This document shows positions 1-64,000 of a stretch of 64,000 nucleotides of DNA, in pieces. The stretch lies in the NCBI RefSeq assembly GCF_037948395.1, contig NZ_CP149940.1:4340001-4404000 (forward strand). The letters are read 5' to 3'. The DNA is from Serratia nevei. Its GTDB lineage: Bacteria > Pseudomonadota > Gammaproteobacteria > Enterobacterales > Enterobacteriaceae. The first letter of the stretch is position 1. Every line of letters begins with the position of its first letter. Below the pieces are notes generated by a model. The model did not search any database and was not told the DNA's origin. It saw only the letters and a program-made list of their open reading frames with translations. The translations under genes were made by a program, and so were the position numbers.

Positions 1-323
1 TTGGAGAAGGGGGCGTTGAAGACCGGAATACCGCGCTTGGTCGCCGCTTTCAGATCAACCTGGTTGGTGCCGATGCAGAAGCAGCCCACCGCCACCAGTT
101 TTTCTGCGGCGGCAAACACCTCTTCGGTCAGATGCGTACGCGATCGGATGCCGACGAAGTGTGCATCGCGGATGGATGCCTTCAGCGATTCGGTGTCTAA
201 CGCACCCTTGTGGTATTCGATGTTGGTATAACCGGCGGCACGTAAATTATCGACCGTGCTCTGATGAACCCCTTCCACCAACAGGAATTTAATCCTGTCT
301 TTCTCCAATGATACTTTTGCCAT
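1..323 (-). CDS. serA: D-3-phosphoglycerate dehydrogenase, N-terminal part (cut by window edge)
   Basis: SerA oxidises 3-phosphoglycerate to 3-phosphohydroxypyruvate, the first step of serine synthesis. The visible 107 codons begin MAKVSLEKDRIKFLLVEGVH and run through the N-terminal substrate-binding half. They contain the stretch GIRSRTHL and the segment VGCFCIGTNQVDL typical of enterobacterial SerA. The NAD domain and the C-terminal ACT domain lie beyond the edge. The gene is next to rpiA, as in E. coli. The identification is firm for a fragment of this length. Confidence 0.96.
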   Translation of the reverse strand, partial: MAKVSLEKDRIKFLLVEGVHQSTVDNLRAAGYTNIEYHKGALDTESLKASIRDAHFVGIRSRTHLTEEVFAAAEKLVAVGCFCIGTNQVDLKAATKRGIPVFNAPFS

Positions 324-581
324 TTACCCGACCCTATGTTCAGACTTCAGAAGCGGCTGTGACGACACAGCTCCCATCCAACATAACAAAAATAACGCGG
401 GCGGCAATACAAACGATTGCCTGCCCGGCAGGACAAGGCGCAGCGTTGATGGCGGTTTACGGCAGAAAATGCCATAGGGAAAGTTTTCGGCAGAAGCTTT
501 GGGGAGTCAGGTTTCACAATGTGACATAAGTCACCAAATTTGCCGTTTTTCAGAAAAGATATTTTAACCGAAGAATTATGC

Positions 582-600
582 GGCCCGGCGCTACCGGGCC
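582..600 (-). terminator. Stem-loop after rpiA
   Basis: A perfect 7-bp GC stem (GGCCCGG/CCGGGCC) with a 5-nt loop lies 16 bases past the rpiA stop codon on the minus strand. The sequence after it is only moderately T-rich, so termination may be weak. Confidence 0.55.
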
Positions 601-615
601 ACAGACGGCGGAGGC

Positions 616-1272
616 TTATTTGACCACTTTCACGCCTTCCGGAGTGCCGACCAGCGCCACGTCCGCGCCGCGGTTGGCGAACAGCCCCACGGTCACCACG
701 CCGGCGATGCCGTTAATCTTGTTCTCCAGCGCGATGGCGTCGGTGATGCTCAGGTTATGCACATCGAGGATCACGTTGCCGTTGTCGGTCACCACGTTCT
801 GACGATACTCCGGCAGGCCGCCGAGTTTCACCAGCTCACGCGCCACGTAAGAGCGGGCCATCGGGATCACTTCCACCGGCAGCGGGAACTTGCCCAGCAC
901 GTCCACCTGCTTGCTGGCATCGACGATGCAGATGAATTTCTTGGCGATGGCGGCGATGATCTTCTCGCGCGTCAGCGCAGCGCCGCCGCCCTTGATCATC
1001 TGCATATGGCCGTTGATTTCGTCCGCACCGTCCACATAGATATCGAGCGAGTCCACTTCGTTGCTGTCGAACACGTGGATGCCGAGGCTTTTCAGCTTGG
1101 CGGTGGAGGCGTCGGAGCTGGACACCGCGCCTTCGATCTGGTGCTTGATGGAGCCCAGCGCGTCAATAAAGTGGGCGGCGGTAGAGCCGGTGCCGACCCC
1201 GACGATGGTGCCCGGCGTCACGTATTCCAGCGCCGCCCAACCCACCGCTTTTTTCAGTTCATCCTGCGTCAT
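616..1272 (-). CDS. rpiA: Ribose-5-phosphate isomerase A
   Basis: RpiA interconverts ribose 5-phosphate and ribulose 5-phosphate in the non-oxidative pentose phosphate pathway. The 218-residue product matches the usual length of about 219. It shows the phosphate-binding GVGTGSTA near residue 25, the DGADEI motif with catalytic Asp, and [11 protein letters not shown] with catalytic Lys. The frame stays open about 55 codons upstream. The start at MTQDELKK was chosen because it matches the family N terminus and has AAGGGA just upstream. It is divergent from argP, as in E. coli. Confidence 0.97.
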
Positions 1273-1475
1273 AATATGTCCCTTGCCTCTGTACGAAAAC
1301 GTGTGCGTATTATAGGGTAAAACGCTGTTTTTCACGCCGGCAGGATCACACTTATTTACCGCAGCCCGCATTTTTACCCGCTTGGCGGCGAGGTGGGGGC
1401 GTGATTTTCCACCTGCGCCGTGCGCAAAATGTGGCATAGTGCCGGTATCATTCTAATTTAAGGGATATCTTTCCG

Positions 1476-2369
1476 ATGAAACGCCCAGACTATCGTACGC
1501 TGCAAGCGCTGGACGCGGTGATCCGTGAGCGCGGCTTCGAGCGCGCCGCTCAAAAACTCTGTATCACGCAATCGGCGGTATCCCAACGCATCAAACAGCT
1601 GGAAAACCTGTTCGGCCAACCGCTGCTGGTTCGTACCGTGCCGCCGCGCCCGACCGAACAAGGGCAAAAGCTGCTGGCGCTGCTGCATCAGGTGGAGTTG
1701 CTGGAAGAAGAGTGGCTGGGCAACGACACCGGCGTCGACACGCCGCTGCTGCTGTCGCTGGCGGTCAACGCCGACAGTCTGGCAACCTGGCTGCTGCCGG
1801 CGCTGAAGCCGGTGCTGGCGGACTCCCCCATTCGCCTGAATCTGCAGGTGGAAGATGAAACCCGCACCCAGGAGCGGCTGCGCCGCGGTGAGGTGGTGGG
1901 CGCAGTGAGTATTCAGCCGCAGCCGCTGCCGAGCTGCCTGGTGGATCGGCTGGGGGCGCTGGATTACCTGTTCGTCGCCTCCAGCGGCTTCGCCGAGCGC
2001 TACTTCCCGAACGGCGTCACCCGCTCCGCGCTGCTGAAAGCGCCGGCGGTGGCCTTCGATCATCTCGACGACATGCACCAGGCGTTCCTGCAGCAGAACT
2101 TCGATCTGTCGCCGGGCAGCGTGCCCTGCCACATCGTGAACTCGTCGGAAGCCTTCGTGCAGCTGGCACGCCAGGGCACCACCTGCTGTATGATCCCTCA
2201 CCTGCAGATCGAAAAGGAGCTGGCATCCGGTGAACTGATCGATCTGACGCCGGGGCTGTACCAGCGCCGCATGCTGTACTGGCACCGCTTCGCGCCGGAA
2301 AGCCGCATGATGCGCAAAGTGACCGACGCGCTGCTGGAACACGGCCACCAGGTGCTGCGTCAGGATTAA
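1476..2369 (+). CDS. argP: LysR-type regulator ArgP (IciA)
   Basis: This 297-residue LysR-type activator has an N-terminal winged helix-turn-helix ([18 protein letters not shown], then [14 protein letters not shown]) and a C-terminal effector domain that in E. coli senses lysine and arginine. Known ArgP activates argO, the arginine exporter gene, which lies less than 2 kb away here, so regulator and target are near neighbours. It was first described as IciA, an inhibitor of replication initiation. The length and N terminus agree with E. coli ArgP. Confidence 0.96.
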
Positions 2370-2374
2370 AACGA

Positions 2375-2403
2375 AAAAAGGTTCGCCGCAGCGAACCTTT
2401 TCT
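2375..2403. terminator. Bidirectional terminator between argP and yggE
   Basis: An 11-bp stem (AAAAGGTTCGC/GCGAACCTTTT) with a 4-nt loop has A- and T-rich flanks on both sides. It sits between two convergent genes and can serve both. Confidence 0.88.
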
Positions 2404-2417
2404 TCAATACGAACACC

Positions 2418-3149
2418 TTACTGCGCGGCGTTGCGCTGCAGCTCAAACACCACATCCACCTGATCGTCGAAGTGAATGCTTTGCTGCTCATAGGTTTGCG
2501 CCGCGTCGCTTTCCGCCGCCGCACCGGCCGCCTTATACATCCGCGCCACCGGCATCGGCTGGTAGTTGGCAACCCGGTAGCGAATGCTGTACACCGGCCC
2601 CAGCTTGGCGTGGAAGCCTTTGGCCAGGGATTCGGCCTGCTGAGTCGCGTTCTCGATCGCTTTTTGCCGCGCCTGCTCGCGATACACGTCCGGTTTGGCG
2701 ACGCCCAGCTCCACCGCGCGGATCTCGTTCAGGCCGGATTTCAGCGCGCCGTCCAGCAGCTCGTTCAGCTTGTCCAACTGACGCAGGGTCACCTGCACCT
2801 GGCGCACCGCCCGGTAGCCTTTCAGCACCGACTCGCCGGTTTTCAGGTAGTCATATTCCGGCTGGGTGCGCAGATTGGCGGCGCTGATGTCTTTCTTCTC
2901 GATGTTATTTTTCTGCAGGAAATCAAAGTACTGCGCCACGCGCTCGTCCACCTGCTTCTTCGCCTGGGCGGCGTCTTTGGAGGAAACGCTCACTTCGATC
3001 GCCAGGGTGGCGATATCCGGCGTGGCGTCCACGCTGGCGGTGCCGGAGGTGACGACATGCGGCCCTTCAGGCACTTCAGCCGCCTGCAGCGCCATCGGTA
3101 ACGTCCCTAATCCGACCATTGCGGCCATAGCCAATGCTTTTAGCTTCAC
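2418..3149 (-). CDS. yggE: SIMPL-domain periplasmic protein YggE
   Basis: YggE is a periplasmic SIMPL-domain (DUF541) protein linked in E. coli to lower oxidative stress; its biochemical role is not settled. The 243-residue product starts with a signal peptide (MKLKALAMAAMVGLGTLPMA, cleavage near LQA-A). The SIMPL fold follows, recognisable from HVVTSGTASVDATPDIATL and the repeated beta/alpha pattern. It converges on argP and is followed upstream by argO on the same strand, the usual enterobacterial neighbourhood. Confidence 0.93.
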   Translation of the reverse strand: MKLKALAMAAMVGLGTLPMALQAAEVPEGPHVVTSGTASVDATPDIATLAIEVSVSSKDAAQAKKQVDERVAQYFDFLQKNNIEKKDISAANLRTQPEYDYLKTGESVLKGYRAVRQVQVTLRQLDKLNELLDGALKSGLNEIRAVELGVAKPDVYREQARQKAIENATQQAESLAKGFHAKLGPVYSIRYRVANYQPMPVARMYKAAGAAAESDAAQTYEQQSIHFDDQVDVVFELQRNAAQ

Positions 3150-3270
3150 AGTGTCTCCTTAATGACAGGCTGTCTCTGATCGCCGGCTTTTCCCTGTGAG
3201 AACCGCCGGATTCCTGGCATCAAACGTAGCATATCGCGCGGCGTTTTGAATTCGGATTAGTGACAAATTC

Positions 3271-3888
3271 TTATAAATTTGCCCCCTGCCAGGCCAGCTG
3301 CAGCGCGATGCCCCACATCACCAGCCCAACCAGCGCGTTGATGATGCGCTGCGCCCGCTGCGTGTTCAGCCACGGCGCCAGCCAGGAGGCCAGCAGCGCC
3401 AGCCCGAAGAACCACACCGCCGACGCGCTGACCGCCCCGAGCGCGAACCAGGAGCGCACGTCCGCCGTCAGCTGCCCACCCAGGCTGCCGAGCACCACAA
3501 AGGTATCCAGATAAACGTGCGGGTTTAGCCAGGTGACCGCCAGCATGGTGACCACGATGCGCCAGCGGCTCTGCGCCAGCTCCTGCGCCGCGGCCTGCGC
3601 CGGTTGCGGGCTGAAGGCGGAACGGAACGCGCCCCACCCGTACCACAGCAGAAACGCCACCCCGCCCCAGGTGACCAGCGCCAGCAGCAGCGGCGAGCGG
3701 GTCAGCAAGGCGCTGCCGCCGAAAATACCGGCGCAGATCAGCACGATATCGCTCAATGCGCACAGCGAAGCAATCATCAAATGATACTGGCGGCGAATGC
3801 CCTGATTCATCACGAATACGTTCTGCGGGCCCAGCGGCAGGATCATGGCGGCGCTCAGGGCAAAGCCCTGCAGGAAGACGGCTAACAT
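3271..3888 (-). CDS. argO: Arginine exporter ArgO
   Basis: ArgO is a LysE/ArgO-family inner-membrane exporter of arginine and of the toxic analogue canavanine. The 205-residue protein has about six hydrophobic segments and the family signature [20 protein letters not shown] near residues 17-36. The frame is open further upstream, but [14 protein letters not shown] at 3888 is the conserved N terminus and follows a GAGGAAT ribosome-binding site. In E. coli it is activated by ArgP, encoded nearby in this window. The gene ends shortly before yggE. Confidence 0.94.
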
Positions 3889-4111
3889 GGGGATTCCTCG
3901 AATGATAAAAGGCGCCGGACGAGGGCGCGTGTCGGTCAACACGCGCATCATACGAGGAAGCGATCATTAGGTGAAATTGATGTTTCTAATCCAGTATCAG
4001 AGACGCTAATACTCAAATCGGCGAGGAGGATCGGCGCTGTGAGCGCCGTCAAATTCGCTCATCGACGCGAAATTCGCTATCATCCGCACCCACCCTCCAG
4101 CCGGCCGCCCG

Positions 4112-4810
4112 ATGTCTACGATCACCGATACCTTTATCGCCCCGCCATGCCATGACCAAATAGAGATCCTCTATCAGGACGATCATCTGGCGCTGATCAA
4201 TAAGCCGGCCGGGCTGCTCAGCCTGTCGGGCAAGAATCCGCAGAATCTCGATTCGGTACACCATCGGCTGGTACAGATCTTCCCCGGCTGCGCCCTGGTG
4301 CACCGCCTGGATTTCGGCACGTCCGGGTTGATGGTGGTGGCCCGCAACAAGGCCGCCAACGCCGCGCTCTGCCGGCAGTTCAGCGAGCGCACCGTCAGCA
4401 AAGTGTACAGCGCGCTGCTCTGCGGCCATCTGGCGGATAACGAAGGGGTCATAGACGCGGCAATCGCCAAAGATCCGGCGCTGTTCCCGCTGATGTCAAT
4501 TTGCGCCCTCCACGGCAAACCCGCCCGCTCCCGCTATCGGGTCGTCGAGCGTTTTTATCGTGAAGCGGAGGGCGGGATCTCGCTGCCGCTGACGCGGGTG
4601 CAGCTCACCCCAGAGACTGGGCGCACCCACCAGCTGCGTATTCACAGTCGGCAGTTGGGCCACCCTATTTTAGGTTGCGATCTGTATGGCGGGCGTCTGC
4701 TGCCGGGTACCGAACAGACGCCGCGGCTGATGCTGCACGCCAGCGAGCTGGACTTTGTGCACCCCGTCAGTGGAGAGCGGATCGCCGCTCGTCACGCCGC
4801 GCCGTTCTGA
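4112..4810 (+). CDS. RluA-family pseudouridine synthase
   Basis: The 232-residue product has the RluA-family catalytic motif HRLDFGTSGLMVVA with the nucleophilic Asp at residue 67. It also has the N-terminal NKPAGLLSLSG and the C-terminal GRTHQLRIHSRQLGHPILGCDLY, so it should isomerise uridine to pseudouridine in an RNA. It resembles RluA in layout but has diverged (FGTSG where E. coli RluA has MATSG), and it lies outside the usual rluA locus. It is better treated as a paralogue whose target RNA is unknown. No clear ribosome-binding site precedes the ATG. Confidence 0.85.
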   Translation: MSTITDTFIAPPCHDQIEILYQDDHLALINKPAGLLSLSGKNPQNLDSVHHRLVQIFPGCALVHRLDFGTSGLMVVARNKAANAALCRQFSERTVSKVYSALLCGHLADNEGVIDAAIAKDPALFPLMSICALHGKPARSRYRVVERFYREAEGGISLPLTRVQLTPETGRTHQLRIHSRQLGHPILGCDLYGGRLLPGTEQTPRLMLHASELDFVHPVSGERIAARHAAPF

Positions 4811-4817
4811 ACGCGGT

Positions 4818-5357
4818 TTACCACATCAAATCGTCAGGCACTTTGAAGTCGGCGTACGGATCGTCTTCATCCTGCTCTTCCTGACTCAGCGCGCTGTGCA
4901 GCACAATGCTGGCCGCATCGCGCTGCGCGATTTTATCGGCGACGCTCGCAGGGATAATCGCATATTCACACTCTTCGCGGTTCTCGACCACCAAGCGGGC
5001 AATGGCTAGACGGCCATTGATCAGCTGGGTCTGCGTCGCCTTATCCACCAGGATTTTCTTGATCAGGTTACCGTCGGTGAAGTTGAAACCGATATCGCCT
5101 TTCGCCAGGACGATGCGGTTCATCTCGATCAGCTGCTTCACCTGCGCCTTGTATTCTTTGGACAGCGCGGCCTGCTTTTGCTGCTCGCTCAGCTGCTTAT
5201 CGCGCTCAAGCTGCGCCTTTTTATTCTCTTCCACCGCCTCTCTGGCCTCACGGGCCTGAACGCGTGATTTTTTAGCCGTTCTTTGGACTTTGGCCATTTT
5301 CTTGCTGGTAACCAAGCCCGCTTTGAGCATCTGCTCTTGTAAGGTGAGTTTTGTCAT
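4818..5357 (-). CDS. DUF2058 protein, YaiL-like
   Basis: This 179-residue, highly charged protein belongs to DUF2058 (YaiL-like, sometimes called a nucleoprotein or polynucleotide-associated enzyme). The N-terminal half is a predicted coiled coil rich in Lys, Arg, Gln and Glu (KVQRTAKKSRVQAREAREAV and onwards to about residue 80). The C-terminal half is a compact domain ending DDPYADFKVPDDLMW. It converges on the pseudouridine synthase with only a few bases between the two stops. The function is not established. Its basic helical region would suit nucleic-acid contact, but that is inference. Confidence 0.88.
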   Translation of the reverse strand: MTKLTLQEQMLKAGLVTSKKMAKVQRTAKKSRVQAREAREAVEENKKAQLERDKQLSEQQKQAALSKEYKAQVKQLIEMNRIVLAKGDIGFNFTDGNLIKKILVDKATQTQLINGRLAIARLVVENREECEYAIIPASVADKIAQRDAASIVLHSALSQEEQDEDDPYADFKVPDDLMW

Positions 5358-5673
5358 GTTCGTGTCTGAAGCCGTGGGGTCATGGGGGGATTATACCTGT
5401 AATTTTTCAGGCTGCACCAGGTTGCCGACCCGGTACGTTGGCGGTTTGCGCCGCAGGGCAACGGCGGCAAACCGGCCCGAACGCCAGATCATGAATACCG
5501 CTCATGTAGTAATGAAATTAAGTCTCTTTCACTCCCATCGGGACTCTGGCAAAAATAGACCTCATTAACGACAGACAATATGAAATCGGCTGAATAAAAA
5601 AAGAGAAAAACAACCCATTGAAAGAAATGGATAAATCCAGCCTTCATATCATATAACAGGATGCTATAAGACG
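5358..5673. other. Intergenic region between DUF2058 gene and mesX
   Basis: This 316-bp stretch between divergent genes becomes AT-rich in its right half, where the mesX promoter should lie. I see AGGA as a ribosome-binding site 11 bases before mesX. I looked for tandem MetJ boxes and found none convincing. Confidence 0.5.
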
Positions 5674-6651
5674 ATGAATAGAGACTTTGCCTTTACGATT
5701 AAGAGCAGTTCTTTCGATGAAGATTATAACCCTTCTGAAAGTACGCGTATCACCACCAACTTCGCCAATTTGGCCAGAGGGGAAAACCGCCGGGAGAACC
5801 TGCGCAACACGCTGGTGATGATTAACAATCGCTTCAATTCGTTGGCGCATTGGGATAACCCCAAGGCCGACCGCTATTCGGTTGAGCTTGAAATCATTTC
5901 GGTTGAGATGCGCGTTGAAGATCAGGGGGCCAGCTTCCCGGTGATTGAAATCCTGAAAACCAACATCATTGATAAAAAAACGCAAAAGCGTCTTGAGGGC
6001 ATCGTCGGGAATAACTTCTCGTCTTACGTGCGCGATTACGACTTTAGCGTCTTGCTGCCGGCGCACAATAAAAACACGGCGGAATTCAACATTCCGGATG
6101 ATTTCGGCGATTTGCACGGCAATATCTTTAAGCACTTCGTCAATTCAAACGCATACCATGAGAATTTCAGCAAACCGCCGGTGATCTGCCTCAGCGTGTC
6201 CAGCAAAGACACCTATCATCGGACGGGCAATCAACATCCGGTGTTGGGCGACGAATATCGGCAAGACGGCGCTTCGCTGACCGACCGGTATTTTAAAAAA
6301 ATGGGCCTGCAGGTGCGCTACTTCATGCCGAAAAATAGCGTTGCGCCCCTGGCGTTTTATTTCCCCGGGGATTTGCTGAGCGATTACACCGATCTGGAAC
6401 TGATCGGCACCATCAGCACGATGGAGACCTTCCAGAAAATCTATCGACCTGAAATTTACAATGCCAACTCGGCGGCGGGGCAATGCTATCAGCCAAGCCT
6501 GAATAACCAGGATCATTCATTAACCAAGATTGTTTACGATCGCGAAGAGCGTAGCCAGTTAGCGATTGAGCAGGGGAAATTTACGGAAGAGCAATTTATC
6601 AAGCCCTACAAGCCCATTCTTGAGCAATGGTCTGCTCACTACGCGCTTTGA
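5674..6651 (+). CDS. mesX: DUF1852 protein, putative oxygenase MesX
   Basis: The 325-residue protein belongs to DUF1852, named MesX in work on folate-independent methionine synthases. There it is required together with MesD, and oxygen is needed, for methionine formation in Acinetobacter. It starts MNRDFAFTIKSSSFDEDY and has no signal peptide or membrane segment. It is followed after 25 bases by mesD, which fixes its likely role as partner of that enzyme. I do not recognise metal-binding motifs by eye, and the chemistry and methyl donor remain unknown. Confidence 0.88.
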   Translation: MNRDFAFTIKSSSFDEDYNPSESTRITTNFANLARGENRRENLRNTLVMINNRFNSLAHWDNPKADRYSVELEIISVEMRVEDQGASFPVIEILKTNIIDKKTQKRLEGIVGNNFSSYVRDYDFSVLLPAHNKNTAEFNIPDDFGDLHGNIFKHFVNSNAYHENFSKPPVICLSVSSKDTYHRTGNQHPVLGDEYRQDGASLTDRYFKKMGLQVRYFMPKNSVAPLAFYFPGDLLSDYTDLELIGTISTMETFQKIYRPEIYNANSAAGQCYQPSLNNQDHSLTKIVYDREERSQLAIEQGKFTEEQFIKPYKPILEQWSAHYAL

Positions 6652-6676
6652 TTCACTCAAATACAGGTCATCTATT

Positions 6677-7708
6677 ATGAAAATATTGCTCCCTACGTCG
6701 ACCGCCGGCAGCTTGCCTAAACCTTCCTGGCTGGCCCAGCCGGAAACCCTGTGGTCGCCCTGGAAATTGCAGAATGAAGAATTAATCGAAGGGAAACAGG
6801 ACGCCTTGCGTTTGTCGCTGGCAGAGCAACAACAGGCCGGCATCGATATCGTCAGCGATGGCGAGCAAACGCGCCAGCACTTCGTCACGACGTTTATCGA
6901 GCACCTCAGCGGCGTCGATTTCGAGAAACGCGAAGTGGTTAAAATTCGCAATCGCTATGAGGCGAGCGTGCCAACCGTCGTGGGTGCGGTCGCGCGCCAA
7001 AAGCCCGTATTCGTTGAAGACGCCAAATTTTTACGCCAGCTGACCAAGCAGCCGATTAAATGGGCCCTGCCGGGGCCGATGACCATGATCGACACGCTCT
7101 ATGACAACCACTATAAAAGCCGCGAAAAATTGGCCTGGGAATTCGCCAAGATCCTCAATCAGGAAGCCAAAGAGCTCGAGGCCGCCGGCGTCGACATTAT
7201 TCAGTTTGATGAGCCCGCATTTAACGTGTTCTTTGACGAGGTGAATGACTGGGGCATCGCCGCCCTGGAAAGGGCCGTTGAGGGGCTTAAGTGTGAAACG
7301 GCGGTGCATATCTGCTATGGATACGGCATTAAGGCCAATACCGACTGGAAAAAGACGCTGGGCTCGGAGTGGCGGCAATACGAAGAGGCGTTCCCCAAGC
7401 TGCAAACGTCTACTATCGATATCATCTCGCTCGAGTGCCATAACTCGCACGTGCCGATGGATCTGCTTGAACTGATTCGCGGTAAGAAAGTGATGGTTGG
7501 CGCCATTGATGTGGCGAATCATACCATTGAGACGCCGGAAGAAGTGGCCGCTACGCTGCGCAAAGCGCTGCAGTTTGTCGATGCCGACAAACTCTACCCG
7601 TCGACCAACTGCGGCATGGCTCCCCTGCCTCGCCAGGTCGCCAGCGGCAAGCTGAATGCCTTGAGTGCGGGCGCCGAGATCGTGCGCCGGGAACTGCTGG
7701 CCAAATAA
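6677..7708 (+). CDS. mesD: Core MetE-type methionine synthase MesD
   Basis: The 343-residue protein corresponds to the C-terminal catalytic half of cobalamin-independent methionine synthase MetE and lacks the N-terminal folate-binding half. The zinc ligands are all present: His211 and Cys213 (HIC), Glu253 (SLECHNSH) and Cys312 (NCGMAPLPR). It should transfer a methyl group to homocysteine from a donor other than methyltetrahydrofolate. Pairing with mesX supports the MesD family rather than a truncated metE. The frame opens upstream inside mesX, but the ATG at 6677 gives the family N terminus MKILLPTSTAGSLPKPSWL. Confidence 0.9.
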   Translation: MKILLPTSTAGSLPKPSWLAQPETLWSPWKLQNEELIEGKQDALRLSLAEQQQAGIDIVSDGEQTRQHFVTTFIEHLSGVDFEKREVVKIRNRYEASVPTVVGAVARQKPVFVEDAKFLRQLTKQPIKWALPGPMTMIDTLYDNHYKSREKLAWEFAKILNQEAKELEAAGVDIIQFDEPAFNVFFDEVNDWGIAALERAVEGLKCETAVHICYGYGIKANTDWKKTLGSEWRQYEEAFPKLQTSTIDIISLECHNSHVPMDLLELIRGKKVMVGAIDVANHTIETPEEVAATLRKALQFVDADKLYPSTNCGMAPLPRQVASGKLNALSAGAEIVRRELLAK

Positions 7709-7717
7709 CCTCACCAG

Positions 7718-7748
7718 CGCCCGCCGCAGGAGCCTCCTGTGGTGGGCG
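7718..7748. other. Strong stem-loop between mesD and the MFS gene
   Basis: A 14-bp stem (CGCCCGCCGCAGGA with TCCTGTGGTGGGCG, two G-U pairs) closes a 3-nt loop 10 bases past the mesD stop. No T-run follows, so it may protect the mesXD mRNA end or be a Rho-independent terminator of weak type. Confidence 0.5.
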
Positions 7749-7879
7749 ATGATCATCGACTCCCTCTCCCCGCAACGTCCCCCCTCTGGTGTATACTCGG
7801 GTTTCTACGCGATGCCAGCCACAGCGGCCTGAACGGCCCCTCAGCCAGCCCACAACAGCTTAATAACAGTGGAACCCTC

Positions 7880-9229
7880 ATGAGCCCAGATACCGCTCGC
7901 ATCAGCGAAATTATCGATCGCGCCAGGATCTCGCCTTATCAAATCCTCATCCTTACCCTGTGTTTCCTGATCGCCCTGCTGGACGGCTTCGATACCGCCA
8001 TCATCGGCTATATCGCCCCGGCGCTGCGTGAAGAGTGGGGCCTGCAACCCTCGCAGCTTTCTCCCGCATTCGGCGCGGGGCTGTTCGGCCTGCTGATCGG
8101 CAGCCTGCTGTTCGGGCCGATCGCCGACGCCATAGGCCGCAAACGCGTGCTGCTCGTCGCGGTGCTGGTGTTTGGCGGCTGCACCCTGGCTTCGGCCTAT
8201 ACGCAATCGATAGAATCCCTGACCTTGCTGCGCTTCATCACCGGCATTGGCCTCGGGGGGGCGATACCGACCTGCATTACCCTCAGCTCGGAGTACTCAC
8301 CGGCGCGCCGCCGCATGCTGATGGTCACCCTGAGCTGGAGCGGCTTTACCGCCGGGCTGGCCCTGGGCGGCCTGCTGGCCGGGCAGATCATTCCGGCGTT
8401 CGGCTGGCGCGGCGTGCTGCTGCTCGGCGGCATTGCGCCATTGGCGCTGCTGCCGCTGCTGGCCTGGCAGATGCCCGAGTCGGTACGCTTTATGGCTGCC
8501 AACGCCAAACATGCCGATCGGCTGCGCCGGGTGGTCGAGCGTATCACCGGCCGGCGTTGGACGGGGGTCACCATCGTCGATGACGAACGCCCGGCACAGG
8601 CCAAGTCGCCGATCTCGCACCTGTTTATCGAAGGGCGCGCCGTGCGCACCCTGCTGCTGTGGGCGGCGTTCTTCTGCTCGCTGTTCGTGTTCTACCTGCT
8701 CACCAGCTGGCTGCCGACGATCCTCAAAGACGCCGGTTACGATATCGCCCACGCCTCACGCATCGGGGCGATGGTGCCGCTCGGCGGCACCCTGGGCGCC
8801 ATCCTGATGGCGCTGCTGATGGATCGGATCGGGCCCTACCGCGTGCTGGCCGTCTCCTACCTGGGCGCTGCGCTGGTGATCGGCGCGACCGGGTATCTGA
8901 TGGGCGACGTCTATACGCTGGCCGCCGTCGTGTTCCTGATTGGCTTCGGCGTGGCCGGTGCGCAAAACGGCCTGAACCTGGTCTCCACCACCCTTTACCC
9001 GACCGCTGCCCGCGTGACCGGCGTCAGCTGGGCCATGGCCAATGGCCGCTTCGGTTCGATCGTCGGCTCGATGCTCGGCGCCTGGATGATGACCGCCGCC
9101 GGATCGGCGGAAGTGTTCTTCCTCTGGCTAGCGCTGCCGGCGCTGCTGGGCGCGGTCGCTATCTTCCTGCTCTATCGCCTCAGCCTGCATCGTCGCGCGC
9201 CGCTCGCCAAGCCGGTCGCCGGCGCCTGA
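7880..9229 (+). CDS. MFS transporter, aromatic acid:H+ symporter (AAHS) type
   Basis: The 449-residue protein has about 12 hydrophobic segments and the AAHS signature LLDGFDTAIIGYIAPAL in the first helix. The conserved loop 2-3 motif follows (GPIADAIGRKRVLL). Members such as PcaK and MhpT carry benzoates and related aromatic acids with protons. The open frame reaches back to 7739, but the ATG at 7880 gives the normal N terminus MSPDTARISEIIDRARIS. The substrate cannot be read from the sequence, and the mesXD neighbours do not indicate one. Confidence 0.85.
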   Translation: MSPDTARISEIIDRARISPYQILILTLCFLIALLDGFDTAIIGYIAPALREEWGLQPSQLSPAFGAGLFGLLIGSLLFGPIADAIGRKRVLLVAVLVFGGCTLASAYTQSIESLTLLRFITGIGLGGAIPTCITLSSEYSPARRRMLMVTLSWSGFTAGLALGGLLAGQIIPAFGWRGVLLLGGIAPLALLPLLAWQMPESVRFMAANAKHADRLRRVVERITGRRWTGVTIVDDERPAQAKSPISHLFIEGRAVRTLLLWAAFFCSLFVFYLLTSWLPTILKDAGYDIAHASRIGAMVPLGGTLGAILMALLMDRIGPYRVLAVSYLGAALVIGATGYLMGDVYTLAAVVFLIGFGVAGAQNGLNLVSTTLYPTAARVTGVSWAMANGRFGSIVGSMLGAWMMTAAGSAEVFFLWLALPALLGAVAIFLLYRLSLHRRAPLAKPVAGA

Positions 9230-9246
9230 ATTCGCGGAAAAGAAAA

Positions 9247-9276
9247 GGCCGAGACGCCTTCGATGGCGTCTCGGCC
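9247..9276 (-). terminator. Second stem-loop downstream of mscS
   Basis: A perfect 12-bp stem (GGCCGAGACGCC/GGCGTCTCGGCC) is followed on the minus strand by TTTTCTTTTCC. It may back up the first mscS terminator or slow transcription arriving from the convergent MFS gene. Confidence 0.7.
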
Positions 9277-9282
9277 TGCAAT

Positions 9283-9306
9283 AAAAAAAGGGGCCAAGGC
9301 CCCCTT
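9283..9306 (-). terminator. Terminator of mscS
   Basis: The stem AAGGGGCC/GGCCCCCTT is followed on the minus strand by seven T residues, a few bases past the mscS stop codon. Confidence 0.85.
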
Positions 9307-9311
9307 CTCTG

Positions 9312-10178
9312 TTATTCCGCCTTGGCGGAAGCGTCTTCGGTGCGATACAGGTGCACGTCCATCTGCGGGAACGGAATGCCGATGTTGTGGGCATCCAGCG
9401 CGCGCTTGAAGTTTTCCATCAAATCGAAGTACACGTTCCAGTATTCCGCGTTGGTGGTCCAGGAGCGGGTGACGAAGTTCAGGGAAGACGGTGCCATCTC
9501 GTTCAGACGCACAGTCACGCCTTTGGCATGCATGATTCGCTTGTCGGCGGCGATCACGTCGCCCAGCACCTTCTTCACCACGTCGATATCGGCATTGTAG
9601 GCCACGCCTACCACGATATCCACGCGGCGGTTCGGTTCACGGGAGTAGTTGATGATGTTGCCGGCGATGATTTTACCGTTCGGCACCACGATGGTTTTGT
9701 TGTCTGCGGTACGCAGGGTGGTGGAGAAAATCTGCACCTGATCGACGGTACCGGCCACGCCGCCCAGATCGACATATTCACCCACGCGCAGCGGGCGGAA
9801 GATCACCAGCAGCACGCCGGCGGCGAAGTTGGACAACGACCCTTGCAGCGCCAGACCGACGGCCAAACCGGCGGCACCCAGCACGGCGATCACCGAGGTG
9901 GTCTGCACGCCAACGCGCCCCAGCACCGCGATGAAGGTGAACGCCAGCACGCCGTAGCGCACGATCGCCGACAGAAAGTCTGCCACCGTGGCGTCGATGC
10001 CGCGCAGCTTCATCACGCGGTTCAGCGCATTACCGACCACGCGGGCCACGATCGAACCGATGATCAGGATAACGATGGCGGCGACGATATTCACCGCGTA
10101 CTGGATCAACAGATCCTGGTTCTTCACCAACCAGTCGCCGGCACCGTTGATGCCGTCTACTACATTCAAATCTTTCAT
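9312..10178 (-). CDS. mscS: Small-conductance mechanosensitive channel
   Basis: MscS opens under membrane tension to release solutes during hypo-osmotic shock; it is an inner-membrane heptamer. The 288-residue product has three hydrophobic segments in its first 130 residues. The third is the pore helix with the Gly/Ala pattern ([20 protein letters not shown]), followed by the beta domain ([19 protein letters not shown]) and the alpha/beta cage. The length matches E. coli MscS (286). In E. coli it is next to argO; here about 5 kb has been inserted between them. Confidence 0.96.
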
Positions 10179-10383
10179 TCGTGTCGTCCTAACTCAGTCC
10201 CTAACGGGAGAAACTCGCAAAAATACACTGGCCTCGGCGGCCAGTAGGAAACCACCGCCTAAGGGTAACCAACATTAAAGGCTCATGCCAACCGTCAGCG
10301 TTAAAAATAGCCGAAACCGCCCGCCGCTTCTTCTATGCTGAGAACAGCGCGTTGGCCATTTCACGACAAGGGATCCGTTAATC

Positions 10384-11052
10384 ATGCACATTCGCTCTTC
10401 GCTCAAACACTATTGGCAAGTGCGGCCCAGGCTGCTGTTTTCCGTCGGCGCAGGGCTGCTGTGCTTTCTGCTGCTGCCCGCCCAACTCTCGCTGCTGCAG
10501 CGCCTGATGATCGGCTGGAATACGCTGGCCTGGCTCTACCTGCTGTTTCTCTGGCGGCTGATGCTGATCAGCACGCCGCAGCACATTCGCCAGATCGCCC
10601 GGCGGCAGGATGAAAGCGCCAGTATGGTGCTGACGCTGGTCAGCCTCGGTTGCCTGGTCAGTTTACTCGCGATCCTGTTTGAACTGAGCAGCGCCAAACA
10701 GGTGGCCGGCTCTCTGAAGACGCTGCATTTGCTGCTGACCGGTGCCACGCTGGTGGTCTCCTGGCTGCTGCTGCCGACCGCCTTCACCATGCACTATGCC
10801 CACCAGTTTTATCGCCAGGGTGCACAGCAGGATCCTTTGCCGCTGCTGTTCCCCGGTAACCTCACCGAGCCGACCTATCTGGATTTCGCCTACTTCTCCT
10901 TCACCATTGCGGTGGCGTCGCAAACCGCCGATGTGGCGGTCGGAGCAGCGGAGGTGCGTAAGGTCACCCTGCTGCAGTCGGTGATCTCCTTCGCGTTCAA
11001 CATGCTGATCCTGGGCCTGTCTATTAACGTCGGCGCCGGCCTGCTGGGCTGA
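10384..11052 (+). CDS. DUF1345 membrane protein
   Basis: The 222-residue protein has about five to six hydrophobic segments and matches the DUF1345 family by its C-terminal block PTYLDFAYFSFTIAVASQTADV. That block, with polar residues in a membrane setting, is the family hallmark. No enzymatic function is known to me. It lies between mscS and fbaA in opposite orientation to both and ends in a shared terminator with fbaA. Confidence 0.85.
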   Translation: MHIRSSLKHYWQVRPRLLFSVGAGLLCFLLLPAQLSLLQRLMIGWNTLAWLYLLFLWRLMLISTPQHIRQIARRQDESASMVLTLVSLGCLVSLLAILFELSSAKQVAGSLKTLHLLLTGATLVVSWLLLPTAFTMHYAHQFYRQGAQQDPLPLLFPGNLTEPTYLDFAYFSFTIAVASQTADVAVGAAEVRKVTLLQSVISFAFNMLILGLSINVGAGLLG

Positions 11053-11057
11053 AAACG

Positions 11058-11085
11058 AAAAAGGCTCCCCGCAGGGAGCCTTTTG
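11058..11085. terminator. Bidirectional terminator between DUF1345 gene and fbaA
   Basis: The stem AAAAGGCTCCC/GGGAGCCTTTT with a short CGCA-type loop has A-rich and T-rich flanks. It can end both convergent transcripts. Confidence 0.88.
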
Positions 11086-11108
11086 CATCGTGCAACAGGT
11101 GCCGAAGA

Positions 11109-12188
11109 TTACAGAACGTCTACCGCGTTCAGATCTTTGAAGGCCTGCTCCAGACGCGTCACCATGCTGGTCTGCGCTGCGCGCAGCCATACGCGTGGAT
11201 CGTAGTATTTCTTGTTCGGCTGATCGGCGCCTTTCGGGTTGCCCAGCTGGCCCTGCAGGTAAGCTTCGTTCGCTTTGTAGTACTGCAGGATGCCGTCCCA
11301 GGTCGCCCATTGGGTGTCGGTGTCGATGTTCATCTTGATCACGCCGTAACCCACAGACTCTTTGATCTCTGCGTCGGTAGAACCGGAACCGCCGTGGAAC
11401 ACGAAGTTCAGGCTGTTGTGCGGCAGGTTGAATTTCTTGGACACGTAGTCCTGAGAATCACGCAGGATGGTCGGGGTCAGCTTGACGTTGCCTGGCTTGT
11501 ACACGCCGTGCACGTTACCGAAGGAGGCAGCGATGGTGAAGCGCGGGCTGATGGCGTTCAGTTTTTCGTACGCGTAAGCCACGTCTTCCGGCTGGGTGTA
11601 CAGAGCGGATGCGTCCATATGGCTGTTGTCCACGCCATCTTCTTCACCGCCGGTGCAGCCCAGTTCGATTTCCAGCGTCATGCCGATTTTGGCCATGCGC
11701 TTCAGGTAGGCGCTGCAGATCTCGATGTTTTCTTCCAGAGATTCTTCAGACAGATCGATCATGTGGGAAGAGAACAGCGGTTTGCCGGTAGCGGCGAAGT
11801 GCTTCTCGCCGGCGTCCAGCAGGCCGTCCAGCCATGGCAGCAGTTTCTTCGCGCAGTGGTCGGTGTGCAGGATCACCGGCACGCCGTAGTGTTCAGCCAT
11901 CTGGTGAACGTGGTGTGCGCCAGAGATGGCGCCCAGAATCGCTGCGCCCTGAGGCACATCGGTCTTCACGCCTTTGCCGGCGATGAACGCGGCGCCGCCG
12001 TTGGAGAACTGAACGATGACCGGCGCGCGCACTTTAGCCGCGGCTTCCAGCACTGCGTTGATGGAGTCGGTACCCACGCAGTTTACCGCTGGCAGCGCAA
12101 AGTTGTTCTCTTTAGCAACTGCGAAGACTTTCTGAACGTCATCACCCGTGATGACACCCGGTTTTACGAAATCAAAAATTTTAGACAT
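11109..12188 (-). CDS. fbaA: Class II fructose-bisphosphate aldolase
   Basis: FbaA cleaves fructose 1,6-bisphosphate to dihydroxyacetone phosphate and glyceraldehyde 3-phosphate. The 359-residue sequence has the zinc-binding HTDHCAKKLLPW near residue 107, ELGCTGGEEDG, and the loop VFHGGSGSTDAEI near residue 263. The length equals that of E. coli FbaA. It is the last gene of the epd-pgk-fbaA run, 116 bases after pgk. Confidence 0.98.
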   Translation of the reverse strand: MSKIFDFVKPGVITGDDVQKVFAVAKENNFALPAVNCVGTDSINAVLEAAAKVRAPVIVQFSNGGAAFIAGKGVKTDVPQGAAILGAISGAHHVHQMAEHYGVPVILHTDHCAKKLLPWLDGLLDAGEKHFAATGKPLFSSHMIDLSEESLEENIEICSAYLKRMAKIGMTLEIELGCTGGEEDGVDNSHMDASALYTQPEDVAYAYEKLNAISPRFTIAASFGNVHGVYKPGNVKLTPTILRDSQDYVSKKFNLPHNSLNFVFHGGSGSTDAEIKESVGYGVIKMNIDTDTQWATWDGILQYYKANEAYLQGQLGNPKGADQPNKKYYDPRVWLRAAQTSMVTRLEQAFKDLNAVDVL

Positions 12189-12304
12189 GTTACTTTGTCC
12201 TGTTTCGTCGGCCGTAGATGGATGTAAATCGATGTTTTCACGCCGCGCAGCATTAGCCGCGCGGTATAAAACAAACGGGCGGCTTTCGCCTCCCGTTGTC
12301 TGAA

Positions 12305-13468
12305 TTACTGCTTAGCGCGCTCTTCCAGCATCACGACTGCAGGCAGCGGTTTCCCTTCAACAAATTCCAGGAATGCGCCACCGCCGGTGGAGATGTAGGA
12401 AATTTTGTCAGCGATACCGAACAGATCGATGGCTGCCAGAGTGTCGCCGCCGCCAGCGATAGAGAAAGCGTCGCTATCGGCGATCGCGCGGGCGACAATT
12501 TCGGTGCCCTTACGGAAGTTAGGGAACTCGAATACGCCAACCGGGCCATTCCACAGAATGGTCTTGGCGTTCTTCAGGATAACGGCCAGACGCTCGGCAG
12601 AGACGTCGCCCATATCCAGAATTTGCTCGTTGTCCTGGATCTCGTTGGCCTGCTTCACGGTTGCGGTCGCGGTTTCGGAGAACTCAGTCGCGACGCGCAC
12701 GTCGGTCGGAACCGGGATGTCGCAGGTTTCCAGCAGTTTCTGCGCGTTCGGGATCAGGTCAGGTTCGTACAGGGACTGGCCCACGTTGTTGCCCTGCGCC
12801 GCCACGAAGGTGTTGGCGATGCCGCCGCCGACGATCAGCTGATCGGCGATTTTGGACAGGGAATCCAGCACGGTCAGTTTGGTGGACACTTTAGAACCGC
12901 CCACGATGGCGACCATCGGACGGGCCGGGTTGCCCAGGGCCTTGCCCAGCGCTTCCAGCTCGGCGGACAGCAGCGGGCCGGCACAGGCGACAGGCGCAAA
13001 CTTGCCCACGCCGTGGGTGGAAGCCTGCGCGCGGTGCGCGGTGCCGAACGCGTCCATCACGTACACGTCGCACAGCGCCGCGTATTTCTTGGACAGGGTT
13101 TCGTCGTCTTTCTTCTCGCCCTTATTGAAACGGACGTTTTCCAGCACCACCAGTTCGCCTTCGGCGACGTCGACGCCATCCAGATAATCCTTCGCCAGAC
13201 GCACTGGGGATTTCAGGTGATCTTTCAGGTAGTTGACCACAGGCAGCAGGGAGAATTCTTCGTTGTACTCGCCTTCGGTAGGACGACCCAGGTGGGAGGT
13301 CACCATCACGCGGGCGCCTTGCTTCAGCGCAGCTTCGATAGTCGGCAGGGAAGCGCGGATACGCGCGTCGGAAGTCACTTTACCGTCTTTTACCGGCACG
13401 TTCAGATCGGAGCGGATCAGTACGCGTTTACCCGCCAGATCCAGATCGGTCATCTTAATTACAGACAT
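12305..13468 (-). CDS. pgk: Phosphoglycerate kinase
   Basis: Pgk transfers phosphate from 1,3-bisphosphoglycerate to ADP in glycolysis. The 387-residue protein shows the N-terminal [17 protein letters not shown], the hinge region [13 protein letters not shown] and the nucleotide-binding AGGGDTLAA. These are the standard two-domain features, and the length matches the E. coli enzyme. It is the middle gene of epd-pgk-fbaA, 70 bases after epd, and probably follows the same Cra-controlled promoter. Confidence 0.98.
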
Positions 13469-13538
13469 GGTGAACCCTCTTTATTGAATCTCTATAAAAT
13501 TGCCTGAGCAGCGCGCCTGTCACGCCGGCGCCGCCGTA

Positions 13539-14555
13539 CTAGAAACCGCTGGCGGCCATTGCCCGTGTGGTATCCAACATCCGATTGGCAAAGCCCCATT
13601 CATTGTCGCACCAGACCAAGGTCTTTATCAGGTGCTGCCCGCTGACCCGGGTCTGCGTACCGTCGACGATAGCGCTGTGCGGGTCATGGTTAAAATCGAT
13701 CGAGACCAATGGTAATTCCGTGTAGTCAACTATACCACGAAATGACTCCCGTGCGGCCTTTTGCAACAGCTGGTTGACCTCCGCCACCTTCACCGCGGCG
13801 CTCACGCTGACGCTGAGATCGATAGCCGTCACGTTGATGGTCGGCACGCGCACCGAGATCGCCTCGAAGCGATCGCAAAACTGCGGGAAGATACGGGTGA
13901 TGCCCGCGGCCAGCTTGGTGTCGACCGGAATGATCGACTGGCTCGCCGCGCGGGTGCGCCGCAAATCCGCGTGATACGCGTCGATCACCGGCTGATCGTT
14001 CATCGCCGAGTGAATGGTGGTCACGGTGCCGGATTCGATGCTGTAGGCGTCGTCCAGCAGCTTGATCACCGGAATAATGCAGTTGGTGGTGCACGAGGCG
14101 TTGGACACGATGCGATGTTCCGCCAACAGCGTCTGATGGTTGACGCCGAACACGATGGTAGCGTCCAGATCGTTGCCGCCCGGATGGGCGAACAGCACTT
14201 TCTTCGCCCCCGCCGCCAGATGGGCTTCGCCATCCGCCCGGCTGCCGTACACGCCGCTGCAGTCCAGCACCACGTCGACGCCCAGCTCGCCCCAGGGCAA
14301 CTGCTCCACCGCCGGCTGATGCAACAGGCGAATCGCGTCGTCCCCGACGCTCAGCGTGTCGCACTCTTGCCGCACATCCCAGGCGAAGCGACCGTGGCTG
14401 GAATCGTACTTCAGCAGATGGGCCATGCCCTCGGCATTCGCCAGCTCGTTGATCGCCACCACGGAGATTTCCGCCCGTCGTCCCGATTCGTACAGTGCGC
14501 GCAATACGCTGCGGCCGATGCGGCCAAAGCCGTTTATCGCTATGCGGATGGTCAT
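13539..14555 (-). CDS. epd: Erythrose-4-phosphate dehydrogenase
   Basis: Epd oxidises erythrose 4-phosphate to 4-phosphoerythronate, the entry to the DXP-dependent pyridoxal phosphate pathway. The 338-residue protein is a GAPDH paralogue with the NAD-binding [17 protein letters not shown] at the N terminus. The active site is [10 protein letters not shown] near residue 155. The adjacent pgk and the family-specific N terminus [14 protein letters not shown] favour Epd over GapA. The frame extends further upstream, but the start at 14555 matches the family and is preceded by AGGAGCA. Confidence 0.95.
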
Positions 14556-14868
14556 GCTGCTCCTGAAAAAGGGCCGTCCCCGCCGGGCTGACTCACCGGC
14601 GCCGGGCCGGCGCTGACTGGTTGTCTCACTAACCCGCATAGAGTAGTGGATCGCACCGCCCGCTGTGAATCGCCGCGTTTGCATTATTCCCGCGCTTCAG
14701 CGGCTTTTCGCCGCCGTCACATCGGCATTTCTGTCGAAGAGTGCTTCAACTGAAACGCTTCAGCTGAGCATAAACCAAAGTTTTGGCAAAAGGAACAGGT
14801 GCAACAGTTCCACAAGTAACGGAGGGGAGTTTTACGAGCATAAGATGATCTGGCGCACATTTTTGGCC
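14556..14868. other. Intergenic region between dmlR end and epd start
   Basis: This 313-bp region lies upstream of epd and downstream of the LysR gene. Its middle holds the Cra-type palindrome listed separately and AT-rich sequence that includes a TATGCT hexamer on the minus strand as a possible -10 box. No short gene is convincing in it. Confidence 0.5.
14751..14762. promoter_or_regulatory. Cra (FruR) operator upstream of epd-pgk-fbaA
   Basis: The palindrome TGAAACGCTTCA matches the Cra consensus TGAAACGTTTCA except at the centre. It lies about 195 bases upstream of epd, just downstream of a TATGCT -10-like hexamer on the minus strand, which suits repression. The E. coli epd-pgk operon is a known Cra target. 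Confidence 0.75.
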
Positions 14869-15807
14869 TCAAGGCCGCGGCGAATTTTCACTCGCCGCCC
14901 CCGTTTCGCCATAGTGCTCACGGAAATAGTCGCGCAAAAATTCGACCGTCACCCGCACTTTCGCCGACGTTGCCAGCCGGGAAACGTACACCGCCCAGAT
15001 GTTGGCCGGCTGAAAATACTCCGGCAGAATGTGCACCAACCTGCCGCTGTCGATGTTCTCTTTCACGTCCCAGGCGGAACGCAGCGCAACGCCCTGCCCG
15101 TCCAGGCACCACTGGTGCACGATTTCGCCGTGGTTCGACGCCAGCGCCCCCGTCACCTTCACCGTCTCTTCGCCGCCTGGCCCCTGCAACCGCCACAGCC
15201 CGAACGGGTGATCGCGCTCCTTGATCACCAGGCAAGCGCGGCCCGCCAGCTCCGCCACGCTTTTCGGCACGCCGTGGCGCTGCAGATACGCCGGCGAAGC
15301 GCACAGGATGCGCTGGTTGTCCGCCAGCTTGCGCGCGATCAGATTAGGGGCGATATCGTCGCCGATGCGGATATCCAGATCGAACCCTTCGCTGACCAGA
15401 TCCACCAACCGATCGGACACGTCAAGCCGCAGCTCCAGCTGCGGATACTCCCGCGCCAGCGCCGACAGCGCCGGGGCCACGAAGCGCCGGCCGAAGCCGA
15501 AGCTGCTGACCACGCGCAGCATGCCCTGCGGCGCCTGACGCACCTCGGACAGTTCGTCCATCATCTGATCGACATCGTTGAGAATGCGCTGCGCCCATTC
15601 GTAGATGCGCTCGCCGTCCTCGGTGATCGCCACCCGCCGCGTGGTGCGGTGCAGCAGCGACACGTCCAGCGCCTTTTCCAGCAACGCGATGCGTTTGCTG
15701 ATAAAGGCCGGCGACACGCCCAGCTCTTCGGCGGCGGCGGCAAACCCGGCGCGGCGCGCCACCAGCACGAACACCCGCAGGTCACTCAGGATCGGCATAT
15801 TGTTCAT
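14869..15807 (-). CDS. dmlR: LysR-type regulator, DmlR-like
   Basis: A LysR-type regulator of about 312 residues with the N-terminal helix-turn-helix FVLVARRAGFAAAAEELGVS and PAFISKRIALLE. It is of the group with an LDIRIGDD effector domain. It is divergent from dmlA, the same arrangement as dmlR-dmlA in E. coli, where DmlR activates dmlA when D-malate is present. Three starts are possible: GTG 15828, ATG 15807 and ATG 15798. None has a good ribosome-binding site, so the N terminus is uncertain. The dmlR name rests on position and similarity. Confidence 0.82.
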   Translation of the reverse strand: MNNMPILSDLRVFVLVARRAGFAAAAEELGVSPAFISKRIALLEKALDVSLLHRTTRRVAITEDGERIYEWAQRILNDVDQMMDELSEVRQAPQGMLRVVSSFGFGRRFVAPALSALAREYPQLELRLDVSDRLVDLVSEGFDLDIRIGDDIAPNLIARKLADNQRILCASPAYLQRHGVPKSVAELAGRACLVIKERDHPFGLWRLQGPGGEETVKVTGALASNHGEIVHQWCLDGQGVALRSAWDVKENIDSGRLVHILPEYFQPANIWAVYVSRLATSAKVRVTVEFLRDYFREHYGETGAASENSPRP

Positions 15808-15838
15808 GATTCGTGTTTTATGTTTCACCGTTTTCGAG

Positions 15839-15859
15839 ATTGATTAACAGTTAGTCAAT
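15839..15859. promoter_or_regulatory. LysR-type operator between dmlR and dmlA
   Basis: The perfect inverted repeat ATTGA-N11-TCAAT fits the T-N11-A operator pattern of LysR regulators. It is centred in the 103-bp gap between the divergent genes and is the likely DmlR site. Confidence 0.65.
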
Positions 15860-15910
15860 TATAGGATAACAGTGTTGTCAATCTCCCCTACCTACAAATG
15901 AGACCTCTGT

Positions 15911-16996
15911 ATGAGCAAAACTTACAAGATTGCCGCTATCCCCGGGGACGGTATCGGGCGGGAAGTGTTGCCGGAAGGCATACGGGTATTGCAGGCGGCG
16001 GCGGCGCGCTGGGATCTGTCGCTGGAATTCAACACCTTCGAGTGGGCCAGCTGCGACTACTACCAGCACCACGGCCAGATGATGCCTGACGATTGGTTTG
16101 AGCAGCTCAAGGGCTTCGACGCCATCTATTTCGGCGCCGTCGGCTGGCCGGATACGGTGCCCGATCACATTTCGCTGTGGGGTTCGCTGCTGAAATTCCG
16201 CCGCGACTTCGAGCAGTACGTCAACCTGCGCCCGGTGCGGCTGTTTCCCGGCGTGCCCTGCCCGCTGGCGAACAAACAGCCGGGCGACATCGATTTCTAC
16301 GTGGTGCGCGAAAATACCGAAGGGGAATACTCCTCGCTCGGCGGGCGGATGTTCGAAGGCACCGAACGCGAGATGGTGATCCAGGAATCGGTCTTCACCC
16401 GTCAGGGCGTGGACCGCATTCTGAAATACGCCTTCGAGCTGGCGCAGCAGCGCCCGCGCAAACGCCTGACCGCCGCCACCAAGTCCAACGGCATGGCCAT
16501 CAGCATGCCGTACTGGGATGAGCGCGTGGCGGAGATGGCGCGCCAGTACCCCGATATCGCCTGGGACAAACAGCACATCGATATTCTGTGCGCGCGCTTC
16601 GTGCTGACTCCCGAACGCTTCGACGTGGTGGTGGCCTCCAACCTGTTCGGCGATATTTTGTCGGATCTCGGCCCGGCCTGCACCGGCACCATCGGCATTG
16701 CGCCGTCGGCCAACCTGAACCCGGAGCGCAACTTCCCGTCGCTGTTCGAACCGGTACACGGCTCGGCGCCGGACATTTTCGGCAAGAACATCGCCAACCC
16801 GATCGCCATGATCTGGAGCGGCGCGATGATGCTGGATTTCCTCGGCGACGGCGATGCCCGTTACCGCCAGGCGCACGACGGCATCCTGCAGGCGATCGAG
16901 CGCATCATCGCCGACGGGCCGCGCACGCCGGACATGCGCGGCGATGCCTCCACCCAGCAAGTTGGCCAGGCGATCGCCGCCCTGCTGCAACGCTAA
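15911..16996 (+). CDS. dmlA: D-malate dehydrogenase (decarboxylating)
   Basis: DmlA oxidatively decarboxylates D-malate to pyruvate with NAD. Relatives also act on tartrate and isopropylmalate. The 361-residue sequence is collinear with E. coli DmlA: AAIPGDGIGREVLPEGIRVL, then FGAVGWPDTVPDHISLWGSL, the substrate-binding VNLRPVRLFPGVPCPL and the metal site NLFGDILSDLGPACTG. It lies upstream of the carnitine genes in the same direction, as in E. coli yeaU-yeaVWX. It would take the malate released by that pathway to pyruvate. Confidence 0.93.
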   Translation: MSKTYKIAAIPGDGIGREVLPEGIRVLQAAAARWDLSLEFNTFEWASCDYYQHHGQMMPDDWFEQLKGFDAIYFGAVGWPDTVPDHISLWGSLLKFRRDFEQYVNLRPVRLFPGVPCPLANKQPGDIDFYVVRENTEGEYSSLGGRMFEGTEREMVIQESVFTRQGVDRILKYAFELAQQRPRKRLTAATKSNGMAISMPYWDERVAEMARQYPDIAWDKQHIDILCARFVLTPERFDVVVASNLFGDILSDLGPACTGTIGIAPSANLNPERNFPSLFEPVHGSAPDIFGKNIANPIAMIWSGAMMLDFLGDGDARYRQAHDGILQAIERIIADGPRTPDMRGDASTQQVGQAIAALLQR

Positions 16997-17360
16997 GCAT
17001 CACCGGTTTTCCTGCGCAGGGCGCCCTTTCGCGCCCTGCTTTGCCACGTCCGTTTTTCCGCTTCGATCGCCGCCGCAAATCCGCTGAAAACCACCGCAGA
17101 AAGCACGCCAATACCCCGGCCAAGATCACAACAAATTGTTTACATACTGTGTTTTATCCTTTTACAGATGCCCCAATTGTGGCCCTCCTGTAATTTGTGC
17201 ACACTCGAAAATGTTAATGAAGAGTAAATATTCTCGGCGGCGTTTTGCCGGGGCGTTTGCTCCTCGCGGTGTAACAAAACAAAGGGTTCAAACCAATAAG
17301 GCCCGGGCGCACCCTACGCTTCGCGCACCGGCCCACCACCGATAACAGGAGTTCACTCCC
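16997..17360. other. Intergenic region between dmlA and the BCCT gene
   Basis: The left end of this 364-bp region carries a 9-bp GC stem (17016-17039, GCAGGGCGC/GCGCCCTGC) followed by a short T-run, a plausible dmlA terminator. The middle is AT-rich and includes TTTACA, a possible -35 box, so the carnitine genes may have their own promoter. AGGAG precedes the BCCT start. No operator was identified. Confidence 0.5.
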
Positions 17361-18971
17361 ATGCAGAGCACCCCTAAAAAGGATGTCACGCTCATCGCCA
17401 TCAGCCTGTGCAGTATTGCGCTGATCGCCATTTGCCTGATGCTCTTTCCGGCTCAATCCGCGCTTATCGCCAACACCATTTTCAACGGCGTCACCCGGCT
17501 GTTCGGTTCAACCATTCAAATCCTGGTGCTGATCGCCCTGCTGGTGGTGCTGTATCTGGCGTTGAGCAAATACGGCAACATCCGCCTCGGCGAAGGCAAA
17601 CCGCAATACTCCACGCTGGCCTGGCTGTTCATGTTCATCTGCGCCGGCCTCGGCTCGTCCACCCTGTATTGGGGGGTAATGGAGTGGGCGTATTACTACC
17701 AGACGCCAGGGCTGAACATCGCGCCGCGCACCCCGAAGGCGCTGGAATACAGCATCAGCTACTCCTTCTTCCACTGGGGCCTGAGCGCTTGGGCAACCTA
17801 TGCCCTCGCCTCGCTGATCATGGCCTACCACTTCCACGTGCGTAAGAACAAAGGGCTCAGCCTGTCGGGGATCATTTCCGCCATCACCGGCGTGCGCGCC
17901 AACGGCCCGATCGGGCGGATGGTGGATCTGATTTTCCTGGTCGCCACCGTCGGCGCCCTCACCATTTCGCTGGTGCTGACCGCCTCCACCTTTACTCGCG
18001 GGCTGACGGCGCTGACCGGCATCCCCGACAATTTCGTGGTGCAGGCGACGGTGATCCTGCTGGCGGCGGTGATTTTCTGCCTCAGCTCCTACATCGGCAT
18101 CGACGGCGGCATGCAGCGCCTGAGCAAAATGGTCGGCTGGGGAGCATTCGCCTTCGCCGGGCTGGTGCTGCTGGTCGGCCCCACCGAGTTCACCATCAAC
18201 AACACCATCAACGCCATCGGCCTGACGGCGCAAAACTTCCTGCAGATGAGCCTGTTCACCGATCCGATGGGCGACGGCAGCTTCAGCCGCAGCTGGACGG
18301 TGTTCTACTGGCTGTGGTGGATCTCTTACACCCCGGGCGTGGCGATGTTCGTCACCCGCGTCTCGCGCGGCCGCAAGATTAAAGAGGTGATCTGGGCGCT
18401 GTTGCTCGGCAGCACCCTCGGCTGCTGGTTCTTCTTCGGCTCGCTGGAAAGCTACGCCATGCACCAGTTCATCAGCGGGCAGCTCAACGTGCCGGAGATC
18501 CTCAGCACCCAGGGCGGCGAAACCGCCGTGCAGATGCTGCTGACGGCGCTGCCGCTCGGCAAGCTGTTCCTGGCCGCCTATCTGTTCATCATGATCATTT
18601 TCCTGGCCTCGCACATGGACGCGGTGGCCTACACCATGGCCGCCACCAGCACCCGCAACCTGCAGGAGGGGCAAGATCCCAGCCCGATGCTGCGCCTGTT
18701 CTGGTGCGTGGTGATCACCCTGATCCCGCTGTCGATCCTGTTCACCGGCGCCTCGCTGGACACCATGAAAACCACGGTGATCCTGACCGCGCTGCCGTTC
18801 CTGCTGGTGCTGCTGGTGAAAACCTACGGCTTTGCCCGCTGGCTGAAGCAGGACTACGCGGCCATTCCGGCTCACCTGATCGAAAGCAGCGCGCCGGCGC
18901 TGCCCGAGGCGCCGCCGGCCGCCGAACTCTCCGCTCCATCGTCGTATCAACCGCGCCCTATGGCGAAATGA
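17361..18971 (+). CDS. yeaV: BCCT-family carnitine/betaine transporter, YeaV-like
   Basis: The 536-residue protein has about 12 membrane segments and belongs to the betaine-choline-carnitine transporter family. Signature pieces are [16 protein letters not shown] in the fourth segment and [20 protein letters not shown] in the eighth. The latter is the Trp-rich region that binds quaternary ammonium groups. The next gene is the carnitine oxygenase, 26 bases downstream, so it most likely imports carnitine or a close betaine. The last 40 residues form a Pro/Ala-rich cytoplasmic tail. Confidence 0.9.
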
Positions 18972-18997
18972 CAATAAGAAAAGAGGAAGGTTAACTT

Positions 18998-20122
18998 ATG
19001 AGCACTCTGATCCCTGAATTTACCTTACCGAAAGATTTCTGCGCCGACGCCCGCGAGGCTTACACCATTCCGGCCCGGTTCTATACCCACCAGACGGCGT
19101 TCGAGCACGAAAAAGAGCAGGTGTTCGCCACCAGCTGGATTTGCGTGGCGCACCGCAGCGAGCTCGCCGAACCGAACGACTACATCACCCGCGAGATCAT
19201 CGGTGAAAACATTCTGGTGGTGCGTGGCCGCGACAAAGTGCTGCGCGCCTTTTACAACGTCTGCCCGCACCGCGGCCACCAGCTGCTGGCGGGCGACGGC
19301 CGGGCGAAAAACGTCATCACCTGCCCTTATCACGCCTGGGCGTTCAAGCTGGACGGCGAACTGGCGCACGCGCGCAACTGCGAAAACGTGCAGAACTTCG
19401 ATAAGGAAAACTCGCACCTGATGCCGGTGCGGGTCGAAGAGTACGCCGGGTTTATTTACGTCAATCTGGACTCGCAGGCCGGCACGGTGGAAGACCAGCT
19501 GCCGGGCCTCGGCGCCAAAGTGCGCGAAGCCTGCCCGCAGGTCGACGATCTCAAGCTGGCGGCGCGCTTCGTCACCCGTACCCCGGCCAACTGGAAGAAC
19601 ATCGTCGACAACTACCTCGAGTGCTACCACTGCGGCCCGGCACACCCCGGCTTCGCCGACTCGGTGCAGGTCGACCGCTACTGGCACACCCTGCACGGCA
19701 ACTGGACGCTGCAGTTCGGCTACGCCCGCCCTTCCGAGCAGTCATTCAAGTTTGAAGAGGGTAAAGAAGCCAGCTTCCACGGCATCTGGCTGTGGCCGTG
19801 CACCATGTTCAACATGCCGCCGCTGGAAGGCATGATGACGGTGATCTATGAATTCCCGGTCGATGCAGAAACCACCCTGCAGCACTACGACATCTACTTC
19901 ACCAACGCCGATTTGAGCGACGAGCAGCTCAAACTGATCGACTGGTACCGCGACGTGTTCCGCCCGGAAGATTTGCGGCTGGTGGAGAGCGTGCAAAAAG
20001 GCCTCAAATCGCGCGGCTATCGCGGCCAGGGGCGCATCATGGCCGACGGCGCCGGCAGCGGCGTCAGCGAACACGGCATCGCCCACTTCCACAACCTGCT
20101 GGCGCAGGTTTATCAACCCTGA
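18998..20122 (+). CDS. yeaW: Carnitine monooxygenase, oxygenase subunit (CntA/YeaW)
   Basis: This Rieske oxygenase splits carnitine to trimethylamine and malic semialdehyde; relatives also accept gamma-butyrobetaine and betaine. The 374 residues are collinear with E. coli YeaW. The Rieske cluster ligands are CPHRGH and CPYHAW near residues 88-111. The mononuclear iron site is in NIVDNYLECYHCGPAHPGF near residue 205, with the Glu typical of CntA. The BCCT gene precedes it, and the aldehyde dehydrogenase and reductase follow. Trimethylamine production is therefore predicted. Confidence 0.93.
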   Translation: MSTLIPEFTLPKDFCADAREAYTIPARFYTHQTAFEHEKEQVFATSWICVAHRSELAEPNDYITREIIGENILVVRGRDKVLRAFYNVCPHRGHQLLAGDGRAKNVITCPYHAWAFKLDGELAHARNCENVQNFDKENSHLMPVRVEEYAGFIYVNLDSQAGTVEDQLPGLGAKVREACPQVDDLKLAARFVTRTPANWKNIVDNYLECYHCGPAHPGFADSVQVDRYWHTLHGNWTLQFGYARPSEQSFKFEEGKEASFHGIWLWPCTMFNMPPLEGMMTVIYEFPVDAETTLQHYDIYFTNADLSDEQLKLIDWYRDVFRPEDLRLVESVQKGLKSRGYRGQGRIMADGAGSGVSEHGIAHFHNLLAQVYQP

Positions 20123-20169
20123 TGCGACGGGGCCCACGGGCCCCCTCCCCCTGACTTGTGAGGTTCTTT

Positions 20170-21618
20170 GTGAATATTTCCGATCGGGCGCTATTCCGCC
20201 AACAGGCCTACATCAACGGGCAATGGCGCGATGCCGACAACCAGGAAACCCTGCCGGTGAGCGATCCCGCCACCGGCCAACTCATCGGCAGCGTGCCCAA
20301 CATGGCGACGGCCGAAACCCAACGGGCGATCGACGCCGCCCAGCAGGCGCTGGAAGGCTGGCGCGCGCTGCCGGCACAGCAACGCGCCCAGCTGCTGCGC
20401 CGCTGGTTCGAACTGATGCTGGAACACCAGCAGGATCTGGCCAGCCTGATGACGCTGGAGCAAGGCAAGCCGCTGGCGGAGTCGCTGGGCGAGATCCGCT
20501 ACGCCGCTTCCTTTATCGAATGGTTCGCCGAACAGGCCAAGCGCACCAATGGCGACATCATTCCCTCGCCGAGCGGCGATAAACGCCTGATGGTGCTGAA
20601 GCAGGGCATCGGCGTGTGCGCGGCGATCACGCCCTGGAACTTCCCGGCGGCGATGATCACCCGCAAGGCCGCGCCGGCGCTGGCGGCCGGCTGCACGCTG
20701 GTGGTCAAACCCGCCAACGAAACCCCTTACTCGGCGCTGGCGATGGCCGAGCTGGCCGAGCGCGCCGGCATTCCCGCCGGGGTGTTCAACGTGGTGACCG
20801 GCAACTCGCAGGCGATCGGCGCCGAGCTGACCGGCCACCCGCAGGTGCGCAAGCTGAGCTTTACCGGCTCCACGCCGGTGGGCAGGCTGCTGATGCGCCA
20901 GAGCTCGGACACCATCAAGAAAGTGTCGCTGGAGCTGGGCGGCAACGCGCCGTTCATCGTGTTTGACGATGCGGACATCGATGCCGCGGTGGAAGGCGCG
21001 CTGATCGCCAAATACCGCAACGCCGGGCAGACCTGCGTTTGCGTCAATCGGTTCTATGTGCAGCGCGGCGTTTACCCACAGTTCGCCGAGAAGTTTGTCG
21101 CCCGCGTGGCGGCGCTGCAGGTCGGCAACGGCTTCGAACCCGGCGTGCAGATCGGCCCGCTGATCAACCGCAAGGCGCGCGACAAGGTGCTGGAACTGCT
21201 CGATGACGCGCTGAGCAAAGGCGCTCAGGTGCTGACCGGCGCCACGCCGCACGCGCTGGGCGGCAATTTCTTCACGCCAACGGTGCTGGGCGACGTGCAG
21301 CCTGGCTCGCTGCTGCTGGAAGAAGAGATCTTTGGCCCGGTCGCGCCGCTGGTGGTGTTCGATGACGAAGCCGAGGCGATCCGCCAGGCCAACGACACCA
21401 TTTACGGCTTGGCCGCCTACTTCTACACCCGCGATGCGGCGCGCATCTGGCGCGTTTCGGAGCGGCTGGAGTACGGCATGGTCGGCATCAATACCGGCCT
21501 TATCTCCAACGAGGTAGCCCCGTTCGGCGGGGTGAAGCAGTCGGGTCTGGGGCGTGAAGGTTCCGAATACGGCATCGAAGACTATCTGGAGCTCAAATAC
21601 CTGTGCCAGGCGGTATAA
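20170..21618 (+). CDS. NAD(P)-dependent aldehyde dehydrogenase, succinate/malic semialdehyde type
   Basis: A 482-residue aldehyde dehydrogenase of the GabD group. It shows the NAD-binding ITPWNFPAAMITRKAAPALA, the catalytic Glu in SLELGGNAPFIVFDDADID and the catalytic Cys in NAGQTCVCVNRFYVQ. Its place between the two carnitine monooxygenase genes argues that it oxidises the released malic semialdehyde to malate. Succinate semialdehyde is an alternative. The GTG at 20170 was preferred over the GTG at 20158 because GAGG sits 7 bases before it and the length then equals that of GabD. Confidence 0.88.
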   Translation: MNISDRALFRQQAYINGQWRDADNQETLPVSDPATGQLIGSVPNMATAETQRAIDAAQQALEGWRALPAQQRAQLLRRWFELMLEHQQDLASLMTLEQGKPLAESLGEIRYAASFIEWFAEQAKRTNGDIIPSPSGDKRLMVLKQGIGVCAAITPWNFPAAMITRKAAPALAAGCTLVVKPANETPYSALAMAELAERAGIPAGVFNVVTGNSQAIGAELTGHPQVRKLSFTGSTPVGRLLMRQSSDTIKKVSLELGGNAPFIVFDDADIDAAVEGALIAKYRNAGQTCVCVNRFYVQRGVYPQFAEKFVARVAALQVGNGFEPGVQIGPLINRKARDKVLELLDDALSKGAQVLTGATPHALGGNFFTPTVLGDVQPGSLLLEEEIFGPVAPLVVFDDEAEAIRQANDTIYGLAAYFYTRDAARIWRVSERLEYGMVGINTGLISNEVAPFGGVKQSGLGREGSEYGIEDYLELKYLCQAV

Positions 21619-21659
21619 CTTTTTCATGCGCGGGGACGCCCGCGCTTTGGAGCCAATGA

Positions 21660-22625
21660 ATGACCAGCTATCAGATGCTTGATGTTCGCGTCGTCGACAT
21701 CGAACCCGTCACCGCACAGGTCAAGCGCTTTACCCTGGCGGATCCGCAAGGCCGGCCGCTGCCCGCCTTCAGCGGCGGCAGCCACATCATCGTGCAAATG
21801 CAGGACGGCGAGCAGCGTTACAGCAATGCCTATTCGCTGCTGAGCTCACCGTTCGAGCTCGACCGTTACCAGATCGCCGTGCGCCGTGAGTCCCCTTCCA
21901 AAGGCGGTTCCGACTTCATGCACGATCGGCTGGCGATCGGCGATACGCTGACCATCAGCACCCCCAATAACCTGTTCGCGCTGGCGCCGGAGGCGCAGCA
22001 TCACGTGCTGATCGCCGGCGGCATCGGCATCACGCCGTTTATGGCCCATCTGCACGAGCTGCAGCGCAGCGGGCAACGCTATCATCTGCACTACTGCTTC
22101 CACAGCGAGGAACACAACGCCTTCCAGCAGCAGCTGACGCAAGCGCCGTTCACCGACAACGTCAGTTGCCATGTCTCCAGCCTTAACGGCCGGTTGGATC
22201 TGGCACGCACGCTGGCCGACGTGGAGCCCGGCGCCCATATCTACGTCTGCGGCCCGGCGGCGCTGAACGAAGCGGTTTACCGGACCGCCGCCGAACTGGG
22301 CATCGCCCCCGGTCGCTTGCACAGCGAAGCTTTCGCCGCCGAAGACACGGCGGGCGGCGCCTTTACGCTGGTGCTGGCCCGCTCAGGTATTGAGCTTGAA
22401 GTGGCGGAAGACATGACCATCCTGCAGGCGCTGGAAAACAGCAAGGCGGCTAAAGTCGAGTGCCTGTGCCGCGAAGGTATTTGCGGCACCTGCGAAACCC
22501 GCATCGTCGAGGGGGAAGCCGATCACCGCGATCAGTATCTCAGTGACGAAGAGCGCGCGGCGCAGCAAACCCTGTTGATCTGCTGCTCGCGCGCCAAAGG
22601 CAACCGGCTGGTGCTGGATCTGTAA
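21660..22625 (+). CDS. yeaX: Carnitine monooxygenase, reductase subunit (CntB/YeaX)
   Basis: The 321-residue electron carrier supplies electrons from NAD(P)H to YeaW. Domains in order are a flavin-binding barrel (YSNAYSLLSSPFELDRYQIA), a nucleotide-binding domain (VLIAGGIGITPFMAHL) and a C-terminal plant-type ferredoxin. The ferredoxin ligands are CLCREGICGTCETR plus a distal Cys in LLICCSRAKG. This is the phthalate-dioxygenase-reductase layout. GGAG precedes the ATG. A short GC hairpin (CGCCCGC/GCGGGCG) lies just past the stop, facing the convergent ABC genes. Confidence 0.92.
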   Translation: MTSYQMLDVRVVDIEPVTAQVKRFTLADPQGRPLPAFSGGSHIIVQMQDGEQRYSNAYSLLSSPFELDRYQIAVRRESPSKGGSDFMHDRLAIGDTLTISTPNNLFALAPEAQHHVLIAGGIGITPFMAHLHELQRSGQRYHLHYCFHSEEHNAFQQQLTQAPFTDNVSCHVSSLNGRLDLARTLADVEPGAHIYVCGPAALNEAVYRTAAELGIAPGRLHSEAFAAEDTAGGAFTLVLARSGIELEVAEDMTILQALENSKAAKVECLCREGICGTCETRIVEGEADHRDQYLSDEERAAQQTLLICCSRAKGNRLVLDL

Positions 22626-22655
22626 ACGGAGCGCCCGCGTCTGCGGGCGTCCTGA

Positions 22656-23726
22656 CTAGGCTTTCGGGAATATCCACAGATGCTCGGCCGGCAGGGAGAG
22701 CCGGCAAAGCGCCTGACTGCGCGCTTCGTGGCCATAGGCGCGCACCACGAAATCCTCGGCCACGGTGCGGAACAGGTACTCCCAGCGATCGCCGAGATAC
22801 ATGCTGGTCAACAGCGGCAGCTCAAGCTGGTTGCCCTGCGGATCTTCGCCCAACCGCACGCGCTCCACGCGGATCACCGCCGAGCCCTCCTGGCCAACCT
22901 GCACGCCTTCGCCCGCTTTGCCCCACAGCGCCCAGTCCTTGCCTTCGATGCGCGCCCGATCGCCTTCCAGCGCCACGATCTTGCCCGGCAAGCGGTTGTT
23001 GCTGCCCATGAACTCAGCGGTGAACAGCGTAGTGGGTGAACCGTACATCTCCTGCGGCGTACCCTGCTGTTCGATTTTGCCGTTGTTGAGCAGCAGGATG
23101 CGATCGGAGATGGCCATCGCCTCGTTCTGATCGTGGGTCACCATCAGCGCCGACAGGCCAAGCTTGATGATCAACTCGCGCAGGAATACCCGCGCCTCTT
23201 CGCGCAGCTTGGCGTCAAGGTTGGACAGCGGCTCGTCCAGCAGGATCACCGGCGGGTTGTAGACCAGCGCACGCCCAATCGCCACGCGCTGCTGCTGGCC
23301 GCCGGAAAGCTGGTGCGGATGGCGCTTGGCCAGATGCCCCAACCCGAGCTGATCCAGCACCGCCTGCACCCGCTGGGTGATTTCCGCCGAGGCGATCTTA
23401 CGCAGCTTCAGCGGGTAAGCGACGTTCTCAAACACCGTTTTATGCGGCCACAGCGCATAGGACTGAAACACCAGCCCCAGATTGCGCTCTTCGGCGGGAA
23501 TTTCGCTGCGCGCGCTGCCGTTGTACACCGCATTATTGCCGATGACGATTCGGCCCTGGCTCGGTTTCTCCAGCCCGGCCACCGCCCGCAGCAGCGTGGT
23601 TTTGCCGCTGCCCGACGGGCCCAGCAGCGAGACCACTTCGCCCCGTTTCAGCTCCATCGACACCCCTTTCAGCACCGGGTTGTCGCCATAGGTCAAATGC
23701 AGATTCTCTACCGAAAGTTCAATCAT
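22656..23726 (-). CDS. ABC importer ATP-binding protein, ferric/polyamine (FbpC) type
   Basis: The 356-residue ATPase has Walker A (LLGPSGSGKTTLLRAVAGLE), the Q-loop (LVFQSYALWPHKTVFENV), the signature LSGGQQQRVAIGRAL and Walker B (VILLDEPLSNLD). It has a C-terminal TOBE-like regulatory domain of about 110 residues. It resembles FbpC/AfuC/PotA. Its start overlaps the end of the permease gene by 8 bases, so the two are translationally coupled. The substrate is not shown by this subunit. Confidence 0.9.
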   Translation of the reverse strand: MIELSVENLHLTYGDNPVLKGVSMELKRGEVVSLLGPSGSGKTTLLRAVAGLEKPSQGRIVIGNNAVYNGSARSEIPAEERNLGLVFQSYALWPHKTVFENVAYPLKLRKIASAEITQRVQAVLDQLGLGHLAKRHPHQLSGGQQQRVAIGRALVYNPPVILLDEPLSNLDAKLREEARVFLRELIIKLGLSALMVTHDQNEAMAISDRILLLNNGKIEQQGTPQEMYGSPTTLFTAEFMGSNNRLPGKIVALEGDRARIEGKDWALWGKAGEGVQVGQEGSAVIRVERVRLGEDPQGNQLELPLLTSMYLGDRWEYLFRTVAEDFVVRAYGHEARSQALCRLSLPAEHLWIFPKA

Positions 23727-25488
23727 GTAATTTCACTCCAAAGCGCAAGGCGATCCCCAACCCCAGCACCACCAGCAGGATATTGATGAACGACAGCGCG
23801 GCGACGATATCGATAGCGCCCGCGGCCCACAGGGAAACCAGCATCGAGCCGATGGTTTCCGTGCCCGGAGACAGCAGATACACCCCGGTAGAATATTCGC
23901 GCTCAAAGATCAGGAACATCAGCAGCCAAGAGCCGATCAGGCCGTAGCGCGACAGCGGAATGGTGACGTGACGGGTGACCTGGCCGCGGCTGGCGCCGGC
24001 GCTGCGCGCCGCCTCCTCCAGCTCCGGCCCCACCTGCAGCAGCGTGGAAGAGATCAGCCGCAGGCCGTAAGCCATCCACACCACGGTGTACGCCAGCCAG
24101 ACGCTGAAGATGGTGCTGCGCAGCGAACGCAGCCAGACAATCCAGTTAGCACGCAGCCACTCGGCCATCGGCAGCGCCGACAGCCAGCCCTCCTTGAGCG
24201 ATTTGTCCAGCCACATCGGCAGGAACAGAAACACCCACAGGAATGCCAGGCCGGCCAGCAGCCCCGGCACCGCACGCGGCACCAGCACGCTGTAGTCGAG
24301 GAAGCGCGTGGCGCCATCCGGCTTGCGGTGCATGGCGATGCCGATAAACAGGTAGCACGCCACCGCCAACGCCCCGCCGATCACCCCAATCGCCATTGAG
24401 TTGACGATGGCGCGCAGCAGGTTGGGCTGCGCCCAGATGGTGCGGAAGGTGTTGATCGACAGCTCGTCCCAAACAGACACGCCCACGCCCCAGTTGGAGA
24501 TAAAGGCGCGCAGCACCACGCCGATCAGTGGCACGCCGATGGTGACGGTCAGCCAAAACACCACCACCGCGCCGGCCACCCAGCGCCATTTGCCCAGCGG
24601 CAGCGCACGGGCCTGCGAGGCTTTGCCCTTGACGGTGACGAAACGGTTGGCGGTACGCATCAGCCGGCGCTGCAGCATCACCAACGGAATGGTGATGCAG
24701 ATCAGCACCACCGCCACCGCCGCCATCAGGTGGTAAGACGGCGTGCCCAGCTTGTTGGTCAACTGGTAAAGGTAGGTCGCCAGCACCAGGTTGCCCTCCG
24801 GATCCCCCAGCACCAGCATCAGGCCGAACACTTCCAGCCCGAGGAAGAACAGCAGCACTCCGGCATACAGGATAGACGGCCGCACCATCGGCAGACTGAC
24901 GGCGGTCATGACCTGCAGCGGCGTGGCGCCGGCGGTGCGCGCCGCTTCTTCAACGTCGGAGCCCACGCTGCGCAGCGCCGAGGAGATATACAGATACGCG
25001 TGGGGCACGTGCGTCAATCCGGCAATCACCACGATGCTGGCCATCGAATAGATATTCCACGGCACGAAGCCCAGCAGCGCCTCCGCCCACAGCGAGAAGA
25101 AGCCCACCGGCCCCGCCGCCACCACGTAGCCGAAGCCCAGCACCATCGGCGACACGAAGATCGGCACCAGAATCAGCGGCTCGATGATCCGCCGCCCCGG
25201 CAGATCGGTGCGCACCATCAGGAAGGCCAAAATGCCGCCGAGCGGGATGGCGATGATCACCAGCCCGAATGCCAGAATAAAGCCGCTCTTCAGCGCCTTG
25301 TAGAAATCCGGATCGGTAAAGATGAACTCGAAGGCCTCCAGGCTGAAGACCTTGGAGGGAGAGAAGAACGGTGCCGAGAGGAAGCTTTGAATGATGATAA
25401 ACGACAGGGGGACATAGATAACCAGTGCGGTTATCAACACCACCAGGCCGCGCGGCAGGCTCTGCCACTTTCTGCGCCATGCTTGCAT
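23719..25488 (-). CDS. ABC importer permease, fused double-domain (FbpB/AfuB type)
   Basis: The 589-residue protein has about 12 membrane segments in two homologous halves. Each half carries a binding-protein-dependent transport motif: EEAARTAGATPLQVMTAVSL in the first and EEAARSAGASRGQVTRHVTI in the second. Such fused permeases are typical of ferric iron (Fbp/Afu/Sfu) importers, though related ones carry other anions. It lies between the binding-protein and ATPase genes. It is distinct in sequence from what I recall of the Serratia SfuABC system. Confidence 0.9.
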   Translation of the reverse strand: MQAWRRKWQSLPRGLVVLITALVIYVPLSFIIIQSFLSAPFFSPSKVFSLEAFEFIFTDPDFYKALKSGFILAFGLVIIAIPLGGILAFLMVRTDLPGRRIIEPLILVPIFVSPMVLGFGYVVAAGPVGFFSLWAEALLGFVPWNIYSMASIVVIAGLTHVPHAYLYISSALRSVGSDVEEAARTAGATPLQVMTAVSLPMVRPSILYAGVLLFFLGLEVFGLMLVLGDPEGNLVLATYLYQLTNKLGTPSYHLMAAVAVVLICITIPLVMLQRRLMRTANRFVTVKGKASQARALPLGKWRWVAGAVVVFWLTVTIGVPLIGVVLRAFISNWGVGVSVWDELSINTFRTIWAQPNLLRAIVNSMAIGVIGGALAVACYLFIGIAMHRKPDGATRFLDYSVLVPRAVPGLLAGLAFLWVFLFLPMWLDKSLKEGWLSALPMAEWLRANWIVWLRSLRSTIFSVWLAYTVVWMAYGLRLISSTLLQVGPELEEAARSAGASRGQVTRHVTIPLSRYGLIGSWLLMFLIFEREYSTGVYLLSPGTETIGSMLVSLWAAGAIDIVAALSFINILLVVLGLGIALRFGVKLHD

Positions 25489-25566
25489 AAATGCTCCCTA
25501 TGGTTGTAAACGCCGACCAAAGGGCGCGCGCCTCTAAGGCAGGCGCGCGTCCGAATGCAGTCCCTG

Positions 25567-26658
25567 TTATTTCGCCGCAGCGGCGCGCCATTGTTTGATG
25601 TAGTCGAGGCGTTTGGCCGGCTGCAGGTATTCCAGCAGGCTATCGTCGACCGGGATCGGCTTGAGCGCGTTGCCCAGCAGCTTGGTCATGCCGTCAATGT
25701 CGTTCTTGCCTTCGATGTCGTTGCGGATCGAGGGGATATCCGCCTGATTGGCGAGAATATTTTGCCCTTTTTCCGACAGCACGTAGTCGAACCACAGCTT
25801 GGCGGCGTTAGGGTTGCCGGCCTCTTTGCTGATGAAGCTCACGCGCGACAGCACCAGGGTATAGTCTTTCGGATAGACGATGCCGAGCGACGGATCGCTC
25901 TTGGCGCGGGCCTCGGCGTACGAACCGAGGATATTGAAGCCGATCAGGTTTTCACCGGAGGAGACGCGCTCCATCATGGTGCCGGTGGAGGATTGTACCG
26001 CCAGCCCGCCCTTGGCCACGTCGGCCAGCGTTTTGAAGTAGTTAGGATCGGCCTTGAAGTCCTGCACCGACAGCATGAAGCCGACGCCAGATTTTTCGAT
26101 GTCGTACGTGGTGACTTTCTTCTTGAATTTGTCCGTCTGGCCGGCGATCAGTTTAGCCAGCGCCGCGTGCGAATCCGGCACATCGCCTTGCGGGATCAGG
26201 CGTTTGTTATAGATAAACACCACCGGCTCATAGGTGGTGCCATACACCTTATCTTGCCATACCGCCCATTTCGGCAGCTGAGCCTGCTCGGGGGAGGCGT
26301 ATTCCTGTGCGTAATCGCCCGCCAGTTTCAAAATGGTGTCCATCGACGAGCTCCACACCACGTCGCCGCTGGTGCCGCCGGCCGCCTGCTCGCTGATGAA
26401 GCGGTTATACAGTTCGGTACTGTTCATGTCGTTGTATTCCACCTTAATGCCCGGATACAACGCCTCGAACCCCTGGATCAGCGGCGCCGCCGCCTTGGTG
26501 TCGGTGGTCGAGTAAATCACCACCTTGCCTTCTTTCTTCGCGCCGTCGACCCGTTTCTGATAGTCGGCGGGATAGCCCGCCGGGAAGGCCGCATAGGCGG
26601 AAACGGAGCCCAGTAAGGTGATTGCAGCTACGGTAGCGCTGATTTTTTTCATCATCAT
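25567..26658 (-). CDS. ABC importer periplasmic binding protein, Fe(III)/AfuA type
   Basis: The 363-residue protein starts with a signal peptide (MMMKKISATVAAITLLGSVS, cleavage near AYA-A). The mature part begins KEGKVVIYSTTDTKAAAPLI, the pattern of the class of periplasmic proteins that bind ferric iron or small phosphate esters. The ligand cannot be fixed; no Fur box is visible upstream. Three ATG codons in tandem make the exact start ambiguous by up to six bases, with AGGGGA just upstream. It is the first gene of a three-gene operon. Confidence 0.88.
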   Translation of the reverse strand: MMMKKISATVAAITLLGSVSAYAAFPAGYPADYQKRVDGAKKEGKVVIYSTTDTKAAAPLIQGFEALYPGIKVEYNDMNSTELYNRFISEQAAGGTSGDVVWSSSMDTILKLAGDYAQEYASPEQAQLPKWAVWQDKVYGTTYEPVVFIYNKRLIPQGDVPDSHAALAKLIAGQTDKFKKKVTTYDIEKSGVGFMLSVQDFKADPNYFKTLADVAKGGLAVQSSTGTMMERVSSGENLIGFNILGSYAEARAKSDPSLGIVYPKDYTLVLSRVSFISKEAGNPNAAKLWFDYVLSEKGQNILANQADIPSIRNDIEGKNDIDGMTKLLGNALKPIPVDDSLLEYLQPAKRLDYIKQWRAAAAK

Positions 26659-26689
26659 CCATCCCCTGATCACATTTAATAAACCAAAA

Positions 26690-26706
26690 ATTAACATATA
26701 GTTAAT
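26690..26706. promoter_or_regulatory. Palindromic operator candidate upstream of the ABC operon
   Basis: ATTAAC-ATATA-GTTAAT is a perfect inverted repeat with a 5-bp centre. It lies 32 bases before the binding-protein start, in an AT-rich promoter-like region. The regulator is unknown. Confidence 0.4.
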
Positions 26707-26773
26707 AAGTGTGACGAGGCAACGCCGTTGCTTTGTTATCTTTCGGTTTTGTGAGGTTGGCCATTTTTCAGCC

Positions 26774-26800
26774 AATAAAAAAGCCCGGCAGCGCGGGCTT
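26774..26800 (-). terminator. Terminator of the DMT transporter gene
   Basis: The stem AAGCCCG/CGGGCTT is followed on the minus strand by TTTTTTATT, 22 bases past the stop of the DMT gene. Confidence 0.82.
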
Positions 26801-26821
26801 TACGGCACTTCTTATTGCAGA

Positions 26822-27739
26822 CTATTCGGCCAAGCGAGAGCGCCGCAGCAGGCGAATTCGCTGTACGATGGCGACTCCCAGCAGCGTCAGCACAAATCCT
26901 GCCAGCTGCAGCAGCGACAGCGCCTCGCCAAACAGCACGTACGCCTGCAGTGCCGCCGCCGGCGGCACCAGCAGCATCAGCGCGGTAATGCGAGTCAAAT
27001 CGCCGTGGCGCACCATCCAGATAAACAGCGCGGTGCCGCCCAGCGACAACACGCCGGCCGACCACAGCAGCGAGAACCACAGCGTCGGCGAATTGTCCCA
27101 GGCGCCAGAGCCCATCACGGCCGCCAGCACGCCGGTTACGATCGCGGCGCCGAGGTGCTGAATGGCGCCTGCCGCCCGCAGATCGGCCGCCGCCAGCGAA
27201 GACTTCTGCACCATGATGCCGATCGTCAGCGCGACGATGCTGCCAAACCCCATCAGAATCGGCAACAGCGCCATATTGCCGACGTCGATACCGGTCAGCC
27301 GAGGGGAGAGCACCAGCGCAACACCGATAAAACCAACCGCCAGCCCAGCCCAGGAACGCAATCCTATCGATTTGCGCAGCACCAGCGCGAAAATCAGCGC
27401 GGTGAACAGCGGCTGCAATCCGCCAATGAGCGACATCACCCCGGCCGCCAGGCCGTTCGCTACCGCCCACCAGCTTGCGGCGAGGTAAACGCCGTTCATC
27501 AGCATGCCGGTCAGCAGGTGCATCACGAACTGTCGCCCCTTGGGCCAGGCGCAATGCAGCGCCAGCAGGGCGAATACCGCAGCGGCGATCAAAAAGCGCA
27601 AAGTCAGGAAAAGGTTGGGATCGGCATGATCCGCCACCGCCCGCGCGGCAATAAAGCCGGTCGACCAAATTAATATCAGGAAAAACGGCGCGATAAATGC
27701 CTTTCGCCGATCGCGTTTTTCGCGCTGGGTTATTTCCAT
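26822..27739 (-). CDS. EamA/DMT-family transporter
   Basis: The 305-residue membrane protein has ten hydrophobic segments in two EamA repeats (ILIWSTGFIAARAVADHADP at the start of the first). This family includes RhtA-type exporters of amino acids and other metabolites. It is divergent from csaA and the 2-oxoglutarate dioxygenase gene across a 293-bp AT-rich gap. Export of a hydroxylated amino acid made by that enzyme is an attractive reading, but it is inference from position. It ends in its own terminator. Confidence 0.83.
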   Translation of the reverse strand: MEITQREKRDRRKAFIAPFFLILIWSTGFIAARAVADHADPNLFLTLRFLIAAAVFALLALHCAWPKGRQFVMHLLTGMLMNGVYLAASWWAVANGLAAGVMSLIGGLQPLFTALIFALVLRKSIGLRSWAGLAVGFIGVALVLSPRLTGIDVGNMALLPILMGFGSIVALTIGIMVQKSSLAAADLRAAGAIQHLGAAIVTGVLAAVMGSGAWDNSPTLWFSLLWSAGVLSLGGTALFIWMVRHGDLTRITALMLLVPPAAALQAYVLFGEALSLLQLAGFVLTLLGVAIVQRIRLLRRSRLAE

Positions 27740-28032
27740 ATCACTACCTGAAAAATGCGGCTGATGAGTTAATGCGGAACATACTAACTAATTTAACACC
27801 GGCTTAACAGCACCGACACCGGCCCCCCCAAGCCTGCGTAATGAACACACTTGCGGGAAATCATGACGTTTCAATTTTATATAATTCACCAAGCTTATAA
27901 TTAATCCCACCCCGTTACGACAATGTAAATTAATTGCTACATCCGGTATAACTATTCCCCTCCTGGCGGCGTTGTCGGAATAATTCCCCTTTGCTAGCCT
28001 TCCTGAAGCCACTTAATTAACTGGACTGACTT

Positions 28033-28365
28033 ATGGCCGAAATCACTGATTTTATGAAACTGGATATGCGTATTGGCGAAATTATTTCCGTGGAATATAA
28101 CGACAAGGCGTTAAAGCCCGCCTATAAGCTGCGCATTGATTTCGGCGAAGAAATTGGCATTAAAAACAGCTCGGCGCAATTATGCGAAAACTATCAGGAA
28201 GATGATCTGCTCGGCAAAAAAGTCATCTCCGTCGTTAATTTCCCCGCCAGGCGGGTTGCTGGATTTAAATCCGAAGTGCTGGTACTTGCCGCGGTCACCC
28301 GGGATCAAGGCACCGTCTTGCTGAAAACCGATTTCGACGTGGAGATCGGCAGCAAGATTTTATAA
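28033..28365 (+). CDS. csaA: tRNA-binding protein CsaA
   Basis: The 110-residue protein is a single tRNA-binding OB-fold of the CsaA/Trbp111 type, which binds the outer corner of tRNA as a homodimer. It matches remembered Bacillus CsaA closely, including IDFGEEIGIKNSSAQL and VVNFPARRVAGFKSEVLVLA, more so than E. coli YgjH. A secretion-chaperone role has been proposed for CsaA elsewhere. It lies 30 bases upstream of the 2-oxoglutarate dioxygenase gene and is probably co-transcribed with it. Why these two go together is unknown. Confidence 0.9.
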   Translation: MAEITDFMKLDMRIGEIISVEYNDKALKPAYKLRIDFGEEIGIKNSSAQLCENYQEDDLLGKKVISVVNFPARRVAGFKSEVLVLAAVTRDQGTVLLKTDFDVEIGSKIL

Positions 28366-28395
28366 TCGCCACATCATTCGTGAGGCCCCCGAGAA

Positions 28396-29277
28396 ATGCG
28401 ACAGTTATCCCTGCTTGATGAAGTTAAAAAGGCGTATCAGGAACACCGTTCAGCCTTTATCCCCGGTGCCACCATGCAAGCGATCCTGCTGGCGCTGGGC
28501 GCGCGGCCGGAAGATTTCTCCAAGCTGCAGCAGGTCAGCGGCAATCTGGCGGACGATCCCACGCTGCCTTTCCGCAAGTCCAGAAACGGCCGCTTCTGTT
28601 TCGACTTCGATCGCGCCCAGATTGAGCGGCTGGAATTCCAGCCTTTCGTGCTCTCGGTCGAGGAAGACTTCATCCGTTACGATTCGGGCAAGGTGCGCCA
28701 CTTCCGCGGCATCAACGACGATCTGCAGTTGAATACGGCATTCCAGGCGCTGATGAAATTCAAAGCCTACGTGATCGATGGCGTGAGCGTGACGCCGCGC
28801 GCCCGGCTTAATCAGGAGATCAACAAATTCGTCTGCACGGTGTTCAACCTGCGCACCGTCACCACGCCGCAGATGCTGGGCGAACCGGCGCTGGAAGGCG
28901 TGCACAGCGACGGCGTCGACCACACCATGACGACCTTCCTCGGCTGCGACAACATGACCGACGACAGCGCCAAGACCTTTATTCACGATATGCGCGAAAC
29001 CAGCGGGATCAAATTCGATCGGGCCCGGCCAGAATGGATTTTGGGCGAAATACAGCATCGGCATTTCCTCGATACCCTGCTGATTGTCGATCATGAACGC
29101 AAACATAGCCTCTCACCGGTGGAAGCGCAGGACAAACGCCGGCATTCGACCCGCGATATGCTGATCTTTTTCACCCGCAAACCGGTCGAAGACGGCCACG
29201 TCTCTTTCGCGTATGACTCTTTCAAACCGCATATCGAAATCCCGCTGTCGATAGACATGGTGGCGCGCGCGAGCTAA
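28396..29277 (+). CDS. 2-oxoglutarate/Fe(II) dioxygenase, amino-acid hydroxylase type
   Basis: The 293-residue protein belongs to the family of the Bacillus isoleucine 4-hydroxylase IDO. The iron ligands are His170 and Asp172 (GVHSDG) and His237 (KHSLSP). Arg253 in STRDMLIFF is the likely 2-oxoglutarate anchor. [11 protein letters not shown] near residue 99 matches GKVRQFNSIND of IDO. Such enzymes hydroxylate free aliphatic amino acids or oxidise methionine. The following brnQ fits a branched-chain amino acid as substrate. It is about 50 residues longer than IDO at the N terminus. Confidence 0.85.
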
Positions 29278-29289
29278 CGCGCAGCCGGG

Positions 29290-29319
29290 CCGGCCGCCAT
29301 GATCCCTCTGTGCGGCCGG
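29290..29319. other. Stem-loop in the brnQ leader
   Basis: An 8-bp perfect GC stem (CCGGCCGC/GCGGCCGG) lies 13 bases past the dioxygenase stop and about 170 bases before brnQ. No T-run follows, so it is not a classical terminator. It may shield the upstream mRNA. Confidence 0.4.
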
Positions 29320-29489
29320 TTCACGCCAGGATAAACAGCGCTGGATTAATCAGGTTTTTGTCGCCGAATTATTATATCCTGCCAGACGAAAATTTTGCGG
29401 GCGCTCGCTGCCCTCTGCGCCTGCCCTCTGCAGTTATCCATTCCGCAGCAGGCCGTTTATTTCATGAATACAGGCAGTGCCATACCGTT

Positions 29490-30812
29490 ATGACCAAGAA
29501 TTTATCCCCGAAAGACATTATCGCCCTGGGCTTTATGACCTTCGCCCTGTTTGTCGGCGCCGGCAACATCATTTTCCCCCCGCTGGTGGGGCTGCAGTCC
29601 GGCGAACATCTGTGGCCGGCCGCCCTCGGGTTTATGGTGACCGCCGTCGCCTTGCCGGTGATCGCCGTGATCGCGCTGGCGCGCGTCGGCGGCAGCATCA
29701 GCCTGCTGACCGGCCCCATCGGCCGCACCGCCGGCCTGCTGTTGGCGACCGTCTGCTATCTGGCGCTCGGCCCGCTGTTCGCCACGCCGCGAACCGCCAA
29801 TGTCTCTTTCGCCCTCGGCATCGCGCCCTTCACCGGCGACGGCGCCCTGCCGCAGTTCATCTACAGCCTGCTGTTCTTTACCCTGGCGATGATCGTCTCG
29901 CTGTATCCCGGCCGGTTGCTCGATAACGTCGGCCATATTCTGGCGCCGCTGAAAATCCTGGCGCTGGCCGCGCTCGGCATCGCCGCCCTGGTTTGGCCCG
30001 CCGGTGAACCGGTCTCCGCCGTCGGCAGCTATCAGGCATCGGCGTTTTCCACCGGCTTCGTGCAGGGTTATCAAACTATGGACACGCTGTCGGCGCTGAT
30101 GTTTGGCTCGATTATCGTCACCGCCGCCCGCTCGCGCGGCGTCAGCGACAGCGGCCTGCTGCTGCGCTACACCCTGTGGGCCAGCCTGATCGCCGGCGTC
30201 GGCCTGACGCTGGTCTATATCTGCATGTTCAAACTCGGCGCCGGCAGCGGCAGCCTGGTCGAGAGTGGCGCTCAGGATGGCGCGGCAATCCTGCACGCTT
30301 ATGTGCAACACACCTTCGGCGATCTGGGCAGCGTCTTTATGGCAGTGCTGATGTTCATCGCCTGCCTGGTGACGGCGGTCGGCATGACCTGCGCCTGCGC
30401 GGACTTCTTCTCTCGCTACCTGCCGCTCTCTTACCGCACGCTGGTGGTTATCCTCGCCCTCTTCGCCATGCTGGTCTCCAACATGGGGCTGGCCAACCTG
30501 ATCCGCGTCTCGCTACCGGTGCTGACGGCGATCTATCCGCCCTGCATCGCGCTAGTGTTGCTCAGCTTCAGCCAGAACCGCTGGCGCAGCGCCAAGCGCG
30601 TCTTCGCACCGGTGATCGCCACCAGCCTGGTGTTTGGCCTCGCCGACGGCCTGAAGGCCTCCAGCTTCAGCGGCCTGCTGCCCGTCTGGTTCGATAAGCT
30701 GCCGCTGGCCGAACAGGGGCTGGTCTGGCTGCAGCCTACGCTGCTGGTGCTGTTGCTGGCGGCGACTTATGACCGGTTGCGCAGCGTCGAAAGCGCCAAC
30801 GTCGCGTCGTAA
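29490..30812 (+). CDS. brnQ: Branched-chain amino acid transporter BrnQ
   Basis: BrnQ imports leucine, isoleucine and valine with sodium or protons. The 440-residue protein has about 12 membrane segments and opens with the family block [20 protein letters not shown]. The conserved [17 protein letters not shown] lies near residue 200. The length equals E. coli BrnQ (439). The frame runs on upstream to 29310, but the ATG at 29490 gives the usual start [14 protein letters not shown]. It follows the amino-acid hydroxylase gene in the same direction, so it may feed substrate to it. Confidence 0.93.
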
Positions 30813-30828
30813 GCACGGGTCACGCCCA

Positions 30829-30860
30829 TAAAAAAAGCCGGTCACGATGACCGGCTTTTT
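30829..30860. terminator. Bidirectional terminator between brnQ and tktA
   Basis: A 14-bp stem (AAAAAAGCCGGTCA/TGACCGGCTTTTTT) with a 3-nt loop serves both convergent genes. Confidence 0.9.
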
Positions 30861-30881
30861 TATCGGCTTGCGCCAGGCCGC

Positions 30882-32876
30882 TTACTTCAGCAGCGCCTGC
30901 GCCTTGGCCACCACGTTGTCCACGGTGAAGCCGAACTCGGCGAACAGCTGCTCCGCCGGCGCCGACTCACCGAAGGTGGTCATGCCCACAATGGCGCCGT
31001 TCAGGCCCACGTACTTGTACCAGTAGTCCGCAATACCCGCTTCCACCGCCACGCGCGCCGTTACCGCCGCCGGCAACACCGACTCGCGGTACGCCGCATC
31101 CTGCTTGTCGAACGCGTCGGTCGACGGCATCGACACCACGCGCACCTTGCGGCCCGCCGCGGTCAGCTTGTCCGCCGCTTCCACCGTGATGCCCACTTCG
31201 GAGCCGGTGGCAATCAGGATGACGTCCGGCGTGCCCGCGCAGTCTTTCAGCACGTAGCCGCCGCGGTACACGTTCGCCAGCTGCTCTGCGGTGCGCGGCT
31301 GCTGGGTCAGGTTCTGACGCGAGAACACCAGGGTGGTCGGGCCGTCGTTGCGCTCGATGCCGTACTGCCACGCCACCGCCGACTCCACCTGGTCGCACGG
31401 GCGCCAGGTGCTCATGTTCGGGGTCACGCGCAGGCTCGCCAGCTGCTCCACCGGCTGGTGGGTCGGGCCGTCTTCGCCCAGACCGATGGAGTCGTGGGTG
31501 TAGACGAACACGTTGCGCAGCTTCATCAGCGCCGCCATGCGCACCGCGTTGCGGGCGTATTCCACGAACATCAGGAAGGTCGCCGAGTACGGCAGGAAGC
31601 CGCCGTGCAGCGCGATGCCGTTGGTGATGGCGGTCATGCCGAACTCGCGCACGCCGTAATGAATGTAGTTGCCCGCCGGGTCAACGTTCAGCGCTTTCGA
31701 GCCGGACCACATGGTCAGGTTGCTCGGCGCCAGGTCGGCGGAGCCGCCCAGGAACTCCGGCAGCACCTTGCCGAACGCTTCCAGCGCGTTCTGCGACGCC
31801 TTGCGGCTGGCGATGTTGGCCGGGTTGGCCTGCAGTTTTTCCACGAACGCCTTGGCGTCGGCTTTCCAGTTGGCCGGCAGCTCGCCGTTCATGCGGCGCT
31901 TGAACTCGGCAGCCTGCTCCGGGAAGGCCTTGGCGTAGGCGGCGAACTTGTCGTTCCAGGCCGCTTCTTTGGCCTGACCGGCTTCTTTGGCGTCCCACTG
32001 GGCGTAGATGTCCTGCGGGATTTCAAAGGCGGCGTATTTCCAGCCCAGCGCTTCGCGGGTGGCGGCCACTTCGGCGGCGCCCAGCGCGGCGCCGTGCACG
32101 TCATGGGTGCCGGCCTTGTTCGGCGAACCGAAGCCGATAACGGTCTTGCACATCAGCAGCGACGGCTTGTCGGTCACCTTGCGGGCTTCTTCAATCGCGG
32201 CCTTGATGGCGTCCGGGTTGTGGCCGTCGACGTTGCGCACCACGTGCCAGCCGTAGGCTTCGAAACGCAGGGCGGTGTCGTCGGTGAACCAGCCGTCGAC
32301 GTGGCCGTCGATGGAGATGCCGTTGTCATCGTAGAAAGCGGTCAGCTTACCGAGCTTGAGGGTACCGGCCAGAGAGCAGACTTCGTGCGAGATGCCTTCC
32401 ATCATGCAGCCGTCGCCCATGAAGGCGTAGGTGTGGTGGTCAACGATGTCGTGGCCCGGGCGGTTGAACTGCGCCGCCAGGGTGCGTTCGGCGATGGCGA
32501 AGCCGACGGCGTTGGCGATGCCCTGGCCCAGCGGGCCGGTGGTGGTTTCAACGCCTGGGGTGTAGCCGTACTCCGGGTGCCCTGGGGTTTTGGAGTGCAG
32601 CTGACGGAAGTTTTCCAGCTCGCGCATCGGCAGGTCGTAGCCGGTGAGGTGCAGGAGGCTGTAAATCAACATGGAGCCGTGGCCGTTGGAGAGCACGAAA
32701 CGGTCGCGGTCAGCCCAGTGCGGGTTAGTCGGGTTGTGGTTGAGGTAGTCACGCCACAGGACTTCGGCGATGTCCGCCATGCCCATAGGGGCACCCGGGT
32801 GGCCGGAATTTGCTTTTTGTACGGCGTCCATGCTGAGTGCGCGGATGGCGTTGGCAAGCTCTTTACGAGAGGACAT
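30882..32876 (-). CDS. tktA: Transketolase
   Basis: Transketolase moves two-carbon ketol units between sugar phosphates in the pentose phosphate pathway, using thiamine diphosphate. The 664-residue protein has the cofactor motif [20 protein letters not shown] near residue 155. It also has [20 protein letters not shown] near residue 471, with the His that contacts substrate. It precedes loiP divergently, as in E. coli tktA-loiP, which supports the tktA name over tktB. Confidence 0.97.
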
Positions 32877-33114
32877 GTTTTACTCCAGGTCGGATAAAAA
32901 AAGCAGTCAAGTTCCCTATTTTCTCAGACTCCACATCACAACGGCAATCCCTAATGCCAAATGAGAGCGAGTTCACCACTTATTAGCACGATTGGACGCT
33001 TTTTCGGAATAACACTATTCTCGCCCCGTCTGACGTACACTAGGCTCTTGCGACAAGATTTCCTCCAAGCAAAATGATTCTTTTACCTTGTTACCTTCAC
33101 AGGAAGATGGCGTT

Positions 33115-33867
33115 ATGAAGATCCGTACCTCTTTGATTGCGTTGGGCATTGCCACCTTGGCAACCGGCTGTCAAAACCTGAATACCGAAACCTTGATGCA
33201 GTCCGGCGCCCAGGCATTCCAGGCGGCGACCCTGAGCAACAACGACGTTAAGGCCCTGAGTGATAAATCCTGCGCCGAGATGGACAGCAAGGCACAAATC
33301 GCGCCGGCCGACAGCACCTACGCCAAGCGTCTCAACAAAATCGCCGCGGCGCTGGGCGACAACATCAACGGCACCCCGGCCAACTACAAGGTCTACGTGA
33401 CCAAAGACGTCAACGCCTGGGCAATGGCCAACGGCTGCATCCGCGTCTACAGCGGCCTGATGGACATGATGAACGACAACGAAGTGGAAGGCGTGCTGGG
33501 CCATGAAATGGGCCACGTGGCGCTGGGCCACACCCGCAAGGCGATGCAGGTGGCTTACGGCACCGTGGCGCTGCGCACCGCGGCGTCCTCCGCCGGCGGC
33601 GTCATCGGCTCGCTGTCGCAGTCGCAGCTGGCAGACATCGGCGAGAAGCTGGTCAGCGCCCAGTTCTCGCAGAAGCAGGAAAGCGAAGCGGATGATTACT
33701 CGTTCGATCTGCTGAAAAAACGCGGCATCGATCCGAACGGCCTGGCCACCAGCTTCGAGAAGCTGGCCCAGATGGAAGCCGGCCGCCAGAGCAGCCTGTT
33801 CGACGACCACCCTTCTTCCCAAGCGCGTGCGCAGCACATCCGCGATCGCATCGCGGCAGAGAAATAA
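33115..33867 (+). CDS. loiP: Outer-membrane lipoprotein metalloprotease LoiP (YggG)
   Basis: LoiP is an M48 zinc protease anchored as a lipoprotein in the outer membrane; in E. coli it is induced at low osmolarity and processed with BepA. The 250-residue sequence begins with a lipoprotein signal (lipobox LATGC, Cys19). It has the zinc motif HEMGH near residue 138 and the third ligand Glu in KQESEADDYSFDLLKKRGID. The start at 33115 was chosen because it gives the lipoprotein signal and follows AGGAAG. It ends in a strong terminator. Confidence 0.95.
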   Translation: MKIRTSLIALGIATLATGCQNLNTETLMQSGAQAFQAATLSNNDVKALSDKSCAEMDSKAQIAPADSTYAKRLNKIAAALGDNINGTPANYKVYVTKDVNAWAMANGCIRVYSGLMDMMNDNEVEGVLGHEMGHVALGHTRKAMQVAYGTVALRTAASSAGGVIGSLSQSQLADIGEKLVSAQFSQKQESEADDYSFDLLKKRGIDPNGLATSFEKLAQMEAGRQSSLFDDHPSSQARAQHIRDRIAAEK

Positions 33868-33872
33868 TCACG

Positions 33873-33902
33873 AAAACGCCCGGCATCGCCGGGCGTTTTT
33901 TA
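33873..33902. terminator. Bidirectional terminator between loiP and the catabolic island
   Basis: A 12-bp stem (AAAACGCCCGGC/GCCGGGCGTTTT) with a 3-nt loop and T-rich flanks separates loiP from the last gene of the convergent catabolic operon. Confidence 0.9.
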
Positions 33903-33907
33903 TCGTA

Positions 33908-35551
33908 TTAATACAGCGTTTTCTGCGGCGGCCCGGCGAAAGTCAGCGGCCCGACCTGTTTCATGTCCACCTCGACCACCGACGGCCCCGGGTAGTTGAT
34001 CGCTTCGGCCAGCACGCCGTTGAACTGTGCCGCTGCGTCCACCTTCCAGGCTTTCAGCCCCATCGCTTCGGCAATCTGGGTGAACGCCGGCGTATGCAGC
34101 TCGTTGTAATACTGGCGCCCGGCGAAGTACTTGTCCTGAATGCCGCGCATCACGCCATAACCGCCGTCGTTCATGATCAGCAGGGTGATATTCACCTGTT
34201 CCTGCGCCATGGTCGCCAACTCGCCCAGGCCCAGCGCCAGACCACCATCGCCCACCAGCCCCACCACCTTGCGCTGCGGGTTGGCAATCGCGGTGCCGAT
34301 GGCCATCGGCAGCCCCATACCGATGGCACCCGCCAGCGAGTGAATGTTGCACAGCGGCGAGATCGCCCGGAACAACCGGCTGCCCCAGACGCTGCCGGAA
34401 ACAGTGATATCGCGTACCAACAGCCCGTCCTGCGGCAGCGCGGCGTCGATGGCGTCGTTGAGTTTGGCGTATTCACCGGACTGCTGGCGCAGCGCGCTCT
34501 CCGCCTGCTGCACCGCCCCCGCGATCTCGGCATCCCACTCGGCGTTGACCTTCTCGCCGGGGGCCAGCCGCGCCGCCAGCGCCGCCAGCAGCGCCGCACA
34601 GTCGCCGTTGATCTGTTCATCGGCCAGATAGTTGCGGTTGGCCGCCGCCGGATCGATGTCAATCTGCACCAGCGGGCGCGGCAGCGGCAGCGTCCAGGTA
34701 CGGGTTTCATTGCTGCGCAGGCGCGAACCGGCCACCAGCGTCAGATCGCACTGCGTCAGGATCGCTTCGATGCTCGGTGAGTTATGGAACGCCCGCAGGC
34801 TGCGCGGATGGCTGTCCGGCAGAATGCCGCGCCCGTGGGTGCTGGAGATCACCGCCACGCCGGCGTCCGCCAGCTTGCGCACCGCGTCGCCGCAGGCCAA
34901 GGCGCCGCCGCCCAACCACAGCAGCGGACGCTTGGCCTGTTTCAGCCGCTGATGCAGCCGTTCCACCGCCGCAGCGTCCGCCTTCGGCAGCGGCGCCGGC
35001 GCCAACGGCTCGGTCAGCACCGAACGGGGAACCAGGCTGCTTTGAATATCGATCGGGATCTCGACCGCCACCGGGCCGCAGGGCACGGTTTGCGCATCCA
35101 GGATCGCCCGTTCGATCACCGCCACCGCCTGCTCCGGCGAATTGACCCGGTAAGCGCGCTTGGAGCAGGCGCGCAGGAAGCCGAGCTGATCGCGGGTTTC
35201 ATGAATAAAACCGGCGTCGGCGTCCAGATAGGCTTTTTCCACCTGGCCGGTGATATGCAGCAGCGGCGTGTTGGCATTGAGCGCCTCAATCATCGCCCCC
35301 ACCGCGTTGCCGGCGCCGGCGCCGGTGCTGGTCAACGCTACGCCCAGGCCGGAGAAACGCCCGTGCGCGTCGGCCATGGTGACCGCCCCCGCTTCGCCGC
35401 GCGCCGGCACGAAGCGAATTTTATCGCGCTGCCCCACCGCATCGGCGATCGGCAGATTATGAATCGAAATGATGCCGTACATCGCCGACACCGCATACTG
35501 TTCCAGAGTCCGGGCTATCGCCTCGCCAACCGTGATTTTATCGCTCATCAT
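33908..35551 (-). CDS. Thiamine-diphosphate-dependent enzyme, acetolactate-synthase/decarboxylase family
   Basis: The 547-residue protein has the three-domain layout of 2-oxo acid decarboxylases and acetolactate synthases. The catalytic Glu53 is in ARGEAGAVTMADA. The cofactor motif near residue 440 starts GLVGDGGLALGLG and ends in IMNDGGYG. It has none of the extra features of biosynthetic acetolactate synthase, and no small-subunit gene is nearby. As last gene of the catabolic island, after an aldehyde dehydrogenase gene, it most likely decarboxylates a 2-oxo acid to an aldehyde. The substrate is unknown. Confidence 0.8.
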   Translation of the reverse strand: MMSDKITVGEAIARTLEQYAVSAMYGIISIHNLPIADAVGQRDKIRFVPARGEAGAVTMADAHGRFSGLGVALTSTGAGAGNAVGAMIEALNANTPLLHITGQVEKAYLDADAGFIHETRDQLGFLRACSKRAYRVNSPEQAVAVIERAILDAQTVPCGPVAVEIPIDIQSSLVPRSVLTEPLAPAPLPKADAAAVERLHQRLKQAKRPLLWLGGGALACGDAVRKLADAGVAVISSTHGRGILPDSHPRSLRAFHNSPSIEAILTQCDLTLVAGSRLRSNETRTWTLPLPRPLVQIDIDPAAANRNYLADEQINGDCAALLAALAARLAPGEKVNAEWDAEIAGAVQQAESALRQQSGEYAKLNDAIDAALPQDGLLVRDITVSGSVWGSRLFRAISPLCNIHSLAGAIGMGLPMAIGTAIANPQRKVVGLVGDGGLALGLGELATMAQEQVNITLLIMNDGGYGVMRGIQDKYFAGRQYYNELHTPAFTQIAEAMGLKAWKVDAAAQFNGVLAEAINYPGPSVVEVDMKQVGPLTFAGPPQKTLY

Positions 35552-35600
35552 CTGCCTTCTTAGGGTATTCGTTATTAGGGTTATGCGTAGAGGTGTCGGC

Positions 35601-37070
35601 CTAGTCGCTCCAGCGGTTCACCTGATGGCTCAGCGCCAGATACACGCTTTTCTGCTGCATGTAGGCCTTGATGCCGTTCAGGCCCTTTTCGCGGCCCAGC
35701 CCGCTTTCCTTGAAACCGCCGAACGGCGTGGAAATCGAGAACGTTTTGTAGGTATTGACCCAGACGGTGCCGGTTTCCAGCCGCTCCGCCAGCGCCATCG
35801 CGCGAGGGAAGTCGCGGCTCCAGATGCCGGCCGCCAGGCCGTACACCGAGTCATTAGCCTGTTCGATCAGCTGTTGCTCATCGTCAAACGGCAGCGCCAC
35901 CAGCACCGGGCCGAAGATCTCTTCCTGGCAGACGCGGGCGTCGTTGTTCAAGCCTTCAATAATGGTCGGCAGGTAATAGCTACCGCTCGCCAGCTGCGGA
36001 TCGGCCGGCGCTTCGCCGCCGATGATCACCCGGCCGCCCTCCTGCCGCGCCAGCGCCACGTAGTCCGCCACGCTTTGCCGATGTTTGGCGCTGATCAGCG
36101 GGCCGAGATGCACGCCCGGCACCAGCGGGTTGCCGATGCGCAGCCCCGCCGTCAGTTCGGTCAAACGCGCCAGCAGCGGCTGATACAGCGAACGATGCAC
36201 GAACAGCCGCGAACCGGCGATGCACGCCTGGCCGGCGGAGCTGAAAATGCCGTAGCAGATGCCGCGCGCCGCCTGCTCCAGATCGGCGTCCTCCAGCACG
36301 ATGGTCGGCGATTTGCCGCCCAATTCCAGCGAAGTGGGGATCAGCTTGTCGGCGGCGATGTGCGCCAAATGGCGCCCGGTGCTGGTCCCGCCGGTAAAGG
36401 AGATCTTTTTCACCAGCGGATGGCGCGCCAACGCCTCGCCGATCACCGAACCTTTGCCCGGCAACACGCTGAGCAGCCCAGCCGGCAGGCCCGCCTGTTC
36501 GAACAGCTCGGCCAGCTTCAGCGCCATTAGCGGCGTGGCTTCGGCCGGTTTGAGCACCACCGCGTTGCCCGCCGCCAGCGCCGGCGCCACCTTCTGCATT
36601 TCGCTGGCGATCGGCGAGTTCCACGGCGTAATGGCGGCGATCACCCCCATCGGTTGATACTGGCTTATCGTCATCACCTCGGCGCTGCGCGGGGTCGGCA
36701 GCTCGCCTTCCAACACCTCGCAGGCGGCCGCGAAGTAGCGCGCGGTCGCCGCCGCGCTGGCCACCAGCCCGCGGGTTTCCGCCAGCGGCTTGCCGTTGTC
36801 GCGGGTCTGCAGCTCGGCCAACTGTTCCTGCTGCGCCAGAATCAGGTTGCTGACGCGGTAGAGGATCGAGGCGCGTTGGTGCGGCACCAGCCCACGCCAT
36901 TCCGGCGCGCGCCAGGCGCGTTCCGCTGCTTCCACCGCCTCGTTCACGTCCTCGACGTTCGCGGCACGCAGCCGCGCGTTGACGCTGCCGTCGGCCGGGA
37001 ATACCGAAGCCATCTCTTCGCCACGCCCTTCACGCCAGCGCCCGGCGACAAAAATATTCAATCGTTCCAT
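35601..37070 (-). CDS. NAD-dependent aldehyde dehydrogenase of the catabolic island
   Basis: A 489-residue aldehyde dehydrogenase with AAITPWNSPIASEMQKVAPA (NAD binding), the catalytic Glu in LELGGKSPTIVLEDADLEQA and the catalytic Cys in SSAGQACIAGSRLF. The C-terminal PFGGFKESGLGREKGLNGIK is typical. It would oxidise the aldehyde produced upstream in the pathway, perhaps by the neighbouring thiamine-diphosphate enzyme. The start at 37070 was preferred over 37094 because it gives the family N terminus MERLNIFVAGRW and removes overlap with the preceding gene. Confidence 0.87.
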   Translation of the reverse strand: MERLNIFVAGRWREGRGEEMASVFPADGSVNARLRAANVEDVNEAVEAAERAWRAPEWRGLVPHQRASILYRVSNLILAQQEQLAELQTRDNGKPLAETRGLVASAAATARYFAAACEVLEGELPTPRSAEVMTISQYQPMGVIAAITPWNSPIASEMQKVAPALAAGNAVVLKPAEATPLMALKLAELFEQAGLPAGLLSVLPGKGSVIGEALARHPLVKKISFTGGTSTGRHLAHIAADKLIPTSLELGGKSPTIVLEDADLEQAARGICYGIFSSAGQACIAGSRLFVHRSLYQPLLARLTELTAGLRIGNPLVPGVHLGPLISAKHRQSVADYVALARQEGGRVIIGGEAPADPQLASGSYYLPTIIEGLNNDARVCQEEIFGPVLVALPFDDEQQLIEQANDSVYGLAAGIWSRDFPRAMALAERLETGTVWVNTYKTFSISTPFGGFKESGLGREKGLNGIKAYMQQKSVYLALSHQVNRWSD

Positions 37071-37086
37071 GCTCCGCTCCTGCCGT

Positions 37087-37881
37087 TCAGGCAATAAAAC
37101 CGCCGTCCACCAGACGGCGACAGGCTTGTACCGCGCTCAGCGCCGCCAGGGTTGATGTTTTGGGATTGCTCGCCAGCGGGGTGCCGCTCAGCTCGATGTG
37201 AAATTCGCCAAAGTCGCCGCACACCTGCAGACGATGGGTATTGCGCCGGGTGGCGGGATCGACCTGCAGGCGTACCCGGGTGGCGTCCATCCCCAGGCCG
37301 TTGAGCGCAATGGTGGCCGCCACGTTGGCATTGGCCGGGAACAAACGCGCCGCTTCGCGCGCCGACCCTTCAAAAAATACCTGCGCTTCGCTCACCGCAT
37401 TGAGGTCGATCAGCTGCTCCGCCGGGCTGCCGCGCCAGCTGGCCGGGCTTTTGCTGGCCTGATAGGTCACGCTCTCCAGCCCGCCTTCGCGCGCCGACGC
37501 CAGCCCATCCATCCCCGCCACCGCACCGGACAACACGATCAACTGCCCGTGATGGCGGCGGCAAACCTGCTGCAGCCGCTGTTGCAATGCGGCGTCCGCC
37601 AGCGCGCCGGTCGAGATCAGCGCCAGCGGCCAACCGCGCTGCAGAACCGCTTCGCCGAACTCCGCCACCGCCTGCTGGCTGGCGCACTCCAGCACCAGAT
37701 CCGGCCGCTGCAAACACTGCTCGGGATGGGTCAACGCCTGCACCCGCCCGCCAAAGGCCTCGGCGATCGCCGCATGATGAGCCGCGCGCGCCAGGATCCA
37801 ACCGACCTCCACGCCTTCCGGCAAACGGGCGATCACTTCCTTCGCCATCGCGCCGTAGCCAATCATCATGATCTTCTTCAT
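37087..37881 (-). CDS. L-aspartate dehydrogenase-like protein
   Basis: The 264-residue protein has the family landmarks of NAD(P)-dependent aspartate dehydrogenase (NadX type): the Rossmann motif MIGYGAMAKEV and LSGAVAGMDGLASA. It also has KSPASWRGSP, FPANANVAATIALNGLGMD and the C-terminal NPKTSTLAALSA. Known members oxidatively deaminate aspartate to oxaloacetate or feed NAD synthesis. Within a catabolic operon it may act on an amino acid released from the substrate, or on a related imine. The true substrate is not shown. It lies 16 bases before the aldehyde dehydrogenase gene. Confidence 0.82.
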   Translation of the reverse strand: MKKIMMIGYGAMAKEVIARLPEGVEVGWILARAAHHAAIAEAFGGRVQALTHPEQCLQRPDLVLECASQQAVAEFGEAVLQRGWPLALISTGALADAALQQRLQQVCRRHHGQLIVLSGAVAGMDGLASAREGGLESVTYQASKSPASWRGSPAEQLIDLNAVSEAQVFFEGSAREAARLFPANANVAATIALNGLGMDATRVRLQVDPATRRNTHRLQVCGDFGEFHIELSGTPLASNPKTSTLAALSAVQACRRLVDGGFIA

Positions 37882-37896
37882 CTTTATCGGCCCCTG

Positions 37897-38691
37897 CTAC
37901 ACATGGCGGTTAAAGCCGCCGGATACGTCCAGCGCCGCGCCGGTGGTAAAGGAAGCCAGCGGCGAAGCGAGGAACAGCAGCGCCTGCGCCGGCTCCTGCG
38001 GCTTGCCGAGGCGCTTCATCGGGATGCCGCGGCGTTCGGCGATCGCCGCCGTCCACTGCTCCCAGCTTTGATCTTTATCGCTGCGCTCGTCGAAACGGCG
38101 GCGCCATTGGCCCGACTCCACCATCCCCAGCAAGATCGAGTTAACGCGAATGCCTTTGCCCACCAGCTCTTTCGACAGCGTCAGCGTCATGTTGAGCAGC
38201 GCGGCGCGCGCCGCCGAGGTGGCGATCATGTGTTCTTCCGGCTGCAGCGCCAGCAGCGAGTTCACGCAGGTGATCGACGCGATCGTCGACCGTTCCAGCG
38301 CCGGTAAGAACGCCTGCACCGGGTTGATCACGCCGAACAGCTTCAGCTCGGCCTCATGCAGCCAGGCTTCGCGCGGCGTTTGGTCAAAATGGGCGACGAA
38401 GCCCTGACCGGCGTTGTTGATCAGCAGATCCACGCCGCCGAAATGCGCCGTCACCTGGTCAGCGAACTGCGCCACCTGCTGCGCGTCCAGTACGTCGCAG
38501 CGCAGCGCCAGGATCTCCGCCTGCGGAAACTCCGCACGCAGGCTGGCTGCTGCGCCGGCCAGTTTGTCCGGATCGCGGCCGCAGAACGCCACCTTCGCCC
38601 CTTCGGCCAGCAGCAGTTTCAGGGTTTCGAAACCGATGCCCGACGAGCCGCCGGTTACCACCGCCACCCGATTCTCAAGCTGAAAATTCAT
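37897..38691 (-). CDS. SDR-fold protein with altered catalytic residues
   Basis: The 264-residue protein has a clear SDR fold: nucleotide motif VVTGGSSGIG at residues 11-20, INNAG at 91-95, and the C-terminal GAALDVSGGF. The usual YxxxK dyad is missing. The aligned segment reads ATSAARAALL, with Thr158 in place of Tyr and Arg162 in place of Lys. Standard hydride-transfer chemistry is therefore doubtful. It may have a non-redox role or use another acid. Its start overlaps the hydrolase stop by 4 bases, so it belongs firmly to the operon. Confidence 0.82.
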   Translation of the reverse strand: MNFQLENRVAVVTGGSSGIGFETLKLLLAEGAKVAFCGRDPDKLAGAAASLRAEFPQAEILALRCDVLDAQQVAQFADQVTAHFGGVDLLINNAGQGFVAHFDQTPREAWLHEAELKLFGVINPVQAFLPALERSTIASITCVNSLLALQPEEHMIATSAARAALLNMTLTLSKELVGKGIRVNSILLGMVESGQWRRRFDERSDKDQSWEQWTAAIAERRGIPMKRLGKPQEPAQALLFLASPLASFTTGAALDVSGGFNRHV

Positions 38692-39506
38692 CGTTGGATT
38701 GCTCCCGTAAAGTCCCGCAGATAGCGGTTGAAACACGCCGGCGCGTCGAGGTAGCTGGCATGGCCGGCGGCGGCGATCAAACGCAGCGTCGCGTCCTGCT
38801 CACGCGCCAGCTCGGCCGCCTTCTCCGGCGGCGTAATGCGATCCTGTTCACCGCACCAGACTTCCAGAGGGCCGCGATAGCGCGCCAGATAGCGGCCGAT
38901 ATCGTCGTTGGCCAGCATCCAGGCGGCGCTCAGAAAACCGTCGGGATCGAGCTGCTGCATGCCGTTGCGCACCCAGGCGATATCCTGCGGATCCGCCCCT
39001 TCACGCAGCAAGGCCGCCGCCCGCTGCTCGCCATAGCCCACCGGCCCCAGCGTCTCTATCATCTGTTGGCGCTGGCCGTACACCTGCCGACGTTTTTCCT
39101 CCGGCGCCGTGGCATAGCCCTGCGCCGGATCCGCCAACACCAATCCACATAACCCGTCCGGATAGCCGGCGGCATAGGCGCTGCCGATCAGCGCCCCCAG
39201 CGAATGGCCGACGATCAGCGGCTGCGCCAGCTGCAGCTCATCAATCAGCGCCGCCAACGCCGCCGCATAACCGGCGGCATCGGCCTGAGGATCCGCCAAC
39301 GGCAGGCTACCGCCGTAGCCCGGCGCATCCCACGCCAACAGACGGTGGCCGTCCGTCAGGCCGCTATCGTTGAGCTGCTTGATCCACGAGGCCGATCCGG
39401 AGCTGATGCCGTGCAGCAATACCACCGGCCGCCCCTGCCCGGCCTCGCGCCAGCTCAGGGTATACGCCCCGCAGCGCGCCCGTTGGCGTTGCGCCAGGCC
39501 GTTCAT
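38688..39506 (-). CDS. Alpha/beta hydrolase, candidate meta-cleavage product hydrolase
   Basis: The 272-residue protein has an alpha/beta hydrolase fold with oxyanion segment LLHGISSGSASW. The nucleophile is Ser102 in VGHSLGA, with Asp in CGEQDRITPP and His in AAAGHASYLD. Its size and motif order match C-C bond hydrolases that split ring-fission products, and an extradiol dioxygenase is encoded in the same operon. Esterase or lactonase activity is an alternative. Its ATG overlaps the cupin stop (TGATG). The frame continues upstream in the cupin gene, so the start was set by the conserved N terminus. Confidence 0.82.
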   Translation of the reverse strand: MNGLAQRQRARCGAYTLSWREAGQGRPVVLLHGISSGSASWIKQLNDSGLTDGHRLLAWDAPGYGGSLPLADPQADAAGYAAALAALIDELQLAQPLIVGHSLGALIGSAYAAGYPDGLCGLVLADPAQGYATAPEEKRRQVYGQRQQMIETLGPVGYGEQRAAALLREGADPQDIAWVRNGMQQLDPDGFLSAAWMLANDDIGRYLARYRGPLEVWCGEQDRITPPEKAAELAREQDATLRLIAAAGHASYLDAPACFNRYLRDFTGAIQR

Positions 39507-40030
39507 CAGTTGCGCTTCACTTTGGACAGCGGGTGATCCGCCGGATAGGTCGGGATCTCCGGCTTGGCGGTGCCGAGCATCACGCACATCAGCGCCTCTT
39601 CCTCGCCGTGGTTGAACAGGCCGCGATACACCCCCGCCGGCACCGAGATCAGATCGCGCTCTTTCAGCCGGGTTTCGTAATACTCTTCCCCATCCTGAAT
39701 CATCAGCGTGATGCTGCCTTTCAGCATGAAGAACACTTCTTCCACGTCGTCGTGCAGGTGCAGCGGGCCCTCGCACTTCGACGGCAGCACCATGGTGGAG
39801 AAGGTGAAATTGCCCGCCGGAATGGTGTTGGCGTCGCTGGCCACGCCGGTAGCGCCGGTACCGATGTAGCGCATCTGCGCACGGCGGTATTTCGGGTCAA
39901 AGTCGGCCTGGAACTTCAGCGCGTTCCAGTCGTATTTACGGCCTTCGAAACGGGCGATGCGCGACTCCACCCAATTTTCCATCGACAGATCCTGCGGCTT
40001 GACGCCGGCTTTGTTCTCAACCTGAGACAT
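39506..40030 (-). CDS. Cupin-domain protein
   Basis: The 174-residue protein has a single cupin barrel with the metal-ligand pattern GPLHLHDDVEEVFFMLKGSI near residue 98 and a second motif SVPAGVYRGLFNHGEEEA. Such small cupins can be dioxygenases, isomerases, hydrolases or sensors. The intact His-His-Glu pattern suggests a metal is bound. It sits between an MFS porter gene and the hydrolase gene, with start and stop codons nearly touching. Its step in the pathway is unknown. Confidence 0.8.
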   Translation of the reverse strand: MSQVENKAGVKPQDLSMENWVESRIARFEGRKYDWNALKFQADFDPKYRRAQMRYIGTGATGVASDANTIPAGNFTFSTMVLPSKCEGPLHLHDDVEEVFFMLKGSITLMIQDGEEYYETRLKERDLISVPAGVYRGLFNHGEEEALMCVMLGTAKPEIPTYPADHPLSKVKRN

Positions 40031-40062
40031 GTTGTCACTCCTCTGTTGAATCGATTGATTAA

Positions 40063-41319
40063 TCAGTACTTTCTCAGTAACGGCAGCAGAATGAGGCAGC
40101 CGACGAAAGCCATCACCACCAGGAACAGCAGGCCGTTATCCATATTGCCGGTGGCGGCGATCAACGCCCCCATCAGCACCGGCGCCAGCGCGCCGGCAAA
40201 ATTGCCCAACCCGTTGAAGATACCGCCGGCGGTAGCGCTGACCTTGCTGCTGGTCGCCTTCGCCAACAGCGCGAAAATATTCGGCGCGCCGGCGCCCCAC
40301 ATAAAGGTGCTGAAGGCCATGGCGGCGATCACGCTGTAGGTGCCCTGCAGGTGCAGCACCACCGCCAGACCGAGGCCGGCACCGCACAGCGACAGGAAGC
40401 AGGCCAGCGCGCGCCGATCCAGCTTGTCCGACAGCCAGGCACCCAACACTTCGCCGAGCAGCATGGCGATGAACGGCAGCGAAGAGAGGTAACCGGCATG
40501 CTCCAGATGAATGCCTTTCCCCTTGATCAGGTAGCTCGGCAACCAGCCGTTCATGCCCCACAGGTAGGTCAGGAAGGCGATGTTGAACAGGCAGATCATC
40601 CAAAAGTGCGGGCTGCGCAATAGCTCTCGGCGATGCTGTTGGCGTTCCGATACCGCCGGCTTGGTCGCCGCCGCCGGGCGCGCGACGTTCAGGTGGCGCA
40701 TGCCGAACAGCACCAGCAACATCACCGGCAACGTCAGAAACGCCATAAAGAAGAAGGTGGCCTGCCAGTCGAAGGTATTGAGGATGTACAGGGTGACCGG
40801 GAAGCCAAGCGCGGCGCCCAACGGCGTGCCGAGCAGCCACAGCATGGTGGCGCGCGCCTGCAGCTGCGGCGGGAAGGCCTGACGAATAATGGCGTAGGCC
40901 ATCGGCAGCAGCGGCCCTTCGGCGATACCGAGCAGAATGCGCAGCGTCATCATGGCGTGATAGGAACGCACCATCCCCATCAACACCATCAGCACGCCCC
41001 ACACCACCATCATGCCAATCAATACCTTGACCGGATTAAGCCGATCGCCGATGCCGCTGAGCAGCATCGAGGAAATGCCGTAGGAGAACAGAAACGCGCT
41101 CATCAGCAAGCCCAGCCGCGCCGGGTCAAAACCGATCCCTAACGCCTGCTGGAACTCGCTATCGGAAAACAGCGCCGCGATGCTGATCTTGTCGAAAAAC
41201 GCCAACAGCACGCAGGCAAACAGCGCGATCGGCACCGACCAGCGCACCCGCTGCTGCGGATTTTCGGCAACGGCTTCCCCCGCCCGTCCAGCGCGGGCGT
41301 CAATGTCTTGCGTAGTCAT
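40063..41319 (-). CDS. MFS transporter, anion:cation symporter type (operon copy)
   Basis: The 418-residue protein has about 12 hydrophobic segments and belongs with the ACS group of MFS porters, which carry phthalates, hexuronates and other organic anions. It shows SAFLFSYGISSMLLSGIGDRL in the early helices, LLGIAEGPLLPMAYA in helix 4 and LWGMNGWLPSYLIKGKGIHL in helix 7. The start at 41319 was chosen over the long upstream frame. It is likely to import the island's substrate, in parallel with the second MFS gene at the other end of the cluster. Confidence 0.85.
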   Translation of the reverse strand: MTTQDIDARAGRAGEAVAENPQQRVRWSVPIALFACVLLAFFDKISIAALFSDSEFQQALGIGFDPARLGLLMSAFLFSYGISSMLLSGIGDRLNPVKVLIGMMVVWGVLMVLMGMVRSYHAMMTLRILLGIAEGPLLPMAYAIIRQAFPPQLQARATMLWLLGTPLGAALGFPVTLYILNTFDWQATFFFMAFLTLPVMLLVLFGMRHLNVARPAAATKPAVSERQQHRRELLRSPHFWMICLFNIAFLTYLWGMNGWLPSYLIKGKGIHLEHAGYLSSLPFIAMLLGEVLGAWLSDKLDRRALACFLSLCGAGLGLAVVLHLQGTYSVIAAMAFSTFMWGAGAPNIFALLAKATSSKVSATAGGIFNGLGNFAGALAPVLMGALIAATGNMDNGLLFLVVMAFVGCLILLPLLRKY

Positions 41320-41342
41320 AAAACGCTCCCGAGGTTCGGGCG

Positions 41343-42554
41343 TTATTTCAACGCCATCAAAGAAAACTCCGCATCCGCCAGCTGCTGCGGATCCAGCACC
41401 CGGCCGCTCGCCAACCAACGCTTGCCGAGCTTGATGGTGCGCGCGTCGTTGAACGCCACCATCTGCACCAGCTGCCGATCGGCGTTCAGCGTGAAGAACA
41501 CCTGCGACTGCGGCGTGCGGCGCACCACATGGTGCACGCCGCCGCTCGGCACACCGAGGATCTGGATATTGGCGTCGTATTGATCCGACCAAAGCCAGGC
41601 CACGTCGTCATACGGGGCGGCGAAGGCGTCGAGCATCGCGCAGGCGGTGCTGATGGCCTGATTTTGCGCGTAGGCCCAAGACTGCAGGCATAGGCCGAGC
41701 GTCGGGTGGCGCGCCACATCGCCGGCGGCGAAAATCGCCGGATGGCTGGTGCGCCCCTGGCCGTCGACCACGATGCCGGAGTCGATCGCCAGCCCGGCGC
41801 TGCGCGCCAGTTCGAGATTCAGCTCAACGCCGATCCCCACCACCACCAGATCGAAGGCCTGCGGATCGCTGACTTCGCTGCCGATCCAGGCGGTGCCGTC
41901 GCGATCTTCCAGCGAGATCTCGCCGCAGCCGCACAGCATCGTGACGCCCTGCTGGCGATGCAGTTCGAGCAACGCCTGTGAGACGTCGGCGCCGACGCTG
42001 CGCATGCACAGCGCAGGCTGGCGTTCAAACACCGTCACCTCGGCGCCGAGACGGCGCGCGGAAGCGGCGATCTCCAGCCCGATCCAACCGCCGCCGACGA
42101 TCGCCAGGCGACGGCAGCCCTGCAGGCCCTGCCGCAACCGGGCCGCATCGTCCCAGGAACGCAGCGTCATCACGCGCGGGTGCTGCGCCCAGGCGGCGCT
42201 CGGCACACGCGGCCGCCCGCCGGTGGCGATCAGCAACTGCTCGAACTGCAGCCGTTGCCCGTCGCTGAGCGTGACGATTTGCTGTTCTGCATCGATGGAC
42301 TCGGCGCGCAGCGGGCGACGCCAGTCGATATTCAGCTCCGCCACCGCCTGTTCGCTGAACAGCCGGCTGAGGGGAGCCGCGGCATCCAGCAGCGCCGCTT
42401 TCGACAGCGGCGGCCGCTCGTAAAAATCGTAGGGTTCGTCGCTGACAACCGTCAGCCGGCCGCTGTAACCGCGATCGCGCAGCGTCTTGGCCGCCCAGCC
42501 GCCGGCCTGGCCGCCGCCGACGATGACGATGCCCGCGTGTTCCGGCCGGTTCAT
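41343..42554 (-). CDS. FAD-dependent ferredoxin reductase
   Basis: The 403-residue protein is of the BphA4/HcaD type, moving electrons from NADH to a Rieske ferredoxin. It has the FAD motif IVIVGGGQAGGWAAKTL at the N terminus, the NAD motif LAIVGGGWIGLEIAASARRL near residue 148 and the second FAD motif HPAIFAAGDVARHP near residue 270. The operon also encodes the ferredoxin and the oxygenase, so these form a complete three-component oxygenase. Its start overlaps the end of the extradiol dioxygenase gene by 4 bases. Confidence 0.9.
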   Translation of the reverse strand: MNRPEHAGIVIVGGGQAGGWAAKTLRDRGYSGRLTVVSDEPYDFYERPPLSKAALLDAAAPLSRLFSEQAVAELNIDWRRPLRAESIDAEQQIVTLSDGQRLQFEQLLIATGGRPRVPSAAWAQHPRVMTLRSWDDAARLRQGLQGCRRLAIVGGGWIGLEIAASARRLGAEVTVFERQPALCMRSVGADVSQALLELHRQQGVTMLCGCGEISLEDRDGTAWIGSEVSDPQAFDLVVVGIGVELNLELARSAGLAIDSGIVVDGQGRTSHPAIFAAGDVARHPTLGLCLQSWAYAQNQAISTACAMLDAFAAPYDDVAWLWSDQYDANIQILGVPSGGVHHVVRRTPQSQVFFTLNADRQLVQMVAFNDARTIKLGKRWLASGRVLDPQQLADAEFSLMALK

Positions 42555-43492
42555 AACGCCTCCGCCTTTTTATGCTGGCGGCGCGTGTCGTGATCGATGC
42601 CGCCCTCTACCGCCCATTCGGTGAAGGAGACCAATGAATGCTCCAGCTCGCGCGGCTGCCAGTTTTCCGTCAGATAATCGTCGTTGGTGTAGTACTCGAA
42701 CGCGCCGCCGGTCGGGCTGTTGACGTACCAGAAATAGGCCGAGGAGATCGGGTGGCGGCCGGGGCCGATAAAGGTGCTCCACTTCTCTTTGTTCATGGCG
42801 ATGCCGCCGCCGATCACTTCGTGGATATCGCGCACGGTGAACGCCACGTGGTTCAGGCCCCGTGGGCGGTTCGGCAGCTTCAGCAGGAACAGGTTATGGT
42901 GGCCGCCGCGCGCCTGGGTGCGCAGGAAGACGGCGCGATCGATATAGCGATCGGAAACCTGGAAATCCAACAGCTCGCGATAGAAACGCTCGGTCGCCGC
43001 CAGATCCTCAACGAAGAACACCACGTGGCCAATGTTGATCGGCTGCGCCTGCGAATAGACCGGGCTGGGTTGATCGATGCGGCGCACGTCGCCCCATTGG
43101 TTGATCGGCGTGACCGGCACCTCGACCGCCTGCTGGCGGCTGACGACGAAGCGCAGCGTCATGCCGTTGGGATCGAGGCATTCCAGCTCTTCTCCCACCT
43201 GACGGAAGCCGGGCATCAGCGCCAAACGCGGCTGCAGGCGCGCCAGATCGGCGGGCGAGGCCACGCCCCAGGTCATGCGGCGCAGGGTAGAACCGCCCTC
43301 AAACGCCGCAGGCAGCGCCGCGCTTTGCAACGGGTGCAGGACAACCCGCGCCCCGCTCAGGGTAGTGAATTCGCGCTGCGGTTCGCCCCAATGTTGCGTG
43401 GCGGGCTGCAGGCCGAAGTCTTGCATGAATTTTTCGCAGGTTGGCAGATCTTCGACGCCAAATTCCAGTTTTTCGATTCCGATTACGCTCAT
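42551..43492 (-). CDS. Extradiol ring-cleavage dioxygenase (two VOC domains)
   Basis: The 313-residue protein has two vicinal-oxygen-chelate domains like type I extradiol dioxygenases. The iron ligands are in place in the second domain: His156 (INIGHVVFFVED), His215 (GLNHVAFTV) and Glu266 (GGAFEYYTND). It should cleave a catechol-type ring next to one hydroxyl (meta-cleavage). I do not recognise it as any characterised BphC or catechol 2,3-dioxygenase. It is followed by the FAD reductase gene with a 4-base overlap. Confidence 0.87.
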   Translation of the reverse strand: MSVIGIEKLEFGVEDLPTCEKFMQDFGLQPATQHWGEPQREFTTLSGARVVLHPLQSAALPAAFEGGSTLRRMTWGVASPADLARLQPRLALMPGFRQVGEELECLDPNGMTLRFVVSRQQAVEVPVTPINQWGDVRRIDQPSPVYSQAQPINIGHVVFFVEDLAATERFYRELLDFQVSDRYIDRAVFLRTQARGGHHNLFLLKLPNRPRGLNHVAFTVRDIHEVIGGGIAMNKEKWSTFIGPGRHPISSAYFWYVNSPTGGAFEYYTNDDYLTENWQPRELEHSLVSFTEWAVEGGIDHDTRRQHKKAEAL

Positions 43493-43601
43493 TGTTCAGC
43501 CTCACGTTCTCGCTGCATACGGTTTTCAGGCATGAGTGAACCCCGGCCCCTGTTTGCTACGGGCCTTATCCCTGCCTGAGTAAAAGAGTCGGTCCTGTCG
43601 G

Positions 43602-44396
43602 TTAGCCGACGTTGGCCTGCGGCGGCGCGCCGAGGAAGCCGGAAATTTTCTCCGCCGCGTCGCGCACTTCCATGCGCAGCCGCTCGCGATCCGCTTTCGG
43701 TATCTCATCGGACGGCACCATGATGCTGACCACCGCCTCGACCCGCTGCTCGCGGTTGAAGATCGGGTAGACGATCGAGGAGATGCCGTGGCGGAAGAAC
43801 GATTCACCGATCACATAGCCGCGCGCTTTGTCTTGTTGCACCATCTGCCACAGCGTTTCGCGATCCGCCGGGGTGCCCGGCGCATTGCCCGGCAGCTGCG
43901 CGTCCGGATAAAGTTGTTCGAACTCGCTGCGGGTGGCGCTGGTCAACAGCATGCGACCCAGAGAGGTTTGGTGCACCGGCAAACGGGTGCCGACGCTGAC
44001 CTGATTGATCTGCGAACCGGCGGCGCTGACGCGGGCGATGTAAATAACGTCGCGCCCGTCGCGGATCGCCAGATGACTGCTGCACTGGCTGCGATCGCGC
44101 AGCTGCTCGATCACCGGCTGACCAGCCTGCGCCACGTCCAGCGACGCGATGTATTCGAAGCCGAGGCGCAGCACCTTGATGCCGAGCGCAAAGGTGTTGG
44201 TGCGCGGATTGCGCTCCAAAAAGCCCAGGTGCTCGAGCGTCTGCACCACCCGGTAAGCGGTGGCCTTCGGCATATCGACCAGGCGATGCAACTCGGCGAA
44301 AGTCATTTCCTTATGCTGCTCACCAAACGCCAGCAGCAACTGCAACCCGCGATCCAGTCCCGGGATCAGATACTTACATGCTTGCTCGTCCGCCAT
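43602..44396 (-). CDS. IclR-family transcriptional regulator
   Basis: The 264-residue regulator has an N-terminal winged helix-turn-helix (MTFAELHRLVDMPKATAYRV, then VQTLEHLGFLERN). A C-terminal effector domain with the IclR pattern follows (RDGRDVIYIARVSAAGSQIN, then GTRLPVHQTSLGRMLLTSA). IclR regulators often control aromatic catabolic operons. It is encoded inside the operon, between an SDR gene and the dioxygenase gene. It probably acts at the divergent promoter near 46900, where GTTTC/GAAAC repeats are found. Confidence 0.9.
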   Translation of the reverse strand: MADEQACKYLIPGLDRGLQLLLAFGEQHKEMTFAELHRLVDMPKATAYRVVQTLEHLGFLERNPRTNTFALGIKVLRLGFEYIASLDVAQAGQPVIEQLRDRSQCSSHLAIRDGRDVIYIARVSAAGSQINQVSVGTRLPVHQTSLGRMLLTSATRSEFEQLYPDAQLPGNAPGTPADRETLWQMVQQDKARGYVIGESFFRHGISSIVYPIFNREQRVEAVVSIMVPSDEIPKADRERLRMEVRDAAEKISGFLGAPPQANVG

Positions 44397-44432
44397 CTCT
44401 CGCTCCTGCGCTGTGCGCCTGCCCTGCGGGCC

Positions 44433-45188
44433 TCAGTTGAATACGAAGCCGCCGTTGACCGGCAGCAGTTGGCCGGTGACGAAATCCGCCAGCGACGACA
44501 GCAGATAAAGCACCGTACCGTTCACATCGTCCGGATGCTGCGCCCCGGCCAGCGCGCGCCCCTGCTCATACAGCTGATGGCGCTCGGCGGGCACATACTC
44601 GGTGGCTTCCACCCGCGTCAGGCCCGGTGCGATGGCGTTGACGCAGATCCCCTGCGGGCCCAGTTCGCGCGCCATCGATCGGGTCATCGCGATCAACGCG
44701 CCTTTGCTGGCGACATAGGCCATCAGGCGCGGCGCGCCCCACAGCGCAGTGTCCGACGCCACGTTGACGATCTTGGCGTGCGGATTGCGCGCCAGCAGCG
44801 GCACCGCCGCCTGACTCACCAGCCAGGTGCCGCGCACGTTGACCTGCATCACCCGATCCCACAGATCGATATCGTATTCCATCATGGTTTTGCCGCCGAC
44901 GCCGGTCGCCAGCGCCGCGTTGTTTACCAGGCCGTCGATCCCGCCGCCAGCGGCGATCTTCTCGAACGCCGAGCGGATCGAATCCGGTGACGCCAGATCG
45001 ATCGTCTGCGTTTCCACCTGAGCGCCCTGCTCGCGCAGCGCGGCACCGCTCGCCGCCAGCTCATCCGCCAGAATGTCGCACATCACCACCTGCGCGCCGG
45101 CGGCGGCGATGGCGGCAGCGAAGCTGTAACCCAGGCCGCGCGCCGCCCCGGTGACCACGATGCGTTTACCGTTCAGCAGGCCGTTCAC
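44433..45188 (-). CDS. SDR-family dehydrogenase, candidate dihydrodiol or alcohol dehydrogenase
   Basis: The 251-residue SDR has the intact nucleotide motif VVTGAARGLGYSFA, VNNAALATG and the catalytic YVASK. The C terminus is the usual GQLLPVNGGF. In contrast to the second SDR of this island, its active site is complete. Directly after the Rieske oxygenase gene (4-base overlap), it is placed to oxidise the hydroxylated product to a catechol or ketone. The exact step is inference. Confidence 0.87.
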   Translation of the reverse strand: MNGLLNGKRIVVTGAARGLGYSFAAAIAAAGAQVVMCDILADELAASGAALREQGAQVETQTIDLASPDSIRSAFEKIAAGGGIDGLVNNAALATGVGGKTMMEYDIDLWDRVMQVNVRGTWLVSQAAVPLLARNPHAKIVNVASDTALWGAPRLMAYVASKGALIAMTRSMARELGPQGICVNAIAPGLTRVEATEYVPAERHQLYEQGRALAGAQHPDDVNGTVLYLLSSLADFVTGQLLPVNGGFVFN

Positions 45189-46228
45189 TGCGCCGCCTCC
45201 CGCTCGCGCAACGTCGCCAGCTGTTTCTGCGCCTCTTTCTGCATCATCCGGCGCAGGCGAGAAAGACCGACGTCGTGCTGGTACAGGTATTCGCGGCCGC
45301 GGGCGTTAGGCGCCATGTTCTCAAGCACGATGCGATCCTGCTCGAGCACGTCCCAATGCAATGATTCCAGGCGGTTGCGGTACATGAAGCGCCACATGTC
45401 ACGCTGCCAGTCTTTGACCTTACGGATGCGCCAGAAGAAGACCCGGCAGTGATCCTTGTCTTCCGGCACCACCATGCCGATGATCCAGAAGTGGCCACCT
45501 GGCCCGAAGCGCTTCTTGTATGGGATCGACAGGCGCATCCAATAGGCGCCGCTGCTGCCGAACTCCACCCAGTCGAAGTTGACGCCGATCTGGCCGTTCT
45601 TCTTGAAGATAAACCCGCTGTCGGTCGGTTCCAGCCCCATATCCGCCTTGCGATCCCCTTCCGCCATCGAGTGAGAGGAAGAGTGCAGGTAGGTGCCGTG
45701 CATCGGATCCATCACGTTTTCCAGGGCGTATTGGTAGTTGCAGTTCCAGCTGGCGGTGCACAGGAAGTTGCTGTACGAGGCTTCGTCCGCCAGTTCTTGC
45801 GGGAAAGTCAGCGCCGCCGGCGTTTCATCCGCCGTCACGCCGAAATAGAGGAACACTGCGCCGTAGGCTTCTTTGGCCGGGTAAGACCGCAGGCATTTTT
45901 GCCCCACCAGCGGGCAGCGATCCACTGCCGGCACATCTTTCACCGTACCGTCGCCGCCGACCTCTACCCCGTGGTACCAGCAGGCGATGCGATCGCCGAG
46001 GTTCCACCCCATGGAAAGCCGCGCGCCGCGGTGCGGGCAGCGGTCTTCCAGCGCGTGGATCTGGCCTTCGCCGTCGCGCCATACCACGATTTGCTGCTCC
46101 AGGCGGGTGATGCCGACCGGGTTGTTGCCCACTTCCCAGCTGGCCAGCACCGGATACCACATGCCGCGCAACCCCTGGTCAAGATAGTCCTGCAAGCTCT
46201 GTTCGGAGGATGTTGTGTTTGCTGTCAT
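45185..46228 (-). CDS. Rieske non-heme iron oxygenase, alpha subunit
   Basis: The 347-residue protein has a Rieske domain with ligands CPHRGARL and CWYHG near residues 64-85. The catalytic mononuclear iron site is NVMDPMHGTYLH near residue 170. No beta-subunit gene is present, so it resembles the alpha-only (trimeric) class that includes vanillate demethylase, KshA and carbazole dioxygenase. It could be a ring dioxygenase, monooxygenase or demethylase. Its partner ferredoxin is encoded two genes upstream and the reductase gene is in the same operon. Confidence 0.9.
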   Translation of the reverse strand: MTANTTSSEQSLQDYLDQGLRGMWYPVLASWEVGNNPVGITRLEQQIVVWRDGEGQIHALEDRCPHRGARLSMGWNLGDRIACWYHGVEVGGDGTVKDVPAVDRCPLVGQKCLRSYPAKEAYGAVFLYFGVTADETPAALTFPQELADEASYSNFLCTASWNCNYQYALENVMDPMHGTYLHSSSHSMAEGDRKADMGLEPTDSGFIFKKNGQIGVNFDWVEFGSSGAYWMRLSIPYKKRFGPGGHFWIIGMVVPEDKDHCRVFFWRIRKVKDWQRDMWRFMYRNRLESLHWDVLEQDRIVLENMAPNARGREYLYQHDVGLSRLRRMMQKEAQKQLATLREREAAQ

Positions 46229-46248
46229 TGTCTTCTCCCGGAGGTGGC

Positions 46249-46557
46249 TCAGAAACCGTTAACGTGAAGGAATTCGCGGAACGTCGCCTCATTCCACGGT
46301 TGGCCGCTGCGATCGAACAGGCGGCGCTGATTCAGCGCGCTGACGATCTGCTCCAGCTCTTCCGCGCCCTGATCGAAGATCGTTTCCAGCGCCGCCACCA
46401 GGGCGGTTTCGAAACCGTCCGGCACACGAGCGCGGTTTTGCCAGATGACATTGCGGAACTGGCCCGGCTGATGGATTTGACCGTTGCCGCCTTCGCGGGC
46501 CGGCGTCACCTGTTGGGTGTCCGGTAGCCAGGGATTGAAATCGGTGATGTGCTGCAT
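46249..46557 (-). CDS. Small conserved-looking protein between Rieske ferredoxin and oxygenase
   Basis: A 102-residue soluble protein starting MQHITDFNPWLPDTQQVTPA. The C-terminal half is mostly helical and could hold a helix-turn-helix-like fold (ALVAALETIFDQGAEELEQI). I recall similar small proteins annotated as recombinase-like helix-turn-helix proteins beside oxygenase genes, but cannot confirm this here. It fills the space between ferredoxin and oxygenase genes with 2- and 20-base gaps. A role in the oxygenase complex is therefore more likely than DNA binding. Function unknown. Confidence 0.75.
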   Translation of the reverse strand: MQHITDFNPWLPDTQQVTPAREGGNGQIHQPGQFRNVIWQNRARVPDGFETALVAALETIFDQGAEELEQIVSALNQRRLFDRSGQPWNEATFREFLHVNGF

Positions 46558-46559
46558 GA

Positions 46560-46877
46560 TTACTCCTCCGCGATAAAGGTGATCTGGATTTGGTTGTCGA
46601 CCACCCGGGTGGGATAGGTTTGCAGATCGCGACCGCCCGGCTCGCGCAGGCACTGGCCGGTGCGCACGTCAAACAGCGCTTCGTGCAGCGGGCACTCAAC
46701 CTTGCCGTCGTCTACAAACCCCTGGCTGAGCAAGGCATAAGCATGCGGGCAAACGTCTTCCAGCGCGTAGTAGTTACCGTCGAGCAGGTACACCCCGATC
46801 TCTTTTCCTTCCACTTTGCCGGAGAAAGGAAAATCTTCTTTCACCTGAGACACTTCGCACACATTCTTCCAGCTCAT
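46560..46877 (-). CDS. Rieske [2Fe-2S] ferredoxin of the catabolic oxygenase
   Basis: The 105-residue ferredoxin carries electrons from the FAD reductase to the oxygenase. Cluster ligands are CPHAYALL near residue 43 and CPLHEALFD near residue 62, spaced as in BphA3/HcaC-type Rieske ferredoxins. It is the first gene of the 13-gene operon, with AGAGGA as ribosome-binding site and a palindromic operator ending 23 bases before its start. Confidence 0.93.
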   Translation of the reverse strand: MSWKNVCEVSQVKEDFPFSGKVEGKEIGVYLLDGNYYALEDVCPHAYALLSQGFVDDGKVECPLHEALFDVRTGQCLREPGGRDLQTYPTRVVDNQIQITFIAEE

Positions 46878-47275
46878 TGCTTTTGTCCTCTATCTGATTG
46901 TTTCATATATGAAACTCAGTTTCTTATTTAATACAGCCACTATAGGTCTGGCGAAACTTTCGTCAAGCGGGCGGAACGGCAAATGTTAATGAAAGGTTGT
47001 TTAAAAATGACAAATGCGGGAAGGATCACGAAATCATGCACCGATATGAAAAACCTATGTCAGTTGTGCGCTCTCCCGCTAATTTATGGCAAAAAATGCG
47101 TTGATTCCGACGACGCATTGCGCGTAAAAGTGTTTTCTCACTGTCTTCCACATCCTATTTGATAACAATAAATTTACATCAATCAGCCTCATCCCCCGCG
47201 TTTGCGCGCCATGGCATCCGCGGGTGAGTTTGCTGCTGCCTGAATTCGTCAACCGCTCGCATTGAGGAACGCAAC
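46878..47275. other. Divergent promoter region of the catabolic island
   Basis: This 398-bp AT-rich region separates the 13-gene operon from the outward MFS gene. On the minus side it holds TATTAA as a possible -10 box and the operator described separately. A second palindrome, CGAAACTTTCG, lies near 46952. The half nearer the MFS gene has several AT-rich blocks, and GAGGAA precedes its GTG start. I see no small gene in it. Confidence 0.55.
46900..46923. promoter_or_regulatory. IclR-type operator with three alternating half-sites
   Basis: A perfect 16-bp palindrome GTTTCATATATGAAAC is followed at once by TCAGTTTC. This gives three 5-bp half-sites in alternating orientation: GTTTC, GAAAC, GTTTC. 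It lies just upstream of the ferredoxin gene and probably overlaps the transcription start. The island's own IclR protein is the obvious candidate ligand. Confidence 0.6.
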
Positions 47276-48517
47276 GTGCAACAACGTCAACGCTGGTTTG
47301 GGGTGATCGCCCTGCTGTTTCTGATCGTTATCGCCTATGCGGATCGGGTCAATATCGCCGTGATGTTGGTCAATCCCGACTTCCTGCAACACTTCCAACT
47401 CGGCGGCGACCGCGCCCACCAGGGCACGCTGATGACGGTGTTTTTGCTCGGCTACGGCCTGTCCGCCATGTTGCTGACGCCGTTTCTGGAAACGCTGATG
47501 GGTTACCGCCGCGCACTGATGCTGAGCGTGGTGCTGTGGGCGCTGCTCACCGCCGCCTCGCCGCTGGCGGGATCGCTGATGCTGCTGTGCGTGGTGCGCG
47601 CGCTGCTTGGCGTCAGCGAGGGGCCGCTGTTCTCGCTGAAGACCATGTACATCAGCGATCATTTCGCCGCCGACGAGCGCGGCAAGCCCAACGCGATCAG
47701 CGCGCTGGGCGTTTCATTGGGGCTGGTGCTCGGCTTTCCGCTGGTGAGTTTTCTGATGGCGCACTTCGGCTGGGCGATGTCGTTTCACCTGCTGGCGCTG
47801 CTCAACCTGCTGCTGGGGCTGGCGCTGGTGCGGCTGTTCGTTCATCCCCTCGCCCTGTCTTTATCCTCGCGCCCTGCTGCTCCGCAACCGGTGCTGAGCC
47901 GCGTCTGGCACACCTTTACGCTGGCCTGGCGCACGCCGATGCTCGGCTGGATCCTGCTGATCGAGATCGCCACGCTCAGCTATCTGTGGGGCTCCAGCTC
48001 CTGGTTGCCGGCGTATCTGACCGATGAAAAGGGGTTCTCCATCAAGCAGATGGGCTGGATGGCCGCGCTGCCTTTCATCGTCAGCATCGCCTCCAAATAC
48101 CTCGGCGGCGTGTTGCTCGATCGTATCCGCCCTTATCAAGCGCCGCTGATCTTCGTCTGCGGCGGCGCAGCGACCGCGCTGTGTATCTATGGCGTGATGA
48201 ACAGCCATCAGCTTGGCTGGATCGCCTTCTTCCTGCTGGCGGCCAATGCCTGTTGGGGCGCGCAGGGCGCGGCGATCCCTACCCTGCTGCAACATTATGC
48301 GCGGCCGGAGGCGGTCGGCAGCGCCTATGGGCTGATCAACGGCATCGGCAATCTGTTTTCGGCGTTTGTGCCGATGGCGATGGGCATGGTGATGGCCAGC
48401 CAGGGTAAGGTGTCTTCAGGCTTTGCGGTGCTGATCGCCTCGCAGCTGCTGACATTGCTGGCGGGCGGCGCACTGTTTGGCCGCATGTTGCTGGCGCGGC
48501 AGGTGAAACGGGCATAG
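47276..48517 (+). CDS. MFS transporter, anion:cation symporter type (divergent copy)
   Basis: The 413-residue protein has about 12 membrane segments. It belongs to the same ACS-type MFS group as the porter within the operon (YADRVNIAVMLVNPDFLQHF early, LWGSSSWLPAYLTDEKGFSI in helix 7). It starts with GTG, preceded by GAGGAA at a suitable distance. It is transcribed away from the catabolic operon from the shared regulatory region, so the same regulator probably controls it. A 7-bp inverted repeat (AAACGGG/CCCGTTT) overlaps the stop codon. Confidence 0.83.
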   Translation: MQQRQRWFGVIALLFLIVIAYADRVNIAVMLVNPDFLQHFQLGGDRAHQGTLMTVFLLGYGLSAMLLTPFLETLMGYRRALMLSVVLWALLTAASPLAGSLMLLCVVRALLGVSEGPLFSLKTMYISDHFAADERGKPNAISALGVSLGLVLGFPLVSFLMAHFGWAMSFHLLALLNLLLGLALVRLFVHPLALSLSSRPAAPQPVLSRVWHTFTLAWRTPMLGWILLIEIATLSYLWGSSSWLPAYLTDEKGFSIKQMGWMAALPFIVSIASKYLGGVLLDRIRPYQAPLIFVCGGAATALCIYGVMNSHQLGWIAFFLLAANACWGAQGAAIPTLLQHYARPEAVGSAYGLINGIGNLFSAFVPMAMGMVMASQGKVSSGFAVLIASQLLTLLAGGALFGRMLLARQVKRA

Positions 48518-48627
48518 ACCCGTTTCCCTGTCCCGTGCGGCGGAAAACCGACAGCGTTGAGAGGGTGCTCATGGATCTGGACGCCAACAAGCAGCAGACG
48601 GGGGACATCCCCCGTCGCCGGGTTGCC

Positions 48628-48783
48628 TTACCGTTCGGATTCGTAAGCCAAAATGGCCGCAACCTCCGTGTTGCCCGATCGGATCCGCAGCTCACACAGC
48701 GTGCTGCGGGTTATCCATGCCAGTGATATTACCGTGGCACAAATAACCACCAATTTTAACAGGCTCCGTTTGTTCGGCATCAT
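48628..48783 (-). CDS. hok: Type I toxin Hok/Gef, copy 1
   Basis: Hok toxins are small inner-membrane proteins that collapse the membrane potential when made without antisense control. The 51-residue product starts MMPNKRSLLK and has a hydrophobic segment at about residues 8-23. It ends with the family signature: LCELRIRSG near residue 29, then EVAATLAYES. This matches the LCEIRYRDG and EVAAFMAYES of plasmid R1 Hok as I recall it. AAGGAG lies 9 bases before the ATG, and the start overlaps the mok stop codon. The reading frame is intact. Confidence 0.93.
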   Translation of the reverse strand: MMPNKRSLLKLVVICATVISLAWITRSTLCELRIRSGNTEVAAILAYESER

Positions 48784-48947
48784 GCCTTCTTCTCCTTGCC
48801 TCGCGGCGGGTAAGAGGCTAACTTAACGTTGTCTGGCGTTAGAGTTGGCCTCGGGTTGATGGATATCGACTCGGGGCTTTTCTCTTTGTACCTTTCACGC
48901 AGGCTCCAGATACAAAGATCCAGAGCACCCGCGCGCAGTATATTCAT
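48780..48947 (-). CDS. mok: Mok leader reading frame, copy 1
   Basis: Mok is the overlapping leader frame whose translation is needed for hok translation; Sok acts by blocking it. The 55-codon frame starts ATG AAT ATA (MNILRAGAL) after GGAGAGG. It runs without a stop to a TGA lying inside the ATGATG of hok. The frame is also open over 55 codons in copy 2 despite several substitutions, which supports real translation. The peptide itself is not known to have a function. Confidence 0.82.
   Translation of the reverse strand: MNILRAGALDLCIWSLRERYKEKSPESISINPRPTLTPDNVKLASYPPRGKEKKA
48831..48881 (+). ncRNA. sok: Sok antisense RNA, copy 1 (predicted)
   Basis: The opposite strand of the hok leader has a promoter-like pair, TTGCCT (48796-48801), 17 bases, TAACTT (48819-48824). 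About 25 bases after that there is a hairpin rich in GCCTCGGG/CTCGGGGC, ending in TTTTCTCTTT. The predicted RNA is about 51 nt, near the size of known Sok RNAs, whose terminator hairpin looks very similar. It lies inside the mok frame. The exact ends are estimates. Confidence 0.8.
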
Positions 48948-49060
48948 CCTCTCCGTTGTCCCGTGTCCTTATTCTCTGACTCAGTTTCATTTCTGCGCAG
49001 GATTGCGCAAAGGCGTTGCAACAGGCTGAAAATCGCAGCGCGGATGGCGACAAATGAAAT

Positions 49061-49096
49061 AAAAAAAGCGGCCCCATACGATGGGAGCCGCTTTTT
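49061..49096 (-). terminator. Terminator of speB
   Basis: A stem of AAAAAGCGGC and CCAT with GCCGCTTTTT and ATGG, and a T-run on the minus strand, lies just past the speB stop. Confidence 0.85.
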
Positions 49097-49116
49097 CAGC
49101 GAGGCGTGGCCTGGCG

Positions 49117-50037
49117 TCAGGCGTGTTTCTTCGCCGCCTGCAGGTACAGCATCTCCAAGCCCAGGGTCGCCGCGGCCAGCGCGGTGATCTCGGACTGGTC
49201 ATAGGCCGGCGCCACTTCTACCACGTCCATGCCGACGATGTTCAGCGACTGCATGCCGCGCACCAGTTTCAGCGCACGATCGGAAGTCAGACCGCCGATC
49301 ACCGGCGTGCCGGTGCCCGGTGCGAACGCCGGATCCAAGCAGTCGATGTCGAAGGTCAGGTACACCGGCATATCGCCGACGATGCCTTTGATCTGGGTCA
49401 GCAGGTCGTCCACGCTGCGATCGTTCACCTGCGCAGCGTCCAGCACGGTAAAGCCGTTGTCATAATCGAACTCGGTGCGAATACCGATCTGCACCGAGTG
49501 GTGCGGATCGATCAGGCCTTCGTTCGGGGCATGGTAGAACATGGTGCCGTGGTCGAACTTGCTGCCGTTGGCGTAGGTATCGGTATGGGCGTCGAAGTGC
49601 ACCAGCGCCAGCTTGCCGAAATGCTTGGCGTGCGCGCGCAGCAGCGGCAGGGTCACGAAGTGGTCGCCGCCGAACGAGAGCATACGCTTACCGGCCTTCA
49701 GCAGTTTCTCCGCGTGCGCCTGCAGCTTGTCGCTCATGTCCTGCGCATCGCCGAAATTGAACACGATGTCGCCGCAGTCAACCACGTTCAGCCGATCGCG
49801 CAGATCGAAGCTCCACGGCCAACGGTTGCCTTCCCAGGCCAGGTTGGTAGATACCTGACGAATAGCCGCCGGGCCGTGACGGCCACCGGCGCGACCGGAG
49901 GTCGCCATGTCAAACGGAATGCCGGTGATGACCCACTCTGCATCGCTGTCGTAAGGCATGAAGTTCAGCGGAAAGCGCAGGAAACCAAAGGCGTTGGACA
50001 CTAATGAATTATCGGACTGATGGCCTAAGGTGCTCAT
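49117..50037 (-). CDS. speB: Agmatinase
   Basis: SpeB hydrolyses agmatine to putrescine and urea. The 306-residue protein has the manganese-binding motifs of the arginase/ureohydrolase family: [12 protein letters not shown] near residue 122, [12 protein letters not shown] near 148 and [17 protein letters not shown] near 228. It matches E. coli SpeB in length and follows speA. Between them lie a good promoter and a terminator-like stem-loop (separate entries), so expression may be adjusted independently of speA. Confidence 0.97.
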
Positions 50038-50090
50038 AGTAAACCCTCGTAGTTCAACAAGTTGCCAGGCGCAGACGCCGGGCCGTTACA

Positions 50091-50135
50091 AAAAAAAATC
50101 CCTCCCGCGTCGTTAGCCCGACGAGAAAGGGATTT
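50091..50135 (-). promoter_or_regulatory. Terminator-like stem-loop in the speB leader
   Basis: Arms AAATCCCT/AGGGATTT enclose an inner stem CGTCG/CGACG. On the minus strand the structure is followed by a run of eight T residues. It lies between the predicted speB promoter and the speB ATG, about 54 bases before the latter. It could end speA transcripts, act as an attenuator for speB, or both. Confidence 0.65.
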
Positions 50136-50170
50136 ATTCGATGTTTGTTTCGGTGCTACCGATACGGCAG

Positions 50171-50199
50171 ATTATGGCCGCATTTTATCCATGCTTCAA
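50171..50199 (-). promoter_or_regulatory. Predicted speB promoter
   Basis: On the minus strand TTGAAG (50194-50199) and CATAAT (50171-50176) are separated by 17 bases, a good sigma-70 match. Transcription would begin near 50164 and give a leader of about 127 nt before speB. Confidence 0.65.
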
Positions 50200-50231
50200 G
50201 GGGGCCGATATCGCCCCCCTGAAGAGGGCGG

Positions 50232-52208
50232 TTACTCGTCTTCCAGATACGTGTAGCCGTACAGGCCGGCCTCAAACTCTTCCAGGAACTGCGCCTGCAG
50301 CTCGCTGTCCAGATCGGTTTCTTTGACCTGATCGCGGAATTTGGCCAGCAGCGCACTCGGATCGAGCTGCACGTACTCCAACATGTCCGCCACGGTGTCG
50401 CCCTCGTCGGACAGTTCGGTCTCGACGCTGCCGTCCGGGAACACATACACGTCAACCGAGGCGGTATCGCCGAACAGGTTGTGCATGTTGCCGAGGATCT
50501 CCTGGTACGCACCGACCATGAAGAAGCCCAGCGCCGGCGGGTTCTCCGGATCGTACGGCGGCATCGGCATGGTGGTCGCCACGCCGTCGCCATCGACATA
50601 GTGGTCGATGGTGCCGTCGGAGTCGCAGGTGATGTCGAGCAGCACCGCGCGGCCTTCCGGCGGCTTATCCAGCCCTTCCAGCGGCAGCACCGGGAACAGC
50701 TGATCGATACCCCAGGCATCCGGCATCGACTGGAACAGCGAGAAGTTGACGTAGAACTTGTCCGCCATGCGTTCTTGCAGTTCGTCAATGATCGGACGGT
50801 GCGCGCGGTTGCTCGGATCGAGCTGCTGCTGGATCTTGTTGCAGATGTTCAGATACAGCTGCTCGGCCCAGGCGCGCTTGGTCAGATCCAGCATGCCGTG
50901 CGCGTATTGGGTATGCACGTCGTGCAGATCCATCTGGCTGTCGTGCAGCCATTCGCGCAGCGAGCGGCGGTTCTCCGGCTCGTTCATTTCCAGCCAGGTT
51001 TCCCACATGCTTTCCAGCGCGCGCGGCGCGTCGGCTTCCGGCGGCAGCGGTTCGCTGAACTCGTTGCGCTCTACGCCGATCACGTTGGAGACCAGCACCG
51101 TGTGGTGCGCGGTCACGGCGCGGCCGGACTCGGTGATCACCGTCGGGTGCGGCAGGCCGTGTTCGTTACAGGCGTCGCCGATGCCCCAAATCACGTTGTT
51201 GGCGTATTCGTTCAGGCCGTAGTTCACCGAGCAGTCGGACTGCGAGCGGGTGCCTTCGTAGTCGACGCCCAAACCGCCGCCCACGTCGAAGCACTGAATG
51301 TTGACGCCCAGCTTGTGCAGTTCAACGTAGAAGCGCGCCGATTCGCGCACGCCGGTGGCGATGTCGCGAATGTTGGCCAGCTGCGAGCCCAGGTGGAAGT
51401 GCAGCAGTTGCAGGCTGTCGAGACGGCCCGCTTCGCGCAGGGTCTCTACCAGCTTCAGCACCTGCACCGCCGCCAGGCCGAACTTGGATTTTTCGCCGCC
51501 GCTCGACTGCCATTTGCCGGAGCCCTGCGAAGCCAGACGCGCACGCACGCCCAGGCGTGGTATGACGTTCAACCGTTCGGCTTCTTCCAGCACCAGGTTG
51601 ATCTCGGACATCTTCTCGATCACCAGGTACACCTTGTGCCCCAGTTTTTCCCCGATCAGCGCCAGGCGAATGTATTCACGATCTTTATAGCCGTTACAGA
51701 CGATCACCGAGCGGGTCATGCCGGCATGCGCCAGCACCGCCATCAGCTCGGCCTTGGAGCCGGCTTCCAGCCCCAGCGGTTCCCCGGAGTTCACCAGCGA
51801 CTCAATCACGCGGCGATGTTGGTTTACCTTGATCGGATACACCAGGAAATAGCCGCCCTGGTAACCGAAGGACTCACGCGCGCGTTTGAACGCGGCGTTG
51901 ATCGAACGCAAGCGATGCTGGAGGATCTGCGGGAAGCAGAACAGCGCAGGCAAACGCTGCCCGTCTTGCTGGCGCGTTTTCACCAGTTCTGCCAGATCGA
52001 CGCGCGCCTGCGGGACATCCGGGTCCGGGCACACGCTGATATGGCCCAGCTCGTTGACGTCATAGTAATTGTTGCCCCAGTAGGCGACGTTATAAGTGCG
52101 CAGCATCTTGCTGGCATTACGATCATTCATGGCAACCTCCTGCATGGAGCGCAAAGATAAAGACTCGCCCGCAACCGGCGGGCGGTGAATCAACAGATCA
52201 TCAGACAT
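50232..52208 (-). CDS. speA: Biosynthetic arginine decarboxylase
   Basis: SpeA decarboxylates arginine to agmatine, the first step of the arginine route to putrescine, using pyridoxal phosphate. The 658 residues equal the E. coli length and align throughout. The PLP lysine lies in [14 protein letters not shown] near residue 127, the C-terminal active-site region includes [10 protein letters not shown], and the end is [10 protein letters not shown]. The frame extends seven codons upstream, but [12 protein letters not shown] matches the E. coli start. That start lies inside the end of yqgB, implying coupled translation. Confidence 0.97.
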
Positions 52209-52344
52209 GGTTCGCCTCACATTCCGCACTGACGAAACCGTCAGCCACTATCGCAGCTACAACCCGCGAGAACAACCCAACAAGCCGCGCTGACGGCAGC
52301 GAAGAGAACTGCCGTTCGCGGTCAGCGATCGGTTTATCACTCAT
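52201..52344 (-). CDS. yqgB: Small protein YqgB, overlapping speA
   Basis: A 47-residue frame directly upstream of speA, overlapping its start by 8 bases. It begins [16 protein letters not shown] and contains [15 protein letters not shown]. This aligns with remembered E. coli YqgB (KPVAQLERQ, then GLLSQFQAAIV and F), which occupies the same place. The end differs: this copy finishes AECEANHV. E. coli YqgB has no firmly known function; its position suggests a role in speA expression. The ribosome-binding site is weak. Confidence 0.8.
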
Positions 52345-52939
52345 ATAATTGTAAGACACCCTGTTCAAACCTCGTGAATCGGGCCAAGAAACATCCCACA
52401 GGAAGGCTGCAGGCTACCCTTGTTCAGTTCTTCAGACGACCGTTAGCCGGCCCGAGAATCCTGAGTAGCGGCCAAGTGTTTATCGCACCTGGTAAGTGAC
52501 AGAGAGACAAGACGGGAAATAGCAGAAGAATGTGCGCCAGAACGGCACTGCTGTTGGGAGCCAACAACCGGTAGACAACGGATCATTAATCCAACCACCT
52601 CCACGCGCGCCGTTCGGAGTGAACGACCCAGCCTCTAAAATAGTGTAAGAACGTGACCGTTCGATGAAGCGGCGGCGCTCACGGCGAACGCCTGCGACGG
52701 ATAATAGCGCAACGCCGGCGAATGCAAAGCGGAAGTTTATCGCACCTTCCCCACCGCCAATCGCCGTACTGTGCAGCAAATGAACCGCGCGCGCAGTTTA
52801 TACCGGTAAGCAGGTGAAAAAGCAAAATGAAAATTCGCCGAAAACTGTTTCAAGCGATGAAAATGGCGCCAACCCGTTTGCGCAAAAGAGCGAAAGCGCA
52901 AAAAATTACTGGCAATCTGGCTAAACCCTGACCTAAAAT
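52345..52939. other. Leader and upstream region of yqgB-speA
   Basis: This stretch between yqgB and the metK promoter holds the likely speA promoter on the minus strand (TATTAT at 52701-52706, with TTGCAT or TTTGCA upstream at 15-16 bases). That would give a leader of about 350 nt before yqgB. It also contains the doubtful 99-codon frame listed separately. Apart from these I see nothing definite. The long leader may hold regulatory RNA structure that I could not resolve by eye. Confidence 0.5.
52480..52779 (-). CDS. Doubtful 99-codon frame upstream of speA
   Basis: An open frame starting MLHSTAIGGGEGAINFRFAF contains an arginine-rich stretch (GVRRERRRFIERSRSYTI) and ends SVTYQVR. It overlaps the predicted speA promoter, which would lie inside it, and has no good ribosome-binding site. 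It occupies the place of the poorly supported E. coli yqgC/yqgD frames. I would not call it a gene without expression data. Confidence 0.2.
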   Translation of the reverse strand: MLHSTAIGGGEGAINFRFAFAGVALLSVAGVRRERRRFIERSRSYTILEAGSFTPNGARGGGWINDPLSTGCWLPTAVPFWRTFFCYFPSCLSVTYQVR

Positions 52940-52968
52940 AGACGTCCAGATGTTAATCCATCTATACT
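52939..52968 (+). promoter_or_regulatory. metK promoter with MetJ boxes
   Basis: Tandem 8-bp units AGACGTCC, AGATGTTA and ATCCATCT (52940-52963) approximate the MetJ consensus AGACGTCT. They overlap a -10 box TATACT (52963-52968) and a -35-like TAGACG. MetJ with S-adenosylmethionine would repress metK here, as known in E. coli. The leader to the start codon is about 140 nt. Confidence 0.72.
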
Positions 52969-53116
52969 GGTTAACTGATAAACTGCTTAACGGCTTTGCC
53001 TGAGGGGCGTTGCAGGATGCATCTCGCGCCATCAGCGGAAGACCCTTCGCTTTGATGCCGGATCTCCAGCGCTGTGCAGTAATTTCTAACCCGTCTTATG
53101 CAAGGTAAAGAACACA

Positions 53117-54271
53117 ATGGCTAAACACCTCTTCACGTCCGAATCCGTCTCCGAAGGACATCCCGATAAAATCGCCGATCAGATCTCCGATGCCGTCCTC
53201 GACGCCATCCTGGAACAGGATCCGAAAGCGCGCGTCGCCTGCGAAACCTACGTTAAAACCGGCATGGTGCTGGTCGGCGGTGAAATCACCACCAGCGCCT
53301 GGGTCGATATCGAAGAGATCACCCGCAAAACCGTACGCGAAATCGGCTACGTTCATTCGGACATGGGCTTTGACGCCAACTCCTGCGCAGTATTGAGCGC
53401 CATCGGCAAACAATCCCCGGATATCAATCAGGGCGTTGACCGTACCGATCCTCTCGAGCAGGGCGCCGGCGATCAGGGCTTGATGTTTGGCTACGCCACC
53501 AACGAAACCGACGTGCTGATGCCGGCTCCGGTGACCTACGCGCACCGTCTGGTGCAGCGCCAGTCCGAAGTGCGCAAAAACGGCACCCTGCCGTGGCTGC
53601 GTCCGGACGCGAAGAGCCAGGTGACCTTCCAATACGACGACGGCAAAATCGTCGGTATCGACGCCGTGGTGCTGTCCACTCAGCATTCCGAAGACATCAC
53701 GCTGAAAGATCTGCAAGAAGCGGTGATGGAAGAGATCATTAAACCGGTCCTGCCGGCGGAATGGCTGACGGCGGGCACAAAATACCACATCAACCCGACC
53801 GGCCGTTTCGTTATCGGCGGCCCGATGGGCGACTGCGGTCTGACCGGCCGTAAGATCATCGTCGACACCTACGGCGGCATGGCGCGCCACGGCGGCGGCG
53901 CCTTCTCCGGTAAGGATCCGTCCAAGGTTGACCGTTCCGCGGCTTACGCGGCGCGCTACGTGGCGAAAAACATCGTCGCCGCCGGCCTGGCCGATCGCTG
54001 CGAGATCCAGGTGTCTTACGCTATCGGCGTAGCGGAACCGACCTCCATCATGGTGGAAACCTTCGGTACCGAGAAAGTGCCAACCGAACAGCTGACGCTG
54101 CTGGTGCGCGAATTCTTCGATCTGCGCCCATACGGCCTGATCCAGATGATGGATCTGCTGCAGCCGATCTACCGCGAAACTGCTGCCTACGGCCACTTCG
54201 GCCGCGAGCACTTCCCATGGGAAGCGACTGACAAAGCCGCGCTGCTGCGCGATGCCGCCGGCCTGAAATAA
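53117..54271 (+). CDS. metK: S-adenosylmethionine synthetase
   Basis: MetK joins methionine and ATP to give S-adenosylmethionine. The 384-residue protein equals the E. coli length and shows the N-terminal [17 protein letters not shown], the methionine-loop region [17 protein letters not shown] and the P-loop-like [19 protein letters not shown]. It is divergent from yqgB-speA as in E. coli. MetJ boxes lie upstream and a strong terminator downstream. The gene is normally essential, which constrains any recombination between the flanking repeats. Confidence 0.98.
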
Positions 54272-54288
54272 GCCCCGACATCAACATG

Positions 54289-54320
54289 AAAACGGCGAGC
54301 CTGGGCTCGCCGTTTTTTTT
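54289..54320 (+). terminator. Terminator of metK
   Basis: The stem AAAACGGCGAGC/GCTCGCCGTTTT with a short loop is followed by a run of T residues. Confidence 0.92.
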
Positions 54321-54395
54321 AAGCGGATGGGTGCTCCCGGATCAACGCAGCGACTTGCCGGCAAGCGGAGGCAAAGCCCCCGCTGCCGGGTTGCC

Positions 54396-54551
54396 TTACC
54401 GTTCGGATTCGTAAGCCAAAATGGCCGCAACCTCCGTGTTGCCCGATCGGATCCGCAGCTCACACAGCGTGCTGCGGGTTATCCATGCCAGTGATATTAC
54501 CGTGGCACAAATAACCACCAATTTTAACAGGCTCCGTTTGTTCGGCATCAT
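54396..54551 (-). CDS. hok: Type I toxin Hok/Gef, copy 2
   Basis: A second 51-residue Hok, identical in DNA to copy 1 over the whole frame, with the same AAGGAG ribosome-binding site and the same overlap with mok. The conserved Cys30 and the C-terminal EVAATLAYES are present. Identity of the toxin genes contrasts with the changed antisense region, which points to recent duplication or gene conversion. It lies between convergent metK and fhuB. Confidence 0.93.
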   Translation of the reverse strand: MMPNKRSLLKLVVICATVISLAWITRSTLCELRIRSGNTEVAAILAYESER

Positions 54552-54715
54552 GCCTTCTTCTCCTTGCCTCGCGGCGGGTAAGAGGCTAACTTAACGTTGT
54601 CACGCGTTAGAGTAGGCCTCGGGTTGATGGATATCGACTCGGGGCTTTTCTCTTTATCTCTTTCGCACGGGCTCCAGAGACAAAGATCCAGAGCACCCGC
54701 CCGCAGTATATTCAT
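54548..54715 (-). CDS. mok: Mok leader reading frame, copy 2
   Basis: A 55-codon frame ending inside the hok start, as in copy 1. It differs from the copy 1 peptide at five places near residues 13-20 and 38 (for example SPCERDKEK against SLRERYKEK). The ATG follows GGTGAG. The frame is open further upstream to 54856, but the ATG at 54715 is the start shared by both copies. Confidence 0.82.
   Translation of the reverse strand: MNILRAGALDLCLWSPCERDKEKSPESISINPRPTLTRDNVKLASYPPRGKEKKA
54599..54649 (+). ncRNA. sok: Sok antisense RNA, copy 2 (predicted)
   Basis: It has the same promoter-like pair as copy 1 (TTGCCT 54564-54569, 17 bases, TAACTT 54587-54592) and the same terminator hairpin ending in TTTTCTCTTT. 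The 5' tail differs: GTCACGCG here against GTCTGGCG in copy 1, and GAGTAGG against GAGTTGG. The tail is the part that first contacts the target in known Sok RNAs. The ends are estimates. Confidence 0.8.
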
Positions 54716-54800
54716 CTCACCACCACGCCACGTGTTCCTTTTCGCACGCAATATCGTTTTTGCGCAACCGCTCGCAGTGCCTTGCAACACCCTGAAAAAT

Positions 54801-54829
54801 AAAAAAAGGCTCAGCGACGCTGAGCCTTT
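54801..54829 (-). terminator. Terminator of the fhu operon
   Basis: The stem AAAGGCTCAG/CTGAGCCTTT with a 5-nt loop is followed on the minus strand by seven T residues, 30 bases past the fhuB stop. Confidence 0.88.
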
Positions 54830-54859
54830 GAGGGCAGAAAAAGCACGGCGAGACACCGA

Positions 54860-56833
54860 TTACGACGTCTGCTTACGCAACAGATAAACGAAGTACGGCG
54901 CACCGATAAAGGTCGCCAACAACCCGGCGGGGATCTGGTACGGGAACAGCAGCATCCGCCCGCACCAGTCGGCAAACACCATCAGCAAGCCGCCCAGCAG
55001 CGCGGCGATCACCATCTGCGGCAGCGCACGGCGGAAGCCCAGCATGCGCGCCATATGCGGTGCCATCAGCCCGACAAAGCTCAACGGCCCTACGGTCAGG
55101 GTCGCCATGGCGGTCAGCACGGCGGCCAATAAAAGAATGGTCAACCGCGCCGGCGTCAGCGCAATGCCCACCGAACGGGCGGTGGCGCCGCCGAGCGGCA
55201 GGATGGTCAACCAACGGCGGCACAACGGCGCCAATACCATCAGGCCGGCGGCCACCGCCTGCGCCGGCTCCACCGAATAGGTCGAGCCGGAGAGCCAGGT
55301 CAGCAAGCCCCCCATACGCGGATCGCCGCTGGCCAACAGCAGGAAGATGACGGTGGTAAAGGCGGTGCTGAGCGCGATACCGGCGAGCAGCATACGTTCC
55401 GTCGAGAAACCGCCGCGGCCTGCGGCGATCATGATGATAAGCAGCGTCGCGGCCGCCCCCAGGCTGCCGGCGGGCAGCAGCCAAACGAAGGCGTCGCCCG
55501 GCACCATAAACAGCATCATCACGACACCAAAAGCGGCGCCGGAACTGATGCCCAACACTTCCGGGCTGGCCATCGGGTTGCCGGTCAATTTCTGGATCAG
55601 CGTGCCGGCGACCGCCAGCATCATGCCCGCCGCCAGCGCCGACAGCACCCGCGGCCAGCGCCACGGCAGCAAGGAGTCCAGTTCCGCGCCCAGGCTCCAG
55701 TGCCAGCCGCCGGCATTTTTGCCCAGCATCAGCGCCAGCGTCAGGCCGATCAGCAGTACGAGGCCACCCACCAGGATCCAGGCAGGCAGATTCCCGCGTT
55801 CAGCAGGCACCTTGTCGCCGAGGTTCATCGGCGGCGGCGTGGCGGCGCTGCGCAAACGCGGCAGCAGCCACAGCAGCAGCGGTGCGCCGAACAGCGCGGT
55901 GGCCGCGCCGGTCGGGATCTCACGCCACACCTGTGTCACCCCGAGCATCACCTGATCGGTCAACCACAGCAACAGCGCCCCCAGCAACGGCGCCAGCATC
56001 ATGCGGTGCGCCAGGCGGCGCGCGCCCAACATCTTCGCCATCAGCGGTGCAAACAGGCCGATAAAGCCGATAACGCCCACCGCACTCACCAACATGGCGC
56101 TGAAGATAATGGCCAGCCCCAGGGTGCAGAAGCGCGCCATCGACAGCCCCAGCCCCAGGTTGCGCGCCACGCCGTCGTCCAGCCCCAGCAGCGTCAGCGG
56201 GCGCAGCAACAGCGCCGCCAGCGCGCCGGCCACCAGCAAACGCGGCAGAATGAACTGCACGGCGCTCCAGTCCTGTTGGTTCAACGCACCGGTTCCCCAC
56301 AGGAACATGCCCTGCAGTTGATCGTAATGAAACAGCGCCAACAGGCTGTTGACCGCGCCACAGTACAGCCCCAGTACCAGCCCGGCCAGAATCAGCGTGA
56401 CCGGCGACATCCGCTTGCCCCAGGCGACGCCGAACACCAGCCCGCCCACCACAATCGCGCCCACCATAGCGGCCAGCTGGCGAGTGAATTCGCCCCCCGG
56501 CAGTACCCACAGCGTAGCGATGGTCAGGCCGAGCTGCGCGCCGGCGGCAACGCCGAGCGTCGACGGTTCCGCCAACGGATTTCGCAACACCTGCTGGAAC
56601 AGCACGCCGACCAACCCCAGGCCGGCGCCGGCCAACAGCGACACCGTCAACCGCGGCAGCAGGCTGTAATGGAACAGCATTTGCCGCACGTCGTCGATGT
56701 CCGGCGCGCTGAGCGCCCGCACCCATTGCGCCGGCGGCAGCTGCTGCGCCAGGTTGTATATCGTCAGGCCGCCTGCCGCCGCCAGCAATAGCAGGATCAG
56801 CGTCAGCGGTAATCTCCGGATGCCCGCATTCAT
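54860..56833 (-). CDS. fhuB: Ferric hydroxamate ABC importer permease FhuB
   Basis: FhuB is the inner-membrane permease for ferric hydroxamate siderophores, a fusion of two FecCD-type halves with about 20 membrane segments. The 657 residues match the family length of about 660. Each half carries the permease motif: RNPLAEPSTLGVAAGAQLGL in the first and GNPMASPEVLGISSGAAFGV in the second. The start at 56833 was chosen because its ATG overlaps the fhuD stop (ATGA). The open frame extends further upstream into fhuD. It is the last gene of fhuACDB. Confidence 0.95.
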   Translation of the reverse strand: MNAGIRRLPLTLILLLLAAAGGLTIYNLAQQLPPAQWVRALSAPDIDDVRQMLFHYSLLPRLTVSLLAGAGLGLVGVLFQQVLRNPLAEPSTLGVAAGAQLGLTIATLWVLPGGEFTRQLAAMVGAIVVGGLVFGVAWGKRMSPVTLILAGLVLGLYCGAVNSLLALFHYDQLQGMFLWGTGALNQQDWSAVQFILPRLLVAGALAALLLRPLTLLGLDDGVARNLGLGLSMARFCTLGLAIIFSAMLVSAVGVIGFIGLFAPLMAKMLGARRLAHRMMLAPLLGALLLWLTDQVMLGVTQVWREIPTGAATALFGAPLLLWLLPRLRSAATPPPMNLGDKVPAERGNLPAWILVGGLVLLIGLTLALMLGKNAGGWHWSLGAELDSLLPWRWPRVLSALAAGMMLAVAGTLIQKLTGNPMASPEVLGISSGAAFGVVMMLFMVPGDAFVWLLPAGSLGAAATLLIIMIAAGRGGFSTERMLLAGIALSTAFTTVIFLLLASGDPRMGGLLTWLSGSTYSVEPAQAVAAGLMVLAPLCRRWLTILPLGGATARSVGIALTPARLTILLLAAVLTAMATLTVGPLSFVGLMAPHMARMLGFRRALPQMVIAALLGGLLMVFADWCGRMLLFPYQIPAGLLATFIGAPYFVYLLRKQTS

Positions 56834-57738
56834 GCCGCACTCTCCTGGGCCTGCGCCAACAGGCGGCAAAACCGCATCGTCGACAGCGTGGCGCCGTAGA
56901 ACCACACCGCCGGCACCTGCCGCAGCTGGTTTTGCCGCACAAAGGGCAACGACTGCCACAGCGGCGTCGCGCTGACCTTGTCCATCATCGCCTGATTGCC
57001 GTGATCGAGATAGATGACCCGGGCATTACGCACCGTAGCCAACCGTTCAATCCCCACCACCGCAGTGCCCCAAAAGTCGGTTTGCTCCTGCCAGGCATTG
57101 CGGATGCCCAGTTGGTCCATCGCTTCCTGGAACAGGCTTTTCTGGCCGATGATCAACGCATGGCGCGTGTCGATCAGCGAAAACAACAGCAGCGGTTGCC
57201 GGGTATAGCTTTGCAGGCGCTGACGCGCGTCCTGCATAAAGCCGTCGAACTGCGCCAGGTGGTTTACCGCCCGGCTTTCTATGCCCAACCGCTGGCCCAG
57301 CGCCAGCAGCGACTGGCGGGCGACGGTCAGCGGTTTGCCGCTGCCGTCGTTGAAGCCGAAGCTCATGGTTGGCGCGATGGGTTGGATTTTTCGCGGCGTC
57401 GGGCCATAGCCTTGCGACAGCAACACCAGCGAAGGCTGGAGCTGCTGCAGCAGTTCGAGGTTAGGTTCGGTGCGCTGACCGACGTCGACCACCGTCGCCG
57501 GCAGCTTCGGCTCCGCCACCCACAGGTTGTAGTTATGCACATCGGCCACCGCCAGCGGCGTCACGCCCAATGCCAACAGCAGTTCGATCGGCAGCCATTC
57601 CAGCGCCGCAACGCGCGCGATATCCGGCGGCGCATCCGCCGCCCGGCCGGGCAACGAGCCCAACAGCGGTGACAGCGCCAGCGCCATCAACAAACGGCGG
57701 CGCAGCGGGTCGTGAGAAGAAGTGAATGCAGAAGACAT
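56830..57738 (-). CDS. fhuD: Ferric hydroxamate periplasmic binding protein FhuD
   Basis: FhuD carries ferric hydroxamates through the periplasm to FhuB. The 302-residue protein begins with a twin-arginine-like signal (PLRRRLLMALALSPLLGSLP) as in E. coli FhuD. It then shows the family pieces ALEWLPIELLLALGV, VDVGQRTEPNLELL and VPAVWFYGATLSTMRF. Its start overlaps the fhuC stop (TGATG) and its stop overlaps fhuB, so the three are translationally coupled. Confidence 0.95.
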   Translation of the reverse strand: MSSAFTSSHDPLRRRLLMALALSPLLGSLPGRAADAPPDIARVAALEWLPIELLLALGVTPLAVADVHNYNLWVAEPKLPATVVDVGQRTEPNLELLQQLQPSLVLLSQGYGPTPRKIQPIAPTMSFGFNDGSGKPLTVARQSLLALGQRLGIESRAVNHLAQFDGFMQDARQRLQSYTRQPLLLFSLIDTRHALIIGQKSLFQEAMDQLGIRNAWQEQTDFWGTAVVGIERLATVRNARVIYLDHGNQAMMDKVSATPLWQSLPFVRQNQLRQVPAVWFYGATLSTMRFCRLLAQAQESAA

Positions 57739-58535
57739 CAGTAGACAAAACTCACCGGCGCGCCGCCGCTCGGGTGCGGCAACGTGCCCATAGGAATACC
57801 GTAAATTTGCTCCAGCACCGGCCCCTGCATCAGTTCCAGCGGGCCGCCCTGAGCGATCATTTCACCGCCGCGCAGCGCCACCAGATGATCGCAGTAGCGC
57901 GCCGCCATGTTGATGTCGTGCAGCACGGCGATCACCGTGAGATCGCGTTCGCGGCTCAAGCGCTGGATCAGCGCCAGCACCTCGACCTGGTGCGCGATGT
58001 CCAGCGCCGACGTCGGTTCGTCAAGCAGCAGGCAGCGGCTGTCCTGCGCCACCATCATCGCCAGCCAGGCGCGTTGGCGCTCGCCGCCGGACAGGCTGTC
58101 CACCAGGCGGTTGGCGAACGGCTTGAGCCCCACCAGTGAAATGGCCTCTTCGACCAATTGGCGATCGTTGGCGCCAAAACGCCCCAGCGCGCCGTGCCAC
58201 GGATAGCGGCCGACGGCCACCAGCTCGCGCACCGTCATGCCTTCCGCCGCCGGCAACTGCTGCGGCAGGTAGGCCACCTGGCGGGCGAAGGATTTGCTGT
58301 CCCACTGCGCCAACGGCTGCCGATTGAGCAGTACCTGGCCACCGCTGGGGGCTTGATGCCGCCCGAGCAGTTTCAACAGAGTGGATTTACCGGAACCGTT
58401 ATGGCCGATCAGGCCGCAGACTTTGCCCTGGGGAAAACTGAGCGACAGCGGTTGCAACAGCACCCGGCCGGGGACGGCGAAGCTGGCGTTATCCAGCGCG
58501 AAGGTCGCGCCGGGACTAAGAAGTTTGTCCTGCAT
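57738..58535 (-). CDS. fhuC: Ferric hydroxamate ABC importer ATPase FhuC
   Basis: FhuC powers hydroxamate import. The 265 residues equal the E. coli length. They show Walker A (LIGHNGSGKSTLLKLLGRHQ), the signature SLSGGERQRAWLAMM and Walker B (CLLLDEPTSALD). It begins 47 bases after the fhuA stop and overlaps fhuD by one base. It is part of the Fur-controlled fhuACDB operon. Confidence 0.96.
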   Translation of the reverse strand: MQDKLLSPGATFALDNASFAVPGRVLLQPLSLSFPQGKVCGLIGHNGSGKSTLLKLLGRHQAPSGGQVLLNRQPLAQWDSKSFARQVAYLPQQLPAAEGMTVRELVAVGRYPWHGALGRFGANDRQLVEEAISLVGLKPFANRLVDSLSGGERQRAWLAMMVAQDSRCLLLDEPTSALDIAHQVEVLALIQRLSRERDLTVIAVLHDINMAARYCDHLVALRGGEMIAQGGPLELMQGPVLEQIYGIPMGTLPHPSGGAPVSFVY

Positions 58536-58582
58536 AGATCCTGCTTTGTCCGGGGCGACGCGGCGCCGCCCCGGCTATCCGG

Positions 58583-60781
58583 TTAGAAACGGAAGGTTGC
58601 GGTGGCGACCACCTGGCGTTCTGCGCCCCAGTAGCAGGCGTAGTCGCGGTAGCAGCTCGACACGTAGGTCTTGTCGAACAGGTTGTTGATGTTGACGCCC
58701 ACGGACGAGCCCGGCAGGCCAAAGCGCGCCAGATCGTATTTAATGGTAGCGTCCACCAGCGTGTAGTCCGGCACCTTGAAGGCGGAATTATCGCTGTTGA
58801 AGCTCGAGCTGGAGCCGACGTAACGCACGCCGGAACCCAGCGTCAGGCCGCTCACCGCCGTTTCGTGGAAGGTGTAATCCGCCCACAGCGAAGCCATGTG
58901 TTTCGGCACCTCGACGGTCGGTTTGCCCTGATAGGTGTTGTCCTTGGTGTACTTCGCATCGGTATAGGTATAGGAGGCGATCAGGTTGACGTTGGCATTC
59001 AACGCCGCCTTGGCTTCCAGCTCCACGCCGCGTGAACGGATTTCGCCGCTCTGCACGCTGAACTGCGCATTGCTCGGGTCCGGCGTCAGGTTGTTGTTCT
59101 TGGTCAGCTGATACAGGGCGCCGGTCAGCACGATTGGGCGATCCTTCGGCACGTATTTCACGCCGGCTTCATACTGCTTGCCGATCGACGGCTTGAAGGT
59201 GCTACCCCCTTGCGTCGTGCCCAGATTCGGTTCAAACGATTCGCTGTAGCTGAAATACGGCGTCACGCCGTTGTCGAACAAGTAGTTGAGGCCGCCGCGC
59301 CAGGTGAACTGGCGATCGGTCTGCTGGCTCGTCGAACTCACATCGCGGTTATAAGCGGAAGTCTTCGCCCAGTCATAGCGCCCGCCCAGCGTCAACAGCC
59401 ACTGGTTCCACTCCCCTTGCTCCTGCACATACAGGCCGGTTTGTTCCTGACGGTTCAGGTAATGGTAGGGGAAGTTGATATTGACCGCGTCATTCCCGTA
59501 TTGCGGATTGGTCATGCTCAGACCGTCCGCAGAGCCAAATGCGGCATTGATATCGTTACGCATGCGCATGTAGTCCACGCCGAACAACAGCGTGTGGTCG
59601 ATATCGCCGGTTTTCACCTTCGCCTGCGCCTGGGTATCCACAGAGAAATTGTTCAGGTGTTCTTTCGACTGGACATAGGCGCGATTAATCGTCGTCGGCG
59701 TCGCCGCAGAAACGCCGCTGCCATAGATGCTCTTCATGTCGGTTTCCAGCTGCATATAGCGCAGATTCTGGCGCACCGCCCAGGTATCGTTGAAGGCATG
59801 TTCGAAGCTGTAGCCGATCATCCGCTGTTTGCGGGAGGTGTAGTTGCTGGCTTCGCCTTCGTTGAAATCGGTCGGCAGCTTACCGCCGTTCGGCAGCGGA
59901 ATCAGCGTGCCCTGCTTCGGCAGCCAGCCGTAATAACCGGTATAGGGATCGTTTTGAATGTTGGCCAACAGCGTGAAGTTGGTTTTGTCATCCGGACGCC
60001 AGCTAAAGGACGGCGCGATCGCATAGCGCTTCTCTTTGCTCATGTTCTGCTGCGAATCGCTGTCTTTCGCCAGGCCGGTCAGGCGGTAAGAATAGATACC
60101 CTGATCGTCCAGCGCGTCGCTGAAATCGAAACCGGTCTGGAACAGGTTATCGGTGCCCATTTTGAACTGGATTTCGCGCAGCGGCTCGGTGGTTGGCCGC
60201 TTGCTGACCATCGAGACCAAACCACCCGGGTTGCTTTTGCCGTACAGCACCGAGACCGGGCCGCGCAGCAGCTCGGCGCGCTCGAGGAAATAAGGATCGA
60301 TGGACGCTTCGCTGTAGTTGTCGCCCAGCAACCGCAACCCATCCAGATACTGGGTGGTGTTGGTGGCCGGGAAGCCGCGGATCGCCACCGCATCATAGGT
60401 CGTGGAGCTGCCGCGGCTGGCAAATACGCCCGGCGCATAGGCCAGCGCGCCCTTCACCGTATCCGGCTGACGCATGTCCATCTCTTCACGCGTCACCACG
60501 GAAACAGACTGCGGGTTCTTCTCGATCGGCGTATCGGTTTTGGTGCCGGTGGCGCTGCGTTTGGCGACATAGGTGCCGACCGGCCCCCAGGCGCTTTCCT
60601 GCTGGGCGGTATTGCTACCGCCTACAACGGTAATCGTGTCTTCCTTGGCGGCCGGCTTGGCGTCGGCGGAAAAAGCCGGCATCGCCAGCGTGCCCAACGC
60701 CGCAGCGACGGTGATCGCTAACGCGCTGACGGGGGTGCGGCCCTGCTTGGCCGCGGATGATGAAAGACGCTTGGTCGGCAT
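58583..60781 (-). CDS. fhuA: TonB-dependent ferric hydroxamate receptor FhuA
   Basis: FhuA is the outer-membrane receptor for ferrichrome-type siderophores and in E. coli also for several phages and colicin M. The 732-residue protein has a signal peptide ending near MPAFSA and a TonB box around DTITVVGG near residue 48. The plug domain includes SVSVVTREEMDMRQP, and a 22-strand barrel follows. The C terminus AERQVVATATFRF matches E. coli FhuA as remembered. The paired Cys residues CYRDYACYWG near the end are also conserved there. A Fur box precedes it. The exact siderophore range cannot be read. Confidence 0.93.
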   Translation of the reverse strand: MPTKRLSSSAAKQGRTPVSALAITVAAALGTLAMPAFSADAKPAAKEDTITVVGGSNTAQQESAWGPVGTYVAKRSATGTKTDTPIEKNPQSVSVVTREEMDMRQPDTVKGALAYAPGVFASRGSSTTYDAVAIRGFPATNTTQYLDGLRLLGDNYSEASIDPYFLERAELLRGPVSVLYGKSNPGGLVSMVSKRPTTEPLREIQFKMGTDNLFQTGFDFSDALDDQGIYSYRLTGLAKDSDSQQNMSKEKRYAIAPSFSWRPDDKTNFTLLANIQNDPYTGYYGWLPKQGTLIPLPNGGKLPTDFNEGEASNYTSRKQRMIGYSFEHAFNDTWAVRQNLRYMQLETDMKSIYGSGVSAATPTTINRAYVQSKEHLNNFSVDTQAQAKVKTGDIDHTLLFGVDYMRMRNDINAAFGSADGLSMTNPQYGNDAVNINFPYHYLNRQEQTGLYVQEQGEWNQWLLTLGGRYDWAKTSAYNRDVSSTSQQTDRQFTWRGGLNYLFDNGVTPYFSYSESFEPNLGTTQGGSTFKPSIGKQYEAGVKYVPKDRPIVLTGALYQLTKNNNLTPDPSNAQFSVQSGEIRSRGVELEAKAALNANVNLIASYTYTDAKYTKDNTYQGKPTVEVPKHMASLWADYTFHETAVSGLTLGSGVRYVGSSSSFNSDNSAFKVPDYTLVDATIKYDLARFGLPGSSVGVNINNLFDKTYVSSCYRDYACYWGAERQVVATATFRF

Positions 60782-60819
60782 AGTTGATTTCTCTGATGAA
60801 TAATTAAATGACGAATGTA

Positions 60820-60841
60820 AACGATAATAATTATTATAAGC
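60820..60841. promoter_or_regulatory. Fur box upstream of fhuA
   Basis: The AT-rich palindrome GATAATAATTATTATAAGC closely fits the Fur consensus (GATAATGATAATCATTATC). It lies about 40 bases before the fhuA start. Iron repression of fhuACDB is expected. Confidence 0.88.
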
Positions 60842-60950
60842 GTCGCATTTTATGCAGAAGCCAAATTAAACTGCAAGCCGAATTCATAAGGCAAATAGGT
60901 TAAGGATTAGGCGCTTAGCCATGCGGTTAACAGGGAAATAAAACGAGCGG

Positions 60951-60986
60951 AAAAATAAAAAAGCCCGTAACCAAGGTTACGGGCTT
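60951..60986 (-). terminator. Terminator of mrcB
   Basis: The 12-bp stem AAGCCCGTAACC/GGTTACGGGCTT is followed on the minus strand by TTTTTTATTTTTCC, 47 bases past the mrcB stop. Confidence 0.9.
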
Positions 60987-61032
60987 AATAACAAAGAAAA
61001 AATTTTCACCGGGGCCGGTGCCCCGGTAGCGA

Positions 61033-63525
61033 TTACTGGCCGAACATATCCTTGATCCAGCCGGCGACGCCATCGCCATCTTTTTGCTCACCCGCCGCCG
61101 GTTGCTGCTGTTGCTGCACCGCCGCCTGGCTGGCCTGGCACAATCCCTGCGGATTGTCGGTCCAGACCGGGATGGTGCGCCAGCTGCCGCCGCCGCAGAT
61201 AAAGTTGCCGGCAGAGTCGATGCTCATCTGGTTAATGCCTTCCGGCGGCTGCAGCATCAGCGGCAGCGGCGTCTGGTTTTCCAGATAACGGCGATACAGG
61301 GTCAACGCGCCGTTGGCGCCGGTCAGCTTGGCCGGGCCGTTGTTGTCGCGCCCGACCCAGGCGATCGCCACTTCCTTGCCGTCGATGCCGGCGAACCAGC
61401 TGTCGCGCAGATCGTTGGTGGTACCGGTTTTCGCCGCCAGGTTGTAGTTCGGGAACTTCACCGACAGCGAGCGGGAAGTCCCGCGCGCCACGCCCTGCTG
61501 CATCGCGTACAGCGTCAGGTAAGCGGCCTGCGCCGGCACCATGCGTTCCGCCTGCGGGAAACTCTGGTACAGCACCGTGCCGTCTTCGGCGATCACCGAA
61601 CGCACCGCCGACAGCGGCGCACGGTTACCGCCGCTGGCGATGGTCTGGTACTCCTGCGCGACTTCCATCGGCGTCAGGCCGATCGCCCCCAACAGCATCG
61701 ATGGCACCGGGTTGATCTCCGCTTTCGGGATACCCAGGCGTTGCAGCGTAGCGCTGATCTGATCCAGCCCGACCGACAGGCCGAGGTTCACCGTCGGCAC
61801 GTTCAGCGAGTTGGCCAACGCATCCACCAGCATCACCTGACCGCGGAATTTACGGTCATAGTTGTTCGGCTGCCAGACGGCGCCGTTCGGCTGTTTCAGC
61901 GACAGCGGCGCATCCGCCAGCCAGGTGTTGAGGCGGTATTTATCCGGTTCGGACAGCGCGGTCAGGTACGTCGGCGGCTTGGCCAGCGAGCCGACCAGGC
62001 GGCGCGCCTGCATCGCGCGGTTGAAGCCGGCGAACTGCGGGTTAGCGCCGCCGACCATGGCGCGCACTTCACCGCTGAAGCGATCGACGATCACCATCGC
62101 CGCTTCCAGATCCTGCAGGTGACGCGCGGCGCGCAGCGCCGGGATGCCGTCTTCGACCGCTTTTTCCGCCGCGTCTTGCGACACCGGATCCAGCGTGGTG
62201 AAGATCTTCACGCCGGACAGGTCATTGACCTTATCGCCCAGCTTGGTCTGCAGTTCCTGACGCACCATCTGCATAAACGCCGGCTGTGGCGTAATGACGC
62301 CGCCTTTCGGCTGCACGCCCAGCGGACGCGCGCTCAGCATGTCATACAGCTCGCCGTCGATCACGCCCTGGTTCTGCAGCAGCTTGAGCACCAGGTTGCG
62401 GCGCTCCAGCGCCAGTTTCGGGTTACGCCACGGGTTGTACAGCGACGCGCCCTTGACCATGCCGACCAGCAGCGCCTGCTGATCGAGGCTCAGCTCGTCC
62501 ACCGGACGGCCAAAGTAGTACAGGCTGGCCAGCGGGAAACCGCGGATCTGGTCGCTGCCGCTCTGGCCGAGGTACACCTCGTTCAGATACAGCTCCAGAA
62601 TGCGGTCCTTGCTGTAACGGTAATCCACCAGCAGCGCCATATAGGCTTCGTTAGCCTTACGCCACAGCGAACGTTCGTTGCTCAGGAACAGGTTCTTCAC
62701 CAGTTGCTGCGTCAGCGTACTGCCGCCCTGCACCGCACGCCCGGCGGTCAGGTTGGCCAGCACCGCACGGCCGATGGAGTAGGGGCTGATGCCGTCATGC
62801 TCATAGAAGTGGCGGTCTTCCGTGGCGATCAACGTATCCACCAGCAGATCCGGGAAACCGGAGCGCGGCACGAACAGACGCTGTTCACCGTTCGGCGACT
62901 GCAGCATGGTGATAAGACGCGGATCGAGGCGGAAGAAGCCGAAGCTGCGGCCGCTGTCCAGGTTTTCGATCTTCGCCAGACGGTTGTTCTGGAAGTCGAG
63001 ACGGGCGCGGATCTGCCCCTCTTTACCATCCGGGAAGTCGAACGGGCGGCGCAGCATCTCGATGCTGTTGGCCTGCACGGTAAACTCGCCCGGGCGCGTC
63101 ATGCGGCTGACCTGGCGATACTGCATGCCTTCCAGCAGGTTGACCATCTCCTTCTTACTGTACGGCATGCCCGGTTCCAGGTTGACCATGCGGCCGTACA
63201 CCGCCGCCGGCAGCTGCCAGACTTTGCCGTCGATGCGGCTGCGGATCTGCGAGTCCAGGTAGACGCCATAGATCGCCAACAGGACGGCGATCACCAGGAT
63301 CAGTTTGATAAACAGGCCGAGCCAGCGGCGTTTTTTACGCGGCGGAGTCGCTTTTACCTTACGCGGCATGCGTTCCTCCTCCTCTTCATACTCATCATCG
63401 TCATACTCGTCTTCTTCGTAATCGTCATAATCGTCGTCTGGGCGACGGCGCGGCGGCTTGCGCGACGCGGTGCTTTTTGGTTGTTTTCCTTTGCGCCCGA
63501 TGGGCTCGCGGTCATCCCCAGCCAT
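61033..63525 (-). CDS. mrcB: Penicillin-binding protein 1B
   Basis: PBP1B is a bifunctional inner-membrane peptidoglycan synthase. The 830-residue protein has an acidic, Asp/Glu-rich cytoplasmic tail (residues 28-52), one membrane segment at about 69-88 and a UB2H-type region. The glycosyltransferase motif is [20 protein letters not shown], with the catalytic Glu. The transpeptidase has the active-site SLAK, SLN and KTGTTND. E. coli PBP1B has 844 residues. It lies between hrpB and fhuA, as in E. coli. Confidence 0.97.
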
Positions 63526-63643
63526 GGCTGTTGTTCTCCGAGCTTGCCGACACTGCCGGCCATGATTAGTCGCTTAATCTGTGCCTACGCCGCAGCGCTG
63601 ACCAGAAGAAACATCTGAATTCCAAACCTTAAATGATCGCGAC

Positions 63644-64000
63644 CTACTGATATTTCTTCGTTCGGCGCGTCGGTACCGCCGTGGCCGGATCGTCCGGCCA
63701 AACGTGTTTCGGGTAGCGGCCCTTCATCTCTTTTTGCACCTCGCGATAGGCGCCTTGCCAGAAGGCCGCCAGATCGCCGGTGATTTGCAACGGCCGGTGC
63801 GCCGGTGAGAGTAACTCAAGCACCACCGGGATGCGACCCTCCGCCAACATCGGGCTGCGCTGCTCGCCGAACACTTCCTGTAAACGCACCGCCAGCGCCG
63901 GCGGTTTGCCGGCCTCATAACGGATCGGTAGGCGGCTGCCGGTCGGCACAGTGTAATGAGTGGGTAGCGCATTATCCAGCCGCTGCTTTTGCTGCCAATC
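63644..64000 (-). CDS. hrpB: ATP-dependent helicase HrpB, C-terminal part (cut by window edge)
   Basis: The visible 118 codons are the C-terminal end of HrpB, a DEAH-box helicase of unclear role. Recognisable pieces are LPTHYTVPTGSRLPIRYE, EVFGEQRSPMLAEGRIPVVL, ELLSPAHRPLQITGDLAAFW and GRYPKHVWPDDPATAVPTRR, the conserved HrpB C-terminal block. The helicase core lies beyond the edge. The position next to mrcB is the same as in E. coli. Confidence 0.94.
   Translation of the reverse strand, partial: DWQQKQRLDNALPTHYTVPTGSRLPIRYEAGKPPALAVRLQEVFGEQRSPMLAEGRIPVVLELLSPAHRPLQITGDLAAFWQGAYREVQKEMKGRYPKHVWPDDPATAVPTRRTKKYQ

Follow-up and report, generated by a model that had tools for sequence, protein, structure and literature searches.

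In the antisense RNAs that control plasmid copy number, a short loop sets both antisense specificity and incompatibility, and the target is replication rather than a toxin. The hok/sok system of plasmid R1 supplies part of the general background used here, and we know of no metastable tac/fbi mRNA in Ibs/Sib of E. coli. A duplicated type I locus, zorO-orzO and zorP-orzP, is described in E. coli O157:H7, where, in the part of the report drawn on here, three nucleotides in the 5' region of the antitoxin (V1) determine by experiment which copy is repressed (PMC3919570). The sections of a 2014 review that bear on hok/sok treat it as an open question whether chromosomal copies do anything, and describe mok translation as absolutely required for that of hok (PMC4147584).

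The window analysed here, a 64,000-nucleotide stretch of the Serratia nevei chromosome, contains a paralogous pair of chromosomal type I toxin-antitoxin loci of the hok/sok kind (sites A and B), and our data support both as structurally complete. As stated in the original prediction, they lie 5.8 kb apart (predicted transcript starts at 48930 and 54698, a spacing of 5768 bases), and each carries an intact 51-codon hok. Both genes are on the minus strand and encode identical 51-amino-acid proteins. Both proteins group with the Hok/Gef family, scoring far above the Pfam PF01848 (HOK_GEF) cut-off of 22 bits, and the search of related genomes that had been proposed found Hok and its loci conserved in relatives. 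This conservation, together with matches to Rfam RF01794 (91.1 and 85.3 bits for the two loci), rules out a chance origin. The suggestion that such genes are easily missed was borne out by two NCBIfam Hok models, which score under their cut-offs (57.6 versus 73 and 55.7 versus 89), but not by Pfam and Rfam, which detect both loci. The limits first given for the pair (48617..54716) were too narrow, as each locus reaches further left, to an fbi element (48563 and 54329), giving extents of about 48563-48942 for site A and 54329-54710 for site B. The remark that hok loci are often damaged in laboratory E. coli fits the annotation of MG1655, in which IS186 copies adjoin hokC and hokE. Two additional hok loci are present in the same S. 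nevei genome. The features of sites A and B are:

48628..48783, minus strand: hok, site A, 51 codons plus stop (PF01848, 67.1 bits)
54396..54551, minus strand: hok, site B, likewise 51 codons plus stop and encoding the same protein as site A (PF01848, 67.1 bits)
48937..48942, minus strand: putative hok -10 box TATACT, site A, missed by the consensus scan
54705..54710, minus strand: putative hok -10 box TATACT, site B
48917..48930, minus strand: 5' tac element, site A, at the predicted hok transcript start (48930)
54685..54698, minus strand: 5' tac element, site B, at the predicted hok transcript start (54698)
48563..48577, minus strand: 3' fbi-like element, site A (predicted tac pairing P=0.98)
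54329..54343, minus strand: 3' fbi-like element, site B (predicted tac pairing P=0.98)
48814..48852, minus strand: sokT hairpin, site A, with loop CCAGACAA at 48829-48836
54582..54620, minus strand: sokT hairpin, site B, with loop CGTGACAA at 54597-54604
48780..48839, minus strand: mok-like frame from ACG, site A, 19 codons plus stop, overlapping the hok start
54548..54607, minus strand: mok-like frame from ACG, site B, 19 codons plus stop, overlapping the hok start
48796..48824, plus strand: putative Sok promoter, site A (-35 TTGCCT, 17 bp, -10 TAACTT), from comparison with K-12
54564..54592, plus strand: putative Sok promoter, site B, identical in sequence to site A, from comparison with K-12
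48831..48886, plus strand: predicted Sok RNA of site A, with its 5' end placed by homology and its 3' end approximate
54599..54654, plus strand: predicted Sok RNA of site B, with an approximate 3' end

Predicted folds give the hok mRNA the metastable form of hok/sok, in which tac pairs with fbi and truncation frees sokT. Thirty loci were folded, comprising site-A copies, site-B copies and site-B loci of single-copy genomes; predicted tac-fbi pairing had a probability of at least 0.85 in every case and of at most 0.01 once the 3' end was removed, and after truncation the loop was predicted to be unpaired at 0.7 or above in 26 loci, the other four (G003, G005, G013 and G021) being site-A copies with a 7-nt loop. 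Refolding was partial: the site-A loop was 0.64 unpaired even in the full-length mRNA (0.99 when truncated), the loops of G014 and G029 were also open at full length, and two Shine-Dalgarno guanines remained paired in truncated mRNAs (unpaired 0.08-0.11). The hok -10 box reads TATACT in 32 of 35 aligned loci and TAGACT in three. A U-turn (UNR) motif was rejected as a rule for the loop after inspection by eye, being absent from many loops, site A included. The earlier view that both loci look functional is compatible with these predicted pairings and the intact reading frames.

A contrary reading, that the loci are what remains of plasmid addiction modules, now decaying and with no current function, appears quite improbable to us. 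It draws on a premature stop in site-A hok of genome G003, on the 7-nt loop that, in six of the 12 copies at site A, terminates the ACG mok frame 37 nt short of hok, and on modest protein constraint (B-B pairs differ at 5.18 nt of the CDS, third positions accounting for 2.20). Against it, hok is open in 23 of 24 A/B copies, the hairpin stems, tac and fbi are conserved across loci, and stem bases covary, ATG occurring with CAT and ACG with CGT.

Opposite the leader lies a predicted Sok gene with a promoter, a terminator and a 5' tail facing the sokT loop. The promoter and terminator proposed originally are supported as promoter-like and terminator sequences: the promoter blocks TTCTCCTTG and TAAGAGGC are common to K-12 sokC, and CTCCTTG and TAAGAGGC to K-12 sokB, with spacings within 1-2 nt, and a scan of site A placed a terminator stem at 48847-48878 on the plus strand (site-B Sok folds alike), but scanning 48520-49115 for consensus promoters missed both the Sok and the hok promoter and reported one other site. 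The RNA is predicted to be about 56 nt long, starting at 48831, rather than about 51 nt. In K-12, SokC and SokB are annotated as starting 1-2 nt from the loop's 3' end, so that the Sok 5' tail would copy the loop.

The mok frame is less straightforward. The 55-codon frame originally proposed as mok exists as an open reading frame, but its identity as mok is unsupported and doubtful, its ATG (48947) lying 17 nt upstream of the predicted transcript start and adjoining the hok -10 box. Across 35 aligned loci its start is ATG in 22, GTG in eight and another codon in five, and a start codon followed by an open frame to hok occurs in 17 of 35 loci (17 of 24 A/B copies and none of the 11 others). At the position of the E. 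coli K-12 mokC start, the codon here is ACG, which opens a frame of 19 codons; neither copy has an AUG mok start at the Sok target, and in both the ACG-started frame still terminates over the hok start.

Serratia hok might be translated only if mok initiates at the near-cognate ACG, leaving the loci weakened and quasi-silent, a possibility that we consider real though not the likelier outcome. In our first locus set (2 of 118 loci dropped for want of a hairpin), the codon just before the loop was ATG in 60/60 non-Serratia loci and ACG in 41/56 Serratia loci, every A and B copy among them, and mok translation is strictly needed for hok in the account of the 2014 review consulted here (PMC4147584). 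However, the 25 non-Serratia loci of the second set (10 of 35 dropped, again for want of a hairpin) had ATG in 16, ACG in one and neither in eight, so a mok ATG is not universal. The ACG and its CGT partner are retained throughout the genus, and thus ACG may be tolerated or mok dispensable here; hok also has its own AAGGAG 8 nt ahead of its ATG.

Our main result concerns the sokT loop. In 12/12 Serratia genomes, A and B have different versions of this 7-8 nt loop, with which the 5' tail of Sok should pair, a difference overlooked in the original prediction. Zor/orz-like duplicated loci are comparable, with copies that are alike except for a short variable recognition segment. A premature stop distorts the A/B comparison for G003; in separate totals without that genome, the 3'UTR (137/500 differences) and the loop (25/91) are equally diverged, which counts against our main reading. 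We also compared paralogs in clusters picked by eye among the matches listed, with loops unseen (except for G002 and G012, whose loops had been seen beforehand). Clusters comprised close neighbours and some same-genome pairs (G199, G336, the two G155 pairs pooled, and a single copy from each of G100, G121 and G349). The fourth G121 copy (2104780), which is more diverged, and G242, with two matches 15 kb apart, were left out. In 30 spanning contrasts from 18 clusters, 62/251 loop sites differed, compared to 290/8746 for the leader and CDS together, 89/1525 at third positions and 89/1509 in the 3'UTR, and loops were identical in 2/30 contrasts versus 23.0 expected at a common rate. The 16 non-Serratia clusters gave 58/229 for the loop (25.3%), 281/7860 for leader plus CDS (3.6%), 86/1372 for third codon positions (6.3%) and 84/1357 for the 3'UTR, with identical loops in 1/27. 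Six further clusters replicated this pattern (identical loops in 0/8 pairs), such that across 24 clusters loops differed in 50/52 pairs and were common to two, namely G199 and two of the three G002 copies.

Alternatively, the loop may be under less constraint than any other part of the transcript, or be a mutation hotspot, and so diverge neutrally while the Soks cross-react freely. Loops indeed vary between orthologs (identical in 25/66 site-A, 15/66 site-B, and 14/45 marcescens-group or 18/171 genus-wide site-C comparisons), and shuffling all 116 loops among genomes gave no significant effect (within-genome sharing 2 observed, 2.8 expected, P=0.47), so the loop excess is visible only once relatedness is accounted for. 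Nevertheless, we consider neutral divergence unlikely: loops of cluster paralogs diverged about four times as much as third codon positions and the 3'UTR, and at matched divergence (at most five third-position differences, with all orthologs from Serratia and pairs within one class non-independent) loops were identical in 58/193 ortholog pairs but in only 2/53 paralog pairs. Outside Serratia, the loop was identical across species in 8/11 hand-picked ortholog pairs, although another array retained it in only 4/9 position-matched pairs (5/9 differing). One trio of array loops is common to two congeneric species, even though CDS differences between species (8-15 nt) exceed those within species (2-6 nt).

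Predicted pairing of Sok tails with loops averaged -13.9 kcal/mol for cognate and -4.4 kcal/mol for non-cognate combinations and favoured the own target in 24/24 A/B directions, a result that is partly true by construction; in pair G312, one non-cognate direction stays strong (-13.2 versus -15.4). Some 40 identical bases outside the tail are still common to Sok-A and Sok-B, which counts against separate specificity.

Taken together, the open reading frames, conservation, predicted refolding, loop difference and pairing energies, all computed from sequence, are probably best explained by paralogous hok/sok loci with separate Sok specificities and a metastable hok mRNA. We infer transcripts, a toxic Hok and 3' processing: each locus would produce a stable hok mRNA kept silent by pairing of its 5' tac with its 3' fbi, and loss of the 3' end would allow refolding that uncovers the sokT loop and leaves the hok start less tightly structured. 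Sok, made from its own promoter, would initiate pairing with the loop through its unpaired 5' tail and so block translation. Since the loops of the copies differ, their Sok tails differ, and silencing by each Sok should fall mainly on the hok mRNA of the same locus. For Enterobacteriaceae generally, we lean towards the view that the sokT loop is an address and that, after duplication, selection separates the loops and Sok tails while the rest stays alike, yielding mutually independent modules.

The A/B pair occurs in 12/30 Serratia genomes. Site B, downstream of metK, looks to be the older Serratia position and site A the duplicate, which probably arose in the ancestor of the S. marcescens complex. 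Concerted evolution was rejected as a general cause of identical Hok copies, because A and B were not significantly closer within genomes (mean CDS differences 4.83 within versus 5.34 between; permutation P=0.087) and fall on opposite sides of one branch of the tree (support 50/89); local gene conversion may account for the identical core in this S. nevei genome. A recent plasmid origin was likewise rejected: in the plasmid collection, 2794 records match the site-A locus partly, with no copy of the locus among them and no record with one place spanning 80% of it (15 rows among the matches listed have 65% coverage and 69.3% identity).

Faster divergence of the loop between copies than of third positions or the 3'UTR, combined with its far more frequent retention in Serratia orthologs, would be evidence for selection on Sok specificity and hence for working loci. 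If so, chromosomal hok/sok copies would be retained as working addiction or alarm modules rather than remnants, the loss of one module could not be rescued by the Sok of another copy, and the loci would offer a naturally occurring collection of short antisense tails, perhaps independent of one another.

Like the copy-number antisense RNAs of plasmids, these loci would use a short loop as the specificity determinant, although hok/sok controls a toxin instead. They resemble Ibs/Sib of E. coli, a type I family present in several copies whose target recognition domains are short according to the review cited (PMC4147584), but the Ibs/Sib antitoxin spans the entire toxin CDS. With plasmid R1 hok/sok (described in part in PMC4147584) and E. 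coli hokB and hokC, they have in common the Hok protein, the sokT hairpin, tac/fbi pairing and a Sok gene whose 5' end lies opposite the loop; they differ in having ACG rather than ATG at the mok start position and in comprising two near-identical copies with different loops on one chromosome. The likeness to zorO-orzO and zorP-orzP, within the part of that report relied on, is a duplicated type I locus in which a short 5' segment of the antitoxin differs (PMC3919570); toxin and RNA are unrelated, however, and whereas zor/orz is one pair, the hok/sok pattern recurs across many clusters.

The 5.35-Mb chromosome that carries the window comes from a member of the S. marcescens complex of Serratia. 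Gene order around the two loci, with names taken from the ORFs, is MFS transporter - hok (site A) - speB - speA - metK - hok (site B) - fhuB. The two hok genes have identical 51-residue products (PF01848 score 67.1 bits each) and lie in repeats aligning at 89.7% identity (48609-49032 vs 54377-54798). The two complete loci of the original prediction stand as ordinary hok/sok loci, with mok and the locus extent needing correction.

Sites A and B, main features
48628-48783, minus strand, hok of site A
54396-54551, minus strand, hok of site B
48831, plus strand, start of predicted Sok-A, by homology to K-12 Sok 5' ends
54599, plus strand, start of predicted Sok-B, by the same homology
Plus strand at both sites, putative Sok promoter (TTGCCT, 17 bp, TAACTT)

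The hok mRNAs of both sites are predicted to follow the known metastable hok design, though the start region would open only in part. The -10 box reads TATACT in 32 of 35 aligned loci and TAGACT in three; GGGTGCTCTGGATC starts at 48930, 6 nt past TATACT, and the Rfam match begins at the same base, which we infer to be the hok transcript start. About 50 nt past the hok stop, GATCC..GAGCACCC is complementary to the transcript 5' end. In foldings of the 368- and 370-nt transcripts, pairing of the 5' element (tac) with the 3' element (fbi) was 0.98 in both copies and fell to 0.00 once the last 20 nt were removed. On truncation, the unpaired probability of the sokT loop (the 7-8 nt hairpin loop expected to pair with the Sok 5' tail) rose from 0.64 to 0.99 at site A and from 0.11 to 0.81 at site B, and the SD-ATG stretch loosened, though two SD guanines remained paired. 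Predicted tac-fbi pairing was 0.85-0.99 in 30/30 Serratia loci (site A, site B and single-copy site B), and in 26 of them the loop reached at least 0.7 unpaired after truncation; the four that did not are site-A copies whose loop has 7 nt. Genomes G014 and G029 already have an open loop in the predicted full-length fold. On the minus strand, Rfam RF01794, named 'sok', matches 48778-48930 and 54546-54698; each match begins at the inferred transcript start and reaches the hok start codon, so that the family models the hok leader, not the Sok RNA of the opposite strand.

The annotated Sok RNAs of E. coli K-12 have 5' ends that fall opposite the loop, at a distance of 1-2 nt from the loop's 3' end. 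The promoter region has the blocks TTCTCCTTG and TAAGAGGC in common with K-12 sokC, and CTCCTTG and TAAGAGGC with the sokB promoter, with spacings in each case within 1-2 nt; a consensus promoter scan of site A reported neither a Sok nor a hok promoter. Predicted Sok-A and Sok-B are each about 56 nt long, with roughly 10 nt of free tail plus a terminator hairpin.

The 55-codon mok frame first proposed is a doubtful leader ORF, with its ATG (48947) upstream of the inferred transcript start. At this position 22 of 35 loci have ATG, eight GTG and five some other codon; a start codon together with an open frame to hok is retained in 17/24 A/B copies and 0/11 other loci. K-12 mokC starts at an ATG directly 5' of the loop. 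In our first set of loci, that position holds ATG in 60/60 non-Serratia loci and ACG in 41/56 Serratia loci, including every A and B copy; among non-Serratia loci of the second set it is ATG in 16/25, ACG in one and neither in eight. The opposite hairpin arm covaries with it (ATG with CAT, ACG with CGT). The 19-codon ACG frame in the window overlaps the hok start at its end. Six relatives have a site-A loop one base shorter, which makes the frame stop 37 nt before hok. PMC4147584 describes mok coupling to hok for R1, and PMC11228461 restates that hok requires mok. Given the ACG codon and the early stop in the six relatives, R1-type coupling is not clearly retained in these loci. In 31 of the 60 non-Serratia loci, the mok frame continues in frame into hok, and translation from its ATG would yield an N-terminally extended Hok.

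The copies at A and B have no hok CDS differences in this genome, yet their loops are unlike (CCAGACAA vs CGTGACAA), as they are in 12/12 genomes with both sites.

sokT loops in the 12 genomes with both sites (number of genomes)
Site A: CCAGACAA (5), CCAGCAA (6), CCCAACAA (1)
Site B: CGTGACAA (4), CATCACAA (4), CACGACAA (3), CGTCACAA (1)

Two further HOK_GEF matches in this genome, four in all, are hok loci too, in which a leader and a hairpin resembling sokT are present (L004, C1:3617021; L003, C1:894058), and all four loops differ. Over the A/B pairs, differing sites amounted to 27/100 in the loop, 131/3511 in leader plus CDS and 25/561 at third positions. The row for G003 is distorted by a premature TAG in its site-A hok (L075); without it the counts were 25/91 for the loop, 120/3219 for leader plus CDS and 137/500 for the 3'UTR, so in these pairs the 3' flank has diverged as much as the loop. 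For A/B, mean predicted energy of the Sok tail with the loop was -13.9 kcal/mol for the own copy and -4.4 kcal/mol for the other, and non-cognate pairing was weaker in 24/24 directions; weaker pairing is expected from mismatches, and the informative part is the size of the gap. Among the 11 other clusters computed, G312 alone had a direction that stayed strong (-13.2 vs -15.4).

Hok matches occur in 25/30 Serratia genomes (this one included); site B, beside metK, has a match in 23/30 by comparison of positions, with two weak or partial (G008, G028), and site A is occupied in 12/30. In a tree of 36 loci built with the loop left out, A and B copies form one group (100/99) neighbouring the single-copy site-B loci, and one change splits A from B, with support of just 50/89. 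The likeliest origin of site A is thus a duplication that predates the split of the 12 genomes. Since single-copy site-B loops are identical to A in 15/72 comparisons and to B in 0/72, the loop change seems to have occurred in the copy at the old site, B. The speB-speA gap is about 3.5 kb in L071 (G018) and L072 (G024), vs about 0.2 kb in the window, and metK at L115 (G022 C2:3267761-3268913) is apparently split into two overlapping pieces with a TGA within the second, through sequencing error or a real break.

Paralogous hok copies from other Enterobacteriaceae, found via PF01848 (match in 101/295 genomes; loops readable in 116/118 loci), served as a further test of loop divergence. Over 30 minimum-spanning contrasts in 18 clusters (16 outside Serratia), 62/251 loop sites differed (24.7%) vs 290/8746 in leader plus CDS (3.3%), with 89/1525 third codon positions (5.8%) and 89/1509 3'UTR sites (5.9%) differing; loops were identical in 2/30 contrasts, with 23.0 expected at a common rate. 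The 16 non-Serratia clusters gave 58/229 for the loop, 281/7860 for leader plus CDS, 86/1372 for third positions and 84/1357 for the 3'UTR, with identical loops in 1/27 contrasts, and six clusters fetched later had the same loop in 0/8 pairs. At the extreme, G122 has three loop differences, none in leader and CDS and 13 in the 3'UTR; the three copies of G221 differ by 2 to 6 nt in leader and CDS and likewise by three in the loop. Among the matches listed, various Enterobacteriaceae genomes have arrays of two or three adjacent hok/sok units, with spacings mostly of about 0.45-0.7 kb (L196, L197, L199, L201-L204, L206-L212, L214, L236-L238, L256, L258, L259). A Hok-like match (L065, 44%) lies on a metagenome-assembled 'Candidatus Hydrothermarchaeum' contig, possibly through a binning error.

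Orthologs change loops too, but less than paralogs: at five or fewer third-position differences, the loop was kept in 58/193 Serratia ortholog pairs vs 2/53 paralog pairs (Fisher's P of 2e-5, just indicative since pairs are not independent). Outside Serratia it was kept in 8/11 hand-picked ortholog pairs, and in 4/9 pairs matched by position in one array. Simply shuffling the loops across all genomes gave no significant result. Two species of one genus have the same three array loops despite CDS differences of 8-15 nt between species and 2-6 within, which argues against mere hypermutation.

Recurring recognition-loop divergence between hok paralogs is the unusual feature of these loci, and a testable sign of chromosomal hok/sok modules being kept independent. 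Among the papers listed by literature searches that covered a minority of subscription titles, none reports such divergence in its title or the opening of its abstract. 'The hok mRNA family' (reportedly Steif and Meyer 2012), a phrase that occurs in three other papers, may hold related remarks. In the accessible text of PMC7725324, the seven reported type I toxins of Serratia sp. ATCC 39006 all belong to the SymE family, and the accessible parts of PMC10305079 (cross-interactions) and PMC8621323 (hokW-sokW) hold no hok/sok specificity data. The nearest experimental precedent is zorO-orzO/zorP-orzP, where specificity is set by three nucleotides (PMC3919570).
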